From the IMG/VR virus record IMGVR_UViG_3300027659_000050, positions 1-49,718 of that record: a DNA stretch of 49,718 nt; one strand, given 5' to 3'. Numbering within the stretch: position 1 is the first letter of the stretch; each line of letters begins with the position of its first letter. This document shows positions 1 through 49,718 of this stretch, piece after piece. This stretch comes from a virus. Made by a program: the position numbers and the translations under genes. A model generated the notes under the pieces. It was not told the DNA's origin, did no database searches, and saw nothing but the letters and a program-made list of their open reading frames with translations.

Positions 1-167
1 TGGGAATCGCTATTAACATACATCGGGGAGGATACAACACCACATCGTCGTTGGGTTGCCAAACGATCTACCCGCCGCAATGGGACGGATTCATCAATTT
101 AGTCTACTCAGAAATGACTAGATACAACCAAAAGACAATTCCCTATCTATTAGTGGAAACGACTTGA
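1..167 (+). CDS. C-terminus of a phage cell-wall enzyme (partial)
   Basis: Open from the window edge (codons in phase with base 3) to a TGA at 165-167, giving about 54 residues. The fragment has a histidine (NIHRGG) followed after a short spacer by SSLGCQTI, and ends KTIPYLLVETT. The H...SxGC arrangement resembles the active site of L,D-transpeptidase-like peptidoglycan enzymes. I recall similar tails in phage lysis or peptidoglycan-binding proteins, but cannot check this. It sits directly upstream of the first tail-fibre gene on the same strand, consistent with a lysis or virion cell-wall enzyme. The fold assignment is inference from one motif; only the C-terminus is present. Confidence 0.45.
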   Translation, partial: GIAINIHRGGYNTTSSLGCQTIYPPQWDGFINLVYSEMTRYNQKTIPYLLVETT

Positions 168-191
168 CTGAAGCTAAATTATCGTTAACGA
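164..191 (+). promoter_or_regulatory. Putative promoter of collagen-like fibre gene
   Basis: TTGACT at 164-169, a 16-bp spacer, then TAACGA at 186-191. The -10 is weak, but the same -35, spacer and -10 recur before the gene at 2103. The -10 lies inside palindrome site 1, so a protein bound there would block it. The predicted start falls within a few bases of the ATG at 199. Confidence 0.35.
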
Positions 192-194
192 TAA
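179..194. promoter_or_regulatory. Palindrome site 1 (TTATCGTTAACGATAA)
   Basis: Perfect 16-bp palindrome ending 4 bp before the ATG at 199 and covering the putative -10. One of 19 copies of the family TTATCGKWWMCGATAA in this window. Confidence 0.85.
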
Positions 195-198
195 AATT

Positions 199-2058
<1,860 letters not shown>

Positions 2059-2064
2059 AAACAC

Positions 2065-2092
2065 TTGACTTAACCCAAACTATCGTTAACGA
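2065..2092 (+). promoter_or_regulatory. Putative promoter of short fibre gene
   Basis: TTGACT at 2065-2070, a 16-bp spacer and TAACGA at 2087-2092, with the same geometry as the site before the gene at 199. The -10 is embedded in palindrome site 2. Confidence 0.35.
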
Positions 2093-2095
2093 TAA
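2080..2095. promoter_or_regulatory. Palindrome site 2
   Basis: CTATCGTTAACGATAA, one mismatch to the consensus, lying 7 bp before the ATG at 2103 and over the putative -10. Confidence 0.8.
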
Positions 2096-2102
2096 ATATA
2101 TT

Positions 2103-2639
2103 ATGAGTTGCGGAAATTCCAGAAGTTCAAAATGCAATCCGTGTGGCCCAAGTGAGTCCGCAGTAAATGCTATTGCTGATCGCGCAGCTTACTATGCTAG
2201 ATTAGCTAAGATACTTGAAGAGCAAGCTCAAGCTATTCTTGATGAAATTGAAGCACTACAAACATCGTTTGGTGGGTTAAGATGGTCTTATGTTGGAGAT
2301 GGGGTAGATGTTACATTTGATATTACTGGCGCAATCACAACAAATCCAAACGCATACCTTGTCGCAATAGATGGAGTTATACAAGACCCCAATAATTATA
2401 CAATCGCAAGCGGCACACCATATGTATTAACAATGTCTTCTCCAGTTCCAGCAGGATCAATTCTTGTGATAGTATCATTATATGGTTTTGCAGAAATCTA
2501 CAATGGAATAGGAAGTCCAGAAGGAGTTGTAGTTGCTCAATTGGGCAGTCTATACACAAATAAATCTGGAGGAGCCGGGCAAACTCTGTGGGTCAAAGAA
2601 TCTGGTGGAGCAACATTTAATGGATGGACAGCAAAATAA
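2103..2639 (+). CDS. Short tail fibre / fibre adaptor protein
   Basis: 178 residues. A Cys-rich start (CGNS...CNPCG) is followed by an Ala/Glu-rich helix of coiled-coil character (about 19-52). A beta domain (about 58-125) contains IDGVIQDPNNYTI and GSILVIVSL, matching the C-terminal tip of the preceding collagen-like protein. The tail (about 140-178) has GSLYTNKSGGAG, LWVKESGG and GWTAK, a C-terminal motif common in phage fibres. Likely a trimeric fibre or the connector of a branched fibre. It lies between two other fibre genes, with its own palindrome-covered promoter. Confidence 0.7.
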   Translation: MSCGNSRSSKCNPCGPSESAVNAIADRAAYYARLAKILEEQAQAILDEIEALQTSFGGLRWSYVGDGVDVTFDITGAITTNPNAYLVAIDGVIQDPNNYTIASGTPYVLTMSSPVPAGSILVIVSLYGFAEIYNGIGSPEGVVVAQLGSLYTNKSGGAGQTLWVKESGGATFNGWTAK

Positions 2640-2645
2640 AATATT

Positions 2646-5204
2646 ATGGCACTAACTAAAGCAACACAAAACGTCCTAGAAGGGATCGTATCGACTGGAT
2701 CAACTGGAGTATCCGCAGGATCATTCGTTGTAGCACAGCAATACAAGATCACTGCTCTTGGAACAACCACACAAACGCAATGGAACACAATTGCTGGAAC
2801 CACGGGACAAACTTATGTCGTAGGGTCTTTGTTCACGGCAACAACCACTGGATCAGGTTCTGGAACTGGGGCAGCAGCAGTAGCAAGGACATTGGCTAAT
2901 AGGTTTGCTGATGTGGTGAACGTATTAGATTTCGGTGCTGATCCTACTGGAGTAGTTGATTCTGCAACATTTATTCAAAATGCAATAAATTACGCAAATT
3001 CATCTACGACTAAAAAATTCGTATACATCCCTTCTGGTAAATATAAAATTTCAAGCCAACTTCAAACTTATAGTAATGTTACGATAAGCGGTGATATTAA
3101 TGGGTCTACAATTTTTGATTACTCAACTCAAACAACTGGTGATTTCATATACACAGTTCCAACAGTTGGATCACCAATAGCAATATCTTCTAATATTGGA
3201 AGATATGATACGAGCGTTTCAACAGCATCACCGCATGGCGCATCTGTCGGAGACAAGTATGCGTTGTTGTCGCAAAGAAATGCTTTGACTCCTGATGGTG
3301 GTGATTGGCAATTGGGTATTGGAACTGGGTCACTAAAAGCATCGTATTATAGTGAAATTCTTAATGTTCAAACAGTAAATGATTCTGATACATTTGAATT
3401 TTATCCACCGCTTATATTTCCAGATTACAATACAAGTAACTCAGCGGAAACTCCAAATACAACAAAAGTATGTAATATACCAACTGTTGCATCTGGGAAT
3501 TATGCTTTTACAATTACGCTTGCATCTGGAGATACTACTGGATTGGTAGAACAAATGACTGTGACTGGAACTGGAATTCCATCAAGTTATGTTGTTAGGA
3601 TTTCTGCAATTATAAATTCTACACAAATCAGGATGTATTCTTCATCTGATGCTGGATTTACTCTTACGAGCGGAACAACACTTACTTTTACAATCAACAG
3701 TAGAGCGAATGCAGATATTAGAAAGATAAATTTTGTTGATGATGTAAGGATTCAAGACATTAATTTTATTTCTGGAACAGGATCAAACAAAATAAATCTG
3801 TATGGAGTAAATAATGGATTGGTTAAAAATTGTCACTTTTCATTAAATGCTATTGGAGAAGCAGTAAATTATTTAAATTGTTACAATACTAAATCTGTTG
3901 GATGTTCTGTTTTTTACACGGCAGGAATTGCAAATTCATTTACTTACAATCCACTTTCAAATATCTCAAGTTGGAATTGTGGATATGAAGATTGCAAAAT
4001 TGAAAATGGTTATCAAGGATTTGATGTAACATATTCTGACGGATTTTTTGGATCAAGTGTATTTTCACCATGTCTTTTTGCATATGTAGATAGGTGTATT
4101 GTTATAAATTGTGCAAATGGAATGACATCACACTCAGGATCATATGGTGTAAAAGTTACAAATAATCAATTTTTATATTGCGGCACCGGAGTGTTTTTAA
4201 GATCGCCAAATTCAATTTGCACGAATAATGTAATTACTGGTGACAGTTCAACTCAAGGATCTGGTATTTTATTATTTAATTATTGTTATAATACATTAGT
4301 ATCTAATAATTTAATTGAAGCATTCCAAGAAGGAATTTACATATCTCCTTCAGTTGCTCTACTCGGATTTGCTATTAAAAATGTAAGAGCAAATGTATCG
4401 AATAATGTTATAAAAAGAACACTTATGGGGATTCGCATTGAGGGTTCAGATTATTACCATAAAACCGCAGATTTGATGAATGTTATCATTAATAACAATA
4501 CGATTACAGATTCAGATAAACATATTGTTTGTGAAGAGTATTCAAATGGAATATCAATTGTTGGAAATAATTTAGTAGGCCCAACTACAGGTGGAACTGG
4601 GCCATCTATAAGTATTGCAAATGATTGCTTTTCAGTAAATGTAAGAGACAATATGTTTTCAGATATTGGAACTGGAAATCCAATAAGCGTTGGAACATTA
4701 ACAGATACTACAGTATATCCACCATCTAATTACAAATATAAAACCAACATGGTTTTTTGGAGTGGAAACAAATTCTTTGGAGACACAGTTGGAGCGCAAC
4801 AAATATTTGCAACATCGTATGATCCTAATGTAGATAACAAATATGTTGATTCTGGAACATATACACCATCGCTTGCTCTATCAACAAATGTTACTACAGT
4901 TGTATTTTCTTTGTGCAATTTTTCTATAAAAGATAGGATTGCAACTCTTTCTGGAAGAGTTACAATTACTCCAACAGCAAACGGAGTCGCAACTGTTAGA
5001 TTTGCTCCACCAATTCCATCAAATTTAAACGCACTTCTTACAAATGCGTCTTCTTCTGGAACAGCGGCTTCAACAAGTAATAGCACTCAAACAATTGGAA
5101 CAATATCATATGATGGAACAAATAATGTAATTTCTCTTGGGTTTATTGCAACAAATACATTGGCAAATGAATTTAGATATATTTTTCAATATCCAATTTG
5201 GTAA
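2646..5204 (+). CDS. Tailspike with pectate-lyase-type beta-helix
   Basis: 852 residues. An N-terminal adaptor (1-90) carries a phage repeat around QQYKITALGTTTQTQW. LDFGADPTG at about residue 95 marks the start of a pectate lyase 3 superfamily right-handed beta-helix. The body is rich in Asn/Gly/Val turns (NNVIKRT, ITDSDKHIV) to about residue 730, followed by a beta-rich C-terminal domain that may trimerise the spike. Such spikes bind and often cleave surface polysaccharide, so this is a probable receptor-binding depolymerase; no catalytic residues can be assigned by eye. It follows the previous gene by 6 bp, with a Shine-Dalgarno-free AAAATATTATG start. Confidence 0.8.
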   Translation: MALTKATQNVLEGIVSTGSTGVSAGSFVVAQQYKITALGTTTQTQWNTIAGTTGQTYVVGSLFTATTTGSGSGTGAAAVARTLANRFADVVNVLDFGADPTGVVDSATFIQNAINYANSSTTKKFVYIPSGKYKISSQLQTYSNVTISGDINGSTIFDYSTQTTGDFIYTVPTVGSPIAISSNIGRYDTSVSTASPHGASVGDKYALLSQRNALTPDGGDWQLGIGTGSLKASYYSEILNVQTVNDSDTFEFYPPLIFPDYNTSNSAETPNTTKVCNIPTVASGNYAFTITLASGDTTGLVEQMTVTGTGIPSSYVVRISAIINSTQIRMYSSSDAGFTLTSGTTLTFTINSRANADIRKINFVDDVRIQDINFISGTGSNKINLYGVNNGLVKNCHFSLNAIGEAVNYLNCYNTKSVGCSVFYTAGIANSFTYNPLSNISSWNCGYEDCKIENGYQGFDVTYSDGFFGSSVFSPCLFAYVDRCIVINCANGMTSHSGSYGVKVTNNQFLYCGTGVFLRSPNSICTNNVITGDSSTQGSGILLFNYCYNTLVSNNLIEAFQEGIYISPSVALLGFAIKNVRANVSNNVIKRTLMGIRIEGSDYYHKTADLMNVIINNNTITDSDKHIVCEEYSNGISIVGNNLVGPTTGGTGPSISIANDCFSVNVRDNMFSDIGTGNPISVGTLTDTTVYPPSNYKYKTNMVFWSGNKFFGDTVGAQQIFATSYDPNVDNKYVDSGTYTPSLALSTNVTTVVFSLCNFSIKDRIATLSGRVTITPTANGVATVRFAPPIPSNLNALLTNASSSGTAASTSNSTQTIGTISYDGTNNVISLGFIATNTLANEFRYIFQYPIW

Positions 5205-5213
5205 TATAATATT

Positions 5214-5414
5214 ATGGAAAATAATGAAGTAACATGGAATTTAATTGAAAATACAATTTCAATTATGACAAATGACGGAACAATTAAAGAATATACTCAA
5301 AATGAGTCTTCTGAATATGTAAAGGATACTGGAAGGGCTGAAGATATAAAAGTTTTAAACTGGCCATCCGACTTCCCAAGCAAACACGATAAGCCAGAAG
5401 ATTACCAAAACTAA
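5214..5414 (+). CDS. Small hypothetical protein after tailspike
   Basis: 66 residues, acidic, no recognised family. The start context ATAATATTATG matches neighbouring genes and the gap from the tailspike is 9 bp, so it is probably co-transcribed. Residues such as TWNLIENTISIMTNDG suggest a small beta structure; a tailspike chaperone or accessory is possible but unsupported. Confidence 0.55.
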   Translation: MENNEVTWNLIENTISIMTNDGTIKEYTQNESSEYVKDTGRAEDIKVLNWPSDFPSKHDKPEDYQN

Positions 5415-5469
5415 AAAACTACCTTAACATTTCTCCTATCCTAATCTGCCTTACACTCAAATAACCCAC

Positions 5470-6216
5470 ATGGATGAAGTGAAATTATTAGAGTTTATGA
5501 AAATAAACTATGCGACAAGAAAAGATATGTCGCAGTCCGTTAAATTATTTCAAGAAATCGGTTATAATGTAATAAAGTATTTTGATATTGATGGAGCGCA
5601 AGGTTATCTAACTAAGAAAGATGATGATATTGTGCTGTCTTTTAGAGGCACACAAGTATCATTTACTGGCATAAATAAAACGGAAAAGTCAGATATTTTA
5701 GCTGATTTAAATGTCAGTAAAGAAAAAGAAAGCGGTGGCAAGGTTCATACTGGATTTCAAAAAGAAGCAAATAAATTATGGGAAGCGGTAGCTGTTGAAA
5801 TCGCTCAACATATTTCTGGAAACAAATTGTTTATAACTGGTCATAGTTTGGGAGCGGGAATCGCTACAATTGTTGCATCTAGGCTGCAAGATAAAGTCGA
5901 TACTCTTATTACATTCGGTTCGCCCAGAGTAGGGGATGGTGATTTTGTAAAGCATTTAAAAGTCAAACACCTTAGAGTTCAAAACACAAATGACTATGCT
6001 TGTTTTCTACCGCCACTATGGATGGGGTTTAGGCATCATGGCACAAATCTGTACATTGACCGTATTGGTAATGTGCAAGAAATCGGTTTAATTAAAAAAT
6101 CGAAAGATATGGTACTATCATTAGTCAAAGATTTCAAGAATGGTAATTATATTTCTGCATTTGTTGATCATAAGCCGATTAACTATATTAATAAACTAAC
6201 CTTTTTAAATAATTGA
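5470..6216 (+). CDS. Class 3 (fungal-type) lipase
   Basis: 248 residues with an alpha/beta hydrolase core. The nucleophile elbow GHSLGAG (124-130) places the catalytic serine at 126. FGSPRVGD (149-156), then NTNDYACFLPP with Asp175 and FRHHG with His190 complete the Ser-Asp-His triad in the order and spacing of lipase class 3. LSFRGT (about 58-63) matches the conserved oxyanion-side segment. No signal peptide or membrane segment is seen. It lies within the tail-fibre cluster, so it may be a virion-associated esterase acting on host envelope lipids or acylated glycans, or a lysis factor. Family assignment is strong; the role is inferred. Confidence 0.85.
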   Translation: MDEVKLLEFMKINYATRKDMSQSVKLFQEIGYNVIKYFDIDGAQGYLTKKDDDIVLSFRGTQVSFTGINKTEKSDILADLNVSKEKESGGKVHTGFQKEANKLWEAVAVEIAQHISGNKLFITGHSLGAGIATIVASRLQDKVDTLITFGSPRVGDGDFVKHLKVKHLRVQNTNDYACFLPPLWMGFRHHGTNLYIDRIGNVQEIGLIKKSKDMVLSLVKDFKNGNYISAFVDHKPINYINKLTFLNN

Positions 6217-6224
6217 TTGCAGAC

Positions 6225-6252
6225 TTGACAATCCCTTCGACAATAGTAATAA
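6225..6252 (+). promoter_or_regulatory. Sigma-70-like promoter of repeat fibre gene
   Basis: TTGACA at 6225-6230, 16-bp spacer, TAATAA at 6247-6252. The leader to the ATG at 6278 would be about 20 nt and A-rich. Confidence 0.6.
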
Positions 6253-6277
6253 CAATAGCAATAATCTTACAAATACT

Positions 6278-7189
6278 ATGAGCCTCTGCACACCTTGCAC
6301 TCCCTGCCCACCATGCGATTCCGAATATCCATTGTTGTGCGAACCACTTGAGACGACAGCTAATGGTAAACGATTGGTAGTAGAAGACTCTGCTGCCTGT
6401 CAGAAAACCATTCAGACACCAGCTTCCCAGCAAGTCTTGAAGACTGATGGGGCAAGCAATCTGACTTGGACTAACGGAGCTAACAATACTGTCCTAGCTA
6501 AATCATCTACTGGGATTGTTGAGTTTGCTACAATTAATAGCGTTCTTCAAGTTGGCCCAATTGATCTTGGTATCCAGCCATTGACTACTACTGGGGCAGT
6601 AAGCACAGGAGCAATTACCGCGACAGGAGCAATTACCGCAGCAAGTGCTGCTATTATAGGAGCAATTACCGCAACAAGTGTTACATTGGCTGCTGATCCA
6701 ACAACAAATCTTCAAGCGGCAACTAAGCAATATGTTGATACTGCTAATGCGCTAAAGTTAAATAAAGCTGGCGATACAATGACTGGTGCATTGATTGTGA
6801 ATAGCACAATTGCATCAAACAGCACGATCCTTGCTAATGGCAATTCTTCTAAAATTGGATACAATACTGGTGCAGGAGGAACGATCACCCAAGGAGCAGG
6901 CGCAAAGACAAACTCTGTTACTCTGAATCGTCCTACTGGAACTATCGTTACCGATAATGCGGCACTCGCAGCAGACACCTCCGTTACATTCAATGTGAGC
7001 AACACAGTTATTTCTGCTACAGACATTGTAGTTGTAAGTCATATTGCTGGAGGAACGCTTGGTTCATACAACTTCGCGGTGGAGCCAGCGGCAAGCAATG
7101 CTAATATCGTAATCCGCAATATCACAGCAGCGAGTCTATCAGAAGCATTGACATTGCGATTCATTGTAATCAAAAGCGTTAACTCCTAA
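6278..7189 (+). CDS. Tail fibre / virion repeat protein
   Basis: 303 residues. The N-terminus is Cys/Pro-rich (CTPCTPCPPCDSEYP). A segment around residues 95-150 repeats ITATGAIT/IGAITATS-type units, followed by LAADPTNLQAATKQYVD-like sequence and KAGDTMTGAL, a motif common in phage tail fibre shafts. The C-terminal half is beta-rich. Probably a trimeric fibre. Its stop TAA overlaps the ATG of the tail-hub gene by one base, so the two are likely coupled. It contains palindrome site 3 in the reading frame. Confidence 0.7.
   Translation: MSLCTPCTPCPPCDSEYPLLCEPLETTANGKRLVVEDSAACQKTIQTPASQQVLKTDGASNLTWTNGANNTVLAKSSTGIVEFATINSVLQVGPIDLGIQPLTTTGAVSTGAITATGAITAASAAIIGAITATSVTLAADPTTNLQAATKQYVDTANALKLNKAGDTMTGALIVNSTIASNSTILANGNSSKIGYNTGAGGTITQGAGAKTNSVTLNRPTGTIVTDNAALAADTSVTFNVSNTVISATDIVVVSHIAGGTLGSYNFAVEPAASNANIVIRNITAASLSEALTLRFIVIKSVNS
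6942..6957. promoter_or_regulatory. Palindrome site 3 (intragenic)
   Basis: CTATCGTTACCGATAA inside the repeat fibre gene, with both TATCG/CGATA half-sites intact. No start codon or promoter is adjacent. Confidence 0.7.
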
Positions 7190-9036
7190 TGCCAGCAGAT
7201 GGATCAGTCTTTGATGGTTTCACAAGTATCGTAGCGCAAGACGCAGATACTCATCCATCGTATTTGCCTCCATCAATGGTGGCAGAGTCTGTTAATAGAA
7301 CATTCCGAGGCGGGATTAACAGAACAAGGCCGAGCATCCGCAACATCTCAATCGTAGTAGGGGAAGGCCAAGATGAGATTATCGTTAACGATATTCAGAA
7401 TGGTAGTTTCCAAGGTTCATATCCATATCGGGCAACGAACTTAAATACCAACGATGGGATTCTTCTATCGGTATCTGGGGTGATCTACTTCCTAAAGATA
7501 GTAAACAACATAGCCTACGCTTATAAGTTAATCGGAGGCAATGACCCCGGCATGATGCACACATGGTTCGTGCAAGCCGAAGATCGGGTGTACATCCAGA
7601 ACGGATACCAGAATGCGATTGCGTGGGATGGAGACTTGAGTGTACCAGCCTATAGACTGAACCCATACCTCAAGAAGATGCCGATTGGGACTATCATGGA
7701 ATACGCTTTCGGGCGAGTATTCGTAACGGATAGGCTTAACCAAATCTACGCTTCAGATATTATCTACGGAAACGGATTCACCGATACCAAGAATACCGAG
7801 AACTTCACAGAGATCGGATACTGGGCAGAAGGTGGAGCTTTCTCCACTCCATCTATGATGGGAAATATCACAGGCATGAAAGTAATGCCACAGATTGGAA
7901 CTAACCTCCGCGCCCAAGGTGCATTGGTCATCCTAACTGCTAACGGAGCATTCGCAATGGATGTCAGTATCCCAAGAGCGCAATGGGCTACAACCAATAT
8001 GCAAACGATCAGCTTGCTTGGTCGTGGATGCGTATCACCATACACAGCTTTAGCTAACTCTGAGCTTTGGTTCAGATCACATGATGGTTGGGCATTCTAT
8101 TCCAATAGCCAATCAGAATTTGCCAGATACTTCTCGCTTCGTAAACTATCTAGAGAAGTGAACAAGTGGGTATCAAATGATACTCCTTGGTTAAAGCAGT
8201 TCGCTTCTACGATGTTCTTCGATAACTATCTGATCAGTACAGTAGCACCAGAAACCTATCGGGCGGCAGGGGTAGAAGGATTGAATAGGTATCATAGGGG
8301 AATGGTAGTGCTTGACCTAGATCAATCCTCTTCACCCTCACCTGACGCACAGCTTTCTTTTCGCTGGAATGGCATCTGGACGGGCTTTAGACCAACTCAA
8401 CTGCTATCTGCATTGATCACTGGTCAGAAGCGTGGATTCGGGTTCTCATTCGATAACGATAATAAGAATCGTTTGTATGAGTTCACTAACTCTACTGGAA
8501 GTGATTTCGGTGCTAATGGAACTAGAGCAATCGAATCATTCTTCACATCGGGAAGGTATGACTTCGCGCAAAGCGGGGCATCGAATAAGTTCTTGAGGAA
8601 AAGAATCACTGGTGGAGAAATGTGGCTATCTGAAATCAAAGGAGAAGTCACAAGTAAAGCTGAGTTCAGACCAGACTCCTATCCATGTTGGAGTGAGCTT
8701 AAAGTTCCTACGACCTATGGGTGTGACCCATGTTCACCCGTTCTAAAAACACCATGCAATCCACGCAGGGGCGGAGACTCCTACAAGAGATACAAGTTTA
8801 ACTCACCCGATCCGTCTGAATGTAATTACATTTCTGATATACCAGTTATTGAAGGAAGTGAATTTCAATTAAAGATTAACTTGACAGGAGCGGCAACAGT
8901 GGACAGAGTAAGAATAATGGCAAACATTAAGAATTTGGAAGACTCTCCGATTGGTGACTGCCCAGAAAACGATCAAGAGTGTCCAGACATTAACTGCTGC
9001 CCAGAAAGATATTACGACTACTCAATCAATGGATAA
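7189..9036 (+). CDS. Tail hub / nozzle protein (tubular protein B-like)
   Basis: 615 residues. It begins with FDGFTSIVAQDADTHPSYLPP-like sequence and repeatedly shows blades such as DRVYIQNGYQNAIAWDG, FGRVFVTDRLNQIYASD and NSELWFRSHDGWAFYS, typical of beta-propeller nozzle proteins of podoviruses (T7 gp12 or P22 gp10 class). Cys-rich segments occur at about 515-530 and at the C-terminus (CPDINCCPERYY). It lies near the tail adaptor and internal virion genes, as in T7-like order. The fold is inferred from repeat pattern and synteny, not from a database match. Confidence 0.65.
   Translation: MPADGSVFDGFTSIVAQDADTHPSYLPPSMVAESVNRTFRGGINRTRPSIRNISIVVGEGQDEIIVNDIQNGSFQGSYPYRATNLNTNDGILLSVSGVIYFLKIVNNIAYAYKLIGGNDPGMMHTWFVQAEDRVYIQNGYQNAIAWDGDLSVPAYRLNPYLKKMPIGTIMEYAFGRVFVTDRLNQIYASDIIYGNGFTDTKNTENFTEIGYWAEGGAFSTPSMMGNITGMKVMPQIGTNLRAQGALVILTANGAFAMDVSIPRAQWATTNMQTISLLGRGCVSPYTALANSELWFRSHDGWAFYSNSQSEFARYFSLRKLSREVNKWVSNDTPWLKQFASTMFFDNYLISTVAPETYRAAGVEGLNRYHRGMVVLDLDQSSSPSPDAQLSFRWNGIWTGFRPTQLLSALITGQKRGFGFSFDNDNKNRLYEFTNSTGSDFGANGTRAIESFFTSGRYDFAQSGASNKFLRKRITGGEMWLSEIKGEVTSKAEFRPDSYPCWSELKVPTTYGCDPCSPVLKTPCNPRRGGDSYKRYKFNSPDPSECNYISDIPVIEGSEFQLKINLTGAATVDRVRIMANIKNLEDSPIGDCPENDQECPDINCCPERYYDYSING
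7379..7394. promoter_or_regulatory. Palindrome site 4 (intragenic)
   Basis: TTATCGTTAACGATAT within the tail-hub gene (codons for IIVND), one mismatch from perfect symmetry. Confidence 0.75.
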
Positions 9037-9556
9037 TCAAGATTCCAGTCCAGCCTTAACATTCCCGAATGTTCCAATTGATTTCTGCCCTACAGGAAAC
9101 TGGTCAGAAATCTTGCAAGAATTTATTGACGTTGTTCTAGTCAACGGAACGATCAACGTACCCGGCTTAGGTGACGTAACACCAGAACAGATTGCTCAGA
9201 TCAACGAGACTTTAGCTGATCAACAGAATCAGATTGATGCGCTAGAAGCAGAAGGAGTTGCGCTTGACGCTCGCATTGATGTGCTTGAGTCTAATCCAGT
9301 AGTAAAAGTAAGATCAGGAAATGTTGCTGTAGCATCTGGAGATACAACAACTCTTGGAATATCATTCTCGTCCGTGTTGCCAACAAATGTGTATGGCGTT
9401 TCTCTTACTCCAGTCTATGCTTCTGGAACACCGCTAACAACCCCCTTGTTTTCATTGGTAACTGGAAGTAAAACTACTGCTGGATTTACAGTTAGAGTTG
9501 ATAATAATATTGCAGAAATAACGAGTTTGGACTGGATGGCGGTTCACACTTCGTAA
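9029..9556 (+). CDS. Tail-associated coiled-coil protein
   Basis: 175 residues from ATG 9029, which overlaps the stop of the hub gene (ATGGATAA) and is preferred over a GTG 78 bp upstream. The N-terminal segment has FPNVPIDFCPTGNW, then a heptad-like stretch (about 45-85: ADQQNQIDALEAEGVALDAR) and a beta-rich C-terminal domain. The layout suggests a small trimeric fibre or tail-tip protein coupled to the hub. No specific family is recognised. Confidence 0.65.
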   Translation: MDNQDSSPALTFPNVPIDFCPTGNWSEILQEFIDVVLVNGTINVPGLGDVTPEQIAQINETLADQQNQIDALEAEGVALDARIDVLESNPVVKVRSGNVAVASGDTTTLGISFSSVLPTNVYGVSLTPVYASGTPLTTPLFSLVTGSKTTAGFTVRVDNNIAEITSLDWMAVHTS

Positions 9557-9584
9557 GTAAATAGCCATAAAGAAAACAAATACT

Positions 9585-9743
9585 ATGACACCACTAAAAG
9601 GAACTGACCCTCGCCTCGTCTCTGGCGGCTCACCAACTCGCGGTAAGATCGGCGAAGGTATGGGCAATATGCCAAACCTTGGAGCCAAAAAGCCTAGCAT
9701 CTACACGACTGCTGGCACTCCAAAACAAGGCTACCAGAAGTAA
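9585..9743 (+). CDS. Small basic tail-region protein
   Basis: 52 residues, rich in Gly/Pro/Lys (DPRLVSGGSPTRGK, YTTAGTPKQGYQK). Start context AAATACTATG matches that of the gene at 6278. It is the only open frame in the gap, and its stop sits directly against palindrome site 5. Low-complexity, probably unstructured; function unknown. Confidence 0.5.
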   Translation: MTPLKGTDPRLVSGGSPTRGKIGEGMGNMPNLGAKKPSIYTTAGTPKQGYQK

Positions 9744-9759
9744 TTATCGTTAACGATAA
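9744..9759. promoter_or_regulatory. Palindrome site 5 overlapping a start codon
   Basis: Perfect TTATCGTTAACGATAA whose last A is the first base of the ATG at 9759. No -35 box is seen at the expected distance. In mRNA it would form a hairpin against the start codon. Confidence 0.85.
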
Positions 9760-10721
9760 TGGGTGATACCCTCAAAGAGATGGCAGAACTCGTAAAGGGT
9801 TTTGTCGGAGATAGTGGCGTATGTTCTGATGAGAGAGCTTTTAAAGCAATCAATCAGGCCAGACGCTTGCTATGGAATAAACGTGCGTGGACAACTCAAG
9901 AAGAGTACGTCCAGATTTGTTGCGTTAACGACTGCTTCACTCTACCCAATCGCTATGAGCAAATCAAGCTGGCGTGGGTAGGGGATAACGCAGTATCGTT
10001 AGCTGACGAATGGTTCAATTCGACTAACGCATTTGCGCTGAATGCTGACCAATCCTGCCATCGTTTGATTACGGAAGTAGGAGGGAAGCACGTTCTCTTT
10101 AGGGACTACACCACCCACTTCTATCGTTTAGGTGTGATGTTAGAAAACGCAGAAGACATCGGCGTGACTCTGACATTTGAAGTACAAGACCAATACGACA
10201 CCTACCATACGATCAAGGTAACTGGGGTTAACCCACCAGACCTAGCTCAATCTGATCTATTGATCAAAGGAGTTAGATCAGTATCTAAACCCGCAACCAA
10301 AGGAAGAGTAAGAATCTATGCGTACGATACCTCGCTGGAAGCTAAAACATTAATCTCTGTCTACCAACCTAATGATGTTAACCCATCATTCCGTAGGTTC
10401 AAAGCACCAAGAACGTGCGAGTGCATCACTCTGTATGCTTCTAAGAGATACTTTGATCTGGTAGATGAACAAGAGCTAGTTGAGTTCATCCCAGATGCAA
10501 TGATCTACGCTATCCTTGCTCTGAACTCCAGAGACAACAGGAAAGCGCAAGAGTTCTTGATGAACCTAGACCTTGCTATCAAAGAGCAAGAGAAGGAAAT
10601 GGAAGGTGAAGAGATACCAACCGCCGCTCCTATCCGCTTTGCTAACTATAGCAGAGCAGAGAACCTAATCGGTTCTGATTTACTTTCTCCATCAGCTAAC
10701 GACTACTTCTTGTATAGATGA
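9759..10721 (+). CDS. Head-to-tail adaptor (tail tubular protein A-like)
   Basis: 320 residues. The N-terminal half is helical (MAELVKGFVGDSGVCSDERAF, INQARRLLWNKRAW) followed by a beta-rich middle. The pattern of N-terminal helices with a late segment ALNSRDNRKAQEFLMNLDLAIK is typical of podoviral adaptors (T7 gp11, P22 gp4 type). Position between the hub and internal virion genes agrees. It overlaps the next gene by ATGA. The exact family is inferred from length, layout and synteny. Confidence 0.6.
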   Translation: MGDTLKEMAELVKGFVGDSGVCSDERAFKAINQARRLLWNKRAWTTQEEYVQICCVNDCFTLPNRYEQIKLAWVGDNAVSLADEWFNSTNAFALNADQSCHRLITEVGGKHVLFRDYTTHFYRLGVMLENAEDIGVTLTFEVQDQYDTYHTIKVTGVNPPDLAQSDLLIKGVRSVSKPATKGRVRIYAYDTSLEAKTLISVYQPNDVNPSFRRFKAPRTCECITLYASKRYFDLVDEQELVEFIPDAMIYAILALNSRDNRKAQEFLMNLDLAIKEQEKEMEGEEIPTAAPIRFANYSRAENLIGSDLLSPSANDYFLYR

Positions 10722-11068
10722 CGGCATACGACCTAGCTAATAAGTGGCAATTACAATATGGAGAAGAACCTTTACAAGAAAGAATCGACTGGCACAAAGA
10801 TTTCGGGCTTGTATTTATAACAAAGAAACTATTTATTCTAGCAAGCGAATTAAATTACGATCCAGAAACAAAAGATATAGATATGCAAACATCGAATACT
10901 AACGCATGGTTTATTGAACTAGCTGCTAACGCAACTAGCGAATCTTTGTTTGAACATATTAAAAGGATTTTCCCAAATAAACAAGATTGGGTTTTGTGGT
11001 TGCGTAGGGGAAGCAGTAAATTACACGCATATAAATGGGATGAGTTTGCTAGAAAGGCAGGGGTTTAA
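10718..11068 (+). CDS. Conserved-looking small virion-region protein
   Basis: 116 residues. The C-terminal half contains FEHIKRIFPNKQDWVLWLRR and ends KWDEFARKAGV, a pattern I associate with small podoviral proteins encoded just before internal virion proteins. No catalytic motif is visible. Start ATG overlaps the upstream stop (ATGA), indicating translational coupling with the adaptor gene. Confidence 0.6.
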   Translation: MTAYDLANKWQLQYGEEPLQERIDWHKDFGLVFITKKLFILASELNYDPETKDIDMQTSNTNAWFIELAANATSESLFEHIKRIFPNKQDWVLWLRRGSSKLHAYKWDEFARKAGV

Positions 11069-11070
11069 TC

Positions 11071-11901
11071 ATGGGTGGATCAGCAAAAAAATCTAAGACA
11101 GCTAAGTATATCGAACGCCCCGGAGTTGCGTTAGCACAAGACTTACCATCGTATACTGAGTCAGCGCAAAAAGCTACAGCCGCTAGATTGGCTGAGATTG
11201 AACGAGTCATGCCGGGGGCTACTGCCCAACGTAGGCAAGCTAGTGACATTACAGCATCATGGATGAGGGGAGAACTCCCTCAAGATGTACAAGAACAAAC
11301 CATGCGAAACATTGCTGAGTTTGGTGGCGCAGGATTCAACCCAGCAACAGCGGGTAGGGCTGGTGGATTCCAGATGGCGCAAGGCATGGTTCCAAGGCAA
11401 TTCGGTCTACAATCTACACAACTCCAAGAAAAAGGAGTTAGCACAGCAATGGGCTGGCAGCAACTAGCTGACTCATTTGCTTATGATCCATTTGAAACAG
11501 CAGGATTTGTTGGCCCATCACAATCGTATGGACAACAAAAAGCGGCAGCAGAACAATACGATGCTAAAGTAAATGCTGCTAACCAAGCATCTAAAACCAA
11601 TCAGATTATTGGTGCAGTAGGAACTGCTGTAGCAATTGGTGCTGCCCCATTTACAGGTGGAGCATCACTAGGACTTCTTGGAACTACACTACCTATGATG
11701 GGTGGAGGAAGTGCTGGCGGTGGAGGTGGCGGCGGTGGTGGAATTGGCCAATTCGGAGGAGGTTCTGGAATGGGGTTCACTAATCCATTTGGAGCGAAGC
11801 CAGTATCTGGATATGGTGGACAAACATACACCCCATCACAAGGTGGAAACTTTTACAAACCAAGTAGTGGTTCAATTACTGCGCCAGTTTACGGAAAATA
11901 A
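11071..11901 (+). CDS. Internal virion protein, Gly-rich, membrane-active candidate
   Basis: 276 residues. Helical N-terminus (ATAARLAEIERVMPGATAQRRQ), a hydrophobic segment about 175-210 (IIGAVGTAVAIGAAPFTGG), then a run of glycines (about 215-235) and a Gly/Ser/Pro-rich tail. Short hydrophobic segments with glycine zippers are seen in ejection proteins that form a channel in the host envelope. Location just ahead of two long internal virion proteins supports that role; the family is not established. Confidence 0.6.
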   Translation: MGGSAKKSKTAKYIERPGVALAQDLPSYTESAQKATAARLAEIERVMPGATAQRRQASDITASWMRGELPQDVQEQTMRNIAEFGGAGFNPATAGRAGGFQMAQGMVPRQFGLQSTQLQEKGVSTAMGWQQLADSFAYDPFETAGFVGPSQSYGQQKAAAEQYDAKVNAANQASKTNQIIGAVGTAVAIGAAPFTGGASLGLLGTTLPMMGGGSAGGGGGGGGGIGQFGGGSGMGFTNPFGAKPVSGYGGQTYTPSQGGNFYKPSSGSITAPVYGK

Positions 11902-11906
11902 CTATT

Positions 11907-13277
11907 ATGGCCGAAGATAATATATTAGCAAGTAACCTAGCACAACTGGGAGGTCAAATCTCTTCAACATTCCAAACTGTTGCATTACAAAACCAATACA
12001 AGAATGCACTACCCGGAATGCAAGAAGCCTTCAAATCTGCCATGACAGACTTCGACTCTGGTAAAAGTGGCGCAGGATTCAGCAAGATCATGGCAATAGC
12101 TATGGAGAATCCTAACAATCCCTACATCCAGAACATTACCCAGATGGCATTCAAGGCTGGTCAGTTTGCTTCTGATGATTACTTTAAGGGTCAGCAGATT
12201 GATGTATCTAGGGCTAGATATGGTGGTGGAGGTGGTTCTCAAGTCACCGCAGATGATATTATAACTGGACTAAATGACCAAGATGGAATAACACCAGATG
12301 TAACTGAAGAAGGAATTGTTGATCAAGGAGTAGCTGAAGCATCAAGGGCTGGAGCAATGGGGCTTCCAATTGGTGAAGCAATCAGGGCAAGGCAGCAAAG
12401 AATGCAGCAGCCAACATTAGTTCCACAACAACAGTCAATGCAAGCTCAAGAAGATAACCTAGCTGTACAAGGTGATCTATCGACCCCAGTTGAAGTGCAA
12501 CTGCCAGTACAAGAATCAGCACCAACACCTCTCGCATTTAAACAAGAGAAACCACAAGAGCAACCAAGCCCACTTGAGATAACTTTCCAAAAGAAATTTG
12601 ATGATTGGTCATCTATGCCACTAGAGAAGCAAAAGGCACAAGATGAAGCTACATCTATATCGTTTGGTTCTGAATCAGATTTAAGTAGTCATGTCAGCAA
12701 ACTTCCAAGAGGACAAAAGTTTGTTGCTGCTGACCCATCTTTACAATCCGTTATCCCCGGAGTAACTGGATTTATTCTTCCAGAAAAGTTTTCTCAATGG
12801 GTTAGAAGAGGAGTGACTGTAGGCAAATCAATCAGTCAAACAATTGGTAAAGAAGACAAGTTGGCAGATGAATCTAAGAAATCGGCTGAATGGTTCGATG
12901 CTTTTAGTGATGCAGCAGTGAGTGTAGACGCTAACCCAAGGTTGCGTAATCTACTAAAAGACGCTGGTGGTGTAGCCAATATTGAATACCAACCTGTTAA
13001 ACGACCTCCAACAGATGAGGAAAGAAGGGCTAATTACAATGCTGGAATGCAAGAAGTAATTCAAGCATCTATTCGTGGATCAAAACTTCCTCCAATTGAA
13101 ATCACAAAAGATGAGGCTCAAGACCTTCAGACATTAAAAACAAAAGCTGCTGCTATGCAAACGATGGGTGCGAAAGCAGTTATTAACAGATCATCTATAA
13201 AGAAACCAGAAGCAGTTACACCAGCACCAAAAAGTGCTGGACAAAAGAAAGAACTTAAATCTATATTCCTTAAATGA
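11907..13277 (+). CDS. Internal virion protein
   Basis: 456 residues, helical and Gln-rich (RARQQRMQQPTLVPQQQSMQ), hydrophilic, with no membrane segment. The N-terminus starts near LASNLAQLGGQISSTFQTV. The C-terminal part is Lys/Ala-rich. Start context AACTATTATG; the stop overlaps the next ATG (ATGA), coupling it to the giant protein. Together the three genes look like an ejection-protein set (cf. T7 gp14/15/16). Assignment rests on synteny and composition. Confidence 0.6.
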   Translation: MAEDNILASNLAQLGGQISSTFQTVALQNQYKNALPGMQEAFKSAMTDFDSGKSGAGFSKIMAIAMENPNNPYIQNITQMAFKAGQFASDDYFKGQQIDVSRARYGGGGGSQVTADDIITGLNDQDGITPDVTEEGIVDQGVAEASRAGAMGLPIGEAIRARQQRMQQPTLVPQQQSMQAQEDNLAVQGDLSTPVEVQLPVQESAPTPLAFKQEKPQEQPSPLEITFQKKFDDWSSMPLEKQKAQDEATSISFGSESDLSSHVSKLPRGQKFVAADPSLQSVIPGVTGFILPEKFSQWVRRGVTVGKSISQTIGKEDKLADESKKSAEWFDAFSDAAVSVDANPRLRNLLKDAGGVANIEYQPVKRPPTDEERRANYNAGMQEVIQASIRGSKLPPIEITKDEAQDLQTLKTKAAAMQTMGAKAVINRSSIKKPEAVTPAPKSAGQKKELKSIFLK

Positions 13278-16200
13278 TCTTCACGGCAGACAAGCTAAAA
13301 GAAGCTAGGGATGCTGGATATTCTGATGATGAAATATTTAGTTTTGCAAGTCAATCAGACCCAAAATTTAATGATGCTAAATCAGAAGGCTATTCACTTG
13401 ATGAGATAGCATCTTACTTTTCCACTCAACAACCAGTAGGAACTTCAGTAGAGCAAGAAGTATCACAACTTGGAACTGCGCTTAAATCTGGTATCGCTCA
13501 ACCATTGCAAGCGATGGGCGTTACTGCTGAGACTCTCGGTATGCCAGCAGTTGGTTCTGCACTCAAGGGTGCGGTTGAACAACCAGAAGGCTATATCCCA
13601 GCAGCACAGAGATTCATGGAGCCGCAAGCTGGCGAAGCTCAAATCGGAGGATTTGCATTACAATATCTACCTCGCGCTATCGTTGAACAGGTCGGACAAC
13701 TCGCAGGGAGTGTCGCATCTAGGGCTGCTGGGGGAGTCATCGGCGGTGCTGCTGGCTCAGTAGTTCCCGGCGCGGGAACAGCAGTTGGTGCTGGTATTGG
13801 TATGTTTACTGGCCCAGCATTGTTTGAAGCTGCACAGATCGTTGGCCCAGTCGCACAAGAACGAGCCAAGAACAATGGCAGGGAAATCCCGAATAGCGAA
13901 GACTTGGCCTATGCTTGGACTACAGCAGGGACTGGAGGTGCGCTGAATGCTATTGGTGCAAAGTATCTCCCCGGTGGAGAGAAGGCCGCTGGAGCATTAA
14001 GCAAGAGGATTGCGGCATCCTTCCTTGGTGAAGGAGCCACTGAAGGAGCGCAGGCAATAGCCCAGCAAACAGGCGAAACAATCTTCACAGAGAAGGGGCT
14101 AGAGATTAAACCAAAGGCCGCGCTAGGTGAGGCATTGATCGGTGGCGTGTCAGCAGGCGGAGCTACTATTGTGATGAGTCCACTTCAGAAAGAACAAGTG
14201 GACATAGATAAACAAGCCGATCTTGAATCCCGTGATCTTTCCATCCCTGTAGATGATCCAGAAGTGCGAGCTAATTTGGATAAAGCAAATATCCTTGAGC
14301 AAGAGAACAAGGATTCTCTAGCTATCATCAACAAGTTTGGCGTTGAGTCTGAAGAGGGGAAAGCTGCCCAGCAAACTATTGTTGATAATACCGATGAGAT
14401 TACCAAGATCAACGAGACTCTTCCTGCTTCAGCATCGTTACCGATAACTGAAGCAGAGAAGCAACAGATTGAGTTAGCAAAAGCGATTGCTGCTCCCGAA
14501 GTTGCCGCACCAGTCACAGAAGTTGCCGCTCCAGTTACTCCAGCACCTACCGAAGTTATCCCAACTCAGGCAGCAGTCGCAGAAGCTGCAACACCCGCTG
14601 AACAAGTTCCTCCAAAGGTAGAAAATGTTTCATCTATTCCAACGCCAGAAGAATCTAAAAAGTGGGATGACTTATCAGCTTATCAAAAACCAATCATTGA
14701 AGCACAAGAAACTGAAGCGTTAGACCTACTTGCATCTAAAATTGGAGTTAAAAGACAAGGCATTTCAGATGTTAAACTGCAAGAAAAAATAATAACGAAC
14801 ACGCATCCAGACGATATTCAAGATGCGCTTGTTGAGTTAAAACTTTCACCATCACCAACCCCCGTAGCCCCCACCCCTGCTGTAACAGAAGCACCCGTAG
14901 AGGTTGCAATAACAGAAAAAACACCAGAGCAGCAACGTATAGCGTTAGGAACAAAGCGAGTTGGAGATACCGCTGTAGCTGCAAAACCTTCAAGTTCCAA
15001 CACAACACTTCAAGACTTCACTGTTGGCATGACTCCAATGGCATCAAAGCGAGCCATAGATGCCTTGAATAATTCAGTGACTGCTGAAGGAATGCCCTTC
15101 AGAAGAAGAGAGCTTGTTGAAAAAGATATTTCAGAGGGAGCAGAAGTTGTATTATCAAAGTCAGGTAAGCGCAGATTACAGCGACCAAATGGAAGCTATA
15201 GGGACGAGTCGCAAATCAGCAAAACAGCAATGGATTATGCGGAGTTTCTGATTGCAAATAAGTCCACCCCCGCAGTATCGGAAACGATAGCGAAGCCAAC
15301 TACGCCAAAACTTCAAAGAGAAAAGGCAGATACAGACTTTGCGAGTATTGATGAAATCACAGATATTATCCAAGAATCATCTGCGAAAGGAACGGATAAA
15401 TCTGAATCTAAAAGAATCGCTATAAATTTTGTTAAAGATTCTATAAATGAAAGCATTGATTGGGTCAGAGATACTTTTGGAAGTGCGCCAGAAAAAGTTG
15501 GATTTGATGCAAGTCAAATGAAGAAATGGTTACAGAATGCCGTCTCCATAAGGCCAGTTACAGAAGATGAATTTACTCGCGGAATAATAAAGAAAAAGGG
15601 TCAACTAACTAAGGAAGGAAGAGATCGAGGGAAAATAGATGTTAGTGTAATATCCCCAATGGAATCGAGGATGATTGCTTTGCATGAAGCATCTCACTTC
15701 TTGTATCATTTGGATGAAGATAAACAAATTCCAGAAAAAGTATTAAATTCAATTAAGAATAAAAGACTTATGCCGGATAAGTTTCCTAATCCGGGCAAGG
15801 GAATCAAAGAAAGATTTGCTGATGCTTTTACAAACTGGGCATTTACGAAAATGCACCCAGAATATGCAAATGAATTTCCAACAGTCCCTCAAGAGTTTGT
15901 TTCTTGGATAGAATCAGAAGCAATAAGCGAACCGCTTGATTACATTTCAAGTGTAAATAAAATTAGAAAGCAAAAGCAAGCCAAACCAAAACTTGGCGAG
16001 AAAGGTGGCGTTCTAATCCCATCAAGAGAAGACTTCATCCAAGCAGGACAGAACATCTACGAAAAAGGAATGGAGTTTGGCGCTTGGGCCAAGCAGATGA
16101 TCCAGCAATTCGGTGATGTAGTCAGAGAGTTCCTTGGTGATGTATGGCAAGCGGTGAGTGGTGCGCCAGCTAAACTGAATGAACTGATGGGTTACTTGCC

Positions 16201-19200
16201 GGGTAAAGGTGAGGCTGGTGCATTAAGATTTGGTAAAGGTAAGCTAGAACGCTACACAGACAAGGGAACAATCGTTGGTCTAGCTATCAGACAAGAGAAG
16301 GATACTCCCAAAGGGATATTATCGGAAACGATAAAGATCATTAAGCAAAGGGTATTTGATGGTGACTCTACCCCATCTGAGTCTTCTACTAAGAAAGCAT
16401 GGGGATTAATTGAGCGGTTGAAAGCAACTAATCCAGATGCCAAAAACAACGCCGAGGCTATCAACCAACTTACCCGCGAAACCATGCAGGAGGTTGATGT
16501 AGCAGAAGACGCAACTGAGGCAGAGCGCAACGCATTTGAAGTTATCAAACAGACTGTTGGTATGTCTAAACTTCGCAATGAGTTGTATAAGTATGCCATC
16601 AAGTTATCGGGGCAGGGCGATAATTCCATGTTGAATTACTTGCTCAACAATAAACTCAACATTGTTGGAACAAGTCTTGCAACTGAAGAAGACATTGCTC
16701 GCACACTCGGCGCATTGGCGGGGCTTAAAAGCTACATCATCCAAGCTAACGAAGCAGAGCAGGCAGGATTTATTGAACTGGCAGCACAGAGATTCTTCAA
16801 CACAACTACACCAACTGAAGATCAGGTTGCCAAAATCAAAAGAATCCTTACCGCTGTAAATGAGACAAAGGTAAATGAGGAAGAAGTAATTCTTGATGAA
16901 CTCACTCAAGTAGGTGAGAAGATAGGAACTGAACTTGTAGAGAATATCAATACCCAAATTGATAAAGCAACAAAGCCAGAGATTAAAGACCCATTGGTTG
17001 CAGCTATGCTTGCGTTACAGAAGCTATTTGGAGGCACAATCGAAACTAAATATGTATCCCTTAGTGAATCGGCAAACAAAATTAAGCAGGGTGTAAAGAA
17101 CATCCTACAAGGCGGCCTCACCAACTACAGAAGCAAACTGATCGAAGGAGCAGCTAATGGACTAGAGACGGGATTCTGGAAGACTCTATCTAATCAAGAG
17201 AATAAGCCCGGCCCACTAGGAGAACTTGATAATGCACAGAACAGAGAGCTTGGCAGTATAGTTAAAAACGCACTCATTTCCCTTGGCCTAAAAGGAACTC
17301 CCCCTAATACCAAGATGTCTATCTACGAACAGGTAGCTAGTATCCTTGGTGAGAAACCACTTTCACAAGATAAAACAAAGTCTGCTGACGAGAAGATCAG
17401 ACAAGAAATTGAGAGTAAACGTCAAAGCGACTTGGAATCTACAGAGGATGAAGACGTTAAGAATGCTATCAATCTCAAGTATGATAAGATAGAACTAGCA
17501 TGGGATCAAGCAATGTCTAGGCAGCTAGATATGCCAATCAGTGACACACTACTACGCAGACTTATCTTCAATGAGCTTAAAGAAGGTAAGACTAACCTAG
17601 CTGGACTTGCTGAGTTAATGAACAACGACCCTACCGTTGGCGCGAGTAGACAGAACATGATTGTATCTGCTATTATTAACAAGATTGCTGGCGTTACATT
17701 TGAGGGTCAGAACCCAGCAGACTATTCCTTATTCAGAGAATACCTTTCAAACAACCTTGAATCTATGGTTCAAGAAAAGCAAATGGAGAAGAAGGTTGTT
17801 AAGGTAAAAGAAAAGGTAGAAGCCAACCAAGCAGAGAGAGAGATTGATAAGCTGGCTAGGATTCAGTCTGATACTCCTAACTTCCCAACATCTGAGAAGA
17901 TCGCTAACCCAGTACGAGATGCAGTTAGGAATGCTTTGAAGCTCGTCTTGAATCCCATGTTCGATCCAAAGGCATCAATGGAGATAATGAACAACTGGAA
18001 GAAGTCATTCGCTGCTGAATTACAAGCACTCGGAGTAGATGAAGCTACCGCATTAACCCTTACAGACATTGTTGGTAGGCAGATTGAGTTGGATTCTATC
18101 AGCAAAAACCTACAGACAATCACGAATGCCGTCGAAAAAGGTGCGCTCAATAACGTAATTGATGCCATCAAAAACACTCCACTAGCTGAACAACAGAAGC
18201 CAAACTGGAGATACGGTGTGATGTTCGACTATCTCCGCAACGCAGGTCTTACTAAAGAGCAAGCAGAACGTATTGCAAAGTTAATGGACATATCGCTCCA
18301 AAAACGATTCGCTAAAGCTCAAGAGGAAGCGGCGGCATCCATTGCAAAAACAATTCTAGGAGGCATCAAGCCAGAATCAAATAGAGGATTCGTAGCATTG
18401 ATCCAAGCAATCCGCGCCCAAATTTTAAACCCCGGCAGTAATGTTGCAAAGGAGTTTGGCAAATCACTGGGATGGAAGGGATTCACATCAGAGCAACTGA
18501 AAGCTCTGAATGAATTGGATTCCAAGATAAACGATGAAACCATCACTGATGCAGAACGGGCAGTAGCACTTGAGGGAATCAAAAAGATCATTGATAAAGT
18601 TGCCTTACCACAAAGGGTTCGTGATTCACTTTCAGCGTTCTATATTGGTCAAGCACTTGGTAGATTTACTACTGCAACAGTACAGGTTATTGATCCTATC
18701 TTTTTTTCTGCATGGGATGCAGCTGTTGCGAGCGCACGAAATGTAACAAGCCCATCGCAAGTCATGCAAATATGGGGAAATTTTGGTTCCTCCCTAATAA
18801 ATGCTGCAAAAGAATTTGCTTTTTCATTCAAGAATGATGTTACCAGAAGTGGTAGATTGGTTGATTACCTTGAGACTCAAGACAGAAAACTAAAGCGTCT
18901 TAATAATGACGCTAATAACTTGTGGAAAAATGGTCAGTATAAACAAGCTATTAAGAAATATCTTTTTGGTTATCCCGAAATAACATCCAGAGTTTTGAAG
19001 GCACTCGATGACGCTTCATTCTCTCTTCTACAGCAGAATGCTTTGAATCAATACATGATTTCAGCGATGAACATGGCTAAGATTCCCAAGAGCAAACAGC
19101 TTGGTGCTTTAAGAATGATAGCTCAAGCGAGGCAGATGGACATTGCTAACATGATGGCTGATGGAATCAGCAAGAATGACGCTACTATCTACGCTAATGA

Positions 19201-20611
19201 GCGGATGAAGGCTGAAATTTCAAGGGTCATGTCTGGATTGAACCTTAATTCTAATGAGATTATTGATTCTGCTATCAACGATTCATTATCTCGTATTGGT
19301 AAGACGAGATTCACAGAACAACTATCAACCGAGTCTGAAACAAAAGATAAGGGAACATTATCTTATCCTTTTATCAAGGTGTATGAATTGATTTCTCAAG
19401 CGACCTCTGGTGTAAAAGGAACGGAGGGTGAAGTTATGCGTGTCTTCCAAAGAATGTTCTTGGGATTCCCATTGATTGTGGCGCGAGTAGCAAATGTTGC
19501 TTATGGTTACACTCCGCTTTCGCTTTATCGTCACCTTATAACAGGCAGATACCCTCTTACCTACGGAACAGCAATCCAAAGAAGGAAGCGTTTGGTAGAA
19601 CAATTAACTGGACTTGCTGTGCTTGCTCCTCTTTTATTTTTGCGGTCAATGTCATTTGATGATGACGAAGAAAAACCAGTAAGAATTGTTTTTACAGGGT
19701 TCGGCCCAGTTAAATCGAAAGACCCAGAGACATACAACCAGTGGCATAAGAAACACAATCCGGGTTCGATTGAATTATTTATCGGTGATACTAAATATGC
19801 TATCGACTCGAAATCAGCCGGGCCATTAAAACCTATGATTGAAATCTTGGGTGCTATTGATGACTGGCAAGTTAGAAGTTACCAAGACAAAGTAAAAATA
19901 AAGAAAAGCGATCTAACAAATGCACAAGAAAACGCAGGGTTACTTTCAACGCTCAGTCAAATTGCTGGTTCATTTGCGTTGACTGCTGCAAGGCGCGGCC
20001 CAGCTACTGGATTGATGCAGGGATTGATTGACTTCCGTAGATACCCAGATGATCCAATTGCAGCCATAGCGCAAGAAGCCTCATTTTCTTTAATTCCATT
20101 CGTTCCAGTGGTAGGTTATGGCGCGACCAAAAACTTCTCGGACTTTTTATCTGATCCGATAGATACAAGAACCAAAGAAGGTGCGATCTTAAACAACATC
20201 CCAATCGTTGGCCCTATGTTTGGTAAGCCAGCAATCAATGCCTTTGGTCAACCACTAGGTGATGTTCAAATCTCAGAGAAGATAAAGAAGTCAATCGGAA
20301 TCCCAGTCACAGTTGTTTCTGTAGGCACAGAGGATGAGCAAAAGCTAACTAAAATCACACTCAAAAATGGTGATGGGCCACAACCATTGAATAGGGGTGA
20401 GTTCGATAAGAAACTAGGTAGTCCATTAACTGATGAGGAGTGGAGAACAGCCACTGAGACGTATGCTAGAGAAAATAGGAAAACAGTTTTGACTGACTAC
20501 AAATTTCTCAATGACCTCGATCCAGAAACTTACAGGACAGCAATATCACAAATAAGCACAAGCTCCAAGAACGAAGCATTGTTCACTATTGATAAACAAA
20601 GAAAGAAATAG
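13274..20611 (+). CDS. Giant internal virion / polyvalent protein with zincin domain
   Basis: 2445 residues, about a sixth of the window. The N-terminus has two copies of a D-A-GYSxDEI-type motif. A Gly/Ala-rich hydrophobic block lies at about 155-185 (GGVIGGAAGSVVPGAG). Pro/Ala/Val linkers follow (about 400-560). A probable metallopeptidase domain has HEASH at 804-808 with downstream Glu846 and Asp850 (KERFADAF), fitting an HExxH...E gluzincin. The long remainder is helical, with a hydrophobic segment near 2110 (LTGLAVLAPLLF). Giant ejected proteins with peptidase domains occur in T7/N4-like and polyvalent-protein families. It is probably injected with DNA. Palindrome sites 6-8 lie inside it. 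Confidence 0.75.
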   Translation: MIFTADKLKEARDAGYSDDEIFSFASQSDPKFNDAKSEGYSLDEIASYFSTQQPVGTSVEQEVSQLGTALKSGIAQPLQAMGVTAETLGMPAVGSALKGAVEQPEGYIPAAQRFMEPQAGEAQIGGFALQYLPRAIVEQVGQLAGSVASRAAGGVIGGAAGSVVPGAGTAVGAGIGMFTGPALFEAAQIVGPVAQERAKNNGREIPNSEDLAYAWTTAGTGGALNAIGAKYLPGGEKAAGALSKRIAASFLGEGATEGAQAIAQQTGETIFTEKGLEIKPKAALGEALIGGVSAGGATIVMSPLQKEQVDIDKQADLESRDLSIPVDDPEVRANLDKANILEQENKDSLAIINKFGVESEEGKAAQQTIVDNTDEITKINETLPASASLPITEAEKQQIELAKAIAAPEVAAPVTEVAAPVTPAPTEVIPTQAAVAEAATPAEQVPPKVENVSSIPTPEESKKWDDLSAYQKPIIEAQETEALDLLASKIGVKRQGISDVKLQEKIITNTHPDDIQDALVELKLSPSPTPVAPTPAVTEAPVEVAITEKTPEQQRIALGTKRVGDTAVAAKPSSSNTTLQDFTVGMTPMASKRAIDALNNSVTAEGMPFRRRELVEKDISEGAEVVLSKSGKRRLQRPNGSYRDESQISKTAMDYAEFLIANKSTPAVSETIAKPTTPKLQREKADTDFASIDEITDIIQESSAKGTDKSESKRIAINFVKDSINESIDWVRDTFGSAPEKVGFDASQMKKWLQNAVSIRPVTEDEFTRGIIKKKGQLTKEGRDRGKIDVSVISPMESRMIALHEASHFLYHLDEDKQIPEKVLNSIKNKRLMPDKFPNPGKGIKERFADAFTNWAFTKMHPEYANEFPTVPQEFVSWIESEAISEPLDYISSVNKIRKQKQAKPKLGEKGGVLIPSREDFIQAGQNIYEKGMEFGAWAKQMIQQFGDVVREFLGDVWQAVSGAPAKLNELMGYLPGKGEAGALRFGKGKLERYTDKGTIVGLAIRQEKDTPKGILSETIKIIKQRVFDGDSTPSESSTKKAWGLIERLKATNPDAKNNAEAINQLTRETMQEVDVAEDATEAERNAFEVIKQTVGMSKLRNELYKYAIKLSGQGDNSMLNYLLNNKLNIVGTSLATEEDIARTLGALAGLKSYIIQANEAEQAGFIELAAQRFFNTTTPTEDQVAKIKRILTAVNETKVNEEEVILDELTQVGEKIGTELVENINTQIDKATKPEIKDPLVAAMLALQKLFGGTIETKYVSLSESANKIKQGVKNILQGGLTNYRSKLIEGAANGLETGFWKTLSNQENKPGPLGELDNAQNRELGSIVKNALISLGLKGTPPNTKMSIYEQVASILGEKPLSQDKTKSADEKIRQEIESKRQSDLESTEDEDVKNAINLKYDKIELAWDQAMSRQLDMPISDTLLRRLIFNELKEGKTNLAGLAELMNNDPTVGASRQNMIVSAIINKIAGVTFEGQNPADYSLFREYLSNNLESMVQEKQMEKKVVKVKEKVEANQAEREIDKLARIQSDTPNFPTSEKIANPVRDAVRNALKLVLNPMFDPKASMEIMNNWKKSFAAELQALGVDEATALTLTDIVGRQIELDSISKNLQTITNAVEKGALNNVIDAIKNTPLAEQQKPNWRYGVMFDYLRNAGLTKEQAERIAKLMDISLQKRFAKAQEEAAASIAKTILGGIKPESNRGFVALIQAIRAQILNPGSNVAKEFGKSLGWKGFTSEQLKALNELDSKINDETITDAERAVALEGIKKIIDKVALPQRVRDSLSAFYIGQALGRFTTATVQVIDPIFFSAWDAAVASARNVTSPSQVMQIWGNFGSSLINAAKEFAFSFKNDVTRSGRLVDYLETQDRKLKRLNNDANNLWKNGQYKQAIKKYLFGYPEITSRVLKALDDASFSLLQQNALNQYMISAMNMAKIPKSKQLGALRMIAQARQMDIANMMADGISKNDATIYANERMKAEISRVMSGLNLNSNEIIDSAINDSLSRIGKTRFTEQLSTESETKDKGTLSYPFIKVYELISQATSGVKGTEGEVMRVFQRMFLGFPLIVARVANVAYGYTPLSLYRHLITGRYPLTYGTAIQRRKRLVEQLTGLAVLAPLLFLRSMSFDDDEEKPVRIVFTGFGPVKSKDPETYNQWHKKHNPGSIELFIGDTKYAIDSKSAGPLKPMIEILGAIDDWQVRSYQDKVKIKKSDLTNAQENAGLLSTLSQIAGSFALTAARRGPATGLMQGLIDFRRYPDDPIAAIAQEASFSLIPFVPVVGYGATKNFSDFLSDPIDTRTKEGAILNNIPIVGPMFGKPAINAFGQPLGDVQISEKIKKSIGIPVTVVSVGTEDEQKLTKITLKNGDGPQPLNRGEFDKKLGSPLTDEEWRTATETYARENRKTVLTDYKFLNDLDPETYRTAISQISTSSKNEALFTIDKQRKK
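14432..14447. promoter_or_regulatory. Palindrome site 6 (degenerate, intragenic)
   Basis: GCATCGTTACCGATAA: the right half-site is perfect and the left has two changes. Included because the centre and right half match the family. Confidence 0.5.
15275..15290. promoter_or_regulatory. Palindrome site 7 (intragenic)
   Basis: GTATCGGAAACGATAG inside the giant gene. The inner TATCG-N4-CGATA is intact and the outermost bases deviate. Confidence 0.65.
16319..16334. promoter_or_regulatory. Palindrome site 8 (intragenic)
   Basis: TTATCGGAAACGATAA inside the giant gene; both half-sites are complete. Confidence 0.75.
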
Positions 20612-20612
20612 A

Positions 20613-20640
20613 TTGACATCTGAGAACGTAGATGTAATCT
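20613..20640 (+). promoter_or_regulatory. Sigma-70-like promoter of candidate small RNA
   Basis: TTGACA at 20613-20618, 16-bp spacer, TAATCT at 20635-20640, starting 2 bp after the stop of the giant gene. A terminator follows about 45 bp downstream with no gene between. Confidence 0.65.
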
Positions 20641-20646
20641 AGTTCC

Positions 20647-20725
20647 GCAGCTTGTTGCTGTTTTCATTCGTGTTCATTCATTAGGTGGCGCACCTTAGAG
20701 AAATCTGGGGTGCGCTTCTTTTTTA
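20647..20725 (+). ncRNA. Candidate phage small RNA (~80 nt)
   Basis: The interval between the promoter at 20613 and the terminator at 20688-20725 carries no credible open frame. It would give an RNA of about 75-80 nt with a short 5' hairpin (CAGC/GCTG, 20648-20660), a U/C-rich single-stranded middle (TTCATTCGTGTTCATTC) and a 3' terminator stem. The layout is that of a trans-acting bacterial sRNA. A simple terminator of the structural operon is the alternative. Confidence 0.4.
20688..20725 (+). terminator. Strong intrinsic terminator
   Basis: Stem GCGCACCTTAGA / TCTGGGGTGCGC (20688-20699 with 20704-20715, two G-U pairs) closed by a GAAA tetraloop, then TTCTTTTTT. It ends the structural module or the short RNA. 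Palindrome site 9 overlaps the last T residues. Confidence 0.85.
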
Positions 20726-20738
20726 TCGTTACCGATAA
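20723..20738. promoter_or_regulatory. Palindrome site 9, upstream of early operon promoter
   Basis: TTATCGTTACCGATAA lies between the terminator and the promoter, ending 17 bp before the -35 box at 20756. Site 15 has nearly the same offset to the other DNA-replication promoter. Confidence 0.8.
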
Positions 20739-20755
20739 TTTCTGAAAATAATCTA

Positions 20756-20783
20756 TTGACACTAGAATTATCCTATGTAGATT
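20756..20783 (+). promoter_or_regulatory. Sigma-70-like promoter of nuclease/SSB operon
   Basis: TTGACA at 20756-20761, 16-bp spacer, TAGATT at 20778-20783, with TATG just before the -10. The start site would be near 20790, beside a GTG codon at 20791. Confidence 0.75.
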
Positions 20784-20823
20784 TGCCCTTGTGCGCGGCA
20801 CAACACCCGTCCACAAAAAACTA

Positions 20824-21054
20824 ATGAAAGACAAACCAACAACAACAGAAGTAGAAGTGAAAACAGAAGTAAAAACAGAATCAACTCCAGTAGTAGATTC
20901 AGCACTCAAGCGTGAGATTTATCTTCGTTTGATTTCAGCATCAGCGGCGGACGGAAAGTTCGACCTCGGCAAGCTCCCGAATGCAAAGGCAGTAGTTAAT
21001 CAGGGAGATCACCTTCGTGGCGTAGCCGAACTGCTGACCCAGTGCCTCAAATGA
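20824..21054 (+). CDS. Small early-operon protein, unknown
   Basis: 76 residues from ATG 20824. The N-terminal third is a Lys/Glu/Thr-rich flexible segment (KPTTTEVEVKTEVKTE); the rest is helical (LKREIYLRLISASAADG, HLRGVAELLTQCLK). A GTG at 20791, 7 bp after the -10 box, would add 11 residues and make the mRNA leaderless; ATG is chosen for its A-rich upstream context. First gene of the operon. Its stop overlaps the next ATG (ATGA). Function unknown. Confidence 0.6.
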   Translation: MKDKPTTTEVEVKTEVKTESTPVVDSALKREIYLRLISASAADGKFDLGKLPNAKAVVNQGDHLRGVAELLTQCLK

Positions 21055-21194
21055 TCGAACGAGACTGGGACGAAACGGACGTATCGGGAGAAGTAGAAGA
21101 AGCAAGGCACGAAGCATTCATTCATACTTGCGCTATGCGTGACATGGATCAAGGCATCGACCCCAACTTATTTACTGATGACGATAACGAATAA
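21051..21194 (+). CDS. 47-residue acidic protein
   Basis: Short open frame starting at ATG 21051 in an ATGA overlap with the previous gene. Very acidic (ERDWDETDVSGEVEEARHE; ends FTDDDNE), with one Cys and one HEAFIH segment. Its last 17 bases overlap the start of the nuclease gene. The two overlaps support translation. Function unknown. Confidence 0.5.
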   Translation: MIERDWDETDVSGEVEEARHEAFIHTCAMRDMDQGIDPNLFTDDDNE

Positions 21195-22047
21195 TCACGG
21201 GCTACCCGCCCCAATGTATAGAGCATTGTCGCACGATGGGTATATGGCTGGCACAAGACAAGCCAATATCTCGGTGACAAGTTTAATCGGGCCACCGAAA
21301 ATCAACCAACTCAAGAAGCGTTACTCTGAGCAGATCGTAGAAGACGCAGCAGACAGAGTGTGGGCGTTACTCGGCCAGTCCGTACACAAAGTAGTCGAAC
21401 TGGCTGGCGGTGAGACTGAGATGACAGAGAAGCGTCTCTATATGGAGATCAATGACTGGACAATAACTGGTCAGACTGATCTCTACGAGACAGAGAACCA
21501 TACCATCTCGGACTTCAAGGTGACATCGGTCTTCTCGTTTCTTCTTGGAACCAAGCAAGAATGGGAAGCACAGATCAATCTGAACGCTATGCTCTGGAGA
21601 GAGTACGGATACGAAGTCAAGAAAGGTCAGATCGCAGCTATCCTTCGGGACTGGCAAGCGAGTAAGGCTGAGTTTGACAAAGAGTATCCTCAATGTGCAC
21701 TCCACATCGTTGACATTCCACTCTGGGATAATGAAGAAGTTATCCGCTACGCTACTGAGCGTGTTAAAATGCACCAAGCAGCGGCGGCAATGGCAGATGA
21801 CCACATCCCGGCTTGTGATCCAAGTGAACGCTGGGCCAAAGCAGATACCTACGCCATCAAGAAGGATGGTAATAAGAGAGCAGCCAAAGTATGCGACACC
21901 AAGGAAGAAGCAGAGAACCTGCTACCTACTTATGGGCCGAAGCATTCGATAGAGAAACGAAACGGTGGAGATATGCGGTGTGAGCGTTACTGCTCAGTCG
22001 CTCCCTTCTGCCACTACTACCAAGCAAACTATAAAACTAATGAGTAA
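21178..22047 (+). CDS. RecB/Cas4-family PD-(D/E)XK exonuclease
   Basis: About 289 residues from ATG 21178, preferred over an upstream GTG at 21139. RecB-type nuclease motifs occur in order: GQSVHK with the motif-I histidine (about 70), TGQTDLY with Asp (about 101), DFK with Asp112 and Lys114, and a downstream Gln (EAQINLNA, about 132). Near the C-terminus a Cys cluster (CERYCSVAPFC) resembles part of the iron-sulfur motif of Cas4/AddB nucleases, though the matching N-terminal Cys is not evident. It probably resects DNA ends for recombination, and is translated with the SSB-like gene that follows (overlapping start). Confidence 0.8.
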   Translation: MTITNNHGLPAPMYRALSHDGYMAGTRQANISVTSLIGPPKINQLKKRYSEQIVEDAADRVWALLGQSVHKVVELAGGETEMTEKRLYMEINDWTITGQTDLYETENHTISDFKVTSVFSFLLGTKQEWEAQINLNAMLWREYGYEVKKGQIAAILRDWQASKAEFDKEYPQCALHIVDIPLWDNEEVIRYATERVKMHQAAAAMADDHIPACDPSERWAKADTYAIKKDGNKRAAKVCDTKEEAENLLPTYGPKHSIEKRNGGDMRCERYCSVAPFCHYYQANYKTNE

Positions 22048-22840
22048 TCAACTAGACGGAATCGAACAGAAAGACATCATCAAACGAGTGACTGGTAAGG
22101 TCACTAAATTGTGGGAACCTAAGACATTCAACGGCCCCAAGGGTGAGTTTGTCATCCAAGGCGGTGAGATTGAGATCGACGGACAGACCTATGGGTTGAA
22201 GTTCTTCAACAACAATCAAGAGCAGAGCATCAAGAACAACGTAGTCACGCTATCCTCAGTTCGCGGCAAGCATGGTATGACTGGAGTTACCTTGGAGCAT
22301 GAGTCCTACGAAGGTAAGAATGGCAAGGTAGATCGTGACATCATCAAGGTTACGGCTACTGGTAAGATTGAGTTTGAGAGTGAAGAACCAGCCAGAGTTA
22401 CCGCCAAAGTTATCGTTACCGATAATCCTACGGAGGCATTGGATAAGATCGTTGAGCTACACAAGTATGTAGATTCACTCGTCCGCCATGCATACAAGGG
22501 AGTGGAAGACGAAGAAACCCTGCGAGCCTACGTCTCGTCGGTTTTCATCGAAGCCAACCGCAAGGGAATCGCATTCAAGTCTGAGGTTAAGGCTGAACCC
22601 AAAGCGGAGCCAAAGGTAGTAGAACAAGAGCTAGACCCTGCTGACTGGGCATCTGCTGTAGTCCCTAGTGGCACACAGAAAGGTAAGAAGCTCGCGGAGA
22701 TCGGTAAGCCAGCACTCACCAAAATCTATGAGTTCTACTTGGAGAAAGGGTTTAATTCCCCATTCGCTAAGTGTGTTGAGCAAGCCGCCGCCGACCTCGA
22801 CCTAGACGCTCCATTCCCAGCAGACGACATCCCATACTAA
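22040..22840 (+). CDS. Single-stranded DNA-binding protein (SSB-like)
   Basis: 266 residues from ATG 22040, which overlaps the nuclease stop; an upstream GTG would only read back through that gene. The N-terminal half looks like an OB-fold (ITGKVTKLWEPK-type strand, GGEIEIDGQTYGLKFF, NNVVTLSSVRGKHG). A helical linker and Lys/Glu/Pro-rich region follow. The protein ends DAPFPADDIPY, close to the acidic tip (DDIPF) by which bacterial SSBs recruit partners. The neighbouring recombination nuclease fits. The family is inferred from the tip, fold pattern and context. Contains palindrome site 10. Confidence 0.65.
   Translation: MSNQLDGIEQKDIIKRVTGKVTKLWEPKTFNGPKGEFVIQGGEIEIDGQTYGLKFFNNNQEQSIKNNVVTLSSVRGKHGMTGVTLEHESYEGKNGKVDRDIIKVTATGKIEFESEEPARVTAKVIVTDNPTEALDKIVELHKYVDSLVRHAYKGVEDEETLRAYVSSVFIEANRKGIAFKSEVKAEPKAEPKVVEQELDPADWASAVVPSGTQKGKKLAEIGKPALTKIYEFYLEKGFNSPFAKCVEQAAADLDLDAPFPADDIPY
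22410..22425. promoter_or_regulatory. Palindrome site 10 (intragenic)
   Basis: TTATCGTTACCGATAA inside the SSB-like gene (codons for VIVTDN). Identical in sequence to site 9. Confidence 0.75.
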
Positions 22841-22881
22841 TCCCCCTCGGTTCCTCCCAGAACTAACCTTAACTAACACTA

Positions 22882-23844
22882 ATGAAAAAAGAACTAGAAC
22901 TATTCAGTCCAACACAAGAAGGAATCCTTGTATCAGTAACAACCTACCTCCGCCAAATGGTGGAGTTCGCCAAAACAGAATGGCGGGGGATTACTATTAA
23001 CGAAACCCATATCAAGAAGGCATGGGCCAAGCTCCAGAAGAACGAGTACCTTGAAGATGACGCTCCAGATGAGATGCTGGAGATGTACGAGAAGATGTCC
23101 GCTGATTGGGATATGGCACTTGAAATGGAGGAAGAGAGGATCAACGCAGCTAACATTCCCGGAGTAGAAGAAGAACCAGAGAACGAATCCTTGGCCCTAG
23201 TGGAGAGCGTCAAACAAGGATTAGAATTATCTTCTTTCACTAAGAAGTTCGATATCGGCGTTGGGATGACCCAATGCGTACCCCGTGGTAAGGTAGAGAT
23301 GAAAGACTGGGTGGCAGCGTTTGCCTTCGGTCTTACTTTAGAATCAGGCGCACAATGGATCATCGGTGATGCGGTGGTGGCATTGGATAACGCCGGACAT
23401 GATGATGTAGTGAACCAACTTTGCGCTAACTTTAAGAAGAGTTACAGCACAGTTTCGGGCTACGCGAGGGCTTGTAGGGCTTTCCCTGCTGCTAAACGTG
23501 ACGCTGGATTGCCATTTACGGTCTATCGTGAGATCGGAAACGCCAACTTCGGTGATGAAAAGACCAACGCCAAGAAGCAACAAGCCATGCTAGAGGTGGC
23601 GAAAGCGGAAGGTTTGTCCTCTACTGAGGTCAGGAACAGGGTCAGGAACGAGCAAGGTAAGGATGATAAGTCTGTCCTACCCCATCGGTATTTTGTCTTG
23701 AATTTAGAAAACTATCGAAACTCGGATGTCAAACGCTCAGTCCCAGAGAAACCAGAGGCTCATCACTTCATCATCGACAGGCAAGATATGTCATGGCTCG
23801 ATGTAGCACAAGGTGAGTGGGTCAAATTCGCGAAGGAACAATAA
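22882..23844 (+). CDS. Putative HTH DNA-binding protein
   Basis: 320 residues. The first 110 are acidic and helical. From about 165 to 225 the pattern WIIGDAVVAL...SYSTVSGYARACRAFP...YREIG resembles an HTH family in phage and plasmid ParB-like or regulatory proteins (W-x-x-GD ... S-Y-x-T-x-x-x-Y ... R-x-x-A-F). The C-terminus (SSTEVRNRVRNEQG, then a small beta domain) is also DNA-binding-like. Recognition is from memory and tentative. The gene is in the operon with nuclease and SSB; a recombination mediator or a protein binding the phage palindromes are both possible. Confidence 0.5.
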   Translation: MKKELELFSPTQEGILVSVTTYLRQMVEFAKTEWRGITINETHIKKAWAKLQKNEYLEDDAPDEMLEMYEKMSADWDMALEMEEERINAANIPGVEEEPENESLALVESVKQGLELSSFTKKFDIGVGMTQCVPRGKVEMKDWVAAFAFGLTLESGAQWIIGDAVVALDNAGHDDVVNQLCANFKKSYSTVSGYARACRAFPAAKRDAGLPFTVYREIGNANFGDEKTNAKKQQAMLEVAKAEGLSSTEVRNRVRNEQGKDDKSVLPHRYFVLNLENYRNSDVKRSVPEKPEAHHFIIDRQDMSWLDVAQGEWVKFAKEQ

Positions 23845-23847
23845 TTT

Positions 23848-24129
23848 ATGTCAGAAAAAAACCAACAAAACGAAACGTCTAAAACAATTCTTGAAGCATT
23901 CAGCTTCATCAAATGCGAAGACGAGAAACTAAACGAACGAGTACACGCCTTTGCCAGCCTCTTGCACACCGCAAGCATGATGGTGATTAAGTCTGAATCC
24001 CGCAAGGGTGAAGGGTTTGAGTGTATCAAATACTTGGAGCTTGCTTTCCTCTACTACAAAGAGAGCCAGTTCCGCAAGCGTTTCGATACTGAAGAGAAAG
24101 AAGAAGAAACTCCTCGTATCATCACTTAA
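23848..24129 (+). CDS. Small helical protein, last gene of operon
   Basis: 93 residues, charged and helical (LNERVHAFASLLHTASMMVIK, YLELAFLYYKESQF, acidic end EEKEEETP). It starts 4 bp after the previous stop with an AATAATTTATG context. A bidirectional terminator follows within 20 bp. No family recognised; possibly a partner of the preceding DNA-binding protein. Confidence 0.6.
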   Translation: MSEKNQQNETSKTILEAFSFIKCEDEKLNERVHAFASLLHTASMMVIKSESRKGEGFECIKYLELAFLYYKESQFRKRFDTEEKEEETPRIIT

Positions 24130-24140
24130 TAGATAGAAAC

Positions 24141-24186
24141 AAAAAAGCCCACAGGGATTTTACTCCTTGTGGGCCTTTTGCTTTTT
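24141..24186. terminator. Bidirectional terminator between convergent operons
   Basis: Stem GCCCACAGGGA / TCCTTGTGGGC (24147-24157 with 24164-24174, one G-U pair), preceded by six A and followed by TTTTGCTTTTT. It can end both the plus-strand nuclease/SSB operon and the minus-strand helicase operon. Confidence 0.85.
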
Positions 24187-24189
24187 AGA

Positions 24190-25806
24190 CTAGACTTGTT
24201 CTTTCGGAACTAAGGAAATAGTTCCATCAATTTCACCATCTGCTAGTAAATCCATTCGTTTGAGTTTACCATCTAGCTTCTCACAGATGTTTTCTTCTAC
24301 GAAAACTCCTGCTGCATAGACAATATACTGGATGGATTTAGTTTTGCCTCCTGCTCGGTGGACTCTACCTAAGACTTGCTTAAGATCAAATACAGATGGG
24401 CTAGGCATGATTAAGGCAACTCTAGGCGCGTCACCAGTCAGGTCGTGGAGGTTTAACCCTTCCCTGCAAGCCTGAATGATACCCACGATTACCTTAGAGT
24501 CACCCCGCTGGAAGGAGTCAATGTTACCTCTACGCTCCATTTCGTTCTGACCCCCGTGGATAGAGCAAGATACCTTCAACTCATCCAGAATCCACTTGCG
24601 GGTTTCGGTGTAGTTGACTGCGATAAACACAGAGTTCCCTTCCTCGATTAGATCACGAACCATAGCACAGACAGCCGGAGCTTTGTGCATTTCGATCCGT
24701 TGTCTAGCTCTAGTCTGTTCAGCGAGGACGTTAGCAGAGAAGTTTTCCTGCATACGAAGTTCTTCTATCCTACAACAGAGGTCTTCGTATTCGTTAGCAA
24801 TCTTCTTAGCGTTGTCCATATCGAACGCTTTGGCTTTAATCAACGTCTCAGGGAACGCATCACCCAAGTCAGAATGTCTAAGTCTATTACCTTTTTCGGG
24901 GTAGATGCGACTATGTAGGCGTTTGAGGATACCATTACCACCTTGGAACTGCATACCGAAGCGGGTTTTCTTGCATCCGTTCTGGTTTAAGAATCGGTAG
25001 TAGTCTTTCCCGCCTTGGTGCAGACCTAAGAACTGACCGATTGCCCATAGTTTCATGGGATCATCGGCGATGGTAGCAGAGAGGGCGATAGCTTGGACAT
25101 TCTGGTTGACTGAATCCCGAACTAGGTAAGCGTTCTGGGTAGCTTCACCTTTTCCACGATGAACCTCATCAAAGATCAGAATAACATCAGCTGGAAGCAT
25201 AAATTTAAACTCATGCTTCTTGTCATCTGTCCATCTGCCTAGCTGAGACTTACCAGTTTTCGCCCACTCCCACCCGCAAACCTCAAAGATTTCTACACCC
25301 ATGAGCTTTGCGGCGCGATGCCAATCGGTTGTAATAGGTTTGGGACAAATCACCGCAACCCGTTTACCTAACTCTCTAGCAATACCTAAAGCACAGAATG
25401 TCTTCCCTACACCCGTGGAGTGACCAAGCAACACTCGGTTATATTTAGCCATACTAGCAACGCCCATCTGAACGGAGGTCTGCTGGTATTCAAAGAGATT
25501 CTCGGCGTTTAGCAGAGGGATTAGATTAATTTCCTCTACTTTTTCCTCAACATTATCGTTACCGATTACGGATTTGAACTTGAGCTGATCATCTGACCAC
25601 CAAGATAACGCCCATTCCTCTCGGAACTTACCCATAGAGATGCCAGCCGCAGCCAGTTGCTCTTTGAATAGCTCTCGGTCGATCTTGTAGACCTTCCAGA
25701 AAGCATCCTCAATGGGAGCTTTGCGGAGGAGCCTGACCCCTCGTTTAGTATTTAGCTGAATGGGATGTGACCATTCAACCGTTGCCAGTAGATCGTGGAC
25801 GTTCAT
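24190..25806 (-). CDS. SF2 (DEAD/SNF2-type) DNA helicase
   Basis: 538 residues from the ATG at 25806, which overlaps the stop of the upstream 58-residue gene (ATGA); a further ATG 30 bp upstream is possible. Helicase motifs: Q-like FEYQQ (about 106-110), Walker A GHSTGVGKT (128-136), motif Ia CPKP, Walker B DEVH (213-216), motif III SAT (243-245), IHGGQ, then motif V/VI REGLNLHD and QVLGRVHRAG (477-486). A two-RecA-domain translocase for replication, recombination or repair. Phage UvsW/SNF2-like helicases are the nearest types. Confidence 0.85.
   Translation of the reverse strand: MNVHDLLATVEWSHPIQLNTKRGVRLLRKAPIEDAFWKVYKIDRELFKEQLAAAGISMGKFREEWALSWWSDDQLKFKSVIGNDNVEEKVEEINLIPLLNAENLFEYQQTSVQMGVASMAKYNRVLLGHSTGVGKTFCALGIARELGKRVAVICPKPITTDWHRAAKLMGVEIFEVCGWEWAKTGKSQLGRWTDDKKHEFKFMLPADVILIFDEVHRGKGEATQNAYLVRDSVNQNVQAIALSATIADDPMKLWAIGQFLGLHQGGKDYYRFLNQNGCKKTRFGMQFQGGNGILKRLHSRIYPEKGNRLRHSDLGDAFPETLIKAKAFDMDNAKKIANEYEDLCCRIEELRMQENFSANVLAEQTRARQRIEMHKAPAVCAMVRDLIEEGNSVFIAVNYTETRKWILDELKVSCSIHGGQNEMERRGNIDSFQRGDSKVIVGIIQACREGLNLHDLTGDAPRVALIMPSPSVFDLKQVLGRVHRAGGKTKSIQYIVYAAGVFVEENICEKLDGKLKRMDLLADGEIDGTISLVPKEQV
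25553..25568. promoter_or_regulatory. Palindrome site 11 (intragenic)
   Basis: TTATCGTTACCGATTA in the helicase gene, one change in the right arm. Confidence 0.6.
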
Positions 25807-25979
25807 TGTTTCGCTTTTTGTAGGGCTGACCTGCATTGGAGGGCTAGGAGAGAATCAGAATCTCCGAAGGTATCGACAACCGCTTGCAGGGCATCGACAA
25901 TCTCTCTACGAACTGGGTCAGCGAGGTAAGTATCCTTAACTCTGAACGGCTTTTGTTTGTGTAAGGTATGTGTTCTCAT
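25803..25979 (-). CDS. 58-residue hypothetical protein
   Basis: Starts at ATG 25979 and ends in an ATGA overlap with the helicase start. Basic N-terminus (RTHTLHKQKPFRVKD), then a helix (RREIVDALQAVVDTFGD). Both ends overlap neighbouring genes by the same ATGA arrangement, which is the main evidence it is real. Function unknown. Confidence 0.5.
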   Translation of the reverse strand: MRTHTLHKQKPFRVKDTYLADPVRREIVDALQAVVDTFGDSDSLLALQCRSALQKAKQ

Positions 25980-26128
25980 TTCTCGAATTTGATTGAGGTG
26001 ATCTTCTTATCAGGGTAGACGGTTGACCGAAACTTGGGCATCTCGGTTGACTTTTCTGCTTTCTGCCAGAGGCGGATGTATGCTTCTGGCGGTAGGCACG
26101 TTGCTTGATTTTTTTCGGTGTAGCTCAT
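25976..26128 (-). CDS. 50-residue hypothetical protein
   Basis: ATG 26128 overlaps the upstream stop, and its own stop overlaps the next ATG. Sequence includes PPEAYIRLWQKAEKS and ends ITSIKFEK. No family recognised. Confidence 0.45.
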   Translation of the reverse strand: MSYTEKNQATCLPPEAYIRLWQKAEKSTEMPKFRSTVYPDKKITSIKFEK

Positions 26129-26352
26129 AGTAGGACAGATTTAAGGGCTATAAGTTCGTTTTCATCAATGTGCGTTGTCGTTATCTTATTATCATAGGAT
26201 TGGATAATGCACATATCTCCGCATTCCTGATCTAACAGGATGCAAGTCTCATAACCATCTAGGCAATTTGTAAGCCTGATAGTGTGGCGTGTTTCGGTTC
26301 CGCGTATTTGGTCGATTATTGCTTTGTCTATTGTTCTCATTTTAGTTTTCAT
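26125..26352 (-). CDS. Small protein, first gene of helicase operon
   Basis: 75 residues (71 if ATG 26340 is used). Beta-rich with paired cysteines (NCLDGYETCILLDQECGDMC), possibly metal binding or disulphide linked. It lies 69 bp from the divergent gene at 26422. A TGTGGAGGGA element (plus-strand reading) sits in the gap, as before other minus-strand genes at 27.5-27.7 kb. Confidence 0.5.
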   Translation of the reverse strand: MKTKMRTIDKAIIDQIRGTETRHTIRLTNCLDGYETCILLDQECGDMCIIQSYDNKITTTHIDENELIALKSVLL

Positions 26353-26370
26353 TGTTTGTTGTTGTTGTGT

Positions 26371-26380
26371 TGTGGAGGGA
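26371..26380. repeat. TGTGGAGGGA element, copy 1
   Basis: Also at 27540-27549 and 27685-27694. On the minus strand it reads TCCCTCCACA and lies upstream of minus-strand starts. Confidence 0.45.
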
Positions 26381-26386
26381 AATCTG

Positions 26387-26414
26387 TTGACAATCTGGCA
26401 GAATTTTGTGAATA
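26387..26414 (+). promoter_or_regulatory. Putative promoter of small-terminase candidate
   Basis: TTGACA at 26387-26392 and TGAATA at 26409-26414 (16-bp spacer; alternatives AATAGT/TAGTAA lie just downstream). The ATG follows at 26422, so transcripts would be leaderless or nearly so. Confidence 0.45.
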
Positions 26415-26421
26415 GTAAAGT

Positions 26422-26997
26422 ATGAACAAAACGCCAGAATTAAATGCCAAAACGCTAGGTAGGGGACAGCGTAAAAAATGGGATATGGATAAAATTGAAT
26501 CGTTATTCATGGGTGGAGCGGAGATGAGTGACATTCTGAAGCTGCCTGAGTTTAGCCTCATGAGTAAGTTCTACCTCAAAAACTGCATGGTCAAAGGAAA
26601 ATGGATCGACAAGCGGAAAAGGCTGAGAGAAGAAGTGGCAAATGTGGTTGCTCCGAAGCTTGAGGACGCAATGGCAAGCGAAACGATTGCCCATTATGCG
26701 TTTATGCTTCGAGAGATTGCGGCGGAGAGGGTGCAGATTGAGACAAGACACAAATCGGGGAACATTAAAGATCAAGCGCAACGGTTGGACGTGCTGGCGG
26801 AATATGAGAAAATCGCGACCCGTGCGCTTGGGTTGGATGAAAATAATATGCACGATAAGAAAGGTTTATCTGTGAACGCGATGATTTCGCTGCACGTTAG
26901 CGGCCCGACGAAAGCGGATAAGGTCGAAATTGTATCCACGCAATATGTCAGCGAGGCCGAGGGCTTGGAAAATGACGAGAAATCGGATACAGAGTGA
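26422..26997 (+). CDS. Putative terminase small subunit
   Basis: 191 residues. The N-terminal 80 contain an HTH-like pattern (WDMDKIESLFMGGAEMSDI...FYLKNCMVKGKWIDKRKRLREEV), close to the usual small-terminase layout of HTH plus KRGW-like turn plus basic helix. A helical oligomerisation core (about 85-150) and an acidic tail follow. The large subunit is encoded about 12 kb away on the other strand, which is unusual. Other HTH proteins fit too. It is a single-gene transcription unit flanked by minus-strand genes. Confidence 0.5.
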   Translation: MNKTPELNAKTLGRGQRKKWDMDKIESLFMGGAEMSDILKLPEFSLMSKFYLKNCMVKGKWIDKRKRLREEVANVVAPKLEDAMASETIAHYAFMLREIAAERVQIETRHKSGNIKDQAQRLDVLAEYEKIATRALGLDENNMHDKKGLSVNAMISLHVSGPTKADKVEIVSTQYVSEAEGLENDEKSDTE

Positions 26998-27013
26998 CAT
27001 GAGTGGAAAGGAG

Positions 27014-27041
27014 CGGGAAAGGGTCGGACTTTGCCCGTTTT
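27014..27041 (+). terminator. Probable terminator between convergent genes
   Basis: CGGGAAAG / CTTTGCCCG (one bulged G), a 7-nt loop, then TTTTGG. It lies in the 47-bp gap between the small-terminase candidate and the convergent gene at 27266. Confidence 0.5.
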
Positions 27042-27044
27042 GGA

Positions 27045-27266
27045 TTAGAGTTTGCGTTTATACTCACCAACTCGATATTCGATGCGGTCAGCGTCAGAAA
27101 TCAAACCGATTTCGCGTAGGTGGTTGGTCATCTGTTCGGGCGTGTTGCCATATTGCGGAGGGAAATTTGCAGTCAATCCCATATCGAAAATCAGTTTTCC
27201 ATCGTCATTTTCAATCCATGAATTGACTGATCCGTTTTGAAATATTGAAACTTGGTAGAATGTCAC
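27045..27266 (-). CDS. Small hypothetical protein
   Basis: 73 residues, GTG start at 27266 overlapping the stop of the upstream gene (GTGA). GGGGGAAG lies 5 bp before the start, one of few Shine-Dalgarno-like sequences in the window. Beta-rich N-terminus (FYQVSIFQNGSVNSWI), then NTPEQMTNHLREIG. No family recognised; last gene of its operon. Confidence 0.55.
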   Translation of the reverse strand: MTFYQVSIFQNGSVNSWIENDDGKLIFDMGLTANFPPQYGNTPEQMTNHLREIGLISDADRIEYRVGEYKRKL

Positions 27267-27523
27267 GCTTCCCCCTTTGCTTTGCGGAGTGTGGAGAAAG
27301 CCACATCAAAAGCCACCTGATGATCGGGGTCAAGATCATCTTCGATTTGACGCAAGGCCCAGTCTAAAGCGTCCAGCAAATCAGGCGCGGCAGCTATCAG
27401 GCGAGCGGCGGAGGGATCAAATGTTTTCGCGTAGTGATTCCCTAGGTTGGTGATGACGACGAAATGGTCATCGTTTTTTGTTATGTGGAGGGGATAAGGC
27501 CCCTTGTGGAGTGTATTATTCAT
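27263..27523 (-). CDS. Phage accessory protein with AAPDLL motif
   Basis: 86 residues. The central segment SAARLIAAAPDLLDALDWAL is a motif I recognise from many short phage and prophage proteins (A-R-L-I-A-A-A-P-D-L-L-E-A-L), whose function is not known. The N-terminus is a small beta sheet (YPLHITKNDDHFVVI). GTGA overlap with the downstream gene. An upstream 54-residue frame overlaps its start by ATGA. Confidence 0.7.
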   Translation of the reverse strand: MNNTLHKGPYPLHITKNDDHFVVITNLGNHYAKTFDPSAARLIAAAPDLLDALDWALRQIEDDLDPDHQVAFDVAFSTLRKAKGEA

Positions 27524-27683
27524 TGTGTTTTTGGTTTGCTGTGGAGGGAAAGATTATCGGAACCGATAAAACCGCGCAAAGGTGGAGCGGAGGAATCGGA
27601 AGGAGTTGATAGGGTTAAGGGCTGAAAAGGGCTAGGATTGGCTTTTAAGAGGAAAAGCGGGAGAGGATAGAACTCATCCCGCA
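27520..27683 (-). CDS. Possible 54-residue Pro/Ser-rich protein
   Basis: Starts at ATG 27683 right after a TCCCTCCACA element and ends in an ATGA overlap with the next gene. The sequence is Leu/Pro/Ser-rich (PLPLFLLKANPSPFQPL), unlike its neighbours, and spans palindrome site 12. It could equally be an untranslated spacer. Confidence 0.3.
27540..27549. repeat. TGTGGAGGGA element, copy 2
   Basis: Lies 16 bp upstream of the minus-strand start at 27523 and 4 bp from palindrome site 12. Confidence 0.4.
27554..27569. promoter_or_regulatory. Palindrome site 12
   Basis: TTATCGGAACCGATAA, both half-sites complete, 30 bp upstream of the minus-strand start at 27523. Confidence 0.75.
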
Positions 27684-27684
27684 T

Positions 27685-27694
27685 TGTGGAGGGA
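27685..27694. repeat. TGTGGAGGGA element, copy 3
   Basis: Lies between the stop of the gene at 27695-27889 and the possible ATG at 27683. Confidence 0.4.
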
Positions 27695-27889
27695 TTAGAT
27701 TTTGCTCGCGTAATTATCCACAAGCCACATATAAGCCTCCGATTCTCTCAACTCCTCAGAAAGTGAGGAGGAAAAGTTTGAGGGACGCAAGCGGCACATA
27801 ATCCGATAACCTCGCGACCATTGGCCGCCGTGGTAATCCATGCAAAATTGCGCTAATTCCCAGTAATATTCTTTAGATAGTTTTCTCAT
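27695..27889 (-). CDS. 64-residue basic/aromatic protein
   Basis: Starts at ATG 27889 in an ATGA overlap with a tiny upstream membrane-protein gene. Aromatic-rich (KEYYWELAQFCMDYHGGQWSR), helical C-terminus. No family recognised. Confidence 0.55.
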   Translation of the reverse strand: MRKLSKEYYWELAQFCMDYHGGQWSRGYRIMCRLRPSNFSSSLSEELRESEAYMWLVDNYASKI

Positions 27890-27996
27890 AGTCCGAACCT
27901 TTCCACATATTTTGCAAAGGCCAAGAATAGGGAGAAAACCCCATAGGCGAAGACCGCGAAGATTGAGAAGACAGCGATTTTATCGAAGGTAGTCAT
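27886..27996 (-). CDS. 36-residue membrane microprotein
   Basis: ATG 27996 to TGA 27886, stop overlapping the next start (ATGA). One hydrophobic helix (IAVFSIFAVFAYGVFSLFLAF) flanked by polar ends, consistent with a single-pass inner-membrane peptide. Function unknown; small membrane proteins are common in early phage regions. Confidence 0.5.
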   Translation of the reverse strand: MTTFDKIAVFSIFAVFAYGVFSLFLAFAKYVERFGL

Positions 27997-28000
27997 AGGA

Positions 28001-28366
28001 TTAAAACGAGGAAACGATGATACCGCCTTCGAATTCGATTAGTGTCCCGTGATCTTCGATGTATTCTTTTATCTTAGAATCTACCTCGTCAGAATCTTCT
28101 AAGTCATCAACTTCAATGTCTGCCAACTCCAAAGCAAATAAGAGGGATTTCGCGCCGAAATGTTCAAAGAGCCAATCTTGTAGGCTAGTGGTTTCGGAGA
28201 AGTCGCAACGAATAGAGCACAAGTCCAACTCCATCTGATCACCTGTGCTATCTTCGTATTCTTCCAAGTATTCCGCAAGGGCAAGTGAGCCGTTATAAGA
28301 CCAGCGTGCATTAGTGTCGCGTTTCAATTCGTCCGCAATTTGATATGTATTAAGTGTGATTTTCAT
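28001..28366 (-). CDS. Conserved phage/plasmid acidic protein
   Basis: 121 residues, strongly acidic. The core WSYNGSLALAEYLEEYEDSTG followed by ELDLCSIRCDFSE matches a widespread uncharacterised family in plasmids and phages with the pattern F-S-Y-E-G-x-x-A-L-F-x-Y-L-E-E (from memory). C-terminal EDHGTLIEFEGGIIV is a beta hairpin. It follows a perfect GC-rich hairpin (28425-28440) in its upstream gap. Confidence 0.65.
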   Translation of the reverse strand: MKITLNTYQIADELKRDTNARWSYNGSLALAEYLEEYEDSTGDQMELDLCSIRCDFSETTSLQDWLFEHFGAKSLLFALELADIEVDDLEDSDEVDSKIKEYIEDHGTLIEFEGGIIVSSF

Positions 28367-28424
28367 TTTAGTATTATTCTAGTTTGTGGCGTTCTCATCA
28401 GTCTGCACTTGCCAAGGTGCAAAG

Positions 28425-28440
28425 ACGGGGAAAGCCCCGT
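28425..28440. other. GC-rich intergenic hairpin
   Basis: ACGGGG-AAAG-CCCCGT, perfect 6-bp stem, 10 bp after the stop of the minus-strand gene at 28451 and without a clear minus-strand U-tract. A second weak stem (GCAC/GTGC) flanks it. May shape the mRNA between two genes rather than terminate it. Confidence 0.5.
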
Positions 28441-28450
28441 TTCGATTTTA

Positions 28451-28714
28451 TCAGGCCTCAGCGTAAGCGGATTCGATACGCTCGCCGCTGTGGTCGCAAT
28501 AGAGGGAGGAATCTTCCCAATTAGCTTCACAAGCGACAACCCTCCACCCATCGTTTACTTTGTTACGAATAGACCAGATCACAGCGCGGAAATTAGCGCG
28601 GACACTATCAAACGAAAGCGCGGCCCCGTCTGACGTGATAAAAAACAAAGGATAGCAACCCGGCCAAGAATAAGCACCGGATCGAAGAACAGTTTTAAGT
28701 TGAGTAGTTGTCAT
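28451..28714 (-). CDS. Conserved small phage/megaplasmid protein
   Basis: 87 residues. Layout LKTVLRSGAYSWPGCYPLFFI, DGAALSF, WRVVACEANWED and CDHSGERIESAYAE is the signature of an uncharacterised short family common in phages and large plasmids (A-W-P-G-G-Y-P ... W-E-D ... H-T-G-x-x-I-E-S-A-Y), from memory. The conserved Cys/His residues could bind a metal. Start context CTAATTATG. Function unknown. Confidence 0.7.
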   Translation of the reverse strand: MTTTQLKTVLRSGAYSWPGCYPLFFITSDGAALSFDSVRANFRAVIWSIRNKVNDGWRVVACEANWEDSSLYCDHSGERIESAYAEA

Positions 28715-28716
28715 AA

Positions 28717-28845
28717 TTAGCGGGGTAGTTTGTGCATGATGATTGAAAGACCAACGCGCACAGCAAGAATGCCCGCGCAGATGTAGGCTAGGTTAATTGT
28801 GTCGGATGACACAGGAAGGGATAGAATGTGAGTAATAGTGTTCAT
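28717..28845 (-). CDS. 42-residue membrane microprotein
   Basis: ATG 28845 to TAA 28717, 2 bp before the next start. A hydrophobic helix (TINLAYICAGILAVRVGLSI) suggests one membrane pass. First gene behind the structured leader and promoter at 29001-29028. Function unknown. Confidence 0.5.
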   Translation of the reverse strand: MNTITHILSLPVSSDTINLAYICAGILAVRVGLSIIMHKLPR

Positions 28846-28995
28846 TTGGTTTTCTAATGTGAACGCTCGAAAGCGTCCTTTGTTTGTATTGATTCGCGCC
28901 TATCAAAGACAGGCGCGAAAGTTTTTTCTACTCAAAGATCAGATTGTGAAGTTGTCCGCTAAGGCTCATTCAGAGCCACTCAACGAACATCACGA
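28846..28995 (-). promoter_or_regulatory. Structured 5' leader of minus-strand accessory operon
   Basis: About 150 nt between the promoter at 29001-29028 and the ATG at 28845. Three perfect hairpins read on the minus strand: GGCTC/GAGCC, TTCGCGCCT/AGGCGCGAA (28893-28919) and ACGCT-TTCG-AGCGT (28863-28876). On the plus strand the middle stem is followed by GTTTTTTC and could be an intrinsic terminator for that direction. Confidence 0.5.
28893..28928 (+). terminator. Plus-strand terminator-like hairpin
   Basis: TTCGCGCCT / AGGCGCGAA with a 9-nt loop, then AGTTTTTTCT. No plus-strand gene precedes it, so it may act only as a leader hairpin for the minus-strand operon. Confidence 0.45.
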
Positions 28996-29000
28996 GAGAG

Positions 29001-29028
29001 AGAATACGCTATGCATTCAATATGTCAA
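29001..29028 (-). promoter_or_regulatory. Sigma-70-like minus-strand promoter
   Basis: Read on the minus strand: TTGACA (29028-29023), 16-bp spacer, TATTCT (29006-29001). It drives the accessory genes from 28845 to 27045. Confidence 0.75.
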
Positions 29029-29040
29029 TAGTTTTTTTTC

Positions 29041-29718
29041 ATCTATTTTCATGATAGCATAAGCAAGAACCATGCCAATCTGTGAACAAAGAAATATTGA
29101 CGTGATAAAACAGGGCAAACACGGGACGCGATCTGCCATGTTTCAACGATATATCGCTATAGACCGATATATGAATATAAGAGCGAAAACAGGCCATACC
29201 ACTAATGCGCTCTAATCAAACAAAGCCCACCAGTGCCAACCTCGCGCAACGATTTTCGGCGTTGTCTCCCCATATACAACGAAGTAGCCTTTTTCACAAG
29301 ATGAGCCAATATCACGCCAATCCCTCACAATATAGCAAAGCCCATTTCTGCCAATATCGCGCCCCATTCTCTCATGCCATTCGATGCAACGAATCCCGCC
29401 ACATTCGATGCGCTCCGATCTGGTGACAATCTCACCGATCTGGTGACACTATGAGCGATCTTATATCACCAGCCAATCGGGACAGGACATAATCAAACTA
29501 AGCACAGCGACAACGACAGGGGCAGATCAAACTAGGTGCAGCACAGCACAGGGACTCAAAGGAATCTCTTTGTGGCTGGAGCCGGACGGCATGGGTGGAC
29601 TCCCGGCACAGCCCAAACTGGCGAGCCTCCCAAATCCAGAAACTCCTCTTTATCTACACAAACCCCTAAAATACCCTGTCAATACTGGGATGTAACCATC
29701 CTTTGTTTTTGTGTGGGA
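29041..29718. other. Gene-poor repeat-rich region, possible origin
   Basis: No credible gene in about 680 bp; open frames here have low-complexity composition and no supporting start context. Direct repeats: CCGATCTGGTGACA at 29415-29428 and 29435-29448 (20-bp period) with an inverted CTGGTGA nearby; ATTCGATGC twice; GCCAATATC(A/G)CGCC twice. An inverted repeat ATATATCG-N8-CGATATAT lies at 29149-29172. The region sits between two minus-strand modules. Iterons plus AT-rich palindrome fit a replication origin or regulatory island; this is inference. Confidence 0.4.
29415..29448 (+). repeat. 14-bp tandem-spaced direct repeat
   Basis: CCGATCTGGTGACA at 29415 and again at 29435. An inverted partial copy (TATCACCAG) follows at about 29464-29472. 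Confidence 0.6.
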
Positions 29719-29734
29719 TTATCGTTAACGATAG
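29719..29734. promoter_or_regulatory. Palindrome site 13
   Basis: TTATCGTTAACGATAG at the 3' end of the long minus-strand operon; the stop of the last microprotein gene lies inside it. Confidence 0.75.
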
Positions 29735-29805
29735 CGGTTCTCTAGGAGGAGACAGATGACTAGTGTTAGCCAAGCTAGGAGTAGGGCTAGGGTTTGGTAG
29801 GACAT
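29725..29805 (-). CDS. 26-residue membrane microprotein
   Basis: ATG 29805 to TAA 29725. Nearly all hydrophobic (TLALLLAWLTLVICLLL) with a basic end ENRYR, so a single-pass peptide is plausible. It begins inside the end of the upstream 59-residue gene. The stop codon lies in palindrome site 13. Very short, so coding status is uncertain. Confidence 0.4.
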   Translation of the reverse strand: MSYQTLALLLAWLTLVICLLLENRYR

Positions 29806-29966
29806 TTCTTGTTCTTGGTGAAGAAGGAGGTTAGTTTGATGCCACGGGATTCTAGGAATTTGTTACAGGCTTTTTTGACATCTTCTCCATTGGTGACAGT
29901 TTTGTATCCTGCGCGAGCGTCATTTGGGGATACGTTTTGTTCTAGGTTGAGGTTATTGTGTTTCAT
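29787..29966 (-). CDS. 59-residue basic protein
   Basis: ATG 29966 overlaps the stop of a 19-residue gene (ATGA). Polar, with AGYKTVTNGEDVKKACNKFLESRG and a Lys-rich tail (FFTKNKKCPTKP). No family recognised. Overlaps on both sides support it as part of the operon tail. Confidence 0.5.
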   Translation of the reverse strand: MKHNNLNLEQNVSPNDARAGYKTVTNGEDVKKACNKFLESRGIKLTSFFTKNKKCPTKP

Positions 29967-30022
29967 TTTTTGAATGCTTTGTATATGAGGATGGAGTCTA
30001 GTAGTAGGAGTAGGTAGATCAT
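29963..30022 (-). CDS. 19-residue hydrophobic micro-ORF
   Basis: MIYLLLLLDSILIYKAFKK: a hydrophobic core with a Lys-rich C-terminus. ATG overlaps the deaminase stop (ATGA) and its stop overlaps the next ATG. It may be a real membrane peptide or only a coupling device. Confidence 0.35.
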   Translation of the reverse strand: MIYLLLLLDSILIYKAFKK

Positions 30023-30408
30023 AATTGGATTAGGGTGACTCCCATTTTCTGGGCAGTTATAAGGGCGGTGGGGTCTGTTTGGTAGATGTCTTTGTAGATA
30101 ACTCTTTTTATCTTATAGGCTACTAGGGTCTTTAAGCAGTCTGAGCATGGGAGTAATGTGGAGCAGAGTGTCTTTCCTTCGCCGGGTTGGGTGTATCTGA
30201 GGGCGTTCTGTTCTGCGTGGATGACGTACTTCCTTCTCTCATCTCTGTCTGACCAGTCTTCTTCTATACCTTGTGGGAATCCGTTGTACCCTACTGAGGC
30301 TATGGAGTTATCTTCTCTGAGAATGACTGCCCCGACTTGTCTCCACGGGTCTTTGCTTTTCTTAGCTACTACTTCAGCTATACTCATAGCGTATTCGTCC
30401 CAGTTCAT
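30019..30408 (-). CDS. Deoxycytidylate (dCMP) deaminase
   Basis: 129 residues with the zinc-dependent cytidine/deoxycytidylate deaminase signature: His64-Ala-Glu66 (HAE) and PCSDC with Cys88 and Cys91 as zinc ligands. GYNGFPQGI (40-48) matches the substrate-binding loop of dCMP deaminases. It converts dCMP to dUMP, feeding thymidylate synthesis during phage replication. Start overlaps the upstream stop (ATGA). No thymidylate synthase is seen in the window. A modified-base pathway is an alternative role given nearby glycosyltransferases. Confidence 0.9.
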   Translation of the reverse strand: MNWDEYAMSIAEVVAKKSKDPWRQVGAVILREDNSIASVGYNGFPQGIEEDWSDRDERRKYVIHAEQNALRYTQPGEGKTLCSTLLPCSDCLKTLVAYKIKRVIYKDIYQTDPTALITAQKMGVTLIQL

Positions 30409-30611
30409 TTGGTGAATTGTATCTCGTCTAGCATATCAGATGGATTTCTCTGCCCGTTTGCCATTGCCTCTATCCATCTTGCTGGATCAATTGTAGCTGT
30501 ATGCGTCCATCCATCTCGCAATTTTTTCTCTATTGCTAGAGTTTCTTGCGCCGCATGAATCTTCACTGTCCCTTCTTTAGAGAAGATAAATAACATGGTG
30601 TCTAAAATCAT
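30405..30611 (-). CDS. 68-residue hypothetical protein
   Basis: Short alpha/beta protein (TMLFIFSKEGTVKIHAAQETL, DPARWIEAMANGQRNPSDML). ATGA-type overlaps with the glycosyltransferase upstream and the deaminase downstream. No family recognised. Confidence 0.6.
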   Translation of the reverse strand: MILDTMLFIFSKEGTVKIHAAQETLAIEKKLRDGWTHTATIDPARWIEAMANGQRNPSDMLDEIQFTK

Positions 30612-31504
30612 AGGTTATTTATGTAATTGATCCATTCATTACGAATGATAGCCCAGTCTATGGATTTCCCTATTTCATAGGATTCATTACAGAGTGTTCT
30701 ATAATAAGAAGAATCTGCTTTCATTTTTTCTATTTCGTATACTGCTTTGTAGATGAATCCTTCTTCATCTAATGGGAGAAGTTTACCTCCCCCATTTTTG
30801 AGGTATTCTGGTGCTATCCCAGTAGGAGTCCCAAGTACAGGTATTCCACAAGAGAATGCTTCTAACATTGGGTATGGATTACCTTCTACTAAGGAGGCAA
30901 AGATAACCAATCCTATTTCATTGTACATTTGTTCAACTGCAAGGAAGTTAACTGATTCACTTTTTACTAATTGAAGGTTTGTTTTTTCAGCTATTACATC
31001 TATTAAATGCCCACGTTTAACGTCATATCCTTGGTCTATTCTCTGTGATTTAGCAAAACTTCCTATGTTCTTTAGTTCTGAACTAATATTTTTAGGATAT
31101 TGGTTTTGGAATGTTCCTATTTTTAGTAGACTTGGAACCCTACCTACCCCATGAGATAGTGATACATTTTGAAGTAATGGTGCTATAGCGGCGTACCCGC
31201 CTAGTTTATCAAACCAATCTTTCTTTCCTTCTCTAACTGGGTTATAGACATCACAATCTTGGTGGAGAACGGCGATTGTTCTTTCTAGTGGAACTCCATA
31301 TCTTTCGTGGATTAAGAAACATCCATATGGTATTGACATTATATAATCATATTTCTTTAAGAATAATTCAAAATCTTTATGTGTGTATTGGTTATTCCAA
31401 CAAGCAATATCACAATAAATGTCAGGGTGTAATGCTTTGATTAATTCATTATGAATCTTTCCAAACACCCACCCGTTGTGAATAAAGAATAAAACCTTTT
31501 TCAT
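30608..31504 (-). CDS. Glycosyltransferase (GT4-like, GT-B fold)
   Basis: 298 residues. The C-terminal donor-binding half has SLVEGNPYPMLEAFSCGIPV, then GTPTGIAPEYLKNGGG (about 205-250), the E-x7-E-like nucleotide-sugar region of GT4-type enzymes. The N-terminal half starts KVLFFIHNGW and is shorter than usual. It shares the APxxLxNGGG segment with the glycosyltransferase at 32097, so the two are likely paralogues. Sugar donor and acceptor cannot be told. Confidence 0.8.
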   Translation of the reverse strand: MKKVLFFIHNGWVFGKIHNELIKALHPDIYCDIACWNNQYTHKDFELFLKKYDYIMSIPYGCFLIHERYGVPLERTIAVLHQDCDVYNPVREGKKDWFDKLGGYAAIAPLLQNVSLSHGVGRVPSLLKIGTFQNQYPKNISSELKNIGSFAKSQRIDQGYDVKRGHLIDVIAEKTNLQLVKSESVNFLAVEQMYNEIGLVIFASLVEGNPYPMLEAFSCGIPVLGTPTGIAPEYLKNGGGKLLPLDEEGFIYKAVYEIEKMKADSSYYRTLCNESYEIGKSIDWAIIRNEWINYINNL

Positions 31505-32100
31505 TTACTTAAAATTAGATTTTCTGAATGGAATTTAATATTAGGAAACATCTTATGAAGTGAGAATGCAATTTCATCTATCTTATTAGTATTACCATAT
31601 CTGCCAATGATATATTCTACTGTTATTGAATCGCAGGATATTTTATTAGAAAGAATGTTTTTTGCTACTTCTTTAAAGATAATATGATCATGTCCCTCTG
31701 TGTCTATTTTAAGAATGTCAATATGCTCGATATTGTATTTAGATATAAGATTATCAAATGATATGATATTGATCTTCTTTGATTCTATAATTGATATAGG
31801 AACTCCAAAGTTATTAAGATAATTAACTACAATAACGTGAGGTTCATTTATCTTGCTACATCCTTTCATCCACATTGGAAGGTTGTGTGATATAATCTTT
31901 TCTTCTGGAACATAGAATATATCAATTGATCCATCTTTATCTGAACAAGCTGAGTTCTCTTTTTGAATGTTTTCTCCAGATGGAAGCCTGTTTAAGTACT
32001 CTTTCATTGGTTCAACTAGAAGATAGTTTTTATCTTTAGAGAATGTTCCATCAGCAACTTCAAAGTCACACGTTCCTATATCTACATAGTCGTAGTTCAT
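31501..32100 (-). CDS. FkbM-family methyltransferase
   Basis: 199 residues. SAM-binding start YDYVDIGTCDFEVADG (motif I-like), acidic LLVEPM (about 27-32), and HIDILKIDTEGHDHIIF (about 133-149), the D-x-E-G-x-(D/E) signature of FkbM methyltransferases. These usually O-methylate sugars. Overlaps with glycosyltransferase genes on both sides support a role in trimming or capping a glycan. AT-rich compared with the replication genes. Confidence 0.8.
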   Translation of the reverse strand: MNYDYVDIGTCDFEVADGTFSKDKNYLLVEPMKEYLNRLPSGENIQKENSACSDKDGSIDIFYVPEEKIISHNLPMWMKGCSKINEPHVIVVNYLNNFGVPISIIESKKINIISFDNLISKYNIEHIDILKIDTEGHDHIIFKEVAKNILSNKISCDSITVEYIIGRYGNTNKIDEIAFSLHKMFPNIKFHSENLILSK

Positions 32101-33077
32101 ATTGTTTCAATAAACTCCCTAATCCCATTTTCCCATTGAGATTTTACACTATTCCAAGTGTGATTTTGTAGTGTATTTTCTCTAATGCGAATTGACTCTT
32201 TTTGAAATTCATCTGGGTTTTCTTTCCAGAATTTCAAAACATTTACTGCCATGTTAATATATTCTTGCTCATCGAATGTTTCAGTCATTACGCCACCACC
32301 ATTTGCCAAGAATTGCGGAGCATGACCAGCAGGAGATGCAATGATTGGGATACCACATATACCAGCTTCAAATAAACCTAATGGGCCTGACTCATAGATT
32401 GATGTCATCATATAAACATCAACTTGTTTATACATTAAATCCATTGCTTGAAATGGAATGTCCCCACGCATAATTAATGGTATTCCACTCAACTCAGATG
32501 TTGTTACAGCAAGATGACCTCGCTTTGTATTCATTCCTTGACCTTGTGTAGAATCAAAGTGAGTGAAATATCCTAAACTATTAACTGATTTTCTTACAAA
32601 TGTTGATTGAGGAAAGTTGTTTTCATCTACTCCCAATTGAGATAAAATCAATTTACTGGCAATCTTAGGGACTTCTTTCTTTACAGCATGGATTGTATTT
32701 GGAGATACACAGAGTATTTTTTTAAATAAATCCATGTCATTAAATAATAATTCACGATTTGTATAATTTCTCAGCCGAGATTGTTTTGCGTTAAATGTAT
32801 AGTCAGCCACTTGTTGAGGCCCATGACATACTGGTAATATTTTTTTAAGAACCTTCTCACTGAATGCTCCACCAATAGCTTCTTGAGCAGAGTTCATATC
32901 TATCAAGATTGCATCATAAACATCTGCAAAATTATCAAAACTATAATGATTAGGATCAAATGACCAATTGATAAATGTAAAGTTGAATTTATCTGATAGA
33001 TTATTAATTAAATCCCAGTACACTCTAGCATGGCTCCATAGCCCCATTCCGTAGATTAATATTTTTGGTTTTGTCAT
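32097..33077 (-). CDS. Glycosyltransferase (GT4-like)
   Basis: 326 residues, GT-B fold. N-terminus PKILIYGMGLWSHARVYWDL; C-terminal half YESGPLGLFEAGICGIPI followed by SPAGHAPQFLANGGG, the donor-sugar pocket pattern. Ends in a helical region typical of GT4. ATGA overlaps with the genes on both sides. Substrate unknown. Confidence 0.8.
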   Translation of the reverse strand: MTKPKILIYGMGLWSHARVYWDLINNLSDKFNFTFINWSFDPNHYSFDNFADVYDAILIDMNSAQEAIGGAFSEKVLKKILPVCHGPQQVADYTFNAKQSRLRNYTNRELLFNDMDLFKKILCVSPNTIHAVKKEVPKIASKLILSQLGVDENNFPQSTFVRKSVNSLGYFTHFDSTQGQGMNTKRGHLAVTTSELSGIPLIMRGDIPFQAMDLMYKQVDVYMMTSIYESGPLGLFEAGICGIPIIASPAGHAPQFLANGGGVMTETFDEQEYINMAVNVLKFWKENPDEFQKESIRIRENTLQNHTWNSVKSQWENGIREFIETI

Positions 33078-34183
33078 GGATAGTATTTGTAGAGTGAGTT
33101 AAGTCCGTTTCCGTCTGCGTACCATCCCCGACCCGTGTATATATCAAGGATGTCATTGAAGTACTTTTCGTACATTGGTGCTACCTTCTCTAAGGTGAAG
33201 TTCTTACCGAAGGCTAGGCAGTCCGCTGGTCTGATCTTCTTTATGTTGTGCATGGCATCTATGAAGTCTCCCATAGTCCTGCATCGGTATCCTGTAATAC
33301 CATGTGGGTTGTTTTCTGCAAAGCAGCCCCAGTCTGTAGTTAGGGTGGGAGTACCAGAGAGTAAGTTCTCTACTTGGACTCCACCGAAGGGTTCTACATA
33401 CATCGAAGGGATGAAAGAAGCTGTTGCGTTGGACATTAACTTCTTTCTTTTGTTAACGTCTGCGTACCCTACATACTCAACGTGATCTGGGAGTTTGTAA
33501 CCTTCCTCTTTTTGCCCAGCTATTACTAGTTTTTTGCCGAGGATTTCAGTCGCTTGAATAGCAACTTCCACTCCCTTACCAGAATATACCCGACCAAGGT
33601 AAAGATAGTAATCCTCTTTTTTCTCGTTATAATCGAAATCATCAATATCAAAATAGTTAGGTATGACAACTTCATACCAGTCTTGTCTACAGGAACCTAC
33701 ACCTTGCATACCAGCATAAGCATGGTAGATGGCATAGGATTCAAACACTTTAAATCGCGCCCAGTGACCGCCAGCATATCCAATGCCCGGCTCTACTACG
33801 ATCATATCATGTTGGTGTGCATCACATATCGGTCTGACTCCGCTTCCCCAAAATGGAAGAATAAAGTCGTTCTTTTTCTTTCTAAAACCTACTTCTTTAA
33901 TAGCGTTTTTGTAGAAGGTTTGATAAGCATGATCACCAGTATCAAACTTAAAAAATGTCTTACGCCAGTCATGGCTACCATAGGATTTTTTAAAGTCATC
34001 ATTGGTTAATACAGTAACGTGTTCAGTGCATGGTAGGTCAGAGTCCTCATGCCCGTAGTGGATTACTTCATGCCCACGTTCGGTCATCATCTTTCCAAAC
34101 TTAACTACTTTCTGTGTGTAAGCACAGGCGTTAAATTGTTTAGATGAGACTGTGTGAGGAAGCCCTAAGATATGGAATCTCAT
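33074..34183 (-). CDS. Glycosyltransferase family 4
   Basis: 369 residues. N-terminal FHILGLPHTVSSKQFNACAY; central YLYLGRVYSGKG (193-204), the usual start of the C-terminal Rossmann domain; EPFGGVQVE (264-272) supplies the catalytic-side E-x7-E. LVIAGQ and YVGY strands lie between. Base composition is closer to neighbouring phage genes than the other two glycosyltransferases. Likely first enzyme of the cassette. Confidence 0.85.
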   Translation of the reverse strand: MRFHILGLPHTVSSKQFNACAYTQKVVKFGKMMTERGHEVIHYGHEDSDLPCTEHVTVLTNDDFKKSYGSHDWRKTFFKFDTGDHAYQTFYKNAIKEVGFRKKKNDFILPFWGSGVRPICDAHQHDMIVVEPGIGYAGGHWARFKVFESYAIYHAYAGMQGVGSCRQDWYEVVIPNYFDIDDFDYNEKKEDYYLYLGRVYSGKGVEVAIQATEILGKKLVIAGQKEEGYKLPDHVEYVGYADVNKRKKLMSNATASFIPSMYVEPFGGVQVENLLSGTPTLTTDWGCFAENNPHGITGYRCRTMGDFIDAMHNIKKIRPADCLAFGKNFTLEKVAPMYEKYFNDILDIYTGRGWYADGNGLNSLYKYYP

Positions 34184-34386
34184 ATACTTGTCATTAATTC
34201 TTTAAGTTGTTTAATCTTCTCTTCTAACATTTGAATATGTTTAATATAAGAAGAGTCTACTTCGTAGGTTGTCCAGCCCGTCCTACACCCTAACTTGGTG
34301 CAGTCGCGCCTTCTCATTATTCTATCTCCTTGTTCCCTAGAATCACAGACACTAGAGTTTGATCCACACTTAGGGCATCTTTTCAT
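34180..34386 (-). CDS. NrdR-like zinc ribbon protein without ATP-cone
   Basis: 68 residues. CPKCGS (Cys4, Cys7), CDSRE (14-18), RRRDC (25-29, Cys29), Cys34 and TTYE (39-42) reproduce the N-terminal zinc ribbon of NrdR (CPxC ... DSR ... RRRR-C ... FTTYE), with the second Cys pair two residues wider. After TTYE comes a short coiled coil (MLEEKIKQLKELM) in place of the ATP-cone domain of the 150-residue NrdR. NrdR represses ribonucleotide reductase genes; a DNA-binding mimic or competitor is possible. The ribbon is clear, the role inferred. Confidence 0.7.
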   Translation of the reverse strand: MKRCPKCGSNSSVCDSREQGDRIMRRRDCTKLGCRTGWTTYEVDSSYIKHIQMLEEKIKQLKELMTSI

Positions 34387-34509
34387 TTAGGATTTTATCC
34401 CACGCTTACGTTCCATCTTCTTCATGGCTTTAGATTCCATCTTTTCGTGCATCTTCTTGCTGCATCCTTTTTTCATGCCACAACATTTCTTTCCGTTTTC
34501 TTTTTTCAT
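34387..34509 (-). CDS. 40-residue Lys/Cys-rich protein
   Basis: ATG 34509 to TAA 34387; stop and next ATG abut (TAAATG). Extremely basic (KKENGKKCCGMKKGCSKKMH), with three cysteines and a Lys/Met-rich helix. It might bind nucleic acid or zinc. Placement between coupled genes supports translation. Confidence 0.45.
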   Translation of the reverse strand: MKKENGKKCCGMKKGCSKKMHEKMESKAMKKMERKRGIKS

Positions 34510-34510
34510 A

Positions 34511-34678
34511 TTATTTTTTCTTTTTCTTCATTCCTGCTTCACTCATTGCAATTGCCACGGCTTGTTTACGGCTCTTGGCTAGGGGTGCTTTCTTCGGGCC
34601 TTTAGGGTTGATACCAGCGTGGAGTGTCCCACGTTTGTACTCACCCATAACTTTAGCTACTTTAGTTTTTGGTTTCAT
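34511..34678 (-). CDS. DUF6496-like small basic protein
   Basis: 55 residues. KVAKVMGEYKRGTLHAG, then LAKSRKQAVAIAMSEAGMKKK. The pattern V-M-x-E-(F/Y)-K-x-G-x-L-x-x-G ... SRKQAIAIAxSEAG is that of the DUF6496 family as I remember it, found in phages and bacteria and of unknown function. Overlaps the resolvase-like stop by ATGA and precedes the next ATG closely. Confidence 0.7.
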   Translation of the reverse strand: MKPKTKVAKVMGEYKRGTLHAGINPKGPKKAPLAKSRKQAVAIAMSEAGMKKKKK

Positions 34679-35004
34679 AGTCCGTCTATTCCTTCTCTTA
34701 ATAGTTTAAAGAACGTGGAGGCAGAGATGGTAACCTTCCAGTCTTTGTTGTTTTTCTTGTGAGCAACCGCCCACGCAATGCCATTAGCATCACGCTCTGC
34801 TTGTTCGCAAGCCTTATCTAAATTTAAATTCTGAACACACTTAACTTCAAAGTGGAGTACACCTTTCATTTCTTCGCATACTACATCGGGGGAGTCTTGT
34901 CCTCCTGCGTGTTGTTGTCCACGTTTAGCGGTGTAACCTTCGGCGCGGAGTTGGTCACGCCACATTCTCTCTCCTCTGGCTCCTTTAGCTCTTGAGTTTA
35001 TCAT
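34675..35004 (-). CDS. Holliday-junction-resolvase-like nuclease
   Basis: 109 residues with the archaeal Hjc/PD-(D/E)XK layout: SRAKGARGER with Glu12, GYTAKRGQQ (about 23-31), SPDVV with Asp40, and FEVK with Glu53-x-Lys55. The length suits a single nuclease domain. It probably resolves branched recombination or replication intermediates before packaging. It sits in the replication operon downstream of DnaB and overlaps both neighbours. A VRR-NUC or restriction-type nuclease is the alternative. Confidence 0.75.
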   Translation of the reverse strand: MINSRAKGARGERMWRDQLRAEGYTAKRGQQHAGGQDSPDVVCEEMKGVLHFEVKCVQNLNLDKACEQAERDANGIAWAVAHKKNNKDWKVTISASTFFKLLREGIDGL

Positions 35005-35189
35005 ATTGTATCCCTTTTGATTAAGTCTAAAATTACTTTCAATCGTTTGATTTCATCCAATGCCTCGTCACGCTCGCGTTCCAGTTTCTCACATTTCACG
35101 GTTAGCGTTGCTGCTAAGCGAGTCGGTGGGTGATCGGCTGCTTGAGCATTACGGATAATGCTATTCGTTTCTGGTGTATTCATATCCAT
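35001..35189 (-). CDS. 62-residue coiled-coil protein
   Basis: N-terminal IIRNAQAADHPPTRLAAT, then a heptad stretch (VKCEKLERERDEALDEIKRL). Overlaps the resolvase-like gene (ATGA) and the gene upstream. Resembles small phage regulators in form only; function unknown. Confidence 0.55.
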   Translation of the reverse strand: MDMNTPETNSIIRNAQAADHPPTRLAATLTVKCEKLERERDEALDEIKRLKVILDLIKRDTI

Positions 35190-35368
35190 TTACCATCTCC
35201 AATTTCTTTGATTGAAATTTGAATATCCCAAAGGTGTACCCAAACTGATTGCTCTCTTAGCCATGCTAAAAACGTATCCATCGCTTGTGGCGAAGATTCA
35301 GCATCAGTAAACACTTCTCCTTTAAATATATTGGATGGAGAGTTGTAGTTTATTTTGTATGTTTTCAT
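35180..35368 (-). CDS. 62-residue hypothetical protein
   Basis: Beta-rich start (KTYKINYNSPSNIFKGEVF), then a helix (SPQAMDTFLAWLREQS) and a beta end (VHLWDIQISIKEIG). Its end overlaps the next gene by 10 bp. No family recognised. Confidence 0.55.
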   Translation of the reverse strand: MKTYKINYNSPSNIFKGEVFTDAESSPQAMDTFLAWLREQSVWVHLWDIQISIKEIGDGKWI

Positions 35369-35382
35369 ATTCGGTGTGTCAT

Positions 35383-35577
35383 TTATGGAAGCAAACTATC
35401 AATATCTTGTAACTCTGTCAATACATTTATCTGAATAAAGTATTGGTTGTAGATTTTCATTCCTTCGTTCCAGTAATTCTCCGCTATGCAATATCTTTCT
35501 TTATCTTGTGACTCCCATATATGGAGGGCAGCATCCATGAATCTGGATGCCTTCTCGTATGCTTTATCTGTTGACAT
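35383..35577 (-). CDS. 64-residue helical protein
   Basis: Helical and aromatic (EKASRFMDAALHIWESQDKE, YCIAENYWNEGMKIYNQYF). Start overlaps the DnaB stop by one base (TAATG). No family recognised. Confidence 0.55.
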   Translation of the reverse strand: MSTDKAYEKASRFMDAALHIWESQDKERYCIAENYWNEGMKIYNQYFIQINVLTELQDIDSLLP

Positions 35578-36827
35578 TAGAATACCTCCTCAATGCGTGA
35601 AGTCTCCCCGTGCATGATAATATCTATCCTGTAATCCTTCGGGCCGCGCCTATTCTTCTTCACGGTCACTTGGCTTTTGGTTTTCAGATGCTCAACGTAA
35701 ATAATCTGATTACTGTGCATCCCAATCGCCCGGCTCTCTCGTAACCTTCCTTCATCATTTAACTGGGAGGCTGTGAGCAGTACGAGTTTGTTAACGGATG
35801 CTGATACCTTTAACCTTCTTGTTATCTCAGAGATAGCATTCTCGCGGTTGTCTACACCCTCAATGGATACGATCTGGAGATAGTCTACGATCACTACATC
35901 TGCGCGGTTTTCTCCCACATATCGGTTAATATTGGCCTCAATATCGTTAATATCACTGATAGCATCTATGATTTGAAGTGGCATACCATGCAATTTGGTG
36001 AGTGCATTGGTGATTGCGTCTAGTTCTACCTTGTTTGCGTTGAGATATTCTGCTCTTTCGCGGATCGGATAGCCAGCCATGTTGCAAGCCATGCGAGTTA
36101 GGATGTCTTTGGCGTTCATTTCTAGTGAAAAGAAGATAACTGACTTGTTGTTCAGTAGATTTGCTACTGCTGCTTGCACTAGGAAGATGGATTTACCTCC
36201 ACCAGTCTCTGAAGCTACCGTCAAAAGCTCTCCATGATGCAGTCCGCCCCTCAAGGTTCTGTCTAATCGGATCATTCCTGTGGTGAAACACTCTTCTTTG
36301 GACTTACCTTCCATCTCGTCGATGATTTCCAAGATAATATCTTTGACTGGCTTCACTTTGACACTCCGATCCTCTGAACATCTCATTATCGTTTCCGATA
36401 ATTTCTTCAAATCGGACTTTCCTACGCGAATATTGGGTTCTTCTTCCTCGATAACCTTGATGACATCGCGGTATCCTTTATTTCTGACTAACTGCTTGCG
36501 GTAATCGTCCGCCATATCCTGACAAACCTTCCCAGAAGCAATCTTCATGGTAGAAAGAATCTCATGGACTTCGTTCTCTCCTCCCGCCGCTTCGATTTCT
36601 CCTGTTGCTTCTAACTCAGCAATGGCAGAAAACGGGCAGCAAGCCCCTGTTCGCTGGTGAACCCCTTGGAGGGCAGTAAAAACCTTCCTGTGGGGCGGCA
36701 GAGCGAAATAATCCACATCCCACGTTTGTTGCGCGAGGATGTTTCTGTCTATTGCGATTAAAGCTAACGCTGCTGCCTCGCTTTTGGTTGCCATTGGGAC
36801 TACTTTCATTAGTGGTGTCTTTTTCAT
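35577..36827 (-). CDS. dnaB: DnaB-like replicative helicase
   Basis: 416 residues. The N-terminal domain (about 15-110) matches the DnaB partner-binding domain (AALALIAIDRNI, LPPHRKVFTAL). The RecA core has Walker A SETGGGKS (206-213), H1a FFSLEM (232-237), Walker B VIVDYLQ with Asp315, and the DnaB H4-type region TASQLNDEGRLRES. It unwinds the fork and interacts with primase or loader. It directly follows the initiator-like gene (TAATG overlap), the standard phage replication pair. Palindrome site 14 lies within it. Confidence 0.9.
   Translation of the reverse strand: MKKTPLMKVVPMATKSEAAALALIAIDRNILAQQTWDVDYFALPPHRKVFTALQGVHQRTGACCPFSAIAELEATGEIEAAGGENEVHEILSTMKIASGKVCQDMADDYRKQLVRNKGYRDVIKVIEEEEPNIRVGKSDLKKLSETIMRCSEDRSVKVKPVKDIILEIIDEMEGKSKEECFTTGMIRLDRTLRGGLHHGELLTVASETGGGKSIFLVQAAVANLLNNKSVIFFSLEMNAKDILTRMACNMAGYPIRERAEYLNANKVELDAITNALTKLHGMPLQIIDAISDINDIEANINRYVGENRADVVIVDYLQIVSIEGVDNRENAISEITRRLKVSASVNKLVLLTASQLNDEGRLRESRAIGMHSNQIIYVEHLKTKSQVTVKKNRRGPKDYRIDIIMHGETSRIEEVF
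36386..36401. promoter_or_regulatory. Palindrome site 14 (intragenic)
   Basis: TTATCGTTTCCGATAA in the DnaB gene. The first site after a 6.6-kb stretch without any copy. Confidence 0.75.
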
Positions 36828-37726
36828 TAGAAGGATTGTCTGTAAGGATTTTGATCAACTACATTCTTGGAGCGGATGACCCAAGCACTCAGGAACGCAC
36901 GGGAGTACTTACGTTCTGGGTGACTGAGTAGCCAACTCTGTGCGTGTTTCGCTTCACGCTCCACGTCTTTGTCTGGGTTTAGCTTTTGAAGTTCTGCTAG
37001 GAACTCAGCGTCTACTGGTTTTTGCACTTTAGGCTTCCTACCCTTGGGTGGGTTAGCGGCGGTAGGTTGCTGGTTAAATAATTCAGAGGTCTGGAATCCA
37101 TTTGAAGTTTTATCATTTGTGGAAGATGAGGCTATTGCCGAATTTTCCTCTTCCCCTTGAAAAGGGGTTAGGGGTTTTACTTCTATGTTTTTAATCTTTG
37201 TTTTAATCTCTGTTATTGCTTCCGCATCTTGCGGCATTGATACCGCATCTTGCGGAATGAACACCGCTTCTTGCGGGATGGTTGCCAATTGAAAATCTGT
37301 CATTTCATACCCACGATCTTTCAATAATCTACGCAAAAAAACTAGGTCAATTCGATACTGAAGAGTCCTATCATATCTCACCCGTGGGTTGCTTCTGGTC
37401 ATAAAAACACCCTTTGTGACAAGCGTAGAAAACGCACGTTGGATTGCATCTTCACTAAAAGCACACATCAAATCTTCACGCATTTCACGGGCAGATTTAT
37501 AAATCCAACCATAGTTGTATTCATGTTGTGGGAGGTCAGATTCAGCCAAACGCTTGTTCTCTTCAAAAATCCAGTTGTTGACCGTATCAAGTGTTTTTGT
37601 CCAATACAGCATTTGTCCTAGAACCAATGCCTGAGTTACATCTTGAGTTAACATCATTATGTCCTCTCTCAAGACTGCCTTCTTCATTCTGACGAATAGG
37701 CGTTGAGGTTGTTTTACAGGTATCAT
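36827..37726 (-). CDS. Replication initiator / helicase-loader-like protein
   Basis: 299 residues. The N-terminal winged-helix region has ALVLGQMLYWTKTL, WIYKSAREMREDL and DAIQRAFSTLVTKGVF, the pattern of DnaD-type or phage O-like replication proteins. A Ser/Thr/Pro linker (about 165-230) contains three tandem IPQ/MPQ-(E/D)AV-type repeats, followed by a C-terminal helical domain (PDKDVEREAKHAQSWLL...SRAFLSAWVIR). It probably binds the origin and loads the DnaB protein encoded next. Start ATG lies 150 nt from the operon promoter. Confidence 0.7.
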   Translation of the reverse strand: MIPVKQPQRLFVRMKKAVLREDIMMLTQDVTQALVLGQMLYWTKTLDTVNNWIFEENKRLAESDLPQHEYNYGWIYKSAREMREDLMCAFSEDAIQRAFSTLVTKGVFMTRSNPRVRYDRTLQYRIDLVFLRRLLKDRGYEMTDFQLATIPQEAVFIPQDAVSMPQDAEAITEIKTKIKNIEVKPLTPFQGEEENSAIASSSTNDKTSNGFQTSELFNQQPTAANPPKGRKPKVQKPVDAEFLAELQKLNPDKDVEREAKHAQSWLLSHPERKYSRAFLSAWVIRSKNVVDQNPYRQSF

Positions 37727-37875
37727 TTAAAAAAGGCCACCCTCTCCATAGCAGCAAAAGTCCGGCGAAATGACGGGTGAAGAATACCTACTAAGGAGCG
37801 GGTGATATATGGGTTTCAATTTATTACTTTTGATTTTCGTCTGTTCTTCACGCAGACGGCACGATTGCTCGTACA
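37727..37875 (-). promoter_or_regulatory. Structured leader of replication operon
   Basis: About 150 nt between the predicted start site and ATG 37726. Minus-strand hairpins include CGTCTG/CAGACG and ACGA-GCAA-TCGT. A 60-codon open frame crosses the region, but its ATG (37909) lies within the -35 box, so it cannot be expressed as drawn. Confidence 0.45.
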
Positions 37876-37881
37876 AGACAG

Positions 37882-37909
37882 ACACTACTACATCTAGTGA
37901 TAGTGTCAA
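37882..37909 (-). promoter_or_regulatory. Sigma-70-like promoter of replication operon
   Basis: Minus strand: TTGACA (37909-37904), 16-bp spacer, TAGTGT (37887-37882). It drives the 8-kb operon down to 29725. Palindrome site 15 lies 18 bp upstream. Confidence 0.75.
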
Positions 37910-37927
37910 ATGTTTTTTACAATATTT

Positions 37928-37943
37928 TTATCGGTAACGATAA
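37928..37943. promoter_or_regulatory. Palindrome site 15, upstream of replication promoter
   Basis: TTATCGGTAACGATAA, 18 bp upstream of the -35 box on the minus strand, matching the 17-bp offset of site 9 at the nuclease/SSB promoter. Confidence 0.8.
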
Positions 37944-37946
37944 TGA

Positions 37947-38321
37947 CTAGATGTCAACGGACTTAATCTCACCCCTTGACCATTCAAACATTTTGTCGTT
38001 GATGGTGGCCCAGAGCGTATCTGCGTCATCTTCATTCTCACATTTGTAGATGTGACGCTGTTCACCGATAGCATCATCATTGATGAAGAAGTGGGATTTG
38101 TAAATTGTCAAACCAGTGGCAGAGGTGGTTGCAAGGATAGCAGTATTGTTGGGTTTGAGTGCCATATTACAGATGCCTTCTTCGGATTCATATTCTGCAA
38201 GTAGACTGGTATTAAGGGCAGCAGCAAGAGACATATTTGTAATTAGAACTGTTTGTCTTACTGCGGCAAGCATACGCTCCGCTTCTTTATCTATAACTTT
38301 ATCATCATTGGTGTTATCCAT
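37947..38321 (-). CDS. Divergent-switch partner protein
   Basis: 124 residues from ATG 38321; an upstream ATG at 38339 lies beyond the predicted transcription start. Acidic N-terminal helix (DDKVIDKEAERMLAAVRQTV), then a beta-rich domain and C-terminal helix (DADTLWATINDKMFEW). It is divergent from an XRE repressor-like gene, with overlapping -35 boxes, suggesting it is controlled by or antagonises it. No family recognised. Confidence 0.6.
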   Translation of the reverse strand: MDNTNDDKVIDKEAERMLAAVRQTVLITNMSLAAALNTSLLAEYESEEGICNMALKPNNTAILATTSATGLTIYKSHFFINDDAIGEQRHIYKCENEDDADTLWATINDKMFEWSRGEIKSVDI

Positions 38322-38329
38322 ATACAAAT

Positions 38330-38375
38330 AGACTATCAAAAAAGTGTTGACTTGTCAATAGGATTGGTTTACTTT
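38330..38375. promoter_or_regulatory. Overlapping divergent promoters with palindromic operator
   Basis: TTGACTTGTCAA at 38347-38358 is a perfect inverted repeat (TTGAC-TT-GTCAA) carrying the -35 boxes of both directions. Plus: TTGACT (38347), 17-bp spacer, TACTTT (38370-38375). Minus: TTGACA (38358-38353), 17-bp spacer, TAGTCT (38335-38330). The two polymerases cannot bind together, a layout typical of a genetic switch. Confidence 0.7.
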
Positions 38376-38383
38376 TAATTGAA

Positions 38384-38791
38384 ATGAAGCATCCACTATA
38401 CGAAGCCTATGAATCTTGCATGACTGCATACGAACAGTCTCGCTACATTCGTTCTATTGGACGCAAGACCTTTGCTAATCAGCTTCGGGAAACTCGCAAG
38501 CGACTAGGAATGACAGTCAGGGAACTAGGTGACAAGATCGGCGTAACTGGATCGTTAATCAACCAGATTGAAGTGAACTCCAAGAGCATTCTGAAGAAAG
38601 AACAAGTAGATAAAGTGATCGAACTATGCACACCTTCCTCGAAATCGAAAACGGCAAGTACTACGTCCGAGTCAGTCCCTACTCAGCCAGCAACCCCAGC
38701 CCCATGCACGAACGAGGAAAGCCTTTCCCAGACAGCCTCAAGCCAAAGTACGACTCACTGGAGTTGGCCACCATCGGACTTCAAGAGCTAA
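38384..38791 (+). CDS. XRE-family HTH regulator
   Basis: 135 residues. Residues 29-82 form a Cro/C1-type HTH (FANQLRETRKRLGMTVRELG, IGVTGSLINQIEVNSK), with the recognition helix near 54-63. The N-terminal 28 residues are an extra helix; the last 50 are Ser/Thr/Pro/Gln-rich and overlap another frame. The ATG is 8 bp after the -10 box. Probably autoregulates through the TTGACTTGTCAA operator and could be the immunity-type repressor; whether it also binds the 19 palindromes is unknown. Confidence 0.8.
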   Translation: MKHPLYEAYESCMTAYEQSRYIRSIGRKTFANQLRETRKRLGMTVRELGDKIGVTGSLINQIEVNSKSILKKEQVDKVIELCTPSSKSKTASTTSESVPTQPATPAPCTNEESLSQTASSQSTTHWSWPPSDFKS

Positions 38792-38850
38792 CAAATTACT
38801 ATCAATGCTCAGTAGAAAAAAAGGGTTCAAAAAAACGGGGGCAAGATTAA
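38626..38850 (+). CDS. 74-residue protein overlapping the regulator gene
   Basis: Overlaps the last 166 bp of the XRE gene in another frame. Sequence looks like a folded domain (FLEIENGKYYVRVSPYSA, YDSLELATIGLQELTNYYQC), unlike the low-complexity tail in the regulator frame. It then overlaps the HNH gene by 46 bp. If both are translated, the regulator's tail is overprinted. Confidence 0.5.
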   Translation: MHTFLEIENGKYYVRVSPYSASNPSPMHERGKPFPDSLKPKYDSLELATIGLQELTNYYQCSVEKKGSKKRGQD

Positions 38851-39101
38851 AGCCTGTTTCAGATAAGCGTAAGGTTCTAAACAAAGAATACTCTGAAGCG
38901 AGAAAGGAATACTTTACTACTCACCCAAACTGTGAGGTATGCGGGGCTGGAGCTACAGATATTCACCACAAAGCTAAGAGAGGAAAGAACCTTTCCAACC
39001 TAGAAATGTTTATGGCAACTTGTAGAATTTGTCATAACAGAATCCACGACAATCCTGCGTGGGCAAGAGAATTAGGATATTTAATATATGAGTTCAAATA
39101 A
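38805..39101 (+). CDS. HNH endonuclease
   Basis: 98 residues. Basic N-terminus (SRKKGFKKTGARLKPVSDKR), then CEVCG, DIHHKAKRG (His-His of the HNH motif), NLSNLEMFMATC, and CRICHNRIHD (Asn, His). The two CxxC pairs bind structural zinc. HNH proteins beside terminases assist DNA cleavage in packaging; the large terminase is encoded 250 bp downstream, convergently. A homing or restriction role is possible. Confidence 0.85.
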   Translation: MLSRKKGFKKTGARLKPVSDKRKVLNKEYSEARKEYFTTHPNCEVCGAGATDIHHKAKRGKNLSNLEMFMATCRICHNRIHDNPAWARELGYLIYEFK

Positions 39102-39315
39102 TACATTCGTTTCAATGATCATCTGCGAGGGATACCATGAAGATGATAACCAAACTAAGATTCTTTTCCAACAGCAATTCAATCAATGCTGGGTAAAGAA
39201 AGCTGACATCAAGACAATGGAAACACTCGGCTTCCACGAAGGACGTAAGTTCATTCGTATTGTTATCCCAGAGGAAGTAGCGAATACGCTAGAGCTTCAA
39301 GGTATTCTGGATTAA
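39088..39315 (+). CDS. 75-residue hypothetical protein
   Basis: Starts inside the end of the HNH gene (14-bp overlap). Beta-alpha sequence with NTFVSMIICEGYHEDDN, FNQCWVKKADIKTM and RKFIRIVIPEEVANTL. No family recognised. Ends 31 bp before the convergent terminase stop. Confidence 0.55.
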   Translation: MSSNNTFVSMIICEGYHEDDNQTKILFQQQFNQCWVKKADIKTMETLGFHEGRKFIRIVIPEEVANTLELQGILD

Positions 39316-39346
39316 AGCTATCCTTATGTGCTGGTCATGTGCAATT

Positions 39347-41200
39347 TTACCAGTCACCATTCTCGTCAGAAGAATAGCTATCATCATCCATAATGGATTC
39401 GACTGGCTTTTCGTCTCTAGCCCAGAATCTATTTGTCGGAACCGCTTTATCGTTTCCGATAAAAACCAGTCCAAACCTACGAGACATTTCGAGGCAGTAG
39501 AGAAAGCTATCTGCCAAATCGGGCGAGTATCCAGTGCGTCCCTTATAGTCATCCTTAGTCTCTACGGAAATTTTCTTAGATTTAATCGTGTACCTACGGA
39601 TGCAAAGTTCCCGCGCCAGTTCAGAAGCTGCGCCGACCCCGTAGATCACTCGACTCTTAAAGCCATGATAGGCTGAGTACCAGTACTCTGATACCAATCT
39701 ATCATAAACATCCTTACACGGGCGTTTATCAACCTCTGCTGCCATACGCTCAGTAGGTTTACCCATAGAAGAAATAAGCGCGATAGAATGACCACTAGAA
39801 TCATGCTTCAACCACTCGCGGATGATAGCTTGTGCGACTCGACCACCATCACCAGACACGTCCATACCAAATTTAGTAGGCTGAACTCCAGAAGCCCGGC
39901 AAAGCTCGACTACTTCCTTAGCTAGACCGACTTCAAACTCAGCAGCTTCACGGGCAGATAGCTGAATAACCTTCTGTTTCTCCAACCACATAACACGATT
40001 GCGAGTTCCGCGAATGTAACCCAGTTTAGCTATAGTAAGCACACACCTATCTCCACCAACTGTAAAAGCGGTATCGAAGCCAGCAATCTTATGAAAACCT
40101 TCTGAATCCCAGAGCGGTTCTTCATTAGTGTCAGCGTTACGAATCAGATCAGCGGTTAGAATAGTTTGCGCGAACCCAGATTTAGGCCACCAACCGATAG
40201 CGTTACGAACATAATCAATCGCATTCTCATCTCCGTAGCACTGCTTGAGCATGACTTGTTGTTTCTTTCGATCCATCAAGAACGGAAACGGGGATGGTTC
40301 ATGCTCTGGAGCGGCGAAGTTAGGCGACCTCATGCCATTGTAGAACAGGCAAACTCCAGTCTCCGTATCCCACTTATCCATCTCTGGACTGACAGTATCG
40401 AAGTTACTTTGGCCTTTAGGCATAGCCCAGCGGGTGTGAGGATTGTCACCAGCAGATGGGTTTCCAATACCGATAAAGACTACATCATTATTAGCTGACA
40501 AGTTAACACGGGCAGTAATCGCGCCCAGTTCCATTTCGGGCAACTCATCAAGAGCTAGTCTAATCCGATCATTCTTACGTCCACGGGTAGTATCAATAGC
40601 CTTCTGACCCTCATTACCTGACTGGAAAGCGAGAGCTTTGATAGCGTTGCGATAGTCTTTATCCTCATCATTCGATCCACCACCCCAAACGATCATGTGG
40701 CGATAGTCAATTAACTTGCCGAACTGGACAGCAGCAGACTTCCACAACTTAGAAATGATACCCCAGATACGATCTTCGGACGCACCAAGAGTAGTTGTAG
40801 CAACCCAAGATGAAGTACAATGAGGAGCAGAACACCAGTCAAGGTAGACCCAAAGACCAACTGGAAACGACTTTCCCATCGAAGCTGCGCCAGCCAAACA
40901 GATGTCATCATTGTTGCAGAGTTCTTCCAGAGTTCTCAACAATTGATTATTGGTATAACCTCGATTGACAATAGAAACTTCAGTGGGCCATTGGAGTTTT
41001 ACTGCCTTCAAGAAGTGTTCATATGGAGTAAGCAATTTAAAATCTGAAAGATTTATATTGTGCTTATTGCAGTAATCTTTTCCGTATTCACCCTTACTAA
41101 TAGCGTAGCAGTATAGCTCTACACCAAGCTCGTCCATGTTCTCAGGGAATTTGATACCGTACTTTTGAATGCCTGTGTTTCCAGAAAAAATTCTTGACAT
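39347..41200 (-). CDS. terL: Terminase large subunit
   Basis: 617 residues. ATPase domain: Walker A-like GAASMGKS (104-111), Walker B IRLALDEL with Asp218-Glu219, coupling motif GIGNPS (244-249). RNase H-like nuclease domain: acidic Asp376 (AGFDTAF), Asp447 (FGMDVSGDGG) and Asp561/Asp564 (SPDLADSF). It translocates DNA into the prohead and cuts it. Unusually it is on the opposite strand to the portal and capsid genes, starting 25 bp from their first gene. Palindrome site 16 lies near its 3' end. Confidence 0.9.
   Translation of the reverse strand: MSRIFSGNTGIQKYGIKFPENMDELGVELYCYAISKGEYGKDYCNKHNINLSDFKLLTPYEHFLKAVKLQWPTEVSIVNRGYTNNQLLRTLEELCNNDDICLAGAASMGKSFPVGLWVYLDWCSAPHCTSSWVATTTLGASEDRIWGIISKLWKSAAVQFGKLIDYRHMIVWGGGSNDEDKDYRNAIKALAFQSGNEGQKAIDTTRGRKNDRIRLALDELPEMELGAITARVNLSANNDVVFIGIGNPSAGDNPHTRWAMPKGQSNFDTVSPEMDKWDTETGVCLFYNGMRSPNFAAPEHEPSPFPFLMDRKKQQVMLKQCYGDENAIDYVRNAIGWWPKSGFAQTILTADLIRNADTNEEPLWDSEGFHKIAGFDTAFTVGGDRCVLTIAKLGYIRGTRNRVMWLEKQKVIQLSAREAAEFEVGLAKEVVELCRASGVQPTKFGMDVSGDGGRVAQAIIREWLKHDSSGHSIALISSMGKPTERMAAEVDKRPCKDVYDRLVSEYWYSAYHGFKSRVIYGVGAASELARELCIRRYTIKSKKISVETKDDYKGRTGYSPDLADSFLYCLEMSRRFGLVFIGNDKAVPTNRFWARDEKPVESIMDDDSYSSDENGDW
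39447..39462. promoter_or_regulatory. Palindrome site 16 (intragenic)
   Basis: TTATCGTTTCCGATAA in the terminase gene, identical to site 14. Confidence 0.75.
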
Positions 41201-41221
41201 ATCAACAATAAAATATATTTT
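41194..41221 (+). promoter_or_regulatory. Sigma-70-like promoter of head module
   Basis: TTGACA at 41194-41199, 16-bp spacer, TATTTT at 41216-41221. It overlaps the divergent terminase start codon (41198-41200). The first ATG, at 41225, is 3 bp beyond the -10 box; an in-frame ATG at 41237 may be used instead. Confidence 0.65.
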
Positions 41222-41224
41222 CAG

Positions 41225-41614
41225 ATGAAAGGCAAGATGAAACTCAAAAATAGAAACCTAGCTCCAGTTGGTTCATGGTACTACAAATACGAGATCAAGC
41301 GTGATAAACTCACCTTCCCAGCGGTTGTATATGGAAGCACATGGAGCAACTTGATTTCAAATATCCAAAAAGATTGCCGATCAAATGGGATAGAAGTTCC
41401 AGAAAACCTTGAGCAACTTGTCGAAGATCAAATCTGCCAACGCCAACCAAGTGATCGTTGCTGGTACGCTGATGGGATTGGAGACAGAATCGCGCAAGCA
41501 ATTCACACGGTAGCTGCGGTTACAGACAAGGTTCTTGGAACTAAACTAGAACACAAAGCAAGGGGATGTTCTTCTTGCAATCGACGCAGGAATGCGCTTA
41601 ACTCGTTATCGTAA
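41225..41614 (+). CDS. Small head-module protein with CxxC-RR-LN tail
   Basis: 129 residues (125 from ATG 41237). A beta/alpha domain (WYYKYEIKRDKLTFPAVVYG) is followed by WYADGIGDRIAQAIHTV and a tail GCSSCNRRRNALN, similar to small phage proteins ending in a CxxC-x-(R/K)RxxLN motif. First gene of the head transcript, 13 bp before the portal. Function unknown; a head assembly or packaging accessory is possible. Confidence 0.65.
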   Translation: MKGKMKLKNRNLAPVGSWYYKYEIKRDKLTFPAVVYGSTWSNLISNIQKDCRSNGIEVPENLEQLVEDQICQRQPSDRCWYADGIGDRIAQAIHTVAAVTDKVLGTKLEHKARGCSSCNRRRNALNSLS

Positions 41615-41621
41615 ACGATAA
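41606..41621. promoter_or_regulatory. Palindrome site 17 before portal
   Basis: TTATCGTAAACGATAA spans the stop of the upstream gene and ends 6 bp before the portal ATG at 41628. Confidence 0.8.
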
Positions 41622-41627
41622 AATATT

Positions 41628-44066
41628 ATGCTCTCAATAGGAAACGACAACTTCTCACTTGCAACCCTTGACGAAAATGGCAAGCCTCCAGCAACGCGAA
41701 TCTCCAATGGGAATCACGCTTGGAATATAGCTAACAACTTGAGGCTGGCTAATGTAGGCAGGGAAAACAAACGCATTCGTATCTACAAAGCGTACAAGAT
41801 GTTCCCGCCCACAGGATACAGCAAGATCGCTGAAAAGAAACTGCCTTGGCAATCGGACGTGAACTACGGACAACTTGGATTTATCGTAGATAACCAGAAG
41901 TCCAGTTACTACGATGTCATTACGGAACGTCAGGCTTGTTGCACGATCAAAAGCAAATTCGGCAACGAAAAAGAACGCTTAGTAAACTCTGAAAACATCT
42001 CAACGGCATTTGACCAAGCCATCCGCGAATGGCCCGGCTACCTCTACAATACAGAACAAGATTTAGAAGAAATGCTCTTGTACGGAAAAGGTATCGGAAT
42101 GTGGGATAGCCCTATGGGATGGATGCCCGAACACGTTTTCCTATCTGATCTTCTTTTCCCAGATGATATTCGTATCGACTTCTGCAACCTTGAAGAGTTT
42201 GTGCGCCGTGTCCGCCTGACTCCTTACGAGTTGTATAAGAAGATCGAGAACCGCGCTGCTGCTGAAGCAATGGGATGGAATGTAGATGCGGCTATTGACG
42301 CTATCCGATTCCACCGCGCATTCACTAACCACCGCAAGACCCGCGAAGACTTCTTCCGCACGATCAGTGAGGCTGGATTCAACTGGAGTCTTTCTGTAAA
42401 CCAAAAGATTGATCTGTATGAAGTCTACTGGAGAGAGTTCGATGGAACCATTTCTAAAGCAATCATCCTACAGGATTACCAACCTATCGCTCAATACATC
42501 AACTCCAATGTCAAGGGGTCTGGCAAGCTAAGTGAAGACGATGTTCGTAGTGAGCATGGATTTATGATGCTTAAAGTAGGAGCATATAACTCATGGGATG
42601 AGATTCTTTATATGCTCACTGACTCTGTTGGTTCTGGTCTATTCCAAGACATTAAGAGCCAAGCGGAATCGGCGTTCGTTGCTTGCCGTCAGTATGACTT
42701 TACGATGAACGGACTGGTTGATGCAGTACGACTCAACTCCATGCTGATGATCGAGGGACAGGGGCCAGATTCTACCAAGATGCTGAAACAAATGGAGTGG
42801 CTACCAATCTCTGTTATGCCAGATGGAGCTAAGTTCATCCAGAACCGCTTCCAACTCCCAGTAGCAGAGAGCATGGGATTCATGCAGTTCTTCATGGGAG
42901 ATATGTACAGAGGCATGGGTCAGTATCGTATCAATTCCCCTACTTCTGGTGGTAAACAACGCACCAAAGGAGAAGCAGAACTGGATGCCGCTGAGTCAGC
43001 AAAACTATCTGGAACCCAGATTCGTCGATTCAACGAGTGCCAAACATTGTACTTCAAACAACTCTACAAGAGGTTTGTAAGCTCTAAGTCCAGCGACGAT
43101 GGGTATGAATACGTTAAGAAGTTCTACGAAATCCTAGAGGAAATGGGAACACCCAAAGAAGCCGCCACTTGGAAGAACATCACTAGCATTCGTTCTAACC
43201 TTATCAATGGAGCGGGTAGTCCTAGCTTTAAACTGATTACGGCTGAGAAGCTATTGCAGATCACAGCTATTACTCCAGCCAACGAAGGTCAAGAGAACGC
43301 TGTTAAGGACGCTATTGCTGCACTATCTGGACGTGATAACGTAGCTAGGTATCGTAATACTAAGCCAACCAAGATTGATGACACGATGCGTATCATTGGG
43401 TTTGAGAACGCTGGCATGACGGATGTATTCGTTAACCCAGCTAACTTCCCAGTACTGCCAACTGATCCACACATCGAACACGTTAGCGGTCACTTGCAGG
43501 ATATGATGATGCAGATTCAAACGAGTATGCAGATGATCCAAGGCGGTCAACCAGACGTTAACGAACTAGCTAAGACAGTTCGCTCCGTCCAATTCAAGGG
43601 TGGTCACATCATGGCGCACGTTGGATTCATTCAGAAAGACCCATCCAAACAAGACTTCCTCAAGCAATTCATGCAAGGGATGCAACAGGCTCAAGGTGCA
43701 GCAGACGAAATCGCTGGTGTATACCAAGAGATGGCACAAGCCCAGCAAGGCAAACAATCTTCGGAAGAAGAACTCAAGCTCCAGTACCTCGCTGCCAAAT
43801 CGGGCATCGAGATCGACACCAAGAAGAAGCTCGCGGACATCTCCGTTGGCAAGGCTGCTATCAGTCACGCTCAACGTACAGAACAACGCAAGGAACAAGG
43901 TATCACTCAGCTTGCTCTACAGAAAGCCAAAGCTCGCCAAGAAATCCAAAAGGAAAAGGCAAAGATGGCAACTATGCAGGGCGAAGAAACCGAAGTAGAA
44001 GAAGTAGAAGAAGTTGAGATTGAAACTCCAGAACAAACGAATATTACGCCAATGCCTCCACAATGA
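41628..44066 (+). CDS. Portal protein (podovirus type)
   Basis: 812 residues. The N-terminal wing (WQSDVNYGQLGFIVDNQKSSYYDV), a central region with QMEWLPISVMPDG, and MGQYRINSPTSGGKQRTKGEAE (split here: a Gly/Lys loop before a long helix) resemble large podoviral portals. The C-terminal 180 residues are Gln/Lys/Glu-rich and coiled coil (EIAGVYQEMAQAQQGK), ending in an acidic tail, like the barrel extension of P22-class portals. Followed by scaffold and capsid genes. Overlaps the next gene by ATGA. Confidence 0.8.
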   Translation: MLSIGNDNFSLATLDENGKPPATRISNGNHAWNIANNLRLANVGRENKRIRIYKAYKMFPPTGYSKIAEKKLPWQSDVNYGQLGFIVDNQKSSYYDVITERQACCTIKSKFGNEKERLVNSENISTAFDQAIREWPGYLYNTEQDLEEMLLYGKGIGMWDSPMGWMPEHVFLSDLLFPDDIRIDFCNLEEFVRRVRLTPYELYKKIENRAAAEAMGWNVDAAIDAIRFHRAFTNHRKTREDFFRTISEAGFNWSLSVNQKIDLYEVYWREFDGTISKAIILQDYQPIAQYINSNVKGSGKLSEDDVRSEHGFMMLKVGAYNSWDEILYMLTDSVGSGLFQDIKSQAESAFVACRQYDFTMNGLVDAVRLNSMLMIEGQGPDSTKMLKQMEWLPISVMPDGAKFIQNRFQLPVAESMGFMQFFMGDMYRGMGQYRINSPTSGGKQRTKGEAELDAAESAKLSGTQIRRFNECQTLYFKQLYKRFVSSKSSDDGYEYVKKFYEILEEMGTPKEAATWKNITSIRSNLINGAGSPSFKLITAEKLLQITAITPANEGQENAVKDAIAALSGRDNVARYRNTKPTKIDDTMRIIGFENAGMTDVFVNPANFPVLPTDPHIEHVSGHLQDMMMQIQTSMQMIQGGQPDVNELAKTVRSVQFKGGHIMAHVGFIQKDPSKQDFLKQFMQGMQQAQGAADEIAGVYQEMAQAQQGKQSSEEELKLQYLAAKSGIEIDTKKKLADISVGKAAISHAQRTEQRKEQGITQLALQKAKARQEIQKEKAKMATMQGEETEVEEVEEVEIETPEQTNITPMPPQ

Positions 44067-44314
44067 GTACAACAGACAAAATCAAAAGCATCTGCGCTGC
44101 TATAGCTTCTCACGAAGACTGGTATGCTTTGCAAACTTACCTACTAATGACGGCAACGCCATCAGAAGGAATCACAACTCTACGAGATGTAATCAACCGA
44201 ATCAATTCAATCGGAGAAGATACAGCAGTAGAGTTCAAGAAAAACAAACCAAGCAACAAGAAGGAAGCACCTAAAATGTTTCATTCTGACCCAGACCTAG
44301 ACGAAGAAAACTAA
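44063..44314 (+). CDS. 83-residue helical head-module protein
   Basis: Helical N-terminus (DKIKSICAAIASHEDWYALQ), middle EGITTLRDVINRINSIGED, and a polar acidic end (FHSDPDLDEEN). ATGA overlap with the portal and 3 bp to the scaffold. No family recognised. Confidence 0.6.
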   Translation: MSTTDKIKSICAAIASHEDWYALQTYLLMTATPSEGITTLRDVINRINSIGEDTAVEFKKNKPSNKKEAPKMFHSDPDLDEEN

Positions 44315-44317
44315 TAT

Positions 44318-45601
44318 ATGAGCGAAAGCGATACAGACAACATCATCCAAGACCTTAAAAGCAAACCACAAATTGCTATTAAAGGAAACACATCTGACTT
44401 CCTAAAGAAGTTCAGCAAACAACAAGCCGACGAAGGCAAGCCAAGTTCAACGAACGTAGGCGATCCAATGCTCGGAATGAAACAACAAGAATCAGAACCA
44501 TCTGATTACGAAGCTGAACAAGAGTCATATAGTGTCAATAAGGAAGACATTACATCTGACCGCAAAGGTAAAAAGAAAGGATTTGTTGAACGACAAATCG
44601 AAGAGAACCGCAAACTCAAAGAAGAACTAGAGAAATATCGTAAAGAGGAAATCCCCAAATTTGAAACCAAAATTCAAGAACTTGAAAGACTCGCATCTGA
44701 AAGTAAAACAACAACAGAAACGAATCACTACCAACAACAACTCAGGAAAGCCAGTGAAGAGAAAGAAGAACTCGAAAGGCAGTTGTCAGAACAAGTCAAC
44801 GACTTGCGCGGAAAACTGGACTTTCACGACATCACCAGCAATCCAGAGTTCAAAAAGAACTACGTTGAACCCATCAAGCAAACTTATGACTCTGCTAAAA
44901 AGTTGCTTAACAATGATCCAACGCTTCTTTCTGTGTACGCCAGAGCTACAGCAGCAAATGCCGCTATGTACAATGCGACATCCGAAGAAGACCTCAGGGC
45001 AGCAGAAGCCACAAGGGACGAAGCGTTCGACGAAATCACGAACTCGCTATCGCAATTCAAGCAGTACCAATTCGCGGAGCAAGTCAACAGCTTCATTAAA
45101 GCAACCCAAACCCACCACAACGCCTTGCTTAACTTTGAACAAACAAAGCAAAACATCATTCAAACAACAAAGCAACGTGAACAAGATGGACGCAACAAGT
45201 TCCTTAATGAGTGGAAAAGCAGTTACAAAACAACTCAAGAAGAAATAGACAGTCAGACATCTATTCCAGATCACATCTCGGAATACATGAAGGAGAAGGG
45301 AATCAAATACGACATTAGCCGGGATGAAGCCATTGCGCTTTCTGCTACACAGCAGTCTACCGAAGAAGCCTCCGTTGAGGAGATGAATCGTTTGATTCAC
45401 CAAGGACGATCATACAAGAAGCTACAGGCGCAACTTAAAGCCTATCAAAGTATGGTTAAAGAGAAAGATGATTACATTGAAAAACTAAAAGGTTCTTCAC
45501 GAATCACCGCATCACCCAAGTCAAATTCTCCATCACAACTGATGAGTCTGTCGGAGGGACTGGCAGCGAAACTTGCACGTTTCGGCCCACGAACTGCATA
45601 A
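44318..45601 (+). CDS. Scaffolding protein
   Basis: 427 residues, charged and almost wholly helical. A long coiled coil covers about 88-170 (ERQIEENRKLKEELEKYRKE, ASEEKEELERQLSEQV), with further helices to 390 and a Ser/Pro-rich basic C-terminus (ASPKSNSPSQLMSLSEGLAA). Position directly between portal and capsid gene, and composition, fit a scaffold with a C-terminal capsid-binding helix. A strong terminator follows within 25 bp. Confidence 0.75.
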   Translation: MSESDTDNIIQDLKSKPQIAIKGNTSDFLKKFSKQQADEGKPSSTNVGDPMLGMKQQESEPSDYEAEQESYSVNKEDITSDRKGKKKGFVERQIEENRKLKEELEKYRKEEIPKFETKIQELERLASESKTTTETNHYQQQLRKASEEKEELERQLSEQVNDLRGKLDFHDITSNPEFKKNYVEPIKQTYDSAKKLLNNDPTLLSVYARATAANAAMYNATSEEDLRAAEATRDEAFDEITNSLSQFKQYQFAEQVNSFIKATQTHHNALLNFEQTKQNIIQTTKQREQDGRNKFLNEWKSSYKTTQEEIDSQTSIPDHISEYMKEKGIKYDISRDEAIALSATQQSTEEASVEEMNRLIHQGRSYKKLQAQLKAYQSMVKEKDDYIEKLKGSSRITASPKSNSPSQLMSLSEGLAAKLARFGPRTA

Positions 45602-45624
45602 GCCCAAAACCAGTTGAAATATGG

Positions 45625-45664
45625 AAAGGTGAAAGACGTAAAAAATCTTTCACCTTTTTTGTTT
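45625..45664 (+). terminator. Strong intrinsic terminator after scaffold
   Basis: AAAGGTGAAAGA / TCTTTCACCTTT perfect stem (45625-45636 with 45646-45657), then TTTGTTTT. It separates portal-scaffold transcription from the capsid promoter. Confidence 0.85.
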
Positions 45665-45670
45665 TATCGC

Positions 45671-45698
45671 TTGACAATATAAATAATGTTCTTATGTT
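45671..45698 (+). promoter_or_regulatory. Sigma-70-like promoter of major capsid gene
   Basis: TTGACA at 45671-45676, 16-bp spacer, TATGTT at 45693-45698. The transcript would start near 45705, giving a leader of about 220 nt, the longest in the window. Confidence 0.75.
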
Positions 45699-45721
45699 TT
45701 GATCAAACGGGATATCCGAGA

Positions 45722-45737
45722 TTATCGTTTACGATAA
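45722..45737. promoter_or_regulatory. Palindrome site 18 in capsid leader
   Basis: TTATCGTTTACGATAA, about 18 bp downstream of the predicted transcription start; could act as a roadblock operator or an RNA hairpin. Confidence 0.8.
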
Positions 45738-45748
45738 TATTAGGGATT

Positions 45749-45875
45749 CAGTCTCACCCGGACTGGCGAGTAACATCACTCGCATGAAAAGATGTTTCTG
45801 GACTGCTCTCGCAAGAGAGATTCGGGGTTGACTCCAGCCGAAGAAAAACGAAGCACTCGCTTTGGCATTCTTCGG
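45749..45875 (+). ncRNA. Structured RNA leader of capsid gene
   Basis: Consecutive perfect helices: CAGTC/GACTG (45749-45753, 45761-45765); GCGAGT/ACTCGC (45766-45771, 45778-45783); CTGGA/TCCAG (45798-45802, 45833-45837) enclosing CTCTC/GAGAG (45806-45819); CCGAAGAA/TTCTTCGG (45838-45845, 45868-45875). The whole loop AACATC of the second helix (45772-45777) is complementary to GATGTT at 45791-45796, giving a pseudoknot or an alternative helix. A 15-codon open frame (45784-45831, MKRCFWTALAREIRG) lies inside. No match to a known riboswitch is recognised. Confidence 0.6.
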
Positions 45876-45927
45876 ACTTGTCATGGGTGCAACAACCAAA
45901 CCAAACTAAACCAACCAACTAAATAAA

Positions 45928-47337
45928 ATGTCAGATCAACTATACTTCAATAGCTGTGCTGAAATTGATTCTTTCTTTCGTGAGGGCCGCGAATATTTCA
46001 ACGACCTCTATGTAAAGAAACTTGTCACTAACAGTGCATATTTCACACGTTTCGAGGAGCAAGCATGGCCTCTTAACCACACAACTGAACAGAAAGCGTT
46101 CCGCTTCGGACGTGGATTCCACGATCCTTGTACGCCTTTCCGTCAGATCACCGACACCTACTGCGAGACTGATTCTTGCGATAGCAAACCCGAAGTGATT
46201 CAACGCCCCGGCACTGAGTCCTATACTTTCGAGTTGCTCCGTAAGGAAATGACTACTGACTGGATTTGCGTTGAGAGCTTGCTCTATCGTTTGTTCCCAG
46301 CAGAAGAAATCCTCCAGTTTGAAGAGTCGAATGCCCGTATCACTAAGAACGTGCATGAAGAGTTTCTTCGCTCCAACTACATTGGCCAATCTGGTCACAA
46401 GTGGATGGGTATCACTACGGATGACGGAACCTATTGCGGACTCGTTGACGATAACGCTTGGTTCGTTCCAGAGCATACGCTCAACAACGAAGCTGGCTAC
46501 GATCTCTGCGCTATTCGCGTTAAACTCGCTCCTGCCAACCTCAACACGATTGCTTATCTCTCGCTTGATATGCTCGACGATGCTCTCGTTGACCTCCAAG
46601 ACGAAGATGACGCTTTCCGCCTTGATCTCCAAGACGCAACTGGTCAACCTTTGCTCGACATCGTTATCCCTGACCCACAAGTTGGACGTGCGCTTTATTT
46701 CCAAGCGAAACGCAACAACGGTTACTGGGATGCAAACACTGATTTCGATGAGCGTCTTACCCGCTTGAAACTCGGAATCAATCGTATCATCGGCGATTAC
46801 GCCTTCGGTTACGACATCAACTCCGCTCGTTTCAACGCTGATACGGCATTCAACGCAACACTTCCAGCCTATAACGAAGCTGACCCTGCAACATGGGCGC
46901 GTCTCGTTCGTGTACCTCGTTACATCAAGACTGTGCTTGAACAAGGATGTGCTTACATCCCTAACCGCGCTTACCGCACTGCCGATTTCGGCATCTCGGT
47001 TGCTATGGTTAACAAAGCAATGTGCAAGTGGACAATGCCTTCCTCGACTGGATACGGCCAAGCCCAACAAATGACCCAGAACTACGCTGGCGATTGGGAA
47101 TGGAAGAACCCAGATTGGGAGTGCAACCGCTGGCGTAAATCGGGCTTCTATCAAGCCCAGTTCCGTCTTGCCGCACAAGTTAAAGACCCAACCATCATGC
47201 ACACCTTCTTGCATCGTATGCCACAGAGCAAAAACCTCTATGGTTCCTGCTGCGAAGTGCAGACCTATATCGTACCTGAGAACAATCAGGACTGCTATAG
47301 CTGCGCTGGTGTAGGTGACATTGTTGTGCCTTCCTAA
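45928..47337 (+). CDS. Major capsid protein
   Basis: 469 residues. Assigned from its place after portal and scaffold, its own promoter and long leader, and the strong C-rich third-position codon bias expected of the most expressed gene. Segments include WPLNHTTEQKAFRFGRGFHD, VLEQGCAYIPNRAYRTADFG and a C-terminal Cys group (CCEVQTY...DCYSCAGVG). The fold is presumably HK97-like, but no diagnostic motif was read by eye. The codon bias leaves a 477-codon antisense frame open; that frame is not a gene. Confidence 0.75.
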   Translation: MSDQLYFNSCAEIDSFFREGREYFNDLYVKKLVTNSAYFTRFEEQAWPLNHTTEQKAFRFGRGFHDPCTPFRQITDTYCETDSCDSKPEVIQRPGTESYTFELLRKEMTTDWICVESLLYRLFPAEEILQFEESNARITKNVHEEFLRSNYIGQSGHKWMGITTDDGTYCGLVDDNAWFVPEHTLNNEAGYDLCAIRVKLAPANLNTIAYLSLDMLDDALVDLQDEDDAFRLDLQDATGQPLLDIVIPDPQVGRALYFQAKRNNGYWDANTDFDERLTRLKLGINRIIGDYAFGYDINSARFNADTAFNATLPAYNEADPATWARLVRVPRYIKTVLEQGCAYIPNRAYRTADFGISVAMVNKAMCKWTMPSSTGYGQAQQMTQNYAGDWEWKNPDWECNRWRKSGFYQAQFRLAAQVKDPTIMHTFLHRMPQSKNLYGSCCEVQTYIVPENNQDCYSCAGVGDIVVPS

Positions 47338-47345
47338 GTTAAACA

Positions 47346-47369
47346 GGGGAGGGGCGAAAGCCTCTCCCC
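47346..47369 (+). other. GC-rich hairpin after capsid gene
   Basis: GGGGAGGGGC-GAAA-GCCTCTCCCC (one G-U pair) 8 bp after the capsid stop, followed by ACAACC with no U-tract. Likely an mRNA-stabilising or processing stem, or a partial terminator lowering downstream expression. Confidence 0.65.
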
Positions 47370-47390
47370 ACAACCTTAAATAAAAATAAT

Positions 47391-48005
47391 ATGTCTAATT
47401 CACGACCACTCGCTTATGATCGGGTTAACCTTTTTGGCCCGATTGCCGTTAACCTTCTCGCTGCTGGAGACGCTGATCTTCTTGTTCTTAATGACCAAGA
47501 TACTAAGTTCTTTCCAACAAGCATCGTATTGGAGACTGCCTATGCTCGCGGAACCACTGCCACCGATCCAATTGTGATCGTTGACAACGGAACCACTGGC
47601 GAAAACATCACCTCCTCACTCACCATCACTGATGCCCTTGATAACCAAGGCCGCTACAATCCTCTTACGATTGCCGCTAACCCTTACGTTATCACTGGTT
47701 CTAGCAAACTCCGTTTGTTGAAATCCACTGTTGGTGCTGGTCAAGCTACCGCAACTCGTTCCCGTACTTCGGGCGTTGCTACAATCGTAACTGGTGCTGT
47801 TCATGGTTTTTCCACGGGCGACACGATCACGATTGCCAGCATGACCGATACTACGTTCAATGACGTTCAAGCGGAAATCACCGTTACTAGCACAACTGCA
47901 TTCACCTACGCAAACGCTGGTGTTGACGTTGTTTCTGGTGCAGATACTGCCGGACGTGTTGGCGCACTTTATGTGAACGCCTACGTTGTTGGTATCTACT
48001 ACTAA
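47391..48005 (+). CDS. Head decoration / Ig-like surface protein
   Basis: 204 residues. The first 130 are beta-rich. Residues about 120-185 (SRTSGVATIVTGAVHGFSTG, then TITIASMTDTTFNDV and AFTYANAGVDV) match a short beta domain frequent in phage virion proteins. Its place just after the capsid gene, separated by a stable hairpin, suggests a decoration protein made at a ratio to the capsid. Cannot exclude a head-fibre role. Confidence 0.6.
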   Translation: MSNSRPLAYDRVNLFGPIAVNLLAAGDADLLVLNDQDTKFFPTSIVLETAYARGTTATDPIVIVDNGTTGENITSSLTITDALDNQGRYNPLTIAANPYVITGSSKLRLLKSTVGAGQATATRSRTSGVATIVTGAVHGFSTGDTITIASMTDTTFNDVQAEITVTSTTAFTYANAGVDVVSGADTAGRVGALYVNAYVVGIYY

Positions 48006-48021
48006 CCCATTCCCCATTATT

Positions 48022-48051
48022 GGGTAGGGAGGTCTTTAACCCTCCCTGCCC
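48022..48051 (+). other. GC-rich hairpin after decoration gene
   Basis: GGGTAGGGAGG / CCTCCCTGCCC (one G-U pair) with an 8-nt loop, 16 bp after the stop and followed by ATAACCTTTTC. Same placement as the hairpin after the capsid gene. Confidence 0.65.
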
Positions 48052-48068
48052 ATAACCTTTTCTAAATT

Positions 48069-48332
48069 ATGGCTTGCTTTACATCCTTACCTTACCACAA
48101 TAAATTCTACCCACTTCTGATTACGGTGTCTGCTGCTGCTGGTATTACTCCAATTTCTTTCGGTTGCTTTGATGCAGCCAGTGATGCCTCTAGGCTCTAT
48201 CAATTCTATCTAGCTTTTGCTACAATCGGTGAAGTTACTATTGTATCTGAAAACTGCTTTGTGCAAACAACGGAAGACCAACAACTCTTTGTTCTTAACG
48301 AAGCTGTTGCTGCTGCGCTTCCTGTTACCTAA
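48069..48332 (+). CDS. Small head-region protein
   Basis: 87 residues, beta-rich and hydrophobic in part (KFYPLLITVSAAAGITPISF; TIGEVTIVSENCF). Start context CTAAATTATG. Resembles the next gene in size and tone, so both may be head-completion or fibre-attachment proteins. No family recognised. Confidence 0.6.
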   Translation: MACFTSLPYHNKFYPLLITVSAAAGITPISFGCFDAASDASRLYQFYLAFATIGEVTIVSENCFVQTTEDQQLFVLNEAVAAALPVT

Positions 48333-48348
48333 TTATCGTTAACGATAA
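48333..48348. promoter_or_regulatory. Palindrome site 19
   Basis: Perfect TTATCGTTAACGATAA immediately after the stop of the previous gene (TAA at 48330-48332) and 7 bp before the ATG at 48356. Confidence 0.85.
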
Positions 48349-48355
48349 AAACCTT

Positions 48356-48631
48356 ATGGCTACTCCAGCACTATCACAACCCTGCTTTGTTGATCTAACA
48401 CCAGATCAGCAGAACTTTAATATCTACGATTCCCTAAAACAGATCGCAGGATTTGATATTCCTGCCTACGATCAGATTGACATTGCGTACTATGGTACAA
48501 CAAATAACATTGCAACAGTCCAGTATCTATTCGATGGAGTCCCAGTAGCTACATTAAACTTGTTCTACTCAGTTAATCCTCCAACAACTAATGACGCAAA
48601 TCTAACGACTATAACTGTAACATACCCTTAA
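48356..48631 (+). CDS. Small head-region protein
   Basis: 91 residues. Starts ATPALSQPCFVDLTPDQQNF and has a beta sandwich-like pattern (YDQIDIAYYGTTNNIATVQY, VPVATLNLFYSV). Three bp before the collagen-like gene, so probably co-transcribed. Possibly a fibre anchor. No family recognised. Confidence 0.6.
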   Translation: MATPALSQPCFVDLTPDQQNFNIYDSLKQIAGFDIPAYDQIDIAYYGTTNNIATVQYLFDGVPVATLNLFYSVNPPTTNDANLTTITVTYP

Positions 48632-48634
48632 TTT

Positions 48635-49718
48635 ATGGCCCTTAGATTCAATCCCTTCACTGGTAAACTAGACTTTGTTGGAAGCCGAGAGCCAGCAAGT
48701 CAAGCAACATATTACAAAAGTGGAAACCAAAGCTTAATCAGTGGTTCTACTGATATTACTTTTGATCAGGATGCGTCTTGGAATAATGCAAATGGTTATA
48801 TTACACACGCATCTGGATCAGCAGATTTTGTTGTAGTTAAAGCGGGACTTTACCAGTTAGAGTGGAATGCTTCTGTAAATGCAAATGGAGCTACATGGAA
48901 TGTAGCAACAAACAAAGTAGTTTCAATTGACATCACTCGTTCTCCTATTGCTGAACAAGTTGTGATCGGACAAACCGCTGTTACGTCAACGATAACAAAT
49001 TACACGCAAAACGTAAGTTCTACCTTCAACCTTGAAGTTGGAGATATTATTAATCTTCGCATTCAAGGAAACTATGCATCGGCAACTCCATTCGCGCAAG
49101 GAGTTCAAAATACAATTGACTTTAATACATGGTTTACTTGGAGATTTGTATCATTCGAGGGCAATGGTGGAGGTGGAGGAGGTGGAGCAGATGGCGCGAC
49201 AGGCGCGACTGGCCCAAGCGGTTCCACGGGAGCCACGGGCGCGACTGGAAGCACGGGTGCTACAGGAGCGGGTAGCACAGGCGCAACGGGTTTGGCTGGT
49301 GCAACTGGCCTATCTGGATCGACAGGTTCGACTGGAGCTACAGGGTTGGCTGGCAGTAATGGTAGTACAGGCTCAACTGGAGCTACAGGAACCGCTGGAA
49401 GCAACGGAACTGATGGAGCAACGGGATCGACTGGTGCTATAGGGGTACAAGGAACAACGGGAGCAACGGGCGCAACTGGCCCGGCAGGAACTGGGGCCAC
49501 AGGAGCCACGGGCTTGGATGGAAGCACTGGGGCCACAGGATTACAAGGCGCACAAGGATTTAGTTCTGGTGCGGTGTATTATTTTAACCCATCCGATTCT
49601 TCAAGTATCCTTGGATATTATGAAATGAATCGCAATTTGGTGATTGGAGTCGGAACAACACTTACTGCTTCTGGTGCAGGAGCGCAATTAGTTGGATCAT
49701 TTGCAACAATTCCAAGTG
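48635..49718 (+). CDS. Second collagen-like fibre protein (partial)
   Basis: Starts at ATG 48635 and stays open to the window edge: 361 codons, no stop. Residues 1-9 [13 protein letters not shown] form a common phage fibre start. A C1q/TNF-like beta domain follows (about 25-175, with [16 protein letters not shown] and [10 protein letters not shown]). A poly-Gly hinge (about 178-186) leads to Gly-X-Y triplets (about 187-305). After these comes a beta region ([25 protein letters not shown]) cut by the window. A head or tail fibre with globular domains at both ends of a triple helix. Confidence 0.85.

Follow-up and report, generated by a model that had tools for sequence, protein, structure and literature searches.

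A conserved pseudoknotted leader RNA, putatively cis-regulatory, upstream of a putative capsid gene in uncultured phages

The 5' leader of a putative capsid gene from an uncultured phage encodes an RNA that, as comparison among relatives shows, is a single-copy and strictly syntenic element composed of helices P1 to P4, one pseudoknot (PK2) and a pair of helices that exclude each other (X-Y and Y-Z), all of them kept by compensatory change. The phage is known from IMG/VR record IMGVR_UViG_3300027659_000050, whose positions 1-49,718 are the whole stretch of DNA analysed here (the window). By these comparisons, positions 45740-45875 are a real conserved structured RNA, in which the shape is kept and the letters are not. 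We propose that it defines a new family of phage cis-regulatory leader RNAs, for which the structural evidence is strong and the function putative; that it is a new cis-acting switch, controlling the putative capsid gene from within its leader, is a reading to which we give an even chance.

Locus and layout of the leader

The leader lies between the terminator of the upstream operon and the putative capsid gene. An earlier note on this DNA had described the terminator, the promoter match, the helices in 45749-45875, the complement of the P2 loop and the TTCGG/CCGAA complementarity, and all of them are found where it had placed them; P3 and the PK1 contact were missing from that reading. The features of the locus are as follows.

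45625-45657, + strand: intrinsic terminator of the upstream operon, with a 12-bp perfect stem (45625-45636/45646-45657) and then a T-run
45671-45698, + strand: putative promoter, TTGACA-16-TATGTT, with 10 of 12 consensus matches
45716-45744, + strand: 5' hairpin P0, CCGA...UUAGG, containing a palindrome at 45721-45738
45740-45875, + strand: RNA core, as found with covariance model R1
45749-45765, + strand: hairpin P1, stem CAGUC/GACUG (45749-45753/45761-45765), loop UCACCCG
45756-45759 with 45825-45828, + strand: PK1, probable kissing contact of ACCC in the P1 loop with GGGU
45766-45783, + strand: hairpin P2, stem GCGAGU/ACUCGC (45766-45771/45778-45783), loop AACAUC
45772-45777 with 45791-45796, + strand: pseudoknot PK2, P2 loop AACATC with its exact complement GATGTT
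45798-45802 with 45833-45837, + strand: P3, CUGGA/UCCAG, enclosing P3b and strand X
45806-45819, + strand: P3b, optional hairpin CUCUC-GCAA-GAGAG, missing from one lineage
45821-45825, + strand: strand X, UUCGG, whose pairing with Y forms a pseudoknot with P3
45838-45845, + strand: strand Y, CCGAAGAA, partner common to X and Z (five-letter match at 45838-45842)
45868-45875, + strand: strand Z, UUCUUCGG, 3' strand of P4 and alternative to X
45838-45875, + strand: P4 with its apical hairpin, the outer part being Y-Z
45851-45862, + strand: P4a, nearly invariant apical hairpin AAGC-ACUC-GCUU
45864-45882, + strand: possible hairpin T, GGCAUUC-UUCG-GACUUGUC, weak and overlapping Z
45886-45927, + strand: spacer up to the start codon, A/C-rich, G-poor and unstructured, without a Shine-Dalgarno motif
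45928-47337, + strand: putative major capsid gene (469 aa), so named from gene order only

At the matching place, relatives carry a terminator that is equally strong and of unrelated sequence. About 1.6 sites as good as the TTGACA-16-TATGTT promoter are expected by chance in a promoter scan, and the match alone is therefore not above chance; the TTGACA is nonetheless retained at this position in other lineages.

That the 5' hairpin at 45721-45738 is indispensable to the RNA is not supported. This hairpin is one of 17 copies in the window, against 0.07 expected, of the 16-bp palindrome TTATCGNNNNCGATAA, of which 11 are exact (positions 179, 2080, 6942, 7379, 9744, 16319, 20723, 22410, 25553, 27554, 29719, 36386, 37928, 39447, 41606, 45722 and 48333). 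The copies are intergenic, beside starts or promoters, or in some cases within genes, and occur at matching places in relatives; they look like a dispersed operator or partition-type site. Although the C-G/A-U pair that flanks the inner hairpin of P0 co-varies, the inner hairpin itself is swapped in other lineages for a short GNRA hairpin (GC-GUGA-GC). As this palindrome is dispersed in 17 copies and can be replaced elsewhere, 45721-45738 is more likely a DNA site within a tolerated hairpin loop, and the idea that it belongs to a bespoke RNA fold was rejected.

The 469-aa product is probably the major capsid protein, a label given because its gene sits after a terminase gene (with a PHROG match), a portal-sized gene and a scaffold-sized gene. 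The protein has no match among PHROGs, Pfam, NCBIfam or PDB sequences and no relative in the named phage collection; it has many matches in IMG/VR. A Bacteroidota-like host is suggested by the scarcity of Shine-Dalgarno-like motifs, present at only two of 31 plausible gene starts in the window, and by promoter-like TTTG...TANNTTTG spacing in several relatives.

Elsewhere in the window, a class 3 lipase (alpha/beta hydrolase) gene is found amid virion and tail genes (5470-6216, + strand), and three glycosyltransferase genes and an FkbM methyltransferase gene lie beside a cytidine/deoxycytidylate deaminase gene (30022-34183, - strand). There is also a second possible structured leader (37826-37910, - strand), after a TTGACA promoter and upstream of the gene starting at 37726, and three relatives (L160, L163 and L167) have hairpins of different sequence at what looks like the matching place.

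Distribution and covariation of the core

The relatives available for comparison are uncultured, mutually related metagenomic contigs. Covariance model R1, built from them, has 134 positions and scores 134 bits in the window. Searches with R1 found the element at a single place in 23 of 24 phage records, the 24th being an unrelated pattern match, and gave no convincing further copy elsewhere in the genome; one record (G012) contains two strong copies, which look like a repeat near both record ends. The earlier note had made its reading depend on the presence of the element in close relatives, and every close and more distant relative has it at the same place: the leader precedes all 94 distinct putative capsid-start regions with enough upstream sequence, down to about 73-78% identity of the downstream 469-aa protein. 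When all viral contigs were scanned independently with a DNA pattern, 81 unique versions were obtained, of which 79 precede the same gene; the other two are on truncated contigs. A pattern scan of 84,980 bacterial genomes gave only 25 chance-like matches (best model E 0.13), and the possibility of a host element borrowed by the phage was rejected on these grounds.

The RNA type, which the earlier note had not recognised, indeed appears to be new. In Rfam 15, the window leader matches no family at or above the gathering threshold, and permissive cmscan searches with this leader and those of two other lineages found nothing near threshold in the core, so identity with a known RNA family was rejected. 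ARAGORN finds no tRNA or tmRNA in the window, which discards these identities as well. Within the part of the open-access literature that was covered, we found no report of this leader element.

Folding statistics and covariation both point to a selected structure. The leader at 45705-45940 folds with z = -3.5 (0 of 200 shuffles as good), and the mean z over 81 homologues is -2.5, with 60 of them below -2. Among these 81 distinct leaders, 96.9% of 2373 cells of the nested structure are paired, against 83.2% after shuffling, and the covariation score is 0.356 against 0.138, falling to 0.03-0.11 when partners are slid by one to three columns. Covariation in homologues, on which the earlier note had also staked its reading, is strong, with two-sided changes at 20 of 31 pairs and in 349 cells, compared with 102 in shuffles. 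The alignments behind these counts had been fitted to the model, a bias towards the structure; less dependent on the fit are the per-sequence permutations given below and an unguided RNAalifold prediction from a MAFFT alignment only, which recovered P1, P2, P3 and P4a and has compensatory changes at 8 of its 19 pairs.

Individual helices agree with this picture. All five pairs of P1 show two-sided changes, P2 is supported by RNAalifold and by covariation, P3 is paired in 100% of cases with a U-A/C-G exchange in 32 of 81 leaders, and P3b has two-sided changes at the four pairs counted. P4a varies little (AAAC/GUUU in L336, AGGC/GCUU in L333), and the unpaired nucleotides UUAG, AAAA and GGGUUGA are near-invariant. 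An additional pairing of the 5' strand of P2 with the apical loop of P4 (GCGAGU/ACUCGC) was considered and dropped, the P4 loop being unchanged in lineages with a different P2. Some leaders are mosaic, joining the P1-P2 half of one lineage to the P3-P4 half of another (L004 at 2800-2934 compared with the window and L059; also L176 and L260), as if the two modules recombined.

The pseudoknot between the P2 loop and GATGTT, proposed earlier from the window alone, occurs in more than ten sequence versions across relatives, with the linker immediately before P3 as the partner strand. Besides the AACATC/GATGTT of the window, these include CAGC/GCTG, CAGA/TCTG, ACAG/CTGT, ACCG/CGGT, ATAG/CTAT, TAGTT/AACTA, ATCG/CGAT, GTAGA/TCTAT and AACAGC/GCTGTT. 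When linkers were permuted, 0 of 2000 permutations reached the observed pairing, and another test gave 0 of 402; contiguous PK2 pairing is just 3 bp in 23 of 81 leaders. PK1 (ACYC/GGGU) is compatible with most of the 81 leaders, with mostly one-sided variation, and it is less well supported than PK2 because GGGU hardly varies.

A strand common to two helices and the region downstream

In the window, X (45821-45825) and the end of Z (45871-45875) have the same five letters, and each complements CCGAA in Y (45838-45842). The earlier note had suggested that TTCGG at 45821-45825 competes for CCGAA, and both of the helices that this implies do co-vary. For X-Y there are at least five solutions (UUCGG/CCGAA, CUCUG/CAGAG, CGAG/CUCG, GAGG/CCUC, UCCUA/UAGGA and CCUUG/CAGGG), with 0 of 2000 permutations reaching the observed pairing. 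Y-Z has 6-9 bp in most leaders, with 92.7% of cells paired and 0 of 500 permutations as good. L325 has changed all three strands together (UCCUA/UAGGA/UCCUA), L174 compensates X with Y, and L180 and L220 compensate Y with Z.

X-Y and P3 together form a pseudoknot in the strand order P3-5', X, P3-3', Y; this arrangement leaves 0-1 nt between the two 3' strands, and its feasibility in three dimensions is an assumption. Computed energies are about -11 kcal/mol for outer P4 and about -6.5 kcal/mol for X-Y, the relation that a kinetic switch requires; X-Y is therefore expected to form earlier and P4 to prevail eventually, unless something keeps the core in place. Three-strand co-variation of this sort is the mark of a two-state switch in which both mutually exclusive helices are needed, and we predict such a switch here; both helices could also be conserved without switching in vivo.

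A 15-codon frame, described earlier as running through the switch region (45784-45831), does exist in the window and is not conserved: its ATG is absent from 36 of 76 homologues, and frame lengths range from 8 to 64 codons. Leader-peptide attenuation was rejected for these same reasons.

Downstream of the core, the T hairpin of the window has z near 0 by itself and there is no U-run in the window's group, whereas 22 of 81 leaders, all outside the window's lineage, have a hairpin that overlaps Z and is followed by U4 (GGGGCUUUCGGGCCUUUU in L059, for instance). T was accordingly rejected as a universal terminator, while the hairpin plus U4 of those 22 leaders is a plausible attenuator output. 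Because this terminator-like hairpin occurs in 22 of 81 leaders and is absent from the window's lineage, the output is the least certain part of the model. The distance from RNA to start codon is 44-72 nt among leaders, which leaves little room for a second promoter, and the last 40 nt before the start average 58% A and 4.5% G. The spacer of the window folds no better than shuffles (z = +0.8), and no occlusion of the start codon is evident.

Possible functions and comparison with known systems

We can envisage the following sequence of events for a cis-acting switch. Transcription would start at the promoter between the terminator and the RNA, so that the capsid message would begin with the RNA. 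During its synthesis, P1, P2 and P3 would fold and X would capture Y first, giving a compact pseudoknotted core; once Z is made, the more stable P4 would displace X, unless a ligand held the core, whether a protein from the phage or its host (the structural protein itself being one possibility) or something else. The winning state would then set the amount of capsid made. For roughly one leader in four, X-Y would free Z to form the hairpin plus U4, probably causing transcription attenuation, whereas in the others the switch may act on the A-rich start region that lacks a Shine-Dalgarno motif, or on message stability. The element could also be a new class of phage RNA, ligand-sensing or catalytic, with three pseudoknots in an aptamer-like core and a kinetic switch of three strands, serving a single structural gene; we consider this possible, with the balance against it.

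The same leader might instead be an operator bound by a protein, as in T4 gene 32: a protein on the pseudoknot would spread along or block the A-rich stretch and repress translation, autogenously if the binder is the capsid protein, while X, Y and Z would only shape the binding site. Between the pseudoknot and the ATG there are indeed about 50 nt of G-poor RNA without structure, and there is one target gene only; however, the 469-aa protein has no recognisable RNA-binding domain and the three-strand co-variation exceeds an operator's needs, and we judge an operator of this kind unlikely. Somewhat less probable still is a static 5' element that, without regulation, stabilises or enhances an abundant late message by protecting its 5' end or presenting the start region. 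A compact 5' structure directly past the promoter would suit such a role, as would the scarcity of Shine-Dalgarno-like motifs in the window for a message that would be highly expressed, but a stabiliser needs neither a strand common to two exclusive co-varying helices nor near-invariant internal nucleotides.

There is also a slim chance that the RNA is a processive antitermination RNA of the PUT/EAR type, modifying RNA polymerase where the late operon begins. Its single copy lies right past the promoter of an operon that starts with the capsid gene, and a terminator-like hairpin stands just 3' of it in 22 of 81 leaders, but terminator-like sites downstream are no commoner than chance and nothing in Rfam, which includes EAR/epsC, matches it. 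A trans-acting small RNA, stable and with a regulatory, anti-defence or structural role, that only shares the capsid-gene promoter would have its own promoter and, in one lineage (L059), a terminator-like 3' end; most leaders, however, lack a terminator past the RNA, and the strict linkage to one gene (94 of 94), which has no separate promoter, makes this reading very improbable. Finally, a new class of self-cleaving ribozyme processing the leader is hardly credible in spite of the compact multi-pseudoknot fold and the near-invariant unpaired nucleotides, since the RNA does not resemble the catalytic families in Rfam and no conserved cleavage-site context was identified.

The usual view is that double-stranded DNA phages adjust capsid levels through promoter strength and translation signals, and a dedicated pseudoknotted switch before the putative capsid gene would, if true, be an unusual layer of control. 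A ligand-sensing or catalytic class, should it exist, would let this uncultured phage group meter capsid synthesis at the RNA level. The covariation defines the secondary structure exactly and leads to strand-swap predictions that can be tested; the family, being absent from Rfam, is well placed for probing and for searches for a ligand or protein.

The switch that we favour resembles riboswitches and attenuators in its conserved, aptamer-like core, preserved by covariation, and in its exclusive downstream helices, to which such systems sometimes add a terminator. Unlike them, it has one gene context and no metabolic link, and its output helix is not conserved across lineages; metabolite riboswitches would be expected before several pathway genes or organisms' own genes, and this RNA was found only before the capsid gene. 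The EAR (epsC) and HK022 PUT processive antitermination RNAs are structured RNAs that directly follow a long operon's promoter, and the present RNA likewise lies directly past a putative operon promoter, although it has no Rfam match to EAR/epsC. Among conserved structured RNAs borne by phages, the nearest are the manA and wcaG motifs of cyanophages, also thought to be cis-regulatory (Weinberg 2010; PMC2864571), but they precede host-type metabolic genes in many contexts, whereas the present RNA precedes only one phage structural gene, and the Rfam search excludes identity with either of them.

The gene 32 leader pseudoknot of phages T4, T2 and RB69 is an autogenous translational operator; in the gene 32 operator the pseudoknot lies 67 nt upstream, and an A+U-rich stretch extends up to the start (PMC3014915). 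As in that operator, our element is a phage mRNA leader with pseudoknots (PK2 and X-Y) 5' of A-rich, unstructured RNA that extends to the start codon of a single target gene; it differs in its multi-helix fold of about 135 nt, its two or three pseudoknots and its shared switch strand, and the two have no sequence relation. Membership of the same class would depend on protein binding. In its mode of action the leader RNA described here would come closest to a leader operator or switch, and the gene 32 pseudoknot is its nearest phage precedent.
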